DNA of 40,557 nucleotides from Thermodesulfobacteriota bacterium (lineage in GTDB: Bacteria > Desulfobacterota > Desulfobacteria > Desulfobacterales > JAUWMJ01): positions 1-40,557 of the forward strand of contig JAXHVO010000041.1 of the NCBI GenBank assembly GCA_034189135.1, read 5' to 3'. Shown here one piece after another: positions 1-40,557 of the stretch. The notes below the pieces were generated by a model, which searched no databases, was not told where the DNA came from, and saw only the letters and a list, made by a program, of their open reading frames with translations. The position numbers and the translations under genes were made by a program. Position 1 is the first letter of the stretch, and every line of letters starts with the position of its first letter.

Positions 1-90
1 AATGGATTTGGTCGCAGAACAGTAATTTTAACACAATAATACCCCTTAAGGGGTTATCAGTATCGATGCCCTTATAGGGCTTTATGCAAG

Positions 91-120
91 CCTCCGGCTG
101 GGCCGGAGGTCATGACTTTT
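91..120 (+). terminator. Possible terminator hairpin
   Basis: CCTCCGGC (91-98) pairs with GCCGGAGG (102-109) around a 3-nt loop, followed by TCATGACTTTTTA. The stem is strong but the T-run is delayed, so this is only a candidate. It would serve a plus-strand gene upstream of the window. Confidence 0.35.
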
Positions 121-363
121 TACCGATTAGGTAAAATATAGGGCTTAAAATCAAATTCACCGATATTTTTTAATAAATATGAGTTTAACATGCACAAGGT
201 CAACATCTCATATTCGAATTGAGCCATTACAAATGTCAGGGACCCTGCTGGCGGGTGTATACGGTCTCATGGATCCCGAAGAAGGAAGGTCGGTTTAAGA
301 TGAAGCCTTAACCGGGTGGGGCAAGCTTTTATCAAATTCTGTACAAAATAGTGCTTGGTTTTT

Positions 364-392
364 AAGGGTTTCAGTAAGCAACTGAAACCCTT
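364..392. repeat. 12-bp perfect inverted repeat
   Basis: AAGGGTTTCAGT (364-375) and ACTGAAACCCTT (381-392) form a perfect 12-bp stem with a 5-nt loop. It lies downstream of the stop of the minus-strand gene at 481-1239. On that strand the bases following the hairpin are A-rich rather than T-rich, so a simple intrinsic terminator is not supported. Confidence 0.6.
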
Positions 393-480
393 ATTGGATT
401 CGATACTGTTTCAGCGAAATACCCCCTTCGTTCGTCATATTTGATGTATTCGATGCCGTTATACTGGCAAATGATTGAAA

Positions 481-1239
481 TTATGGGTAACCGGTTTCAT
501 TAGGATTAATCTCTACTTCCATTACACGCCAGACACGACGGGAATATCTCGAGCTTTGACTGAAATAAATCCGCCCCTTCCCTTGGTACAAATGAATAAG
601 CCGGGCATGGTCACTTCCATAATAAAACGGGTTGAAACTTTTACCGGTTATATGGCCGGTAGTGGATGTTGGATCCCCAACCAATGCATAGACTTCCTCA
701 AGGCTCATTCCTTTCTTGATTGCTGACAGGGAATTTTTACCTGACTTTCGTTTGCCTTTTGACTTTTTTGAGGCAGGCACGGGAGATTGGCCCTTGGCCA
801 GCTTTTTCTGCATGGCCTTCAAATTCACACTGCCTTTTTTATAAGGCTTCTTAGCTTTCCCTGCCGGCATTTTATCCAAAGATTGCTTTGCATATTTCCG
901 AACCTTGGAATGTTTGGCATTTTTAATAACGGTTTTAAGAACATTCCGATAACGAGTATTACCGGACTGTCCCAATGCCTTACATGCCCAGGCAAGGGCA
1001 TCCACCCCTATCTGACTGGTATCGTTATAGGTCTGCAACAATTTTTCAGCCAAAACATCCAGGACTACCCGTTCTCTCAGTCCATTATGGTAAATACTCT
1101 GGGATGCCCTACGCAAAGAAGACATGCCACCACCAACGATCTGGTTAATATGTCGTTCACCAGTCGGGCTAACAGCCATTGCAGGAATAGTCGGAATTAA
1201 CAGAGCCACCATAAAAATAAAAAATATTATCTTGCGCAT
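481..1239 (-). CDS. Secreted protein with BamE/SmpA-like C-terminal domain
   Basis: A 252-residue protein when read from the ATG at 1239, chosen because AGGAGGGT lies 7 bases upstream and a signal peptide then begins at once. Residues 1-22 are a positively charged start, a hydrophobic core and an A-M-A cleavage-like end, so export is predicted. The middle (about 30-130) is helical and resembles HEAT-like repeats. A Lys/Ser-rich linker (about 130-170) follows. The C-terminus contains I-K-K-G-M-S-L-E-E-V-Y and G-D-P, the hallmark pattern of the SmpA/OmlA (BamE) fold, which in BamE sits in the outer membrane assembly machinery. No lipobox cysteine is present, unlike true BamE. The function is inferred only at domain level; it stands alone here. 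Confidence 0.7.
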   Translation of the reverse strand: MRKIIFFIFMVALLIPTIPAMAVSPTGERHINQIVGGGMSSLRRASQSIYHNGLRERVVLDVLAEKLLQTYNDTSQIGVDALAWACKALGQSGNTRYRNVLKTVIKNAKHSKVRKYAKQSLDKMPAGKAKKPYKKGSVNLKAMQKKLAKGQSPVPASKKSKGKRKSGKNSLSAIKKGMSLEEVYALVGDPTSTTGHITGKSFNPFYYGSDHARLIHLYQGKGRIYFSQSSRYSRRVWRVMEVEINPNETGYP

Positions 1240-1903
1240 TGTGAATACCCTCCTGAAAAAATTAAAAACATAAATCTTCTTCCCGTCATGATTTTTCGAG
1301 GATCGCATTATACAATAATTCCCCCTAAAATTCAACAAAATCCGTTTATCATTTAAAAATTATACGGTTATCTCGAAATTTTTTCAAATTCTATAGTGGT
1401 TGTCAAAAAAACGTTCCGTTATCGAAATGTTTTTTTCTACAACCACTGATACCGCAATTCCAAATTTCGGAACATATTTATGGCAAGCGGTATAATATCA
1501 TTTCAGATCACAACCTGAAAGCTTGCCTATTATTCAGAATTCAGCTAGCGAAACTATCGGGTCCTTTAAATTTAAAGTAATATAAGCTTCGCGAATGCGA
1601 GGTGTTGTGGGGAAGAAGAGAAAATTTCTTTTACTCAATTAGGCTGTGCAAGAATGATGGGGGGTTGTTAAAACAGGTACGAAAACCGTATATAGTAGCA
1701 TTAAAAAAATAAAGAATTCGGTAACTATCCGAACCCCTTATGGATAATACATTATTGTGTCGAAGGCCGGATTTACCAAATAGCATATGATTACAATAAG
1801 ATACTGATTTACAAGTGAGTTTGTGTGAGTTTAAACGAGTTATTGTACGCTCCTGGCCGCATAATCGCATATAAATCGCATATTATAAAATAAGAAAAAT
1901 CAT
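1240..1903. other. Long intergenic stretch without a credible gene
   Basis: About 660 bases separate the secreted-protein gene from the metallophosphoesterase stop. A 79-codon frame on the minus strand (1631-1870) has no ribosome binding site and no recognisable motif, so I do not call it. The region contains a long imperfect hairpin at 1395-1447, a second inverted repeat at 1449-1493, and an AT palindrome CTTTAAATTTAAAG near 1563-1576. It may be decayed mobile DNA. Confidence 0.5.
1395..1447. repeat. Long imperfect hairpin
   Basis: AGTGGTTGT (1395-1403) pairs with ACAACCACT (1439-1447). Inside it a 7-base A-run (1405-1411) pairs with a 7-base T-run (1430-1436), then CG and TT pairs follow toward a small loop near 1419-1422. 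An adjacent pair, ATACCGC (1449-1455) and GCGGTAT (1487-1493), forms a second hairpin. The two could be one folded-back remnant of a small mobile element; no target duplication was found. Confidence 0.5.
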
Positions 1904-2434
1904 TCAGGCAGGTTTATTCCCCACAAAATTTGGGTTGTCTGGTCTATTCTGCATAATTTCGCGAACTTTATTGAAGCTAACCGGATAAAAATCGTTATTA
2001 TCAACCCCGATGTCCCATTGCTTGCCGATTGGCGGCAGTTTGCCGTGGGAATGACCGTATAGCTGCCAGCTGTTGTAGTGTGACCGAGGCCAGGCACGCA
2101 TGGCGAAATGACATACAACCACATAAAACCCTTCTATTTCCTTCTCCCAGATGACTGTGGCTGACTTTTTCAGCCAATAATCGTGACTGCCTTTCAGAAA
2201 AATATGCGTTCCGTTAAGCTGCCGAATGTAATTTTCGGCAAAAGGTTTTTTAGAAAGGGTAAAGTCTCCTGCATGAACCACAACATCCTTCGGTCCGACC
2301 ATTTCATTGTGGCGGCGGATAATTTGCGCATCCATTTCATCAACCGAGGTGAAAGGGCGGTTACAATACTTGATGATGTTTGCGTGCCCGTAGTGTTCAT
2401 CAGCAGTAAAAAAGAATTTGGAGGTAGAGTTCAT
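1904..2434 (-). CDS. Calcineurin-like metallophosphoesterase
   Basis: A 176-residue protein with the full order of metallophosphoesterase motifs: D-x-H (D12, H14), G-D (D57), G-x-H-D (82-85), a buried C-H (H109) and Y-G-H-S-H (H128, H130). These residues form a two-metal phosphodiesterase or phosphatase centre. This compact family is common in phages and accessory bacterial loci. One feature is odd: the nearly invariant Asn of the GNHD motif, which bridges the metals, is Ser at residue 83 here, and this may alter activity. The gene starts 20 bases after the antitoxin stop on the same strand, so it is probably co-transcribed with the toxin-antitoxin pair. The ribosome binding site is weak. The substrate is unknown. 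Confidence 0.85.
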   Translation of the reverse strand: MNSTSKFFFTADEHYGHANIIKYCNRPFTSVDEMDAQIIRRHNEMVGPKDVVVHAGDFTLSKKPFAENYIRQLNGTHIFLKGSHDYWLKKSATVIWEKEIEGFYVVVCHFAMRAWPRSHYNSWQLYGHSHGKLPPIGKQWDIGVDNNDFYPVSFNKVREIMQNRPDNPNFVGNKPA

Positions 2435-2454
2435 GTTTTTTCCGTTGGAGCGCG

Positions 2455-2763
2455 TCAGGTGATCGCTCTGGCGATGCTTTTTTTGTCGGCACCCATAGCC
2501 AGCAAGGATTTGATAAGAAGGTCCACAGAAACGCTCGGATCTCCCTTTTCAATTTTGGCGACCCTTGACTGGCTGGATTTCAGCATCTTGGCTAACTGTG
2601 CCTGTGTCATTTTTTTTTGTTTGCGGCGTTTTGTCAGCGCCTGGCTGAGTGCCAGTTTCAGCTCGATGAATTCCGATTCTTCTCTACTCAGTCCAAGAAA
2701 CTCTTCCACAGATTCGACCTTATACCCTTTAGATTCTAAATTTTTCTTTTTTTTCTGATCCAT
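2455..2763 (-). CDS. higA: HigA-type antitoxin with XRE helix-turn-helix
   Basis: A 102-residue DNA-binding protein. The first 20 residues are Lys-rich, followed by a conserved E-E-F-L-G-L segment and, from about residue 40, an XRE helix-turn-helix (T-Q-A-Q-L-A, then S-S-Q-S-R-V-A-K-I-E). The segment ending D-P-S-V-S-V-D-L-L is typical of antitoxins paired with phage Gp49-like toxins. I chose the ATG at 2763 because it falls one base after the toxin stop codon and matches family length; a longer frame begins upstream inside the toxin gene but adds non-homologous residues. It should neutralise the toxin upstream and repress the operon through the palindrome at 3122-3149. Confidence 0.85.
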   Translation of the reverse strand: MDQKKKKNLESKGYKVESVEEFLGLSREESEFIELKLALSQALTKRRKQKKMTQAQLAKMLKSSQSRVAKIEKGDPSVSVDLLIKSLLAMGADKKSIARAIT

Positions 2764-2764
2764 T

Positions 2765-3115
2765 TTATTTTTCCCATTCTTTAACATCTTTTTCATAGCG
2801 TTTGATTCTTTGTTTGCAAATAGCAATAATCGATTTTGGGGTTTTGTTTGTCTTTTTTTCAAAAACATCTATGATCAAAATCGCATCGGTATAGATTCGA
2901 TACATTATTCGCCACGTCAAATTTTCATCATTTATTCTTAACTCATGACACCGAGTTCCGATTGACGGCATTGGGCGTGATTTTGGTAAAGATAATTTTA
3001 TGCCTTTTTGAATTTGCCGTAATAAGTATCCCGTTTCTATTCGAGCGTTTGAAGAAAAGGGCGGAGTCGTGACCTCACCATGCATCCATACCAGCGGTTT
3101 GTCATTTGAACTCAT
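2765..3115 (-). CDS. higB: HigB/Gp49-like toxin (RelE/ParE superfamily)
   Basis: A 116-residue protein of the phage-derived Gp49-like HigB family. Characteristic segments are K-P-L-V-W-M-H-G-E at residues 6-14, a central R-P-M-P-S-I-G followed by C-H-E-L-R-I, W-R-I-M-Y-R, and V-F-E-K-K-T-N-K-T-P. Members are generally ribosome-dependent mRNA interferases or related RelE-fold toxins. As usual for Hig systems the toxin gene precedes the antitoxin gene. The ATG at 3115 has no Shine-Dalgarno sequence, and the best promoter (-10 at 3123-3128) would start the transcript at or next to this ATG, so the message may be leaderless. The assignment rests on motif order and the antitoxin partner. Confidence 0.87.
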   Translation of the reverse strand: MSSNDKPLVWMHGEVTTPPFSSNARIETGYLLRQIQKGIKLSLPKSRPMPSIGTRCHELRINDENLTWRIMYRIYTDAILIIDVFEKKTNKTPKSIIAICKQRIKRYEKDVKEWEK

Positions 3116-3121
3116 ATAGTC

Positions 3122-3151
3122 GACAATATGTCAGATGTGACATATTGTCAA
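3122..3151 (-). promoter_or_regulatory. Toxin-antitoxin promoter overlapped by a perfect operator palindrome
   Basis: GACAATATGTCA (3122-3133) and TGACATATTGTC (3138-3149) are perfect 12-bp arms with a 4-bp spacer. On the minus strand the same bases carry TTGACA (3151-3146), a 17-bp spacer and TATTGT (3128-3123), a near-consensus sigma-70 promoter. The palindrome therefore covers both promoter boxes, as expected for antitoxin autorepression. Transcription would begin around 3116-3117, almost at the toxin start codon. Confidence 0.75.
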
Positions 3152-3252
3152 CTTGTTTTTTAATCAGAATTGTCGGGGCTTTGATTGTGAATTAGTTGGT
3201 GAACAGAAGCTTTCTGGATTGCGCTGATAACCTTTGGTGATTATAGCAGAAG

Positions 3253-3284
3253 CAAAAAAGGCACTTAAAATAAATTTAAGTGCC
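3253..3284 (-). terminator. Rho-independent terminator after tRNA-Leu
   Basis: On the minus strand GGCACTTAAA pairs with TTTAAGTGCC (3260-3269 and 3275-3284), with a 5-nt loop, and is followed directly by six T residues. It lies just after the tRNA-Leu 3' end and closes the secG side of the gap-tpiA-secG cluster. Confidence 0.8.
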
Positions 3285-3292
3285 ATAAAAAA

Positions 3293-3379
3293 TGGTGCCG
3301 AAGGCCGGACTTGAACCGGCACGGATGTAATCCACTACCCCCTCAAGATAGCGTGTCTACCAAGTTCCACCACTTCGGC
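3293..3379 (-). tRNA. tRNA-Leu (anticodon GAG)
   Basis: The minus strand begins GCCGAAG and ends CTTCGGC-A-CCA, giving a perfect 7-bp acceptor stem with the CCA end encoded. The D arm (GGTAGAC), the anticodon arm CTATC/GGTAG with loop TTGAGGG, a class II variable arm and the T-arm sequence GGTTCAAGTCC are all present. The anticodon is GAG, reading CUC/CUU leucine codons. The total length is 87 nt including CCA. It lies directly downstream of secG. Confidence 0.95.
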
Positions 3380-3392
3380 ACTATTTGAAACA

Positions 3393-3704
3393 CTATTTTG
3401 CTTCACCCGACTTCTCAGGGGCAGACTTTTGCTCAATTGGAGCTTTGGCGTCCTTCATAATAGAGCTGCCTTTCTTATGGCTGGAGTTATAGGCCAGCCA
3501 CAGAGAGGTCACCATAAATATGATGGCAGCGATAGTGGTTGCTTTACTAAGAAAAGTGGATGCCCCTGTTGAGCCGAAAAGCGTTTGACTGGACCCACCG
3601 CCAAAAGCAGCGCCCATATCAGCGCCTTTACCGGTCTGGAGCAACACAATCATAATAAGAGCAACACAAACAACCACATGGACGATAATAAGTATAAGTG
3701 ACAT
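3393..3704 (-). CDS. secG: Preprotein translocase subunit SecG
   Basis: A 103-residue inner-membrane protein. The first membrane helix (about 3-23) runs into the diagnostic L-L-Q-x-G-K-G-A-D segment, a Gly/Ser-rich loop with F-G-G-G-S-S-Q-T-L-F-G follows, and a second helix spans about 54-71. SecG associates with SecYE and assists protein translocation. The tail is polar and charged (residues 75-103). The gene starts 14 bases after the tpiA stop, the classic tpiA-secG arrangement, and is followed by tRNA-Leu. No strong ribosome binding site is visible, so translation may be coupled to tpiA. Confidence 0.93.
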   Translation of the reverse strand: MSLILIIVHVVVCVALIMIVLLQTGKGADMGAAFGGGSSQTLFGSTGASTFLSKATTIAAIIFMVTSLWLAYNSSHKKGSSIMKDAKAPIEQKSAPEKSGEAK

Positions 3705-3718
3705 AATATTTTTTTACT

Positions 3719-4483
3719 TTATTGAGTTTTAAACAAAACAATTTTACTGAAAGTTTCCGCATCAAGGCTGGCGCCTCCTACAAGCGCGCCATCAATATCG
3801 GGCATTGCCATGAGCTCTGAAATATTTTCCGGCTTGACGCTCCCTCCATACAATATTCTGATCGATTGGGAAAAGGAAGCTCCAAATATTTTTGCCAGCA
3901 AGGAGCGTAAAAATTGATGAACCTCCTGTGCCTGGTCTGCGGTTGCGGTTTTCCCCGTTCCGATTGCCCAAACCGGTTCGTATGCAACCACAAGTTTTTC
4001 CAACTGGTCAGAAGAAAAACTTTTTAACCCTATTGTCATCTGTTTGTCAAGCACAGAAAAAGTTTCTTTTAATTCCCGTTCTTTTTCGGTTTCTCCCACG
4101 CAAAAAACAGGAATGAGCTGTCCATTTATTGCAGAGCTTATTTTTTTATTGACCGTATCATCCGTCTCCGCAAAATACTGGCGTCGCTCGGAATGACCAA
4201 TAATCACGTGGCTGCAGCCGGCCGCCAAGAGCATTTCGGCTGAAATTTCACCGGTATAGGCGCCTTCTTTTTCCCAGAAGAGGTTCTGCCCTCCCAGTGA
4301 AACCAGGCTGTCCCTGACAACTTCAGATACAGGCGCAAGGGCGGTAAACTGAGGTGCAATCATAATATCAACATCTTTGGCACCTGCCACCAGCTTTACC
4401 AGATTCCGGGAAGTTTCCACAGCTTCAGCACAGGTTTTATACATCTTCCAGTTTCCAGCGATAAGGGGTCTGCGACTATTCAT
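3719..4483 (-). CDS. tpiA: Triosephosphate isomerase
   Basis: A 254-residue enzyme that interconverts dihydroxyacetone phosphate and glyceraldehyde 3-phosphate in glycolysis and gluconeogenesis. All active-site elements are present: G-N-W-K with N11 and K13, the catalytic histidine in I-I-G-H-S-E-R-R (H97), the catalytic glutamate in A-Y-E-P-V-W-A-I-G-T-G (E169), and Y-G-G-S-V near the C-terminus. The length is normal. AAGGAGAA precedes the ATG at a good distance. It lies between a membrane protein and secG, and the expected upstream pgk is absent. Confidence 0.97.
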   Translation of the reverse strand: MNSRRPLIAGNWKMYKTCAEAVETSRNLVKLVAGAKDVDIMIAPQFTALAPVSEVVRDSLVSLGGQNLFWEKEGAYTGEISAEMLLAAGCSHVIIGHSERRQYFAETDDTVNKKISSAINGQLIPVFCVGETEKERELKETFSVLDKQMTIGLKSFSSDQLEKLVVAYEPVWAIGTGKTATADQAQEVHQFLRSLLAKIFGASFSQSIRILYGGSVKPENISELMAMPDIDGALVGGASLDAETFSKIVLFKTQ

Positions 4484-4507
4484 CTATATTCTCCTTTAAA
4501 TCTTTTT

Positions 4508-5056
4508 TTAGTTGGAGCTGTTTACGACATCAAGAAAGTTTTTTCCTGAATGCTTCAACAAATAGGGGGTTGTGATAAGAATAAGCATGCTGCCCAAAGG
4601 GCCGTTAAAAAGCAAAAGCGTGATGGCCAGCAGCCAAAAACTGTTTCCCATAATACAACCCGAAGCATTTTGAAATATAACAAAAAATGCAACATCGGCG
4701 ATACACAACAAAATGATTCCCCACACGGCCCATTTCCTTAAATTCCATACACCGATCCCGAGGATAAGCAAAGGTACCATACAAATAAGAAATTTTATTG
4801 TTAACAGTTTTATCATCGGGTCCGGACAATTTGGACTGGTGGACAGCCAGATCACTGCTTTAAATATGGCCAGCCATCCCACCGCCCAGATTTGCCAGGG
4901 AAAATCTGTATACATTCTCCAGTCGGGTAAGATAACAAATGAAGGCTGTGTGTTGTTTTTTATAATATCGTTATCCGCTTTTTTGCGTTTAAAATCTTTT
5001 TCTTGTTTCTTTTTTTTGGACAAATTGTCTATCTCCGAACCTTGAAAATTTGCCAA
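4508..5056 (-). CDS. Four-helix membrane protein of unknown function
   Basis: A 182-residue frame that I do not recognise. The first 35 residues are very Lys-rich and probably cytoplasmic. Four hydrophobic segments follow at about 56-73, 83-108, 110-130 and 141-166. The called start is TTG at 5056, because there is no in-frame ATG before residue 48. A well-placed AAGGA precedes an out-of-frame ATG 12 bases upstream of the TTG, opening a 24-codon frame that ends in the A-rich stretch. A short leader peptide or a frameshift is therefore possible. The gene sits where pgk would be expected between gap and tpiA, but shows no similarity to phosphoglycerate kinase. Confidence 0.6.
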   Translation of the reverse strand: MANFQGSEIDNLSKKKKQEKDFKRKKADNDIIKNNTQPSFVILPDWRMYTDFPWQIWAVGWLAIFKAVIWLSTSPNCPDPMIKLLTIKFLICMVPLLILGIGVWNLRKWAVWGIILLCIADVAFFVIFQNASGCIMGNSFWLLAITLLLFNGPLGSMLILITTPYLLKHSGKNFLDVVNSSN

Positions 5057-5128
5057 ACCTCATAAGTCCTTCTTTTGGCTGTATCTTCAATGGATATGTT
5101 AAAAAGATAATTTCTTTTAATTTTAGAG

Positions 5129-5163
5129 TGAAACTCGTAACACGCAACCCGCAATTCGAGTTT
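5129..5163. repeat. Degenerate heptamer tandem repeat (locus A)
   Basis: Five successive 7-base units occur in register between gap and the membrane-protein gene, for example CGTAACA (5136-5142) and CGCAACC (5143-5149). They share the pattern C-G-N-A-A-(C/T)-N. The same periodicity recurs at 6312-6425 and 8485-8565. Confidence 0.6.
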
Positions 5164-5228
5164 TAAGCTTAAAAATTAAGCAGTTAAGTGCCGGCGGCAA
5201 CAAAGAAGTATATCATGCCTGTGATTGG

Positions 5229-6233
5229 TTACAATTGAGCCCCTACCATTGCCGCTAAATCAACCATTCTGTTCGAGTAACCGGCTTCATTATCATACCA
5301 TGAGAGCACTTTTACCATATTATCTATGACGTATGTGGTGGGGGCGTCCACAATGGATGATAATGGTGAGCCATTATAATCGGTAGAAACCAGTGGTATA
5401 TCACTGTAACCAAGAATTCCGGCAAGTGATTCTTCGCTGGCTTTTTTCAGGGCATCGTTGATATCTGAGACCGTGATGCCTGATTTTTCAATGTAGGCGA
5501 CCAGGTCAACGATGGACACATTGGGTGTTGGAACGCGAATGGATAAACCGTTGAGTTTTCCTGATAGCTCCGGAAGCACCAGAGAAACGGCTTTGGCAGC
5601 ACCGGTTGTGGTCGGAATCATGGAAAGCGCTGCGGCTCTGGCACGTCGAAGATCTTTATGGGGGAAGTCAAGAATACGCTGGTCTCCGGTATACGAGTGT
5701 ATCGTTGTCATAAGCCCGCACTTTATACCGAAATTTTCCAGAAGTACTTTGGCCACAGGCGCGAGACAGTTGGTGGTGCAGGAAGCATTGGAGATAATAT
5801 TATGTTGTCTGGGGTCATAGGAATTTGAGTTTACGCCCATGACAATAGTAATGTCAGGATTACCGGCTGGTGCTGAAATGATTACTTTTCGGGCGCCTGC
5901 GGTCAGGTGTTTGGATGCACTTTCACGGTCTCGAAACAATCCGGTACATTCGGCGGCAATTTCAACCCCGAAATCATTCCAACGGAGTTTTTCAGGGTCC
6001 TTGATCGACGTAATGGCAACCGATTTTCCATCAACCTCAATTGAATCATCCTTAGCAGAAATATTCATATCGAGTTTGCCATGAACAGAGTCGTATTTTA
6101 AAAGGTGAGCCATGGTGGTTGAATCCGTAAGATCGTTAATGGCCACTACTTCAATATCAGGGTGATTCAGTGCAGCCCTAAACACAATACGTCCTATCCT
6201 CCCAAAGCCGTTGATACCAATTTTTACGCTCAT
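5229..6233 (-). CDS. gap: Glyceraldehyde-3-phosphate dehydrogenase (phosphorylating)
   Basis: A 334-residue enzyme of central carbon metabolism that oxidises glyceraldehyde 3-phosphate to 1,3-bisphosphoglycerate. The Rossmann motif G-F-G-R-I-G-R is at 9-15. The nucleophile is C152 in S-N-A-S-C-T-T-N-C, with the activating H179 in T-I-H-S. A-I-N-D at 31-34 fits NAD preference. The length is normal. AAAGGAGAAAG precedes the ATG. It heads the cluster gap, membrane protein, tpiA, secG, tRNA-Leu, with the heptamer repeat field at 6312-6425 just upstream of its promoter region. Confidence 0.97.
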   Translation of the reverse strand: MSVKIGINGFGRIGRIVFRAALNHPDIEVVAINDLTDSTTMAHLLKYDSVHGKLDMNISAKDDSIEVDGKSVAITSIKDPEKLRWNDFGVEIAAECTGLFRDRESASKHLTAGARKVIISAPAGNPDITIVMGVNSNSYDPRQHNIISNASCTTNCLAPVAKVLLENFGIKCGLMTTIHSYTGDQRILDFPHKDLRRARAAALSMIPTTTGAAKAVSLVLPELSGKLNGLSIRVPTPNVSIVDLVAYIEKSGITVSDINDALKKASEESLAGILGYSDIPLVSTDYNGSPLSSIVDAPTTYVIDNMVKVLSWYDNEAGYSNRMVDLAAMVGAQL

Positions 6234-6311
6234 AATACTTTCTCCTTTTTCCTATTTGTAAATTTCGTGCTTTTTTGGCAAAGTATTTTTGTTACACCTT
6301 GTGAAGCCCTT

Positions 6312-6425
6312 GTGGATATGATGCTGGATACTCGATACTGGATATTCGTTATTGGATAACGGTTTCCGGTTAAAAACGAGTATCGAACATCAAGCATCGA
6401 GTATCCAGTATCCAGCATCGAGCTC
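6312..6425. repeat. Facing heptamer repeat arrays (locus B)
   Basis: Left array 6312-6360 is made of 7-base units such as GGATACT and CGATACT. Right array 6377-6425 has the reverse-complement type, such as CGAGTAT and CCAGCAT. GATGCTGGATACT (6320-6332) is perfectly complementary to 6407-6419, so the arrays can fold into a hairpin about 100 nt long. They fill the space between the EIIA gene stop (6439) and gap. Confidence 0.75.
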
Positions 6426-6438
6426 CTAGCAAAAATAT

Positions 6439-6852
6439 TTAGCTTCGCTTATTTCCTTTTAAAATACCACTGGCAAGGGATATACTTTTTTTGCCGAAAG
6501 TTTCCAGGGTGGCGGCAAGCTCACTCAGCCCCATCTTTTTGCGAGTATTTACCGCCTTTATCAGAATAGGAAGGTTTACGCCGGATATGACTTCAATGTG
6601 CCCTTCTTCAAGAAAGGAATAGCTTAAATTTGAAGGCGTACCTCCAAACATATCCGTTAAAATCAGCACGCCTTCTTTTCTGTTCACCTTTTTTATTCCT
6701 GCGGCAATTTTTTCCCGTAATTTATCTACATTTTCATTCAAGTCTATTGAAACGGAAACAGTCGCTTCGGGTGTGCTGCCTATAATGAATTCAGAAGCTT
6801 CAATGAATGCAGACCCGAGCCGGCTGTGTGTGACGATGACGATACCTATCAT
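6439..6852 (-). CDS. PTS mannose-family EIIA domain protein
   Basis: A 137-residue single-domain protein of the EIIA-Man fold. It starts M-I-G-I-V-I-V-T-H, with H9 the expected phosphorylation site, and carries L-T-D-M-F-G-G-T-P-S-N, a family signature, near residue 70. The start at 6852 is chosen over a longer frame because AGGATG lies just upstream and the family begins exactly here. In transport systems EIIA passes phosphate from HPr to EIIB. No EIIB, EIIC, EIID, HPr or EI gene is in the window, so a regulatory role with PtsN and RapZ is more likely. It lies 70 bases after rapZ in the same operon. Confidence 0.9.
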   Translation of the reverse strand: MIGIVIVTHSRLGSAFIEASEFIIGSTPEATVSVSIDLNENVDKLREKIAAGIKKVNRKEGVLILTDMFGGTPSNLSYSFLEEGHIEVISGVNLPILIKAVNTRKKMGLSELAATLETFGKKSISLASGILKGNKRS

Positions 6853-6922
6853 AATAACATCCTGCCTTTGGAAACCCGTTAAAGGGTGTCGTTTTTTTAG
6901 TGTTTGAACAAGCCCTAAGTGC

Positions 6923-7786
6923 CTATCGGTTAATATCTCTGTGCTTGACCTCAATCTGATTTCGGGCTTTGCTGATATGATCAAAAATATATCGCGCAAT
7001 GGCCACTGAACGGTGACGGCCACCGGTGCAGCCAACCGCAACTGTTAGATAGGCTTTCTGTTCTTTTTCATACAAAGGAATTAAATAGTCAATAAAATCA
7101 ATATATTTTTTTAAAAATAGCCGAGTTTCGTCATTATTAAGTACATAATCTTTTACTTCCTGTGTTTCACCATGCAGTTCTTTAAGGTCAGGAATAAAAT
7201 ATGGATTTGCCAGAAAGCGGACATCAACAACCAGGTTGGCGTCTAGAGGAATGCCATACTTGAAACCGAACGAAAGTATGTTTATCCGCATGGACGCAGG
7301 TTTTATGGCTTTTTGTGCGATGAGTAAAATAATGGACTTGAGCTCGTGGACATTATAACCGGATGTGTTGATGACGCTGTCACTTGCTTTTTTAAGTCCC
7401 GCAAGGGCTTTCTTTTCCGCCTTGATGCCGTCTATAAGGCTTTTGCCTTGAGAAAAGGGATGTTGCCTCCTTGTCTGGTTATAGCGTTGTAATAGTATTT
7501 CTTCGTCAGCTTCCAGAAAAATTATTTCAAATTTATAACCTTTTTTCTTTAGTGATTCAAACACAGGCACGTACTTGGAAAGAAAGCCTTTTTCCCTCAA
7601 ATCCATGACAAAAGCAAGGCCTGTAATTTCAAGGTCGTTTTCTATAGGCAATTCCAGGAACTTGGGGAGAAGTGCGACCGGCATGTTGTCAACGCAATAA
7701 AAATGAGCATCTTCAAATGCGGCAATAGCGGTACTTTTCCCTGAACCTGAAAGCCCTGTAATAATGAAAATTTTCAGGTTTTTCAC
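6923..7786 (-). CDS. rapZ: RNase adapter / nucleotide-binding protein RapZ
   Basis: A 287-residue member of the RapZ (YvcJ) family. The Walker A motif G-L-S-G-S-G-K-S is at 11-18 and a conserved Y-C-V-D-N-M-P follows near residue 30. The C-terminal domain has V-G-C-T-G-G-R-H-R-S-V, the conserved anion-binding segment. In enterobacteria RapZ guides RNase E to the sRNA GlmZ and senses glucosamine 6-phosphate; in other phyla the role is less clear. The position between ptsN and an EIIA gene downstream of rpoN is the conserved proteobacterial arrangement. Confidence 0.95.
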   Translation of the reverse strand: MKNLKIFIITGLSGSGKSTAIAAFEDAHFYCVDNMPVALLPKFLELPIENDLEITGLAFVMDLREKGFLSKYVPVFESLKKKGYKFEIIFLEADEEILLQRYNQTRRQHPFSQGKSLIDGIKAEKKALAGLKKASDSVINTSGYNVHELKSIILLIAQKAIKPASMRINILSFGFKYGIPLDANLVVDVRFLANPYFIPDLKELHGETQEVKDYVLNNDETRLFLKKYIDFIDYLIPLYEKEQKAYLTVAVGCTGGRHRSVAIARYIFDHISKARNQIEVKHRDINR

Positions 7787-7853
7787 TTTTAATCAGGCAT
7801 AAAAAAATACTTGTTGCTGGAGATGTTTCACTAGCGGTTAGTTGAAGCAGCCG

Positions 7854-8312
7854 CTAAAAGTCCTCATCCTCTTCCTTGATGATGGACAAGATTTCATCAG
7901 TGTTTCCAGCGTTCAGAAGTTTTTCTTTAATTTGATCATGTTTTAGGATTCTGGAAATTCGGGCGAGCATCTTTAAATGGAGACCTGTTGAATTTTCCGG
8001 TGTGACTAGAAGGAAAAATATATGAGTCGGTTGATTATCCATCGATTCAAAGTCAACACCTTTTCGGCTCAAGCCGAACCCAAGCGCAAGTGATTCGAGC
8101 TGTTTTAATTTCCCGTGGGGTATTCCGATACCTCCACCTATGCCTGTACTTCCAAGTTGTTCTCTATCCATTAGAACCCGTACAAGATCCTTATGGCTTA
8201 CTCCGGTAATACGGGCGATCGGAGCAACCAGCTCCTCAAGGATTCCTTTTTTATCCTGTGATTTCAAGTCACTGATGATCGCTTCATTTTGCAGAACGTC
8301 AAGAATTTTCAT
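7854..8312 (-). CDS. ptsN: Nitrogen-PTS EIIA protein PtsN
   Basis: A 152-residue EIIA-Ntr protein. The phosphorylated histidine is H66 in G-I-G-I-P-H-G-K, and the preceding D-R-E-x-L-G-S-T-G segment is typical. It is a regulatory phosphocarrier that links PTS phosphorylation state to potassium, nitrogen and stress physiology in proteobacteria. The acidic end (E-E-D-E-D-F) is unremarkable. It belongs to the rpoN-hpf-ptsN-rapZ block, but the hpf-ptsN junction is opened up here by about 670 bases of repeat-bearing DNA, so ptsN, rapZ and EIIA may have their own promoter. Confidence 0.95.
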   Translation of the reverse strand: MKILDVLQNEAIISDLKSQDKKGILEELVAPIARITGVSHKDLVRVLMDREQLGSTGIGGGIGIPHGKLKQLESLALGFGLSRKGVDFESMDNQPTHIFFLLVTPENSTGLHLKMLARISRILKHDQIKEKLLNAGNTDEILSIIKEEDEDF

Positions 8313-8484
8313 TTTTTATTAACCAAACAAGAGCGGCAGGTTTCTTATAAAATTATTCGCTTAATCAAATAAGATAAGACTTTTTACCATATTGTCAAAG
8401 GAAACATATCAATTACCATCCAACGAATTTATCGCTACTCATAATGCGATTTTCTGAATCTATTCGTTTCGCCGTCACATAAGT

Positions 8485-8565
8485 GTTACGGGTTATGAGT
8501 TTAGAGTTGTTGATCGGAAATAATCCTTTTTACAACCCGTAACTCGAAACACATAACCCGCAACC
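8485..8565. repeat. Facing heptamer repeat arrays (locus C)
   Basis: The right array (8531-8565) consists of five in-register 7-base units such as CGTAACT and CATAACC. The left array (8485-8509) is the reverse complement of a shorter set of the same units. Around a 21-base spacer the arms can pair, with the right arm one heptamer longer. Confidence 0.7.
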
Positions 8566-8769
8566 GCTACACATGGCACAAAAGAAGCCGCTGCTAAATA
8601 GGGCTTTTGAGTTACGCTGTCGGGTTAAAGTTATCACTCAATTTTCGCGCCCCGGTTTGGCGGGAAGTAATGCCCTGACGGCACGTAATATATAAAATCA
8701 GATGTGAATCGAAACGGTTATATTTTTTCTGTAAGGGGATATGTGGGTCATCTATTACCCCTTTTCGCC

Positions 8770-8847
8770 GTGTCCGGATATTTGGGATAGACCGTCCCTT
8801 TTATATTGTTTAGCAACGGATAGACTTTATCCCAAATATCCGGACAC
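8770..8847. repeat. 20-bp perfect inverted repeat
   Basis: The 20 bases at 8770-8789, beginning GTGTCCGGATATTTGG, are exactly complementary to 8828-8847, enclosing 38 bases. The spacing resembles a very small fold-back element or an RNA hairpin. There is no T-run after it, so it is not a standard terminator for hpf. Confidence 0.8.
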
Positions 8848-8979
8848 GCTGCAACTGATTCAATTCATACCCCCTGGAAGAAAATAATATAACTGTCTCG
8901 ATTCACACCCTTAACACCAATCGGCGCTTTAACAATTCCGGCTCCACCGCTGATAAGGGGTGCGAAACTTGAGTTATCA

Positions 8980-9513
8980 CTAATTGCTGGGCTGAATAAG
9001 CCCGAGATGGCCGTCTTTTCGATGATAAAGTACGTTTATTTTTTCCGTTCTTGAATTTGTAAATACGAGAAAATTATAACTTACCAGATCGAGCTGCAAA
9101 ACCGCCTCTTCTATATCCATCGGTTTATATTCGATATTTTTTATTTTAATCTGCCCTTCAGCTTCGTCTTCAAAAGAAGCTGTTTCATCTGCAATGGTTC
9201 TTTTTGCTCTTGCCTGTGAGTTTTTTCGACGCCCCCTGATTTTCTGTTTACTTCTTTTTATCTGTTTTTCAAGTTTATCCAAGACCATATCTATGGCTGA
9301 ATACATGTCGTTTGTTTCTTCTTTGCCGTTTATATTCAGTTTGTCACCGATTATGTTAACCTCAGCAATGTGACGAAACTTTTCAACGGAAAGAACGACC
9401 TTGGCTTCCGCAGGATTATTAAGCAACCTGTCAAAACGATCCAGTTTGTCCGCTACATAGGATCTTAAATTTTCAGAAGGGTCAAGGTTTTTAAATGTTA
9501 CAGATGTTTGCAT
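8980..9513 (-). CDS. hpf: Long-form ribosome hibernation promoting factor
   Basis: A 177-residue protein read from the ATG at 9513, preceded by GGGAGAC; a longer frame upstream overlaps rpoN and lacks homology. The N-terminal domain (about 1-100) is the HPF/RaiA fold that sits in the decoding region of the 30S subunit. A charged linker (about 100-120) follows. The C-terminal domain (about 122-177) has E-E-A-V-L-Q-L-D and F-L-V-F-T-N and ends H-L-G-L-I; it promotes 100S ribosome dimers in long-form HPFs. The gene is immediately downstream of rpoN, a conserved pairing. Confidence 0.95.
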   Translation of the reverse strand: MQTSVTFKNLDPSENLRSYVADKLDRFDRLLNNPAEAKVVLSVEKFRHIAEVNIIGDKLNINGKEETNDMYSAIDMVLDKLEKQIKRSKQKIRGRRKNSQARAKRTIADETASFEDEAEGQIKIKNIEYKPMDIEEAVLQLDLVSYNFLVFTNSRTEKINVLYHRKDGHLGLIQPSN

Positions 9514-9526
9514 ATTAATTGTCTCC

Positions 9527-10960
9527 CTATATTTGTTTGCGCCTGTTAGATGGCAGCACCTTGAGGATTTCCCGATACTTCGCAACAGTTCTTCTTGCAA
9601 TACTGATGTGTGACTCTTTTAATAGTTTGGAGATTTTGTCGTCGCTGAAAGGATTTTTAGGATCTTCACCGGCAATGATCTGCCTTATTTTTTCCTGAAC
9701 ACTGGCAGATGCGATTGTACCGCCATGAACGCGCCTGATAGAACTGTTAAAGAAATATTTCAATTCAAAAATGCCCTGAGGAGTATATGCATATTTGTTG
9801 GTAGTCACCCGGCTGATTGTTGATTCATGCATATCTATGTCCTGGGCAACGTCTCTGAGTACCATCGGTTTTAAATGTGATATTCCCTTTTCAAAAAAAT
9901 CGCGCTGGAATTTTAGAATACTTTCCATTACCCGGTAAATGGTCTTTTGGCGCTGATGAATGCTTTTGATGAGCCAGGCAGCCGAACGGAGCTTATCCTG
10001 AATATAATCTTCGACTTCGCCGGTGACTTTGTTTCCACGGCTGATCGATTTTTTATAAAAGGAACTCACCCGAAGTTTAGGCATGCCATCATCGTTTAAC
10101 ATCACCACGAAATCATTTTCCAGTTTATAAACATAAATATCGGGGGTGATATACTGCGGACTTTCATCGGAAAACTCTCGGCCGGGTTTCGGTTCCAGTT
10201 CCTGTATAATATTTACCGTAGCAATTACGTTTTCCATGCTTGTTTTTAAAGCCTTGCATATGGCTTTGTAATTTCTTTTTTCAAGATGACCGAGATGGTC
10301 TGTAATGATTTGAGTGACCAGGGTATCGTCAATTTTAAAATGCTTGGTCTGAATCAGCAGGCATTCTTTAAGGTCTCTGGCGCATATCCCAATCGGGTCA
10401 AATGTTTGTAAGCGGGACAAAACGTTTTCAACCTTTTCAGTATCCGAGTTACTCATTCTGGCGATTTCTTCCACGGAGATCTCCAGATATCCGTCTCTAT
10501 TAAGATTCCCGATAATAAGACTGCCGATTTTTTTTTCTTTTCTTGACGGGGATGTCATCAGAAACTGCCAGAGGAGATGTTCGCTTAAAGATTCTTTTGA
10601 AGCGATGAAGGCTTCATATCTTGGCGTATCTTTGCTTTCGGCTTCAAAATTGATTCTTCCGGGAGAATTGTATTCATCAAGGTAATTGCTCCAGTCGATA
10701 TCATCGTTGATTTTTTCTTCTATGGCGACTTCTTTTACGGGGGATTCCTCTTTTTTGTCTTTGTCTTTTGGATCGGCGACCTGTTCTTCCACTAGATTCT
10801 CATGGATCTCTTCAAGAGCAGGATTTTCCTCCAGCTCCTGGCGAACTGTATCCACCAGCTCCTGTCTTGAAAGCTGCAGAAGCTTTATTGCCATCTGGAG
10901 CTGTGGAGTCATGATGAGCTGTTGGGTTAATTTTAGTTGCTGTCTTAATTCAAGTGCCAT
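9527..10960 (-). CDS. rpoN: RNA polymerase sigma-54 factor
   Basis: A 477-residue sigma-54. Region I (about 1-50) is Gln/Leu-rich and contacts bacterial enhancer-binding proteins. An acidic stretch (about 55-90) follows, then the core-binding domain, and a helix-turn-helix (about 370-400). The RpoN box A-R-R-T-V-A-K-Y-R-E at 455-464 recognises the -24 promoter element. The start is 1 base after the lptB stop codon, so translation is probably coupled. No clear -24/-12 sigma-54 promoter was found in the window, so its targets lie elsewhere. Confidence 0.97.
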   Translation of the reverse strand: MALELRQQLKLTQQLIMTPQLQMAIKLLQLSRQELVDTVRQELEENPALEEIHENLVEEQVADPKDKDKKEESPVKEVAIEEKINDDIDWSNYLDEYNSPGRINFEAESKDTPRYEAFIASKESLSEHLLWQFLMTSPSRKEKKIGSLIIGNLNRDGYLEISVEEIARMSNSDTEKVENVLSRLQTFDPIGICARDLKECLLIQTKHFKIDDTLVTQIITDHLGHLEKRNYKAICKALKTSMENVIATVNIIQELEPKPGREFSDESPQYITPDIYVYKLENDFVVMLNDDGMPKLRVSSFYKKSISRGNKVTGEVEDYIQDKLRSAAWLIKSIHQRQKTIYRVMESILKFQRDFFEKGISHLKPMVLRDVAQDIDMHESTISRVTTNKYAYTPQGIFELKYFFNSSIRRVHGGTIASASVQEKIRQIIAGEDPKNPFSDDKISKLLKESHISIARRTVAKYREILKVLPSNRRKQI

Positions 10961-10961
10961 T

Positions 10962-11684
10962 TTATAAGGTGAATTCGTCTCCCAGATAAATCCTGCGAGC
11001 AGTTTCGCTGGTGGTTATTTTTTCAGGTGTGCCAAACTCAATCACTTTCCCTTCGTTCAGTATATATGCCATATCACAGGCGCCAAGAGTTTCCCTAACA
11101 TTATGATCAGAAATGAGAACACCGATACCACGGTTTTTAAGGTGATCGATAATTTTTTTTATTTCTACGACCGCCAGGGGATCTATGCCTGCAAAAGGCT
11201 CATCAAGAAGAATGAAAGATGGGTTAGTCGCAAGTGCGCGTGAGATTTCAAGACGTCGCTTTTCACCTCCGGATAAAAAAATGGCTTTTTGCGTGGAAAG
11301 GTGTTTTATACCCAGCTCTTCAAGGAGTGTATCGGCCCGGTCATTTTGCTCAGTTTTGGAAATGGGGAGGGTCTCAAGGATTGCCAGGATATTTTGTTTG
11401 ACGGTCAGTTTTCTAAATATTGAAGTTTCCTGGGGCAGATAACCGACCCCCCTGCGAGCTCTTAAATACATGGGATAACTGGTAATATCCTCTTCACCCA
11501 GAAAGACGTTCCCCGCGTCAGGTTTGATCAACCCGATAGTCAGATAAAAGGTGGTGGTTTTTCCCGCGCCGTTTGGACCTAGCAGACCCACCACGGTGCT
11601 GCTTTCAATAGTTAAAGTCACGGAGCTTACCACCTGTTTTCCATTATAGGTTTTGCTCAGATTTTTTAGAAGCAATGTCGCCAT
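10962..11684 (-). CDS. lptB: LPS export ABC transporter ATPase LptB
   Basis: A 240-residue ABC ATPase. Walker A is G-P-N-G-A-G-K-T-T at about 36-44, the signature L-S-G-G-E at 137-141, Walker B F-I-L-L-D-E-P at 157-163, and a switch histidine lies in S-D-H-N-V-R-E. The last two together with F-A-G-I-D-P are typical of LptB, which drives LPS extraction from the inner membrane with LptFG. lptA and lptC lie immediately upstream. lptF and lptG are not in this window. Confidence 0.95.
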   Translation of the reverse strand: MATLLLKNLSKTYNGKQVVSSVTLTIESSTVVGLLGPNGAGKTTTFYLTIGLIKPDAGNVFLGEEDITSYPMYLRARRGVGYLPQETSIFRKLTVKQNILAILETLPISKTEQNDRADTLLEELGIKHLSTQKAIFLSGGEKRRLEISRALATNPSFILLDEPFAGIDPLAVVEIKKIIDHLKNRGIGVLISDHNVRETLGACDMAYILNEGKVIEFGTPEKITTSETARRIYLGDEFTL

Positions 11685-11724
11685 ATCAACTAGTATTTAT
11701 TCGAAACCTTTGAAAAAACGCCTC

Positions 11725-12297
11725 CTAATTTCCTTGAAACTCAGCTTCAACACGCTTGTTGCCGCTACCGGTGACTGTAATACCCTCTTTATCCATGTAA
11801 AGGATTATTTGTGATCCTGCAATAGAATTTTGTCCGCTAATCACTTTTGAACCATGACCCGACAACATGATGGTGCCGGTCTGTTTAGTATATATTGCCC
11901 GAGAAGATATGGCAACCAGTTCATCGGATTTTATATGTACATGGCCTGTTGCGATGATTTTATCAATCATTTCTTTGGCTTCTGCCGGTTTAGATTTTCC
12001 TTTAAATAGTTTGTTATAATAAATTTTAAGACTGTCGGATTTCATGCTTAACGATTCACCGGTCACCCTAACATTTCCCGTAAATTGAGCCCAGCCATCT
12101 TCCATGTTGGAAATGAGTTTGTCCGCATTAATATGAATGATCCGTTGCTTATTTTTTTCTGTATCAACCGGCAGTCTATCATCCGCATATCCAATCCGTG
12201 TGATCATCAGGGTGATCAACGGGGCTTGAAAAAGAAAAGCGGTGTATAAAACAGACCATACCAGGCAGCGGGCCAGATTAGATTGCAAAATTCTCAC
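11725..12297 (-). CDS. lptA: LPS transport periplasmic protein LptA
   Basis: A 190-residue protein with an N-terminal signal/anchor (about 8-38) followed by an OstA-like beta-jellyroll (residues 50-180). Repeating patterns I-x-A-D-x-L, F-T-G-N-V-R-V and G-H-V-H-I fit the LptA fold that bridges LPS across the periplasm. The start is a GTG at 12297, preceded by GGGAGAG, and overlaps the lptC end by 20 bases, indicating tight co-translation. The signal region is longer than usual, so a downstream start cannot be excluded. Confidence 0.88.
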   Translation of the reverse strand: MRILQSNLARCLVWSVLYTAFLFQAPLITLMITRIGYADDRLPVDTEKNKQRIIHINADKLISNMEDGWAQFTGNVRVTGESLSMKSDSLKIYYNKLFKGKSKPAEAKEMIDKIIATGHVHIKSDELVAISSRAIYTKQTGTIMLSGHGSKVISGQNSIAGSQIILYMDKEGITVTGSGNKRVEAEFQGN

Positions 12298-12862
12298 TGA
12301 AGGCGCCCTCTACTCTCCCTTCAAGCACTGTCTGGTTTGTATTCAAATCAAAAGACATCCTGTCAGCTTTAAGCTGATATGCATCCCCCACAATTTTAAC
12401 CGGAGCCTTTGACAAAAGTTGACGTCCGCTGTGTTTATATTGTAATTGTTCGGTAAAAAGTCTGGAGCTTTTATTTTTCACCATCACGTTGCCTGTAATT
12501 TCAATATTCTTTGAGTCTGTTTGTAAAATTCCCTTATTTGCTGTGAGAAAAACTTCCTGCTCATTCTTAAGAAAAAAGGTGACGGATAAATCGGTTAAAA
12601 CCACCTCTTTTTTGGTGGCAGTATAATAGGCGGAAGCGGCGTCAAGGGTAAATTCTTTTACTCCGTTTTTTGTTGATGTTTGATGAATTTTGCCTATGGA
12701 AAGATTTGCATCCACCGGAAGAGAAGAAATAAGCGTTTCAGGATTTTCTAACAAGTGGCGCTCACTAATAAAAACAGCAATCACAGCAGTCAACGCAATG
12801 ACCATAAATGCAAGTAAAAAGATTTTCAGCTTTTTGGGATTTTTATGTTTTATGACAGACAT
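12278..12862 (-). CDS. lptC: LPS export protein LptC
   Basis: A 194-residue bitopic protein. One membrane helix (about 13-32) anchors it in the inner membrane and the rest is a periplasmic beta-jellyroll related to LptA, with the typical I-T-G-N-V-M-V segment. LptC hands LPS from the LptBFG complex to LptA. The ATG overlaps the kdsC stop by one base (TAATG), and its own end overlaps lptA, so kdsC-lptC-lptA is one translational unit. Confidence 0.9.
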   Translation of the reverse strand: MSVIKHKNPKKLKIFLLAFMVIALTAVIAVFISERHLLENPETLISSLPVDANLSIGKIHQTSTKNGVKEFTLDAASAYYTATKKEVVLTDLSVTFFLKNEQEVFLTANKGILQTDSKNIEITGNVMVKNKSSRLFTEQLQYKHSGRQLLSKAPVKIVGDAYQLKADRMSFDLNTNQTVLEGRVEGAFSENFAI

Positions 12863-13377
12863 TATGAATACCGTTTAATGATCTTTTCCCACAGTCCTTT
12901 TGCTTTGAGTATGGCTTCGCTGATTTCTCTGACAGCTCCCTGGCCTCCTTTGGCTGTTGTCACTATCGATGCTTTTTTGATAACCAAGTGGTGGGCATCG
13001 GCCACTGCAATTGGAGTGTCCACCATGTTCATAATGGAGAGATCCATGAGGTCGTCACCGATAAATGCCGTTTCCTCAGACGTTGATCCTGTCTGCTTAA
13101 AGATAAGTTCAAGGAGAGAGCTCTTATCCGTCACTCCTTCGAAAACATGGTCAATGCCAAGATTTTTACAGCGATGTTTAAGGGCATCCGATTTTCTGCC
13201 GGTGATAATGTAAACCTTTATTCCAGCCTCAATTAAAAGTCTTATGCCGAGACCGTCTTTTACGTTGAATATCTTTATTTCCTCACCTCGGTCATTGTAT
13301 ATGATACTGCCATCGGTGAGGACACCATCTACATCGAGAAGCAGGAGATTAATTTTTTTTAAATTATTTTCAAGCAT
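12862..13377 (-). CDS. kdsC: KDO-8-phosphate phosphatase
   Basis: A 171-residue HAD-superfamily phosphatase of the cap-less C0 type. The nucleophile motif L-L-L-D-V-D-G-V-L-T-D has D15 and D17. Motif II I-T-G-R and motif III/IV G-D-D-L-M-D-L follow. It removes phosphate from KDO-8-P, the step after KdsA, giving KDO for LPS inner core. It is placed between kdsA and lptC, the usual order. Confidence 0.95.
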   Translation of the reverse strand: MLENNLKKINLLLLDVDGVLTDGSIIYNDRGEEIKIFNVKDGLGIRLLIEAGIKVYIITGRKSDALKHRCKNLGIDHVFEGVTDKSSLLELIFKQTGSTSEETAFIGDDLMDLSIMNMVDTPIAVADAHHLVIKKASIVTTAKGGQGAVREISEAILKAKGLWEKIIKRYS

Positions 13378-13503
13378 AAAATAAATTTAACCTTACAACA
13401 ACATCTATCTCTAACTGCGGTCGCCTTTTATAAATTGTTTGTTTGGTGATCACATGATATTAAAAGGAGTTTCTCATAAAAACCGGCAAATTGTGTTGCA
13501 GGA

Positions 13504-14325
13504 TTAGCTGCTTATGGCCTTTCTAATTGCCTTTAGGCGGTTAAGCAGTTCTTCAAGGTCGTCAAGTTTCAGGGAATTGGGGCCATCACAAAGAGCCTTG
13601 TCAGGGTCTTTATGTACTTCCATGAAAATGCCGTCAGCTCCCGCAGCAACTGCAGCTTTTGCCAGTACCGGAGCAAATTCCCTTTGTCCCCCGGATGTTT
13701 TCCCGGCTCCTCCTGGAAGCTGAATACTATGGGTTGCATCAAAAATGACAGGTCCAGCAGTATCCTGCATGATCTTTATACTGCGAAAGTCCGCCACCAG
13801 ATTGTTGTATCCGAACATTGCACCCCTTTCGGTAATCAGTATCCGGCCATTGCCGGTGGATCTAACTTTCTCCACTACATTTACAATATCCCATGGCGCG
13901 AGGAATTGTCCTTTTTTAATATTTACCGGTTTTTCCGCTTTTGAGACCTCTATGATGAAATCAGTCTGTCGGCAGAGAAATGCAGGAATTTGTATGACAT
14001 CCAGAACCTGTGCTGCGTCGGCAACTTCACTGATACTGTGGACATCGGAAAGTACCATGATTCCCAGTTTCTCCTTGATATCGTTTAAAATTTTAAGGCC
14101 GTCAACAATTCCGGGTCCTCTGAAAGAGTGAATAGATGTACGGTTGGCCTTATCATAGGACGCTTTGAATATAAAGGGAATGTTCAGCTTGTCAGTCAGT
14201 TCCTTTAGAAAGGATGCGATCTCAAACGTCGTTTCATAATCTTCTACCACGCACGGCCCCATAATGAACGCAAGAGGAGCGTTTTGACCTATGGACAGGT
14301 CTTGTACTTTAACGATTTTGTTCAT
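13504..14325 (-). CDS. kdsA: 3-deoxy-D-manno-octulosonate 8-phosphate synthase
   Basis: A 273-residue enzyme that condenses phosphoenolpyruvate with arabinose 5-phosphate to make KDO-8-phosphate. The conserved K-A-S-Y-D-K-A-N-R-T-S is at about 54-64. C25 in M-G-P-C-V-V-E corresponds to the metal ligand of the metal-dependent class, where the metal-independent E. coli type has Asn. This is the first gene of the LPS/rpoN block; a 126-base gap separates it from kdsC, and the divergent DUF39 gene begins 228 bases upstream. Confidence 0.97.
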   Translation of the reverse strand: MNKIVKVQDLSIGQNAPLAFIMGPCVVEDYETTFEIASFLKELTDKLNIPFIFKASYDKANRTSIHSFRGPGIVDGLKILNDIKEKLGIMVLSDVHSISEVADAAQVLDVIQIPAFLCRQTDFIIEVSKAEKPVNIKKGQFLAPWDIVNVVEKVRSTGNGRILITERGAMFGYNNLVADFRSIKIMQDTAGPVIFDATHSIQLPGGAGKTSGGQREFAPVLAKAAVAAGADGIFMEVHKDPDKALCDGPNSLKLDDLEELLNRLKAIRKAISS

Positions 14326-14552
14326 GGCTTATCTGCATCTATCCGCTTTAGTTTAAGTTGTTATTCTCCGGAAAGTTTTAATTCATTTATTTGATCCTAA
14401 AAAATTTTATCCCGATGGCTGTGAAAAGTCAAGAAACGAAAAACTTTACCTTGATTATCATCATTATTGCTGGTAATAATTTGATCTTCTTCAGCCATGG
14501 AATCGGAAAAATAGACCGATGTAACTAGTTAAATCAAAAAGGAAAAGCTTTA
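14326..14552. promoter_or_regulatory. Divergent promoter region kdsA / DUF39
   Basis: These 227 bases separate two divergent genes and should hold promoters for both. The sequence is AT-rich, with a partial dyad ATTATTGCTGGTAATAAT near 14463-14480 (ATTATTxCxxGxAATAAT). I cannot assign -35/-10 boxes with confidence. Confidence 0.4.
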
Positions 14553-15722
14553 ATGAAAGAATACAAAGTGAACAAGACCTTTCAGGAGATAAATGAAAAG
14601 ATAAAATCCGGGGAAGTGGTTGTGGTGACCGCAGAGGAGATTATTGATATCGTAAAGGAAAAGGGACCCATAGCTGCGGCAAAGCATGTGGATGTGGTGA
14701 CCACCGGTACATTTGCTCCAATGTGCTCTTCGGGCGCATTTATCAATTTCGGACATTCAAAGCCTGGGATAAAGGCGTCGAAAGTCTGGCTTAATAATGT
14801 ACCTGCATACGCTGGAATCGCTGCAGTCGATTGCTATATCGGGGCGACTGAGCCATGCGAGGATGATCCGCTTAACAAAGTCTATCCCGGTGAATTCAAC
14901 TATGGGGGCGGGCATGTGATACAGGATCTTCTGTCTGGAGAAAAAGTTTATTTAAAGGCAAAAGGTTATGGAACAGATTGTTATCCCAACCGAATGATCG
15001 AGAAAGAAATTACCCTGCGTATGCTCCCACAGGCCATGCTGTGTAATTCAAGAAACGCCTATCAAAACTATAACTGCGCGGTAAATTTGACAAAAAAAAC
15101 AGTTTATACCTATATGGGTGCCTTAAAACCAAAAGCAGCCAATGCGAACTATTGTTCGGCAGGCCAACTCAGCCCGCTTTTTAACGATCCCTATTATAGA
15201 ACCATCGGTATCGGAACCAGAATTTTTCTCGGCGGCGCACAGGGATATGTTACCTGGCATGGTACTCAGCATAAGCCTTCTGCAAAGAGAACCAAAAAGG
15301 GAGTTCCCGTCTCACCGGCCGGAACGATGATGGTCATGGGCAATTTGAAGAAGATGAGTCCAAAGTGGATTATGGGGCTGAGCATACAGGGGTACGGATG
15401 TTCGCTGGCGGTGGGACTTGGGGTTCCCATCCCCATATTAAACGAAAAAATGGTTAAGTACACCGCCATATCGGATGAAGAGATATTTACCCAGGTTGTT
15501 GATTACGGGCATGATTATCCAAACGGAATTTCCAAAAGCTACGGTCAGGTGAGTTACGCGGAACTTAAAAGCGGTCACATAAAATTTAAAGGTAAAAATG
15601 TGCCCACTGCACCGCTTTCCAGCATGGTAAAGGCCCGTGAGATTGCTGAAATTTTGAAGAAAAAAATATCAACCGGGAAATTTTACCTTGGAGAGCCGCA
15701 ATTTACGTTACCTTCAAGATAA
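14553..15722 (+). CDS. DUF39 homocysteine biosynthesis protein
   Basis: A 389-residue protein of the DUF39/HcyBio family. Characterised archaeal members convert aspartate semialdehyde and sulfide to homocysteine, bypassing O-acyl-homoserine, and work with a small ferredoxin/NIL-domain partner. Family features seen are T-T-G-T-F-A-P-M-C-S-S-G-A (C58), conserved cysteines C94, C102 and C143, and G-G-A-Q-G-Y-V-T-W-H-G-T-Q-H. Unlike the longer archaeal MA1821 type it has no C-terminal CBS pair. The ferredoxin partner is not adjacent. The family is common in sulfate-reducing bacteria, where free sulfide is plentiful. The start has only a modest ribosome binding site (GGAAAAG). Confidence 0.88.
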   Translation: MKEYKVNKTFQEINEKIKSGEVVVVTAEEIIDIVKEKGPIAAAKHVDVVTTGTFAPMCSSGAFINFGHSKPGIKASKVWLNNVPAYAGIAAVDCYIGATEPCEDDPLNKVYPGEFNYGGGHVIQDLLSGEKVYLKAKGYGTDCYPNRMIEKEITLRMLPQAMLCNSRNAYQNYNCAVNLTKKTVYTYMGALKPKAANANYCSAGQLSPLFNDPYYRTIGIGTRIFLGGAQGYVTWHGTQHKPSAKRTKKGVPVSPAGTMMVMGNLKKMSPKWIMGLSIQGYGCSLAVGLGVPIPILNEKMVKYTAISDEEIFTQVVDYGHDYPNGISKSYGQVSYAELKSGHIKFKGKNVPTAPLSSMVKAREIAEILKKKISTGKFYLGEPQFTLPSR

Positions 15723-15732
15723 CGAGTCATAG

Positions 15733-16308
15733 ATGTCTGATACCATCAGAGCGTTTATCGCCATTGAACTTCCTGAAGAAATTATCGCTTTTATTGGTAA
15801 GATTCAGCAAGATGTAAGATCATATGGATTCAAGGCGAGCTGGGTACGCCCGAAAAATATTCATCTTACCTTGAAATTTTTAGGGCCAATAAATAGGGAA
15901 GATATCAAAAAAGTCGGGGATGTCATCATTGGTACCGCATCAGAGAATATCCCCCTGTCTCTTGGTGTAAAAGGCATCGGGGTTTTCCCGGGTGTCAAAC
16001 GCCCTCGAGTAATATGGACGGGTATTGCCGGCCAGACCGAAGAACTTTCAGATTTGCAGAAAACCCTGGATGGAAAACTTGAGACCGTTGGATTTCCCAA
16101 GGAAAAGAGACCGTTTAGAGGGCACCTTACAATCGCTCGGATTAAAGGAAGTATTGATGCCCGGCGGTTGATTGATGCCATGAAACAATTGGGAAAATTT
16201 GAATCAAAAAAATTTAGCGTTAATGAAATTGTTCTATTTAAAAGTGAGCTTAAGCCATCGGGGGCAAAATATACCAAGCTGATAAATGCACCATTAAACG
16301 CCAAATAA
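15733..16308 (+). CDS. thpR: RNA 2',3'-cyclic phosphodiesterase (2H family)
   Basis: A 191-residue 2H-superfamily protein with the two H-x-T-x motifs that define the fold: H44-L-T46-L in N-I-H-L-T-L-K-F-L-G, and H131-L-T133-I in R-G-H-L-T-I-A-R. ThpR (formerly 2'-5' RNA ligase LigT) opens cyclic phosphates on RNA ends. It begins 10 bases after the DUF39 stop, so the two are likely co-transcribed, though no functional link is known. Spacing to recA is 163 bases. Confidence 0.92.
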   Translation: MSDTIRAFIAIELPEEIIAFIGKIQQDVRSYGFKASWVRPKNIHLTLKFLGPINREDIKKVGDVIIGTASENIPLSLGVKGIGVFPGVKRPRVIWTGIAGQTEELSDLQKTLDGKLETVGFPKEKRPFRGHLTIARIKGSIDARRLIDAMKQLGKFESKKFSVNEIVLFKSELKPSGAKYTKLINAPLNAK

Positions 16309-16319
16309 AAATAGATTCC

Positions 16320-16385
16320 ATCACAGAATTCCCCGAGAACGCAGAGAATAATTTTTTAATTGGCTATCTTGGTGACCTCTGTGAT
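16320..16385. repeat. Short inverted repeat upstream of recA
   Basis: ATCACAGA (16320-16327) and TCTGTGAT (16378-16385) are inverted arms 50 bases apart. The text between them resembles the common intergenic ACAGAG/CTCTGTG type of repeat. I found no recognisable SOS box here, so LexA control of recA is not supported by this sequence. Confidence 0.4.
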
Positions 16386-16471
16386 GAAATCGATTTCCCC
16401 GAGTCCAGCAAAATTAAATCCCGGTGTATCCGGGCATGATTAAGGTTAATCCAGGTTATAAGGAGGAAATA

Positions 16472-17506
16472 ATGAGCATTTCACCTGACAAGGAAAAAGC
16501 AGTAGAAAGCGCAATAGGTCAGATAGAGCGGCAGTTTGGCAAAGGCTCTATTATGAAACTGGGAGACAGACCTATTGCAGACGTGCCGGTCATATCGACA
16601 AGTTCAATTGCCCTTGATAAAGCGCTGGGAGTCGGCGGGCTTCCAAAAGGGAGGGTCATTGAAATCTTTGGACCGGAATCTTCAGGTAAAACAACACTTG
16701 CCCTGCATGTGGTGGCAGAATCCCAGAAACAGGGCGGCATTGCAGCATTTATCGATGCAGAGCATGCCCTTGACATAGGTTATGCCAAAAAACTGGGGGT
16801 CAATTGCGAAGAACTTCTGGTTTCCCAACCGGATACCGGAGAACAGGCTTTAGAGATTGGTGATATGCTGGTCAGGAGCGGAGCCATAGATATTATAGTT
16901 ATTGATTCGGTTGCGGCTCTTGTTCCGCGGGCTGAAATAGAAGGGGAAATGGGAGATTCGCACATGGGCCTCCAGGCCAGGTTAATGTCCCAGGCTTTGA
17001 GAAAGCTGACCGGTACGATTAGCAAAACCATGACCTCGGTTATTTTTATTAACCAGATTCGTATGAAAATAGGGATTGTATTCGGAAACCCTGAGACAAC
17101 CACCGGAGGCAATGCACTGAAGTTCTACTCTTCGGTAAGGCTTGATATAAGGCGAATAGGTGCGGTCAAGGATGGTCAGGAGGTTATCGGTAACCGCACC
17201 AGGGTGCGTGTGGTCAAAAACAAAATGGCACCTCCTTTTACCGATGCCGAATTTGATATTATGTACGGAGAAGGAATATCCATAATAGGTGACCTCATTG
17301 ATACCGGGGTTGAGGCAGGGATCATCGAGAAAAGCGGTTCCTGGTATTCATACGATGGTGAACGAATGGGTCAGGGACGTCAAAATGTAAAGAAGTTTTT
17401 AGAAGAAAATTCAGATATTTATAACGCAATTTATGTCAAAGCAAGAGAAGCCTTTGGCTTTTCCGTCAATAAGGAAAAGAAGGAAGATACTAAGGATAAG
17501 AACTAA
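16472..17506 (+). CDS. recA: Recombinase RecA
   Basis: A 344-residue recombinase. The start at 16472 follows AAGGAGG and matches the family N-terminus; a longer frame upstream is rejected. Walker [10 protein letters not shown] is at about 66-74, and I-D-S-V-A-A-L-V-P and I-N-Q-I-R-M-K-I-G (loop 2 region) are intact. It forms filaments on single-stranded DNA, carries out strand exchange and stimulates LexA cleavage. recX is not downstream; alaS follows instead, which is also common. The end is Lys/Asp-rich as usual. Confidence 0.98.
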
Positions 17507-17513
17507 AGATAAC

Positions 17514-17541
17514 CGTTCACGGCTCACAACCATCAATTATG
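17514..17541. repeat. Short heptamer-like repeat between recA and alaS (weak)
   Basis: CGTTCAC (17514-17520) and GGCTCAC (17521-17527) followed by two weaker units suggest a short version of the 7-base repeats seen elsewhere in the window. The evidence is marginal. Confidence 0.3.
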
Positions 17542-17583
17542 AACCAATAAATATATAAATAAAATTACTACATGGAGTGTTAT

Positions 17584-20220
17584 ATGACAGGAAATGATAT
17601 ACGCAGAAAATTTCTTGAATATTTTAAAAAACATGATCACCGGATTGTAAGGAGCTCATCCCTGGTTCCTCAGGATGATCCCACGCTACTTTTTGTGAAT
17701 GCCGGAATGGTCCAGTTCAAGCGCGCTTTCTTGGGGGAGGAAAACCGCGGATATCTGAGGGCGACCACTTCCCAAAAATGTGTACGTGCCGGAGGGAAAC
17801 ATAACGACTTGGAAAATGTGGGCTATACTGCCAGGCATCACACTTTTTTCGAAATGCTGGGTAATTTTTCATTTGGTGATTATTTCAAGGAAAAAGCACT
17901 GGAATATGGCTGGGATCTTTTAGTGAACGGATACGGGCTTCCGGAAGATAAACTGTGGGTTTCGATTTACCTGGATGATGATGAAGCCAACGATTTGTGG
18001 CAAAAACACATCGGCGTTCCGGAAGAAAGAATTGTACGATTCGGGGAGGAAGACAACTTCTGGGCTATGGGTGATACCGGGCCGTGCGGGCCATGCAGTG
18101 AAATACACCTGGATAGGGGAGAGGCATTCGGTTGCGGCAGACCTGAGTGCAAGTTAGGCTGTGAATGTGACAGATATCTTGAAATATGGAACCTGGTTTT
18201 CATGCAGTTCAACCGGGATGCCGACGGAAAAATGACACCCCTTCCGAAACCGAGCATTGACACAGGTCTGGGGTTGGAGCGTATGGTTTCCATCATTCAG
18301 GATGTACCGACAAATTATGACACAGACCTTATGATGCCCATTATGCAAAAGGCCCAGGACCTTTCCCACCATAAATTGGGAGAATCAAAAGAAGCGGATG
18401 TGGCCATAAAAGTCATTGCGGACCACAGCAGGGCGGCGGCTTTTTTGATTGGTGACGGGGTATTTCCTTCCAATGAAGGGAGAGGCTATGTGCTGCGCCG
18501 AATCATGCGAAGGGCGATCAGATATGGGAGAAATATCGGCCTGACAAAGCCCTTTCTTCATGAAACTGCGTCTGTGGTGTTTGATATCATGAAAGACGCA
18601 TATCCAGAACTTAACGATGCTTCGGCTTTTATCACCAACGTGATAAAAAACGAAGAGACACGGTTTTCGGAGACTTTAGATCACGGACTGATGTTGTTAA
18701 ACGATACCCTATCTGAAATAAAGGCAAAAGGCGGAAATGAGGTCCCTGGGGATATTATGTTTAAGCTGTATGACACTTACGGGTTTCCGGTGGATATCGT
18801 GAGAGATGTGGTCAGGGATGAAAAAATGACTCTGGATATGAAGGGATTTGACAAAGCCATGGATAACCAGCGCGCCATGTCCCGTTCTGTCGCTACATTT
18901 TCCGGAATTGGTGATGCGTATAAAAAACTTTCAGCGCAGGGGATAAAGATTGAATTTACCGGTTATAAAAACCACATTTATGACTCCAGGGTTCTTCTCT
19001 TGGTTGAAGACGGTAATGAAGTAAATCAGGCGTTGGCAGAAAGCAATATCGAAATTGTCACCGAAGCCACGCCTTTTTACGGAGAAGCCGGAGGGCAGGC
19101 GGGAGATACCGGAGTGATAACCGGAAAGGATCTTGAAATAAAGGTTTCCAATACCATAAAAGATCCCACCGGGTTGGTGATTCACCAGGGAAAAATCGTT
19201 TCCGGAAAGATAAAAACGGGTGAAACCGTCACCCTGAGCGTGGATAAAGATAAGCGAAAATCCACCGAATGCAGTCACACCGCTACTCATATACTCCATG
19301 CGGTCCTTCGCAAGGTCTTAGGGGATCATGTCAAACAGGCCGGTTCCCTTGTCGCTCCGGGGAGACTCCGTTTTGATTTCAGCCACTTCGCTATAATTGA
19401 TCCCCGGACATTGGATAAGATTGAATCCCTGGTTAACCAACGGATACGAGAAAACATACCGGCTCACACTGAAGAGATGGATGCGGAAGAGGCATTTAAA
19501 ACCGGTGCCACCGCACTTTTTGAAGAAAAATATGGTGACCGGGTCCGGGTGGTTTCCCTTGACGATTTCAGTAAGGAACTCTGTGGTGGCACCCATACCG
19601 AAAAAACCGGCAATATCGGGCTGTTTAAAATCTTAGGAGAATCAAGCGTTGCTTCAGGGGTAAGACGGATTGAGGCTTTGACCGGGAAGGCCGCCGTAGA
19701 ATATGTACAGGAGAATATGAAAATTGTCCGGGATACGGCACGGCTGGTCAAAGAAAAGCCGGAAGTTATTCCAACAAGAATAGAGAAATTACTGGCCGAC
19801 CAGAAAGCGCTGGTAAAAGAGATTGAAAAGCTAAAAGCACAAATGGCAGCCATATCTGCAGAAGATACCAAACAAGAGATCAAAACCATAAACGACATTC
19901 AGGTTCTGGTAAAAAAGGTTGCGGTGGATAGCCCCGCCGCATTAAGAGAGCTGGCTGACAGGTTCAAAGAGAAGATAAAGTCCGGCATTGTTGTTTTAGG
20001 AAGTGTTGCCGGCTCAAAGGTGCTCCTGATTGTGGTGGTTTCAAAGGATCTTGCTGGGCGCTACCATGCAGGCAATATTGTAAAACAGGTCGCAGCCGTG
20101 GTCGGTGGTGGAGGCGGTGGGCGGCCTGACATGGCCCAAGCCGGCGGAACCAAGCCGGAAAAACTGGATGCCGCTCTTGATAAGGCCTATGGGGTGGTTG
20201 AGACAATATCCGGGCTATAG
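17584..20220 (+). CDS. alaS: Alanine--tRNA ligase
   Basis: An 878-residue class II aminoacyl-tRNA synthetase. I place the start at the second ATG (17584), because GGAG lies 6 bases before it, while the first ATG (17572) has no binding site and adds only four residues. Domains in order: catalytic core (about 1-240), tRNA recognition (to about 450), editing domain with H-T-A-T-H and C-G-G-T-H zinc-binding motifs, and the C-Ala oligomerisation domain ending in G-G-G-G-G-R-P-D-M-A-Q-A-G-G. A cysteine-rich insert near 180-205 (C-G-R-P-E-C, then C-E-C-D) is common in bacterial AlaRS. The enzyme is complete. Confidence 0.97.
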   Translation: MTGNDIRRKFLEYFKKHDHRIVRSSSLVPQDDPTLLFVNAGMVQFKRAFLGEENRGYLRATTSQKCVRAGGKHNDLENVGYTARHHTFFEMLGNFSFGDYFKEKALEYGWDLLVNGYGLPEDKLWVSIYLDDDEANDLWQKHIGVPEERIVRFGEEDNFWAMGDTGPCGPCSEIHLDRGEAFGCGRPECKLGCECDRYLEIWNLVFMQFNRDADGKMTPLPKPSIDTGLGLERMVSIIQDVPTNYDTDLMMPIMQKAQDLSHHKLGESKEADVAIKVIADHSRAAAFLIGDGVFPSNEGRGYVLRRIMRRAIRYGRNIGLTKPFLHETASVVFDIMKDAYPELNDASAFITNVIKNEETRFSETLDHGLMLLNDTLSEIKAKGGNEVPGDIMFKLYDTYGFPVDIVRDVVRDEKMTLDMKGFDKAMDNQRAMSRSVATFSGIGDAYKKLSAQGIKIEFTGYKNHIYDSRVLLLVEDGNEVNQALAESNIEIVTEATPFYGEAGGQAGDTGVITGKDLEIKVSNTIKDPTGLVIHQGKIVSGKIKTGETVTLSVDKDKRKSTECSHTATHILHAVLRKVLGDHVKQAGSLVAPGRLRFDFSHFAIIDPRTLDKIESLVNQRIRENIPAHTEEMDAEEAFKTGATALFEEKYGDRVRVVSLDDFSKELCGGTHTEKTGNIGLFKILGESSVASGVRRIEALTGKAAVEYVQENMKIVRDTARLVKEKPEVIPTRIEKLLADQKALVKEIEKLKAQMAAISAEDTKQEIKTINDIQVLVKKVAVDSPAALRELADRFKEKIKSGIVVLGSVAGSKVLLIVVVSKDLAGRYHAGNIVKQVAAVVGGGGGGRPDMAQAGGTKPEKLDAALDKAYGVVETISGL

Positions 20221-20331
20221 AAGAATTTACGGCAGCTGGCGCTGTGGAAAAATCGATTTAGCCAGCAGACCGTTAATGGGTGTTTTTTTATATGTGATGT
20301 CCTGACAGCTTTTTGTATGAAGGAGGAAGAG

Positions 20332-20751
20332 ATGTTTAAACGTATCATTGTTGCAGTCGATGGTTCTGAACATAGCAACCGTGCATTAAGCTGCGCAAAG
20401 GAACTGGCTGAACGCTTTGAAGCAAGTCTCTGGCTCGTCCATGCCTATCCCCAAACGTCGGATTTACGCAGTTATGACCAATTTGAAAAACTTGTTGCCC
20501 GGCGAAAAAAGGAAGGACAGTCTATTTTAGACCAAGCCCGTAAAATTATAGGTGAAATTAATAGTGAAATCAATGAAACGTTGCTTGAAGGACCGGAAGC
20601 AGAAGCGATTCTTTCCGTGGCTGAAATCCAAAAGATCGATTTGATTCTAATGGGTACTCGCGGGCTGGGCTCTTTCGAAGGCATACTGGTGGGGAGTGTT
20701 AGCCAAAAGGTGACCTATCATTCGTTTTGCCCGGTCATGCTTGTGCCTTAA
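20332..20751 (+). CDS. Universal stress protein, UspA family
   Basis: A 139-residue single-domain Usp. I chose the ATG at 20332 because AAGGAGGAAGAG lies directly before it; the longer frame would start within that site. The N-terminus I-I-V-A-V-D-G-S is typical and the C-terminal G-T-R-G-x9-G-S motif marks the ATP-binding subgroup. Such proteins help cells survive starvation and oxidative stress. It is 111 bases after alaS and probably separately expressed. Confidence 0.92.
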   Translation: MFKRIIVAVDGSEHSNRALSCAKELAERFEASLWLVHAYPQTSDLRSYDQFEKLVARRKKEGQSILDQARKIIGEINSEINETLLEGPEAEAILSVAEIQKIDLILMGTRGLGSFEGILVGSVSQKVTYHSFCPVMLVP

Positions 20752-20791
20752 ATAAAGGGGCTTATCCAACCGTTATAAGGTAAACATTTCC

Positions 20792-22192
20792 ATGAAAAAA
20801 CCCACTTCCCGTTCCGATAAGTATGACGTCATTATTGTCGGAGGAGGCCCTGCCGGTCTGTTTGCGGCATACTATCTGTGCGAAAATTCAGATTGCCGGG
20901 TGCTGCTGATCGAAAAGGGCAAGGTTCCCGGAAAACGCCAATGCCCGATTAGCCAAACCCGGCATTGTATCAAATGTAAACCGTGCAATATCCTTTCCGG
21001 CATCGGAGGTGCCGGTCTGTTCTCAGACGGCAAACTTAATTACATCTGCAAGCTGGGAAAAACCGATTTAACGCAATTCATGTCTCTTCCGCAGGCCCGT
21101 GCAATTATTGACGAGACGGAAATGGTTTTCAACCGATTCGGCATGGATGGCCCGGTATATCCGTCCGATATGCAGGCGGCGCTAAGAATTCGCAAGCTGG
21201 CAAAGACCCACGGGATCGATTTACTTATTATCAAACAAAAACATCTGGGCAGTGACTGTCTGCCGGATCACATCACGGCCATGAGCGATTATATCAAATC
21301 GAAACAGGTGGTCATTCACACATCGGAGGAGGTCAAGGATGTGCGAGTCGACCATGAAAAGGTCAAGGGAGTCGTTACCAACCGCAAAACCTATGCCACC
21401 AACAATGTTATTCTGGCACCGGGCAGAGTGGGTGCAAGCTGGATCAGCGGTCTTGCCGAAAAACACGGAATCGGTTTGAAACAGCGTGGTATCGAAGTCG
21501 GTGTGCGGGTGGAGGTCCATAATGATATTATGCAAGATGTTTGTGACATCATTTACGATCCAACTTTTTTTATTCAGACCGCTAAATACGACGATCAAAC
21601 CAGGACATTTTGTACCAATAAAGGCGGCTTTGTCACCCAGGAAAACTACAACAAGTTTGTTTGCGTCAACGGCCACGCCTATCACAACAAAAAGTCGGAA
21701 AACACCAATTTTGCCCTTTTGTCAAAGGTGGTGCTTACTGAACCGGTGACCGACAACCAGGCTTACGGCGAATCCATCGGCAGTCTGGCTTCATTAATCG
21801 GAGGTGGCAAACCGATTTTACAGCGGTTTGGTGATTTAAAACGCGGCAGGCGCAGTACCTGGAACCGGGTACACAAGGGTTACATTGAACCGAGTCTGAA
21901 GGGCGTGGTTTGCGGCGATATTGCCATGGGGCTGCCCGAACGGATTCTGACTAACATTATTGAAGGCCTGGAAAAGCTGAATCCCGTTATTCCAGGTGTT
22001 TCCAACGATGAAACCCTTTTGTATGCACCGGAAATCAAATTCTTTGCTACCCAGATTGAAACCAATGGAAACCTGGAAACCAAAATAAAGGGCATGTATG
22101 TGGCCGGAGACGGTCCCGGAGTAGCCGGAAACATCGTATCCGCCAGTGCCACCGGCCTGATTCCCGCCAAAGCGATCATCGCCGGCAGATAA
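20792..22192 (+). CDS. FAD-dependent oxidoreductase with cysteine cluster (COG2509-like)
   Basis: A 466-residue flavoprotein. The dinucleotide-binding motif G-G-G-P-A-G is at 17-22, a second G-x-G-x-x-G/FAD contact is in G-D-G-P-G-V-A-G near the C-terminus, and L-A-P-G-R near 210 is typical of the glutathione-reductase-like fold. After the FAD motif come four cysteines, C51, C59, C62 and C65 (C-x7-C-x2-C-x2-C), then G-I-G-G-A-G-L-F-S-D-G-K-L-N, which is a family feature. Members are annotated only as dehydrogenases, and the substrate is unknown. The ribosome binding site is weak (AAGG 12 bases upstream). Confidence 0.82.
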   Translation: MKKPTSRSDKYDVIIVGGGPAGLFAAYYLCENSDCRVLLIEKGKVPGKRQCPISQTRHCIKCKPCNILSGIGGAGLFSDGKLNYICKLGKTDLTQFMSLPQARAIIDETEMVFNRFGMDGPVYPSDMQAALRIRKLAKTHGIDLLIIKQKHLGSDCLPDHITAMSDYIKSKQVVIHTSEEVKDVRVDHEKVKGVVTNRKTYATNNVILAPGRVGASWISGLAEKHGIGLKQRGIEVGVRVEVHNDIMQDVCDIIYDPTFFIQTAKYDDQTRTFCTNKGGFVTQENYNKFVCVNGHAYHNKKSENTNFALLSKVVLTEPVTDNQAYGESIGSLASLIGGGKPILQRFGDLKRGRRSTWNRVHKGYIEPSLKGVVCGDIAMGLPERILTNIIEGLEKLNPVIPGVSNDETLLYAPEIKFFATQIETNGNLETKIKGMYVAGDGPGVAGNIVSASATGLIPAKAIIAGR

Positions 22193-22306
22193 ATTTCCTC
22201 ACCATACAGACGATACACCGATCATTTTCCCCAGCGTGGCTTTACAATTTTAAGTAATAGCGGTTCCAGGGGGTTGACATCTTTGAATTAAGTCACATAG
22301 TTAGTT
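22193..22306. other. Intergenic flank of the mobile element
   Basis: No gene is seen. The stretch ends in AGTTAGTT (22299-22306), the left copy of a direct repeat that flanks the mobile element. Confidence 0.5.
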
Positions 22307-22644
22307 GAGAGATCGGGGCGTTTTTCAATCTCTACTCAGTTCGTCCGGAGAAGCGCCCATTTGCCCGTATCCGCCTTAACAATCATTTCGGGAAACCGGC
22401 GTTCGGTCCGCCTAGGCGGACTGAGATTCAATTCGAACCAGCCCCAAGGGACAGAACCCCACGGCAGCGTTGGTCGTCTCTGCCGGTATGGATTTAACTG
22501 AGAAGATAGGGGGCGTGTACAGAGTGCCGGACTTATTTGTTAAGGCCGATACGGGCAAATGGGCGCTTCTCCGGACGAACCTCTATCAAACATTAAATCA
22601 CAAACGGTTCACCAAACAGGCCATTGATAAGAAACTCCCCGATC
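22307..22644. mobile_element. MITE-like fold-back element, copy 1
   Basis: A 338-base non-coding element. Its ends are inverted: GATCGGGGCGTTTTTC near the left end (22311-22326) and the reverse complement of GATAAGAAACTCCCCGATC at the right (22626-22644). It is flanked by the direct repeat AGTTAGTT (22299-22306, 22645-22652). Inside, 22339-22382 pairs with 22537-22580 (43 of 44 positions) around a 154-base loop that contains GTCCGCCTAGGCGGAC, a perfect 16-base palindrome. It carries no transposase. A second, diverged copy is at 29297-29638 in the same orientation. It ends 70 bases before htpG. Confidence 0.85.
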
Positions 22645-22714
22645 AGTTAGTTAACAGTATACAATATAGGCATTCCATAACCAACAGAAACTATAATCAT
22701 TTCGAGGAGAATTC

Positions 22715-24655
22715 ATGAAGACCAAAAAACAAACCCATCAATTTAAAACCGAAGTTCAGCAGATGCTTAACCTTATTATCAATTCGTTATATTCTGATAA
22801 GGATATTTTTTTGCGCGAGTTGATCTCCAATGCTTCTGATGCAATTGACAAGATGAAGTTCAAGGCTCAAACCGACCCGGACATCCTGGGCGATGACGCG
22901 GAATTTAAGATCAAGCTGCGTCCAGACGGTATTGCGCAGACCTTTGAGATTTCGGATAACGGGATCGGCATGACCTATGAAGAAGTGATGGAAAATATAG
23001 GGACTATTGCCAAAAGCGGAACAGGCGATTTTTTAAAGGCTCTGGAACAGGCCCAGAGCAAGGATGCGCTCACACCGGAGTTGATCGGGCAATTCGGTGT
23101 CGGTTTTTACAGTGCTTTTATGGTGGCAGATAAAGTCACCATCATTACGCGGTCGGCTGAATCGGAAAGCGGAGTTCGCTGGGAGTCGACCGGCGACGGA
23201 GGCTTTACCGTTGAAGAGGTAAAGAAAGAAGCTCGCGGTACCACCGTTATCCTTGATTTAAAGAAAAAGAAAGATGATGAAACAGATTATACCGATCAAT
23301 GGGTGGTGCGCAACATTGTCCGCCGGAATTCAGATTTTGTGGCCTATCCAATTGTCATGGATGTGGAAAAAGATGAGGACATTCCTGAAAAGGAACTCAT
23401 AAAGGACAAAGATGGAAAGCCCGTGGGAAAAACCACCCGGAAAGTGATCCGCGAAGAAACATTAAACTCCATGAAGGCCATCTGGGCCCAGCCAAAAGAT
23501 CAGGTGACAGACGAAGAGTATGAAGAGTTTTACAAGCATCTGTCACATGACTGGAATCCACCGTTAGAGCGGTTGCATTTAAAATTTGAAGGAACCACCG
23601 AGTACAATGCATTACTCTATATCCCTTCCAAGGCTCCCTTTGATTTGTTTCAGCTTGAGCGCAAGCACGGTATTCAGTTATACTGCAAGCGGGTCTTTAT
23701 CATGGATGACTGCAAAGAGTTGATGCCGGAATATCTGCGTTTTGTTAAAGGGGTGGTGGATGCATCCGATTTAAACCTGAATGTGAGTCGTGAAATTCTA
23801 CAGCATGATCGTTTGGTGGTGAACATTCGCAATAACCTGGTAAAAAAGGTACTTGAGCTGCTCGCCAAAATGGATGCTGAAAAATATGATCCATTTTACA
23901 ATAAATTCGGTTCCGTTATAAAAGAAGGCATTCACACCGAACCGGGCAGGCGGGAAAAAATTGCTGCCTTGGCCCGTTACAAAACCACGAAATCAGACGG
24001 CAAATGGGTCTCACTGGATCAATATATTAAAAACATGCCGCCCGATCAAAAAGAAATTTATTTCATTACCGGAGACAATACATCCACCTTGGCCAACAGC
24101 CCCCATTTGGAGAAACTAAAGTCCAAGAATTATGAAGTCCTGCTCATGAGCGATCCGGTGGACGAATGGGTGGTGCAGTCTTTGACCGAATACGATGGTA
24201 AACCGCTCAAAAGCGCTGAAAAGGGCGATCTTGACCTTGAAAAAATCGATGACAAGCAAAAAGAGGAGTTTACTTCCCTGTTTAGCTTCATCAAAGCCCA
24301 GCTCGAATCAAAAATCAAGGAAGTCAAACCCTCTTCCAGGCTCAAGGATTCAGTGGCATGCCTTTCCGGTGAAGCATCCGACATGAGTGCCTATATGGAA
24401 AAGATCCTGAAATCATCCGGTCAGAAGCAACCGGAGGTAAAAAGAGTGCTGGAGTTAAACATGAATCACCCGGTGATGACCAAATTCAAAACCCTCTATG
24501 AAACCGAACGTAACCACTCATCTCTGAAGGATTACAGTCAATTGCTTTACGATATTGCCACCATCAGTGAAGGCGGCAAACTGGAAAATCCATCACATTT
24601 TTCAAAAACGGTCGGTGAACTAATGGTGGCTTCGCTGGATTCGGCGGGAAACTGA
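22715..24655 (+). CDS. htpG: Chaperone protein HtpG (Hsp90)
   Basis: A 646-residue bacterial Hsp90. The N-terminal GHKL ATP-binding domain has [17 protein letters not shown] and G-Q-F-G-V-G-F-Y-S, in that order. The middle domain contains the catalytic-loop arginine region (S-R-E-I-L-Q) and the C-terminal dimerisation domain is present. It is slightly longer than the E. coli protein, partly from a charged insert near 225-245. GAGGAG precedes the ATG. It follows the mobile element and is the first gene of the segment bounded by the two copies. Confidence 0.97.
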
Positions 24656-24732
24656 ATCAAATAACCACAGCTTTGGACTGCCATTGACGGATTAACCCAC
24701 AAAGTGAATAAATTAAACGGTTGGAGGCTAAA

Positions 24733-25182
24733 ATGATTCTTTCATCGTCATTAATATGGTTTTTTGTCGGGGTGGCATTTTTGATTGCCGAGTTAGTATT
24801 GCCGGGGATAATTTTGATTTTTTTTGCTGCCGGCAGTTGGATGGCGGCAGTGGCTACATGGATATTTGATATTGAATTAACCAACCAAATATTAATATTT
24901 TTAGTGTCATCATTAACGCTGCTCTTTACTTTACGGAAGTACAGTTTGAAAATATTCAAAGGAAAAACCCGCGATAGTGTTGATGATCACTATACGGATT
25001 CCAAGATAGGGAAAACAGCGCTTGTTACCAAAACAATAGCTCCCAATATACCTGGTGAAATAAAAGTGATGGGGAGTTTTTGGAGAGCTATTGCGGATAT
25101 GGAAATTGAAGAGGGGCGATCTGTTTTGATAGAAAGTCAACAGTCCGAGGACGGACTCACTTTTAAGGTTAAACCTGTATAA
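24733..25182 (+). CDS. NfeD-like membrane protein
   Basis: A 149-residue protein of the short NfeD family. Two or three membrane helices fill residues 1-70, and the remainder (about 90-149) is an OB-fold domain with G-x-A and G-S-F-W-R-A. The ATG at 24733 follows GGAGG; a TTG upstream in frame is rejected. NfeD proteins are almost always encoded next to SPFH/stomatin proteins, as here, and are thought to help build membrane microdomains. It is 11 bases from the SPFH gene. Confidence 0.88.
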   Translation: MILSSSLIWFFVGVAFLIAELVLPGIILIFFAAGSWMAAVATWIFDIELTNQILIFLVSSLTLLFTLRKYSLKIFKGKTRDSVDDHYTDSKIGKTALVTKTIAPNIPGEIKVMGSFWRAIADMEIEEGRSVLIESQQSEDGLTFKVKPV

Positions 25183-25192
25183 GGAGGGAAGA

Positions 25193-26134
25193 ATGAATGA
25201 GTCATTGATTATTGTAGGTGTGTTAGCTGTTATTGTTATTGTTCTGTTAATTAAAACAGCCGTTGTGGTACCGCAACGATCGGAATTCATTGTCGAACGA
25301 CTCGGCAAGTACAGCAAATCTCTTAGCGCAGGCTTCCATATTCTCATCCCTTTCCTTGATAAAGTTGCCTACAAGCGTACCCTTAAGGAAGAGGTGATGG
25401 ACATCCCTTCACAGGATTGCATTACCACCGACAATGTATCTGTTTCCGTTGATGGTATTTTATATCTACAGGTAATCGACAGCAAGCTGTCCTGTTACGG
25501 AATCGATGACTATAGGGTTGCGGCAAGCCAGCTGGCCCAAACATCACTGCGTTCAGTGGTTGGCAAAATTGAACTTGACAGAACATTTGAAGAAAGGGAA
25601 AGTCTAAACCAGCAAGTTGTGTATGCAATTGATGAAGCAGCTCAGAATTGGGGAGTTAAGGTTTTGCGTTATGAGATTAAGGATATCACTCCGCCGAAAA
25701 CTGTAATGGATGCAATGGAAAAACAGATGAAAGCTGAGCGAGAGAAACGTGCGGCCATTGCAACGTCAGAAGGTGATAGACAATCCCGCATAAACCGTGC
25801 CGAAGGGTTAAAGAAAGAAGCAATCGAGGTATCAGAAGGTGAGAAACAAAGGCGTATAAATGAAGCGGAAGGACAGGCAAAGGAAATCGAAGTCGTTGCC
25901 CAGGCAACGGCCGAGGGTATTAAGAAAATTGCTGAATCGTTAAGTCTGGCCGGCGGTGAAACAGCTGCGAATTTAAGGGTCGCTGAAAAATATATCGCCG
26001 AGTTCGGAAAACTGGCCCAAGAAAATAATACCATGATCATCCCCGCAAACATGGGGGATGTTTCAGCGATGGTTGCAACGGTGATGTCTGTGCTCGGACA
26101 GGCAAAACAAGGAAGTGAAACCCAGGCTGTGTGA
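25193..26134 (+). CDS. SPFH/stomatin-family membrane protein (QmcA-like)
   Basis: A 313-residue protein with one N-terminal membrane helix (about 4-24), an SPFH domain (about 25-190) starting V-V-P-Q-R-S-E-F-I-V-E-R-L-G-K-Y, and an Ala/Glu-rich coiled coil (about 185-265) with repeated E-G-x-x-x-x-R-I-N-x-A-E-G units. This is the paraslipin/QmcA group, which oligomerises in the membrane and partners with NfeD and, in some bacteria, membrane proteases such as FtsH. AAGGAGGG precedes the start. Confidence 0.93.
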   Translation: MNESLIIVGVLAVIVIVLLIKTAVVVPQRSEFIVERLGKYSKSLSAGFHILIPFLDKVAYKRTLKEEVMDIPSQDCITTDNVSVSVDGILYLQVIDSKLSCYGIDDYRVAASQLAQTSLRSVVGKIELDRTFEERESLNQQVVYAIDEAAQNWGVKVLRYEIKDITPPKTVMDAMEKQMKAEREKRAAIATSEGDRQSRINRAEGLKKEAIEVSEGEKQRRINEAEGQAKEIEVVAQATAEGIKKIAESLSLAGGETAANLRVAEKYIAEFGKLAQENNTMIIPANMGDVSAMVATVMSVLGQAKQGSETQAV

Positions 26135-26146
26135 GGCTATTTTTAA

Positions 26147-26180
26147 CGCCAGGGACCCTGCCGAGGCAAGGTCCCTGGCG
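26147..26180. terminator. Convergent hairpin between SPFH and UPF0182 genes
   Basis: CGCCAGGGACC (26147-26157) and GGTCCCTGGCG (26170-26180) form an 11-bp stem. It lies between converging genes, 13 bases after the SPFH stop. On the minus strand it is followed by TTAAAAAT; on the plus strand by GTTATTCC. T-runs are weak, so I rate it as a probable but imperfect terminator. Confidence 0.5.
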
Positions 26181-26242
26181 GTTATTCCCGCTCAAAGTCC
26201 GTGATCTTTGTTTTAAGAGTGGAAAATATTTTTCCGCAGAAT

Positions 26243-29071
26243 TTAAATTTCCTTATCTTTACCGGTTTTTGATAATTGCTTCAATATGTTCTCAAGTTTT
26301 TGCAGTTCTCTTCCATATCCTGCCCAGTCTCCTTTCCGCAGGTAATCCTTGGCATTGTTGTAGTATTTCAGGGCCAGGGCTCCAAGATCAGATATCTTCC
26401 CTGTTTCGGGTATGATTGGGGATACCTCTCTTTTATGGGTGGACACGGCTCCTAAAACCTGGCTCAATGCGGCTTCAAGTGTTTCCTCCATGGCAACCCG
26501 ATTGCCTATGGCTGCAATCACCCTTTTTAGTTCGGGCAGGGCTGCAGTTCTTGCAATCTCCTTTGCAGGTTGTCTTCCCTGTTGTCTCCGGCCAGCTGAT
26601 TGGCCCTGAGCTGAAGCAGAGGTTTGTTGCTCCTCTTGTTTTGCTTCCAAATAAATAGGCTCTACATAGATGAAAGAGTCGCCCACCGGGATGGCTAAAA
26701 GATTACCCCTGATGACCCTGGATCCACGCTGGCCCCAGAGGCTGAGTTCACGAGATATTTCCGTTTGTTGATCGATTCTGGCCTCAATCTGCATGGGACC
26801 GTATGCAAGTTTATCTTTGGAAAGTTTATAAACCAGAAGGTTGCCGTAGTGGGGAAGGTCGCTTCTGGCTGCCAGCCAGCCAATCATGTTGTCCTTCTTG
26901 GAAGGGGTATAGGGGAGCATCAAAAGAAATTCCTCTTTATCCTCTTTTGGCAGTTTTACGATGATATAGTAAGGTTTCATCTTCTGCCGGTTGTCACCGT
27001 ACATCTCATACGGAGGTTCCCACAGGTCTTCCTGATTGTAAAATACCTGGGCATCCTGCATGTGGTAGGTGGCATATGTGTTTACCTGGATATCAAATAG
27101 ATCATAGGGGTACCGGATGTGTTTTTTCAGGTCTGCGGGCATCTCATCAAAGGGCTTAAACAGAGCGGGAAATATCTTGGAGTAGGTCTTGAGAATGGGA
27201 TCTTTCTCGTCAATCATGTAGTATGCCACATTCCCGTTATAGGCATCTATGATCACCTTAACGGAATTTCTTATGTAGTTGATCCTCCTGTTCATGAAAG
27301 GACTCTTTAACCGTTTGGAATAGGGATACATGTTGGAGATGGTATAAGCGTCCTGAATCCAGAAGAGCTTCCCTCCAGAGATCACCATGTACGGATCGGT
27401 ATCGTATGCAAGGAACGGGGCGATGGCTTGCACCCTCCGGCGGATGCGGCGATTGAACATGATCCTGCTTTCAGGTCCCAGATATGTGGTGAGCAGTATC
27501 TGCGGATCCATAAATTCAATGGCAAAGAGGAGCCTTCTCATAAAGGAATTGATGGGAACACCGCCTTTTCCCTGGTAAGTGGCATAAACGTTCTTGTCTC
27601 CTTTGGGAAAATCGAACTCCTTGGCACTTGTTTTTGTCAGGACATATTCATTTGTTTTTTCACCATAATAAATTTCGGGGCGGTCTATGTTCAGATTCAC
27701 GCCAACAGATGGGGGGAGGTCTTTAATCATGAGTTGCGGAAGGCCTTCCGGGGTGACTTTGTTGACAGGGCTCATGGCCAGTCCGTAGCCATGGGTGTAA
27801 ATCAGGTGCATGTTGACCCAGGTCTTTGCCTGGGGTGGAAGCTGGTCTACCACCAGTTCCCGTGCGGCCAGCATAACCTGACGATATTGTTGGTTAATCA
27901 GATAACGGTCAACGTCCACATTGTTAAAATCGTAGTATAGCCTGATGGATTGAATTTGTTTGTAGGTTTGAAGTAGAGGTCTTTCGTCCCATATCCTGAT
28001 GTTCTGAATGGTGGCATCATGATCTTTAATTTCTTCAGAGCTCAGGCTGTCATTGACCTCAAAATCGACCTCTTTAATATGGTTCAGGTTGTACGCCTTA
28101 CGGGTATAATCAATGTTATAGGAGATGAAGGGTGATTCTTTAGCCAACTCATTGGGTTTAACCACAATTTTTTGCACCAGTACCGGAAGACCACCGGCCA
28201 GGATTAAAATAACGCCCAACCATATTATGCCGCTGATAACGAGCATCTTCATCCTTGGTTTGAATACGTTATATATGATAAACAGAACCCATAGAAAAGA
28301 TATCACCATCAAAGCCTTGTAAACCGGGATCTTGACGTGGATATCCGTGTAGCTGGCCCCAAAGGCGGGGCCTTGGGTGGAATAGAGAAGACCATAGATC
28401 TTTAGATAAAAGCCCCAGGCGATAAGCAGGACCACGATCGCACCGAGCACCAGAAGGTGTTTAACGACCTTCGGCGAAATTTTAATTTTGGGTATACCGG
28501 TGGGTTTGTTTTCTGTCAGAAGAAATTCACCGATGATCTGAAGCCCGCCGTTTTTTAAATACCAGACGGCGGTCACAAGTCCGGCAAACAGAAACAGGAC
28601 AAGCAACTCTTCCTGGGCAAACATATAAAAAGGAAGCGAGAACACATAGAAGCCGATATCTTTGTTAAATAAAGGATCATTGAGGCCGAAGGGTTGCTGG
28701 TTTAGATAACTAAGTACCATGTTCCAGCTAGCAGAGCCGCTTGACGCAATAACAAAACTAACGATTAGAATGGCGGCCAGGATAATCGTGTTCAAGGTTT
28801 TGCCGGATAGAGGCATTCCAGCGATTTCTGTGGGTCCCTGCACGCTCACAGGATGAAAACACTGTGCAGTGTAAAGATTGACGGACAGCATAATGATTAA
28901 AAGAAGCCAGATTATTGTGGCAAGCCCGAATTTACCCAGCACCATGGTCCAGAATACGGGGGCGAAGTTAAGATTTTGAAACCATAACCAGTTGGGATAT
29001 ATAGAGATAACCGCCCATAGCAGGACCAGTGGCAGAAGGCCTAGTAAGATCGTTATATTCTTCATTTTCAT
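26243..29071 (-). CDS. UPF0182 family large membrane protein
   Basis: A 942-residue protein of the COG1615/UPF0182 family. The N-terminal third has about seven membrane helices (first at about 5-22, the last near 290-310). The long C-terminal part is soluble and probably faces outside, with conserved segments such as W-V-N-M-H-L-I-Y-T-H-G-Y-G and Y-Q-G-K-G-G-V-P. A Gln/Ala-rich low-complexity stretch lies near residue 835 (E-E-Q-Q-T-S-A-S-A-Q-G-Q). The start at 29071 is chosen because TTGGAG lies upstream and the first helix then begins. The function is unknown. It converges on the SPFH gene. Confidence 0.9.
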   Translation of the reverse strand: MKMKNITILLGLLPLVLLWAVISIYPNWLWFQNLNFAPVFWTMVLGKFGLATIIWLLLIIMLSVNLYTAQCFHPVSVQGPTEIAGMPLSGKTLNTIILAAILIVSFVIASSGSASWNMVLSYLNQQPFGLNDPLFNKDIGFYVFSLPFYMFAQEELLVLFLFAGLVTAVWYLKNGGLQIIGEFLLTENKPTGIPKIKISPKVVKHLLVLGAIVVLLIAWGFYLKIYGLLYSTQGPAFGASYTDIHVKIPVYKALMVISFLWVLFIIYNVFKPRMKMLVISGIIWLGVILILAGGLPVLVQKIVVKPNELAKESPFISYNIDYTRKAYNLNHIKEVDFEVNDSLSSEEIKDHDATIQNIRIWDERPLLQTYKQIQSIRLYYDFNNVDVDRYLINQQYRQVMLAARELVVDQLPPQAKTWVNMHLIYTHGYGLAMSPVNKVTPEGLPQLMIKDLPPSVGVNLNIDRPEIYYGEKTNEYVLTKTSAKEFDFPKGDKNVYATYQGKGGVPINSFMRRLLFAIEFMDPQILLTTYLGPESRIMFNRRIRRRVQAIAPFLAYDTDPYMVISGGKLFWIQDAYTISNMYPYSKRLKSPFMNRRINYIRNSVKVIIDAYNGNVAYYMIDEKDPILKTYSKIFPALFKPFDEMPADLKKHIRYPYDLFDIQVNTYATYHMQDAQVFYNQEDLWEPPYEMYGDNRQKMKPYYIIVKLPKEDKEEFLLMLPYTPSKKDNMIGWLAARSDLPHYGNLLVYKLSKDKLAYGPMQIEARIDQQTEISRELSLWGQRGSRVIRGNLLAIPVGDSFIYVEPIYLEAKQEEQQTSASAQGQSAGRRQQGRQPAKEIARTAALPELKRVIAAIGNRVAMEETLEAALSQVLGAVSTHKREVSPIIPETGKISDLGALALKYYNNAKDYLRKGDWAGYGRELQKLENILKQLSKTGKDKEI

Positions 29072-29296
29072 AATGTTAGACTCCAAGGTATAAGGTTGGC
29101 AAAAAAGCATCAAAGATTTATCTGGGAGGCGATAATAGGACTTAGCAATATATAATGCAAGTGTTAAAACAGAGAGTGTTTTTAAAAAGTCTTACATGGA
29201 GGTCAAGGTCGGGATTACTGGGTCTTTCTTTCACAAACGTTATTTAACGAATTATCACAAATCATTAGACTTAAACAACTTACTGGTATATAAACT

Positions 29297-29638
29297 GAGC
29301 GGTCGGGGAGTTTTTCAATCTCTACTCAGTTGGTCCGGGGAAGCGCCCATTGGCCCGTATCAGACTTAACAATCATTTCGAGAAACTGGCGTACGGTCCG
29401 CCTGAGGTGAACTGAGATTCGATTTGTACCAGCCCCAAGGGACAGAACCCCACGGAAGCGTTGATCGTCTCTGCCTGTATGGGTTTTACTGAGAAGATAG
29501 GGGGCGTGTACAGATGTCGGACTTATTTGTTAAGTCTGATACGGGCCAATGGGCGCTTCCTCGGACCAACCATTCACAATCATTAAAACGCAAACTGTTC
29601 ACAAAAAAGGCTATTGATAAGAAACTTCCCGACACCTC
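29297..29638. mobile_element. MITE-like fold-back element, copy 2
   Basis: A 342-base element homologous to 22307-22644 over its whole length and in the same orientation. The left end GAGCGGTCGGGGAGTTT and the reverse complement of the right end GAGGTGTCGGGAAGTTT are terminal inverted repeats. The element is bordered exactly by the 9-bp direct repeat ATATAAACT (29288-29296, 29639-29647). Inside, 29329-29372 pairs with 29527-29570 (43 Watson-Crick pairs plus one G-T) around a 154-base loop, the same loop length as copy 1. It lies 62 bases before the lipoprotein hydrolase start. Confidence 0.88.
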
Positions 29639-29700
29639 ATATAAACTTGTTAAGCCGGGACGAGACCAAAGCCGCACCCGGATATTTTATAAGGGAGGAG

Positions 29701-30462
29701 ATGGTGTCTATTCGTTCATTTGTCTTTTATACTGTCCTGTTGATCATGTTGCTGACCGGCTGTTTTGGTCCCTGTAAAGTCCCGTTGGAAGTGCTCAAAT
29801 ATGAATCATCTCCAACCAGAAACAAAAATCTCATTGTCTTTCTGCGTGGGATGGGCGGTACCCTGAATTGTGTTTTTGACGGCCATCAATGCTTCGAGAA
29901 GGAAGGATTCGTCGAAGCCGTTCGGATAAGGGGGCTTGGCTATGATATGGTCGCACCCAATGCCCATTTTGGCTACTATAACGATCGCACTCTCATGACC
30001 CGGATAGAAGAGGATATTATTCAGCCGGCAAAGGCAAACAAATATGAAAAAATCTGGCTGGTGGGGGCATCCATGGGAGGGCTTGGATCAATGCTATACT
30101 TGAAAGAACACACGGAAAATATAGACGGCGTTCTTCTGCTTGGACCTTTTTTAGGCGAAAAATTTATTATTGATGAAATATACTCCGCCGGTGGGATAGA
30201 TCAATGGGAACCGGGAGATTACGATGAACAAGACGACTGGCAGCGCATGCTCTGGCACTGGTTGAAAGAATACAACCGGCCCGGCAACATTCATCCACCG
30301 ATATATCTGGGCATCGGGAAAGAGGATTTTTATTATCGGGCCCAAAAGCTGCTGGCATCCTCCCTTTCTTCCGGGCATGTAATCGAAGTAAATGGAAAGC
30401 ATCGTTTTTCAACCTTTAAACGCATTTGGGATATCTTTCTTGATAGACAGATACTGAAATAA
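29701..30462 (+). CDS. Predicted lipoprotein alpha/beta hydrolase
   Basis: A 253-residue protein. A signal peptide (about 1-20) ends in the lipobox L-T-G-C (C21), so it is probably lipid-anchored in the envelope. The hydrolase fold shows the oxyanion region L-R-G-M-G-G, the nucleophile elbow G-A-S-M-G-G with S124, an acid D209 in G-K-E-D-F and the histidine H234 in N-G-K-H-R-F. The substrate is unknown. The start is the ATG at 29701 or the in-frame GTG at 29704: GGGAGGAG touches the ATG directly, so spacing slightly favours GTG. A longer frame reaches into the mobile element and is rejected. Confidence 0.8.
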   Translation: MVSIRSFVFYTVLLIMLLTGCFGPCKVPLEVLKYESSPTRNKNLIVFLRGMGGTLNCVFDGHQCFEKEGFVEAVRIRGLGYDMVAPNAHFGYYNDRTLMTRIEEDIIQPAKANKYEKIWLVGASMGGLGSMLYLKEHTENIDGVLLLGPFLGEKFIIDEIYSAGGIDQWEPGDYDEQDDWQRMLWHWLKEYNRPGNIHPPIYLGIGKEDFYYRAQKLLASSLSSGHVIEVNGKHRFSTFKRIWDIFLDRQILK

Positions 30463-30614
30463 TAAACAGTTTAGACGATACTGTTTCTAATCAATATTCT
30501 GTGATCCAAGAGATGATAGACAAACCGACCATAAAACGATAGCACATAAAAAAAGCCGATAGAGGATTTCTTTTAATAGTTATTGAGATTCAAGTGAAAT
30601 ACTGGAGGGATAAT

Positions 30615-31844
30615 ATGTCTTTGCAAAAACTAAATGATGCCTTACAACTGGAATTGGACGGCCTGTATAAAACCGGAAGTGCAAAAGGCAAGGAAATGGT
30701 GATCACCGGAGTAAAACCTGCCGACGATAATAAAGGTCCAAGATATTATGTGGAAGGCGAGGGAGACAAAGAGTTTCTGAAAATGAACGCTAACTCTTAT
30801 CTGGGGATGTCGCTGCGAAAAGATGTAATCGAAGAGGAGGAAAAAGCAGCCAAGAAATTCGGTGTCGGCCCCGGTGCCGTTCGTTTCATAAGCGGCACGT
30901 ATAAAGCGCATACCGTGTTGGAAGAGAGGCTGGCAAAATTCCACCAACGGGAAGCGGGTATGATATTTTCCTCGGCTTATGTGACCAGTTTGGGTGTGCT
31001 GTTTCCGCTTATAACCAAGGATACCGTGTTAATAAGCGATGAGCTGAATCATAACTGTATCATTATTGCGATTCGGCTTTCCAGGCCGGCGGTCAAAGGC
31101 ATATACCGGCACAATGATATGAGTGACTTTGAAAAAAAAATTTCCCAAAATATCGGGAAAGGCAAACGGGTCATTGCGATTACAGATGGCATTTTCAGCA
31201 TGAGGGGCGATCATGCTCCTTTGGATAAATTTGTACGGATTTGCCAAAAGTACAACGATAAATTTGAAGAGGGGATTATTTCCATTATAGACGATTCTCA
31301 CGGTGTCGGCGCTTTTGGAAAGACCGGAAGAGGAACGGAAGAATACTGCGGCACCACGGTAGATATCGTTATCGGTACGCTGGGTAAGAGTTTTGGCGTG
31401 AACGGTGGATACGTGGTGGCCTCAAAGCAAATTATTGAGTATCTTCGGGAAAAGGCGCCCATGTATATTTACTCAAACCCGATTACAGTTTCAGAAGCCT
31501 CGGCCGCTCTTAAGGCGCTAGAAATTCTCGACAGTACGGAGGGGCTTAAAATTTTGGAGCATCTTCGCAATATGACCAAGAGGTTTGAAAACGGCCTGAA
31601 AGAAGCGGGCTATGAAACCATTGAAGGAGAACATCCGGTGGTCCCCATCATGGTCCGGGATACAAAAAAGACATCCCGACTGGTAGAATGTTTGATTGAA
31701 AACGGAATACTGGCCACCGGGTTGAATTACCCGGTCGTTCCCAAAGGTGATGAAGAAATCAGAATCCAGATTTCAGCCAGTCATACCAAATATGATATCG
31801 ACTATGCCATTGGGGTATTGAAGAAGTTCAAAGCGAAACAATAG
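30615..31844 (+). CDS. Alpha-oxoamine synthase family PLP enzyme (KBL/BioF-like)
   Basis: A 409-residue PLP-dependent enzyme of the family that includes glycine C-acetyltransferase and 8-amino-7-oxononanoate synthase. The cofactor lysine is K258 in G-T-L-G-K-S-F-G-V-N-G-G, the PLP-ring aspartate is D227 in I-I-D-D-S-H-G-V-G, and G-P-G-A-V-R-F-I-S-G-T at about 85-95 is typical. It condenses an amino acid with an acyl-CoA. Which one cannot be told from sequence alone: no bio genes and no threonine dehydrogenase are adjacent. The start follows GGAGG. Confidence 0.85.
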   Translation: MSLQKLNDALQLELDGLYKTGSAKGKEMVITGVKPADDNKGPRYYVEGEGDKEFLKMNANSYLGMSLRKDVIEEEEKAAKKFGVGPGAVRFISGTYKAHTVLEERLAKFHQREAGMIFSSAYVTSLGVLFPLITKDTVLISDELNHNCIIIAIRLSRPAVKGIYRHNDMSDFEKKISQNIGKGKRVIAITDGIFSMRGDHAPLDKFVRICQKYNDKFEEGIISIIDDSHGVGAFGKTGRGTEEYCGTTVDIVIGTLGKSFGVNGGYVVASKQIIEYLREKAPMYIYSNPITVSEASAALKALEILDSTEGLKILEHLRNMTKRFENGLKEAGYETIEGEHPVVPIMVRDTKKTSRLVECLIENGILATGLNYPVVPKGDEEIRIQISASHTKYDIDYAIGVLKKFKAKQ

Positions 31845-31946
31845 ACCAGCCAACGGTGTGTAAAGAAAAATACCTGGGTTTAAATTTATTATAGCTTGCA
31901 AAATTGTCCGACCCCTATGGCCGGTCAGGGGTTTGGCCGATTGAAA

Positions 31947-32777
31947 TCACACCCCTTTCAACACATCAATCATGGTAAACACCTTTCCCGCAGCTCCTTC
32001 TCCTATTTTGTTAGACAGGTAAAGGACGGCATCAAGGGTGCCCTGGGCATAGATGTCCCTGCCGTTCACGTTATGGGTGAATTGGAAACGGACGGTTTGG
32101 TCTTGGGAAACAAGAGTGTAGGTGTGCCAGCCGTGTCCGGCCAGATACTTTTGGGGAATGCCCCAAACCGTTTGCTGGGTTTCAGGATTACGTTCCTTGA
32201 TGATATCGTCTTCTGAATAAGGGGTTCCCAACGCATTAAAATAACCGGTCATGGCCCTGGCCGTGCCGCTTGTATCTGCTTTCCCTTTTTGGTGACTTTC
32301 CTTAATGGAAAGTGAATATCCTTTGAAAAGATCGGGGAATGTGTTTGATGCATACTCCATCATGGCCTGAAATCCGACGATCTGTTTGGCCATATTGGGA
32401 GCAATGACAGCGGCAATTGACGATGAGTTTACCGTATCTTCAAGCAGCTTTCGGTCACCACCCGTTGTTCCCATAACAAAAGGGAGGGCGATTTTGCAGT
32501 AAAATTCGGCATTGCGGTTAACGGCGGTTGGATGGGTGTAATCGATGCTGATAAAAGATGTGTATTGCTCCAATACCTCAGTTATTTTTTTTTCGCGTAG
32601 TTCCGGCCTGATGAGTTGTACCACGGATGTTTCTACCTCATGTTCGGCAATCGTTATTTCAGGGCCGGTGAGTGAATACGGAATAAGTTGGAGTTTGGGG
32701 TCGGACAGGACATGCTTTGCCACCGCCTGTGCCATATTTCCCGGAATACCGTTTACCATTACTTTGATTGGGTTCAT
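31947..32777 (-). CDS. dapB: 4-hydroxy-tetrahydrodipicolinate reductase, plant-type
   Basis: A 276-residue DapB of the divergent plant-like group. It begins V-M-V-N-G-I-P-G-N-M-A (NAD(P) binding) and contains F-V-M-G-T-T-G-G-D-R, A-P-N-M-A-K-Q-I-V and the conserved S-H-Q-K-G-K-A-D-T-S-G-T-A substrate-binding segment. It catalyses the reduction step of lysine and diaminopimelate synthesis, feeding peptidoglycan. AAGGAGG precedes the ATG. It converges on the PLP-enzyme gene; no other dap gene is nearby. Confidence 0.88.
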   Translation of the reverse strand: MNPIKVMVNGIPGNMAQAVAKHVLSDPKLQLIPYSLTGPEITIAEHEVETSVVQLIRPELREKKITEVLEQYTSFISIDYTHPTAVNRNAEFYCKIALPFVMGTTGGDRKLLEDTVNSSSIAAVIAPNMAKQIVGFQAMMEYASNTFPDLFKGYSLSIKESHQKGKADTSGTARAMTGYFNALGTPYSEDDIIKERNPETQQTVWGIPQKYLAGHGWHTYTLVSQDQTVRFQFTHNVNGRDIYAQGTLDAVLYLSNKIGEGAAGKVFTMIDVLKGV

Positions 32778-32935
32778 TTTAAACCTCCTTAAAGCTTTTT
32801 AAAATGGGACACGGATGAATACGGATTACACAGATATATTTTTTTATTTATCGGAAAAAGGAAGTTCAAGCATGACTTCAATCTGGGAAATTCCATACAA
32901 ATGTGTGTCCTAATTTCAAAGGGTTGGTGTATCAT

Positions 32936-34609
32936 TTATATTTTCTTAACCATTGATGTTAGCTTTGGCAATTTAGGGTTGCCAATTGAAAAAAGATTCT
33001 TTTTTAAAGTTTCAACCGCTTTGGGGATATAGTTGGCAAAATAGGCTTTATGTTTGACTTGGCTGAGATATCCAAAAGCACCCAGTATCTGGAGGTTTCG
33101 CGTCAGCGAGCAATATTTGAAACAACTGCGAAATGTGTCGGTATCAAAATCAACACGAGATATCAGCTTTTCAAGACAATACTCAAGGAGTCGATTTTGA
33201 ATAGAGCAGGGGAGACTTACATATGGATCGATAAGGAGTGATGCAAGATCATACTCGATGGGTCCCAGACGTCCCCCCTGAAAATCGATAAAATAGCAAT
33301 TTTCATTTTTTACCATAACGTTGCGTGACTGCAAATCTCTGTGCATAAAACCATTATATGATGAGACAAGCGCGTGGTCGGCCAGGAGTGAAAACTCATC
33401 TGTTAGATCTTCAAAATTTGCATGGATACCAAGGTATCCGGTTAAAAATGCTTCGACAAAGTAACGGCATTCCTTTTGCATGATTAGGTTTTTATCATAA
33501 ATGTCAGACTGATATGTCCAAGACAAATCAAAACCGGTCGAACCTGACACAGACAGGTCAATCAAATGGTTTATCACCGATTTATAAAGGGAAAAGATGA
33601 CTTTCGGGTTTTCTGCTTTTTGGACCAGTGCTTGAAGGTTTATATCTCCCAAGTCTTCCACAAAAACCAGGCCGGAAAATGTATCGTACAGATGTATGTT
33701 TGGAACCGGTAGGTTCGCCTTATGCAGGTGACGGCCTATGGCGGCAAAAGAGTCCACTTCGCATGCCTCATTGCTTTCCCTGATGCCGTGATCTGCCATG
33801 ACCAGTGATTTGCTTCCCGCAGTCAGTCGATACCACTTTCTCTCAGAGCCGTCACCTTTCAATTTCGTTTGCTTAATTTTGTGGGGCCGGTTGGGGGGAA
33901 ATGCCCTTTTAAACGCTTCAGGCGCCATTATATCAAAAACCGCCTGCTGATAACCGGCTGGTGTCCCGATATCCTGCCAGTAGTCTTTTGCTGATATGAA
34001 CCCTTTTATTTTTTTGCCCAGGGATATCATCTTTTTATAGGCGTCAATGATGCTGGAAAAAACATGGTCCGGTATGAAATCAAAAACCTCGGGATCAATC
34101 ACCTGAATACCGGTAAAAGTCATAAGATCTCTGGATGGTGTAGAAGATTCCTTTGCAAAATCGATGATAAATCCGTTTTTATTGAGTGAAACAGAGTTGA
34201 AGAAATGGTTATCACAAAGAACCAGGGTGACCGGATATGTATGATTTAAATGATAGTCATATACCTTTTTAAGATCAATATCGGTCACAATATCACTGTT
34301 AACCACCATAAATGGTTGGTTACCGACAAAATCGATTACATTTTTTATGCCCCCGCCCGTTCCAAGAATTGCCGGCTCGTAGCGTGTATAAATGGGTATG
34401 CTGTATTCTATTTTCCTGATAAATGATTCAACCTTTTGATGCAGATGATGGGTATTGATGATAATTGCGGTTGATCCCGCATGCATCAGTTTGCGTATGA
34501 TAATATCGAGCAAGGGTTGTCCGGCAACCGGAAACAGAGGTTTGGGTGTTTTTTCGGTATAGGGGAGAAGCCGCGTACCCATTCCGGCGGCCAGTATCAT
34601 AGATTTCAT
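32936..34609 (-). CDS. Nucleotidyltransferase-kinase fusion (MurU-AmgK-like)
   Basis: A 557-residue two-domain protein. Residues 1-230 are a sugar-1-phosphate nucleotidyltransferase (A-A-G-M-G-T-R-L at 7-14, P-K-P-L at 22-25, G-T-G-G-G at 83-87, N-S-D at 104-106). Residues 250-557 are an aminoglycoside-phosphotransferase-like kinase with H-R-D-L-Q-S-R-N at 423-430 and D-F-Q-G-G-R at 442-447, a signature close to AmgK. In Pseudomonas AmgK phosphorylates MurNAc at the anomeric carbon and MurU makes UDP-MurNAc; the two are separate genes there. Here both would be one polypeptide. The gene starts 2 bases after the plsB stop, without its own binding site, so it is translationally coupled. Confidence 0.85.
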   Translation of the reverse strand: MKSMILAAGMGTRLLPYTEKTPKPLFPVAGQPLLDIIIRKLMHAGSTAIIINTHHLHQKVESFIRKIEYSIPIYTRYEPAILGTGGGIKNVIDFVGNQPFMVVNSDIVTDIDLKKVYDYHLNHTYPVTLVLCDNHFFNSVSLNKNGFIIDFAKESSTPSRDLMTFTGIQVIDPEVFDFIPDHVFSSIIDAYKKMISLGKKIKGFISAKDYWQDIGTPAGYQQAVFDIMAPEAFKRAFPPNRPHKIKQTKLKGDGSERKWYRLTAGSKSLVMADHGIRESNEACEVDSFAAIGRHLHKANLPVPNIHLYDTFSGLVFVEDLGDINLQALVQKAENPKVIFSLYKSVINHLIDLSVSGSTGFDLSWTYQSDIYDKNLIMQKECRYFVEAFLTGYLGIHANFEDLTDEFSLLADHALVSSYNGFMHRDLQSRNVMVKNENCYFIDFQGGRLGPIEYDLASLLIDPYVSLPCSIQNRLLEYCLEKLISRVDFDTDTFRSCFKYCSLTRNLQILGAFGYLSQVKHKAYFANYIPKAVETLKKNLFSIGNPKLPKLTSMVKKI

Positions 34610-34611
34610 AG

Positions 34612-37203
34612 TTACAGATGATTCATATATTGTTGCAGTACATCGGCATAGTAATCAATTTGTTCATTATCATCGGAGCCTTTGACTCTATGAGTGGTGA
34701 AAAATTCGATGGCGTTTTGATAGGTGACTTTTGAAAGGGCTTCCTTCCGTTCGATTACCCTGCTTTTATACATACGATTTCCACTTGCCTCGATTTTTTT
34801 CAGGCGTTCTTTAGCATTTATTGCATTTTTAGGATGTTGCATGAGAAAGTTTAATACAATCAGGTACGACTCAAAATAGGTTTTGAGGAAATTGGAATAA
34901 AGTTTCAATTTCCTGAAACCGGCCGAGGTCAAATGATAGGTATCCGGTAAGGTCTGATGGGGCACGAGCATGGCGTCATCAATAAATGTCTTGATGCTTT
35001 TTCGCACGAAGTATTCCGGTGTCAGGTTAATATCGTAGGCGAATTCGTTCTTGAAGAATTCCTGGAGAAAAGCATACCCGGAGTGAAGCTCTGAGGCGGA
35101 AAATTGAAATGCATCCATTTTAAGGATTTCAATTGCAGTAAAGGCGGCCGGTATAAAAAAGGCGATGCAGTTGTTTTTATAATATTCAAGTCCCGGTCTC
35201 TTGTTTTCATTGATCACATATTCGGTTTCTAAATAGCGATTTTCATTTTCCTTTGAAATCGGTTCAATGAATTTACTTTGGACATAGGAATCAAGAGCAT
35301 GCCCGACAGCATGGCCGTGATCTTGAACAAGGGTATCGGCCAATCTGGCATCTTGGGTATGAAGGTAATTGATATATGTTTCCACATTCGATTTTAAGGC
35401 ATTATAAGAAAATTTCTTAGACGGGTAGTTTAAAATAGCACTCGCCACAAGACCGTACGAAGTCACCACCGTCACCTCGTTTATGGAGTTAATTATCCGG
35501 TGTCCCAGATTTCGGCAGAACGCATTCTTTTCTTTGGATTTCATATCGTTAAGCGAAGAACCGGATTGTGATAAAAGGTCATTTAACGAGATGGGATCGT
35601 GAAACTGAATGTATATTTTTCCATACCGATTTTTTAGAAACTTTCTTGCCTTGATCACCTGCAGGAAATTTTCCTTTTCCTTTTGTCTTCCTTCGAGTTC
35701 ATCAATATACGCGGTCTCTTCAATCACACGGTCATATCCGATGTAGATCGGTACAAATATCATATCCTCGCAGGCTTTGTTTTTATATGCATCAAGTAAA
35801 ATGGATAAAAGCCCCAGCTTGGGCATGATTAGCTTACCTGTGCGGCTTCGGCCGCCTTCGATAAAGAATTCGATGTTAAAACCTTCCTGGAGCAGTTTAT
35901 GGATATACTCGGCAAACACTCTGGCATAGAGTACGGCTCCCCTGAAAGTTCGCCTGATAAAAAAAGCACCCCCACCACGAAAAAGAGGACCCATGGGCCA
36001 GAATGAAAGGTTTTTTCCTGCAGCAATGTGCGGGCATGGCATGTTACTGTGATACAGAAAATATGACAGAATCAGGTAGTCAATATGGCTTTTGTGATTA
36101 GGGATGAGTATCAGCGGCCCTTTTTGGGACATGGTCTTTATCCTGGCCAGGTCATCCGTATTCACGATGACATCTTCAAACATGGTTCTTAGAAACCAAC
36201 CGACGATAACTTCTGCGATTTTAATTAAGCCTGGGCTGTATTTGGCCGCAATTTCATCAAGATATGCATCAGCCTTCCGGCGAACTTCGCGCAAGGGAAT
36301 ATGTCGGGATTTGGAATGACTTGCCATGAATTGTTGAAAACGATCGTTTGTCAGGATGCTTTCTTTCAATTCTTCGCTCGATTTCAGAACCGGCCCGGTG
36401 ATGCTACGGCGATGGCGATTGAATTGAACCAGAAGACTGCGTCTCAAGGATAAAGACTGGTGATCAATGTCCCGGTCTTGGTTTTGTGGGTTTTTAAGAA
36501 ATTGTATCAGGTTTACCGGTTCGGATGTTTCTACAAAGACTTTACCCGGGCTCCTAAAAAGAGTTGCCAGACGTCTGATTTTTCCGGGTTTATCTTCAGG
36601 TCCGAAGAGAATGTCGGTAATTGTCGGTTGTGATCGATGGGGATTTTTGCCAAAGAACATCAATTGTGGAACAATATATATGGGGCGGTCGATCGATTTT
36701 TGCATTTCGATAAGATATTGGACGGGATCTGTCTTTGCTTTGACAAAGCGGCGGTAAAAACCTTTTTTTTCAACTATGGATAAAAAACCGGTACGACCGC
36801 TTATTAATTCGCTTTTTATGTACCCGCTGTTATAAGGATCGGGCCATGCCATGTTTTTAAAAAAGAAATCAAAGTGCGCCAGCAGTATTTTAAATATTCG
36901 GGCAACCGGTTGCCACAGGATAACCTTGTAGTCAAAACCAATTTCAGGATAAGGCAGGCCGTAAAGCTTGTAGCGGGTATGATAAAAAAGATAGTCGAAT
37001 TTACTTTTATGTTTGGTTGCATAAACAATAATGGCATCTTCGGGGATTTCCTCAATGGCGGAAGACTGGTTCTTTCTCACTTTTACCCCGGAGAAAAAAA
37101 GTTTAAGTATGGAGGATGAAAAGCCGGAATTACCCGGAAAGAAACAGCTAAAGTGGTTGTCTGTTCCTTCTAAAATATGATTGATTCGCTCTCTTAATTT
37201 CAT
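34612..37203 (-). CDS. plsB: Glycerol-3-phosphate acyltransferase, PlsB type
   Basis: An 863-residue acyltransferase that makes lysophosphatidate from glycerol 3-phosphate. The catalytic H-x4-D is H370 to D375 (N-H-K-S-H-I-D-Y-L). Glycerol-phosphate binding motifs are F-I-E-G-G-R-S-R-T-G-K (about 447-457) and F-V-P-I-Y-I-G-Y-D (about 483-491). It is slightly longer than the E. coli enzyme (807). The N-terminal half retains a second H-x4-D look-alike, H65 to D70, suggesting an ancient duplicated acyltransferase lobe. The ribosome binding site is weak. The next gene is a likely operon partner. Confidence 0.92.
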   Translation of the reverse strand: MKLRERINHILEGTDNHFSCFFPGNSGFSSSILKLFFSGVKVRKNQSSAIEEIPEDAIIVYATKHKSKFDYLFYHTRYKLYGLPYPEIGFDYKVILWQPVARIFKILLAHFDFFFKNMAWPDPYNSGYIKSELISGRTGFLSIVEKKGFYRRFVKAKTDPVQYLIEMQKSIDRPIYIVPQLMFFGKNPHRSQPTITDILFGPEDKPGKIRRLATLFRSPGKVFVETSEPVNLIQFLKNPQNQDRDIDHQSLSLRRSLLVQFNRHRRSITGPVLKSSEELKESILTNDRFQQFMASHSKSRHIPLREVRRKADAYLDEIAAKYSPGLIKIAEVIVGWFLRTMFEDVIVNTDDLARIKTMSQKGPLILIPNHKSHIDYLILSYFLYHSNMPCPHIAAGKNLSFWPMGPLFRGGGAFFIRRTFRGAVLYARVFAEYIHKLLQEGFNIEFFIEGGRSRTGKLIMPKLGLLSILLDAYKNKACEDMIFVPIYIGYDRVIEETAYIDELEGRQKEKENFLQVIKARKFLKNRYGKIYIQFHDPISLNDLLSQSGSSLNDMKSKEKNAFCRNLGHRIINSINEVTVVTSYGLVASAILNYPSKKFSYNALKSNVETYINYLHTQDARLADTLVQDHGHAVGHALDSYVQSKFIEPISKENENRYLETEYVINENKRPGLEYYKNNCIAFFIPAAFTAIEILKMDAFQFSASELHSGYAFLQEFFKNEFAYDINLTPEYFVRKSIKTFIDDAMLVPHQTLPDTYHLTSAGFRKLKLYSNFLKTYFESYLIVLNFLMQHPKNAINAKERLKKIEASGNRMYKSRVIERKEALSKVTYQNAIEFFTTHRVKGSDDNEQIDYYADVLQQYMNHL

Positions 37204-37633
37204 AATGATTAACTTGTGTTTGGTGTCTGTTTGAAATCAGAGTATTGATTTTTTCCATCACAGAGTCAGTTTCGAAATTGGACATTCTGAAATTGGCTCT
37301 CATTTTATTTGGCTTATGAAGCTATCAAACTACTGCCCTGTTTGCAATATTTTCTTTATTTCCCCTGCGCAATTTGACTTGTATTAGAAAATGTGCTGTG
37401 TTAACTACCAAATGTCCCGGTTCCTAACAAAACCATATGTGCCCACTTCGATGTCAAAGAATACAGTAATATATAATTATATTAAGTAGATAAAATTATA
37501 AACTCCGTACCTCTGAAGCAATTTCGACTTTTTACCAATGCAGCGAATTATCGGCTTGAAAAAATGGTGGTCAGGTCTTAATTTATCACTTCTAACGCAC
37601 TAAAAAACGAAAAAACAAAGGAGGGTGATATAA
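37204..37633. other. Divergent intergenic region plsB / small membrane protein
   Basis: These 430 bases separate divergent genes and should contain both promoters. The stretch 37465-37500 is extremely AT-rich, a plausible promoter zone. I find no convincing operator, repeat or small gene. Confidence 0.45.
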
Positions 37634-37912
37634 ATGAAAACGTTAATTGGTGGCGCTGTGGCAGCGGCATTGGGTCTGATCGGGCTGGTGATCTGGTGGG
37701 GATCGTTTTTAATGGTTTTAAAAGGAACCATACCGATCATGCTTTTGTTAGGGGGTGGTCTAGCCATATATCTTGGGCTTGATGAGCTCAAAGACTCGTG
37801 GAAAGAAGAAGCTGCTGATACCGATTCAGTTGAACAGGGCGAGGATGTCCAAAAATACAAAAAAGAAATCAATGATCTGAAAGAAGAAATAGAGACGCTA
37901 AAAAAAGATTAG
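37634..37912 (+). CDS. Small two-helix membrane protein with coiled-coil tail
   Basis: A 92-residue protein, well supported by AAAGGAGGGTGAT before the ATG. Two membrane helices (about 4-25 and 33-48, the latter with M-L-L-L-G-G-G-L-A-I) are joined by a short loop with W-W-G and L-K-G. An acidic, heptad-patterned coiled coil (about 60-92, with K-K-E-I-N-D-L-K-E-E-I) follows. It stands alone. The helix-W-W-loop-L-K-G-x-x-P-helix pattern loosely recalls MamI-type magnetosome proteins, but that is a weak visual resemblance and I do not assign it. Confidence 0.75.
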   Translation: MKTLIGGAVAAALGLIGLVIWWGSFLMVLKGTIPIMLLLGGGLAIYLGLDELKDSWKEEAADTDSVEQGEDVQKYKKEINDLKEEIETLKKD

Positions 37913-38097
37913 GGATTGAAGAGCGTCCATTGAGGACTTGAGGAGCACCACCGCGTGGCTTAAAGAGATACCTTCTGCTGCATGCTTCAAGTAAAGCGCT
38001 CATCGAGCAAAGCGCTCTTCCATCAATCACCTATGTTCTCCCTTTTTTTTGCTTTACACGGTGCCTTCTCAAGGCGAGGAGGGGTATTTTTATAGCG
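37913..38097. other. Structured convergent intergenic region
   Basis: GATTGAAGAGCG (37914-37925) is complementary, with one bulge, to CGCTCTTCCATCAATC (38013-38028). AAAGCGCTC occurs twice nearby (37993-38018 region). A T-run follows on the plus strand at 38043-38050. The region may end transcription of the small membrane protein through a long-range hairpin. No gene is seen. Confidence 0.4.
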
Positions 38098-38772
38098 TTA
38101 CTTTTTTATGTTGTTTTTTATCGCTGAAGTTGCCAGAAAATCCGCCCGTTCATTCTCCGCATGACCGGCATGGCCTTTCACCTTGATCAGTTTTAAGTCT
38201 TTGAATTTTACTATGGTATCTCTGATAGCCTTTACAAGGTCCGGATTCCTTTTTGCTTTCCAACCTAAAGAGAGTACCCCGTGTGCATAACTGCTGTCAG
38301 TGAAAATTCTCACCGGTATATCGGTCTTTTTCAGCTCTGCAAGTCCTATCTTTATGGCTTTAAGCTCTGCAATATTATTGGTGGCAATACCGATATATTT
38401 TGATATTTCCTTTTGGTGTTCGCCATACTTCAGCAGTACACCCACTCCGGAGGGGCCCGGATTTCCGGCGGAAGCGCCGTCTGTAAAGATGCAAACCGCA
38501 CCAGGTGGGATGGGTGCTTCAAAGGGTTTACTTTTGCCCTTTATTTTTGCAGCCGGTTTTTTTTCGCCTGTTTTTTGGGTGGGTTTGCTATCCAGGGGTC
38601 TGACGTTTTGTTGGTGAACCCAGTACTGGTAATCTTGTTTAATCTGGTATTTTATCAGTACCTTACCACTTTTAACTATCGGCTTTTTTGATTCGTCCGT
38701 CGCCACCCAAACCTTATTTTGCTTAAACCACATCCGCTTCCATCCGGCTTCATTTATATTGGCTTCATGCAT
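38098..38772 (-). CDS. rnhA: Ribonuclease HI with N-terminal extension
   Basis: A 224-residue protein. The RNase H domain is the C-terminal two thirds (about 90-224), with the catalytic acids in F-T-D-G-A-S, A-E-L-K-A-I, T-D-S-S-Y and E-R-A-D-F. It cuts the RNA strand of RNA-DNA hybrids. The first 85 residues are not the usual hybrid-binding domain: they hold W-F-K-Q-N-K-V-W-V-A-T-D and Y-W-V-H-Q-Q-N-V-R-P-L, then a Lys/Pro-rich linker. AAGGAT precedes the ATG. It follows the NamZ-family gene by 52 bases in the same direction. Confidence 0.9.
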   Translation of the reverse strand: MHEANINEAGWKRMWFKQNKVWVATDESKKPIVKSGKVLIKYQIKQDYQYWVHQQNVRPLDSKPTQKTGEKKPAAKIKGKSKPFEAPIPPGAVCIFTDGASAGNPGPSGVGVLLKYGEHQKEISKYIGIATNNIAELKAIKIGLAELKKTDIPVRIFTDSSYAHGVLSLGWKAKRNPDLVKAIRDTIVKFKDLKLIKVKGHAGHAENERADFLATSAIKNNIKK

Positions 38773-38824
38773 TTATAATCCTTTTTTGTCGTAATTACTC
38801 AGCCTGTCCATCTGAGCAGCTCTC

Positions 38825-40000
38825 CTATTTATACAGATGAAACTTCCTGCTCACCTTTTTAAAATCATCAAGTTTATTCTTCCACGATTTTTCTATTTTA
38901 TCTAATTGATCAAGGCGTTCGACACCAAGGCGGATATCTCTGTCCCCAATGATAAGGTCGATTGGCTTTTTGTGGTACTCATATTCGTAAGGCGGGTGAG
39001 CGAATTCAAACCGGTCCTGGTGGCAGGCAATAACCGCCTGAAGAAGCCTTAACGTGGTGATATAAGGTCTGTATTTGTTCGGATTGGTGATGTGAAGCTG
39101 GAAACCTGCACATGATTGATTTTTCCATTTGTTGGATGTGGGTTCAAAAAAGGTTTGTCTGAGAAATCCACCCGGAACTTTATTTCCCTTAAGCGTTGTA
39201 AGAACACTTTCTGTATCGATAAATGGGGCACCGAAAAGTTCAAAGGGCTGGGTTGTTCCTCTTCCTTCGGAGATGTTGGTTCCCTCCCATAGTACCTGAC
39301 CTGGATACACCATGGCGGAAACCGGTGTGGGAAGATTGGGGGAGGGAGGAATCCAGGGAAGGCCCGTGTGGGTAAAATACATGGCTCGGTTCCATTGTTT
39401 CATTGGGATGACTTCCAGGTCGCATCCGATACCGAAATGGCTGTTAAATAAAAGTGCCAGTTCACCGATGGTTAATCCGTGGCGCATGGGTATGGGATAT
39501 CGACCGACAAAGGAGGCATAATCCATGGATAAGCAATTGCCTTCAACCGTCATACCGTTAATCGGATTTGGCCGATCCAAAACAATCACTTTTTTGTCGA
39601 AGCTTTTTGCAGCTTCCAGACAATAAGACAGGGTATAAATAAAGGTATACACACGGGTACCCGCATCCTGCAGGTCAACGATAAGAACGTCTATCGGTTC
39701 AAGCATTTTTGGGGTGGGTTTTCGTGTTTTCCCATATAAACTAAAGACAGGAACCTTTGATATCGGGTCGGTTATATCGACGGATTCGATCATGTTATCC
39801 TGCTTTTCAGCAAAGAAGCCGTGCTGGGGTGAATACAACGCTTTCAACTGTCCGGGAAAGCGAATATTGATGAGATCGCGTGCATGGGACAGTTGCCTGT
39901 CCACCGATGCCGGATTGCTTAAAAGCCCCAGCCGTTTTCCCCGAATCCATTTGGGAGATGTTTTAATAAACCTTTCGAGTCCGATTTGTACGGTATCCAT
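38825..40000 (-). CDS. namZ: NamZ-family exo-beta-N-acetylmuramidase (DUF1343)
   Basis: A 391-residue protein of the DUF1343 family, whose characterised Bacillus member NamZ releases MurNAc from the non-reducing ends of peptidoglycan fragments. Recognised segments are G-L-L-S-N-P-A-S, S-P-Q-H-G-F-F, I-D-V-L-I-V-D-L-Q-D-A-G-T-R-V-Y-T-F, V-L-D-R-P-N-P-I-N-G and W-E-G-T-N-I-S-E-G-R-G-T-T-Q-P-F. The start at 40000 follows AGGAAG; the longer frame upstream adds unrelated residues. No signal peptide is evident, which differs from an exported enzyme and leaves the compartment open. It would supply MurNAc to the MurU-AmgK-like fusion 4.2 kb away. Confidence 0.85.
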   Translation of the reverse strand: MDTVQIGLERFIKTSPKWIRGKRLGLLSNPASVDRQLSHARDLINIRFPGQLKALYSPQHGFFAEKQDNMIESVDITDPISKVPVFSLYGKTRKPTPKMLEPIDVLIVDLQDAGTRVYTFIYTLSYCLEAAKSFDKKVIVLDRPNPINGMTVEGNCLSMDYASFVGRYPIPMRHGLTIGELALLFNSHFGIGCDLEVIPMKQWNRAMYFTHTGLPWIPPSPNLPTPVSAMVYPGQVLWEGTNISEGRGTTQPFELFGAPFIDTESVLTTLKGNKVPGGFLRQTFFEPTSNKWKNQSCAGFQLHITNPNKYRPYITTLRLLQAVIACHQDRFEFAHPPYEYEYHKKPIDLIIGDRDIRLGVERLDQLDKIEKSWKNKLDDFKKVSRKFHLYK

Positions 40001-40557
40001 TTTTATCTTCCTGAAAGCCGACAAGTGGTGGATGGTATTGTAAAAAGCTCCATCTACTGATTTGCAGCTGTTTTCAACCATCCGGCATCCGACGGGTATT
40101 TCCTTATCTATAAAAAATAACCGTGCCTTGAATAGAGAACTTTATAGTTGACCCACGGTGATACGTTTCACCGGACCATTGGTAATTAAAGGAAAACGAA
40201 ATCTATTTACAAGCACTACGGTAGAGTCAATTTAGGACAGTATAAACCAGTTGAACAATATAAATCAAGAGATCAAGTTCGGCAGACGCATCTTAGCTAT
40301 AATAGATAGATAAATTGCCTGGCGGTGTTATAATATTCTACACGCATGCGGGTAAAATGTCGAGAATGATCTGCTGGATTACATCTTTAACCTGAGGTCA
40401 TTCCTGGATTTTTTCATTGACAAATAGCCACTATTTTTGTTCATTAGTGTCCGGTTAAAATTTTATAAAAGCTTCTAACTAATTAATATAATACGATTTA
40501 GTGACGATATCAAGAGGGATCGATTTGAAATCAGCTTATTAGGCCTGATATTCCTTT
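40001..40557. other. Right edge without a credible gene
   Basis: No gene is evident in the last 557 bases. The only structures seen are a small hairpin CGGTGA/TCACCG (40156-40161 with 40168-40173) and a stretch AGTGTCCGGTTAAAA near 40446-40460 that loosely resembles a mobile-element end but has no partner in the window. Confidence 0.45.

Follow-up and report, generated by a model that had tools for sequence, protein, structure and literature searches.

Matched arm changes, block inversion and a conserved, probably folded spacer core in a MITE family of Thermodesulfobacteriota

Introduction

Compensatory base changes are commonly taken to prove that an RNA is structured. Two copies of a hairpin-bearing element in a 40,557-nucleotide stretch of DNA from a Thermodesulfobacteriota bacterium (contig JAXHVO010000041.1; the whole stretch is called the window here) raise the question of whether their arms should be read in this way: the arms differ between the copies, and changes in one arm are matched in the other. 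Template switching between inverted repeats homogenises the arms and inverts the spacer (PMC8604942), and it has been found to produce multi-base compensatory changes in RNA genes, which mimic compensatory change (PMC8794818). An earlier note on the locus had left two explanations side by side, namely, selection for a structured hairpin (a functional RNA or a single-strand DNA transposition substrate) and correction of one arm by the other.

Results

Matched changes in the arms of the two window copies

The earlier note had listed five left-arm differences between the copies, each matched on the right arm, and direct reading of the sequences showed this list to be exact. At left-arm positions 4, 11 and 24, the pairs change from C-G to G-C, from A-T to G-C and from T-A to G-C, respectively. 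At position 36, C-G becomes A-T, and at position 34, a C.C mismatch is replaced by A-T. The single further change that had been claimed was recovered at left-arm position 10, where G-C becomes G.T. The 44-nt arms are 98% complementary, and the loop is 154 nt long in both copies, as stated before. The element ends that had been proposed (22307-22644 and 29297-29638) are right, since they are flanked by the direct repeats AGTTAGTT and ATATAAAC(T). The predicted fold is far more stable than expected by chance (z of about -11 and about -10 for the two copies). In a set of 24 copies whose arms have the standard length of 44 nt, arms differed at 1.4 of 44 positions within one element and at 8 of 44 positions between elements. 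The arms are more alike within than between elements, which is the mark of homogenisation, and arm matching is therefore general in the family.

The element is a MITE

The feature is a MITE (non-autonomous DNA transposon), i.e., it is short, non-coding and dispersed and carries terminal inverted repeats (TIRs) and target duplications. Copy 1 and copy 2 are 338 bp and 342 bp long, respectively, and both consist of a 44-bp arm, a 154-nt spacer and a second arm enclosed by the two ends (Table 1). The genome to which the window belongs (G000) holds at least 55 scattered copies or places, about 40 of which were scored in the first genome search, and relatives of the element occur across Thermodesulfobacteriota. 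Ends of the type GAGGGGTCGGGGAGTTTTTCAA are common to the copies in G000 and in the same-genus genome G001. Many copies carry GAGGGGTCGGGGAGTTTTTC and its complement at their two ends, and target duplications of constant length (8 bp, AT-rich; e.g., AATTAACT and AGTTAGTT) were found at many sites in both genomes. Because of these TIRs and 8-bp target duplications, the proposal of a single-strand DNA transposition substrate is unsupported. The G000 and G001 copies contain no preserved open frame. Copy 1 is positioned between a gene encoding an FAD-dependent oxidoreductase and htpG, and copy 2 is positioned between a UPF0182 gene and an alpha/beta hydrolase gene.

Searches of G000, G001, G002, G026, G524 and G659 revealed no autonomous relative sharing these ends; the end motifs seen to pair there did so only at MITE size. 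The window element had no match in the phage collection, and a distant relative used as the query had none in the plasmid collection. Viral sequences matched by pattern were excluded as members by the covariance model. A site occupied in the assembly BIN27 (L209) lacks the element in the assembly Prado118 (G203), in which about 15 bp replace about 332 bp between flanks that are 91% identical; the junction of this empty site has diverged, and the target duplication is not exactly readable there.

Table 1. Coordinates of the two copies of the element in the window.
Feature	Position	Strand	Basis or remark
Target-site duplication, left of copy 1, AGTTAGTT	22299..22306	.	
Left end of copy 1	22307..22338	+	
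Left arm of copy 1	22339..22382	+	Inverted-repeat search
154-nt spacer of copy 1, orientation direct	22383..22536	+	
Right arm of copy 1	22537..22580	+	Inverted-repeat search
Right end of copy 1	22581..22644	+	
Target-site duplication, right of copy 1	22645..22652	.	
Target-site duplication, left of copy 2	29288..29296	.	ATATAAACT, 8 bp plus one chance match; direct repeat with 29639-29647
Left end of copy 2: terminal inverted repeat GAGCGGTCGGGGAGTTTTTCAA and outer spacer	29297..29328	+	Common to copies genome-wide
Left arm of copy 2, 44 nt	29329..29372	+	Inverted-repeat search
154-nt spacer of copy 2, orientation direct	29373..29526	+	
Conserved core in copy 2 spacer, approximate limits	29404..29513	+	Covariance-model matches, alignments
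Putative helix P_A strand ACGGCAG in copy 2 core, replaced by small GGTCCGCC.. hairpin	within 29404..29513	+	
Right arm of copy 2, 44 nt	29527..29570	+	Inverted-repeat search
Right end of copy 2: outer spacer and terminal inverted repeat (..AAACTTCCCGACACCTC)	29571..29638	+	
Target-site duplication, right of copy 2	29639..29647	.	Direct repeat

Inversion of the arms-plus-spacer block

Blast searches with parts of the element revealed that the block formed by arms and spacer is reversed relative to the ends in many copies. With the orientation scored by the ends, 41 copies were direct and 24 were inverted (26:17 in G000, 10:6 in G001, 4:1 in G026 and 1:0 in G002). On a tree calculated from the spacer only, the orientation needs 20 changes, compared to a mean of 19.6 after shuffling, and a single origin was rejected (AU, p of about 1e-103). 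The orientation is random with respect to the spacer phylogeny. A first orientation tree had grouped the inverted copies; it contained some outer-end sequence (about 13 bp), which varies with the orientation, and was replaced by the spacer-only tree.

The hunt for orthologous insertions, which covered 75 stretches that a pattern search had picked out of named genomes, yielded one orthologous filled pair, an insertion common to two Desulfobacterales assemblies, BIN27 (L159) and Prado118 (L226). The flanks of this pair are collinear and 84-90% identical, the outer ends correspond, and the block is inverted in place, i.e., the spacer has been reversed at one and the same site. Comparison of the arms of L159 and L226 revealed three differences present in both arms and one more in a single arm. 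This pair is the matched-change pattern seen in place, together with the inversion. The query L189 gave no clear orthologue in Prado118, and the search for the L177 orthologue ran into a contig edge. Comparison of copies by eye in the genome G524 showed an arm mismatch, ATAGGG/AAATGG, swapped between them, which is consistent with arm exchange.

Several variants of the element were also observed. L046 (G002:C119) has the same ends and no core, and a perfect hairpin of about 26 bp replaces its arms and spacer; L122 (G001:C113) and L128 (G002:C275) are short, core-less derivatives with the same ends. About 100 bp containing the strong hairpin GAAAAAAACGTTTCGATAACGGAACGTTTTTTTG are inserted in the outer end of L023 (G000:C107, about 1390-1530). 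A subfamily in G000 (L029, second copy, L032, L035, L037 and L038) has different outer ends, ATAAATTTTCATGCCCG...GCATGAAACC, and its block likewise occurs in both orientations. L139 and L146 (G524) have a single near-perfect repeat of about 75 bp, formed by fusion of the terminal repeats with the arms.

Wobble pairs among the arm mismatches

Under selection for RNA pairing, G.U is expected to be much commoner than A.C among leftover mismatches on the RNA strand. The G.U:A.C ratio was 19:23 in close copies and 43:53 in distant families, giving 62:76 when pooled (p 0.27; 95% interval of the G.U share, 0.36-0.54). The arm mismatches have no wobble bias, which limits RNA selection on the arms and is compatible with weak selection; if correction is fast, the leftover mismatches are young and unsifted and would show no wobble bias even under RNA selection. 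Of the two explanations in the earlier note, correction is directly supported for the arms by the in-place inversion, the randomised orientation and the absence of wobble bias. Signs of selection for structure are seen in the 154-nt spacer and not in the arms.

A conserved core in the spacer

Several families and classes share a conserved core of about 120 nt, and the arms on either side of it are unrelated in sequence. A covariance model detected the core in 16 of the 389 genomes that represented the order, and a second model (class sample) in 19 of 389; it is also present in other families of the phylum (f121 and f106). Records that carry a name are metagenome assemblies of Desulfobacterales and Thermodesulfobacteriota. 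In nearly every full copy inspected, the core is flanked by arms of about 35-49 bp, whose sequences are unrelated between families; in G524 the arms are about 75 bp long, arm and end being fused.

The alignments suggest three core helices, namely, P_A (GGCAG:CTGCC), P_B (GCCCC:GGGGG), which would cross P_A, and a closing helix. When the arms were left out, 94.4% of the core helix cells were found to pair. Two-sided changes were counted in 48 cells, compared to 24 after shuffling and no more than 19 when the helices were slid, and these counts are descriptive, the helices having been picked by inspection of the same alignments. The compensatory changes looked for in a structured RNA are present, with the arms left out, in P_A, P_B and the closing helix as chosen on these sequences; six two-sided cells belong to P_A (L085, L099, L134, L142 and L144) and one to P_B (L148). 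The wobbles in the core (9 G.U to 7 A.C) do not indicate a strand, and the pairing is nearly symmetric between strands. Neither the window nor distant relatives had a credible match in Rfam 15, HDV models included. A degraded gene was also considered for the core and set aside, since the copies have indels that break the frame.

In about 23 G000 copies, including both window copies, the GGCAG strand is replaced by a small GTCCGCC..GGCGGAC hairpin, and P_A as drawn is therefore unable to form; the copies in question have multiplied regardless. One spacer hairpin exists in two forms, GGCAGCTATCTCGCTG or the palindromic GGTCCGCCT(G)AGGCGGAC, the latter in the about 23 G000 copies, among them the two window spacers (22383-22536 and 29373-29526). 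The palindromic form, which abolishes one strand of the putative pseudoknot, resembles a small dispersed palindrome.

Discussion

We consider it likely that, in this MITE, arm exchange takes place on DNA and flips the spacer, and that selection maintains the core as a folded molecule with a pseudoknot, probably RNA. In the mechanism proposed here, DNA sequence would pass between the two arms at each site, most likely through template switching during replication or through recombination via a hairpin or cruciform. Matched changes would arise because a new base in one arm is copied to the other, and the same exchanges would reverse the spacer. The data fit template switching; recombination between the arms would look identical here. 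The matched arm changes thus appear to record mainly DNA exchange between the arms and not RNA selection.

A long RNA hairpin under selection, with the element transcribed, the 44-bp arms required to pair and compensatory changes fixed, would account for the very stable predicted fold, for the strong covariation of arm pairs between families and for the covarying helices of the core. Such selection is nevertheless an unlikely source of the arm pattern, given that G.U is not in excess over A.C among the arm mismatches, that arm sequence is unconserved between families and that spacer inversion shows DNA exchange between the arms. The recurrent inversion between inverted repeats could itself be attributed to a site-specific recombinase that flips the spacer as a phase switch and uses the arms as recombination sites. 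The element resembles invertons (phase-variable invertible promoters) in having inverted repeats and an invertible spacer of similar size. However, conserved recombinase sites were not found in the repeats: the arm sequences are unrelated between families and share only the inner few bases, and the dozens of copies are mobile and dispersed at unrelated sites. An inverton is very unlikely on these grounds.

The apparent inversion might also reflect mosaic assembly or exchange among dispersed copies instead of events at single sites, since a repeated element is read here from metagenome assemblies. The copies differ by about 10-13%, however, and the arms are shorter than the usual assembly word lengths. 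The inversion was seen in independent assemblies and families, and the outer ends of L159 and L226 correspond between species, which makes this reading highly improbable.

Exchange between the arms agrees with template-switch homogenisation (PMC8604942; also PMC8794818) in that arms are made identical, the spacer flips, and matched changes imitate compensation. The arm pattern is ordinary in kind, as an instance of inverted-repeat exchange, and unusually well documented in this family. In contrast to the homogenisation described in PMC8604942, the process is repeated here across dozens of scattered copies of a bacterial element, whose arms measure about 35-75 bp and whose spacer is deeply conserved. 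Correction alone is an insufficient explanation for arms that are present in nearly every full copy, in several families and with unrelated sequence. The element shares its short, non-coding, dispersed nature, its TIRs and its target duplications with bacterial MITEs such as those of Coxiella burnetii (PMC5896051). The present family differs by an internal invertible cassette and a conserved pseudoknot-like core, by the presence of this core in MITEs with unrelated ends and by a parent transposon that was not found.

The conserved core is a more novel object than the arm pattern. It has the look of a conserved, folded RNA (or DNA) element, so far undescribed and found across the phylum, and its pairing points to selection on a pseudoknotted fold, probably of RNA. 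The well-known layout of HDV-like self-cleaving ribozymes offers a comparison: the strand order P_A5', P_B5', hairpin, P_A3', P_B3' and the crossing of the helices are alike. The core differs from these ribozymes in that it has no Rfam match, a longer linker between the first two strands and no known cleavage site, and the putative likeness is one of layout only.

Tentatively, the family may represent a new class of mobile structured RNA, in which a pseudoknotted core of about 120 nt with self-correcting arms would be carried throughout Thermodesulfobacteriota by MITEs with unrelated ends and would work in either orientation; such an RNA may be catalytic, guide or regulatory. A folded core that is absent from Rfam is a concrete new RNA candidate. 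The many copies and the orientation marker show that a pattern like that of compensatory change can result from DNA exchange between arms. Since DNA exchange can mimic compensation, the family offers a natural test bed for telling mutation from selection.
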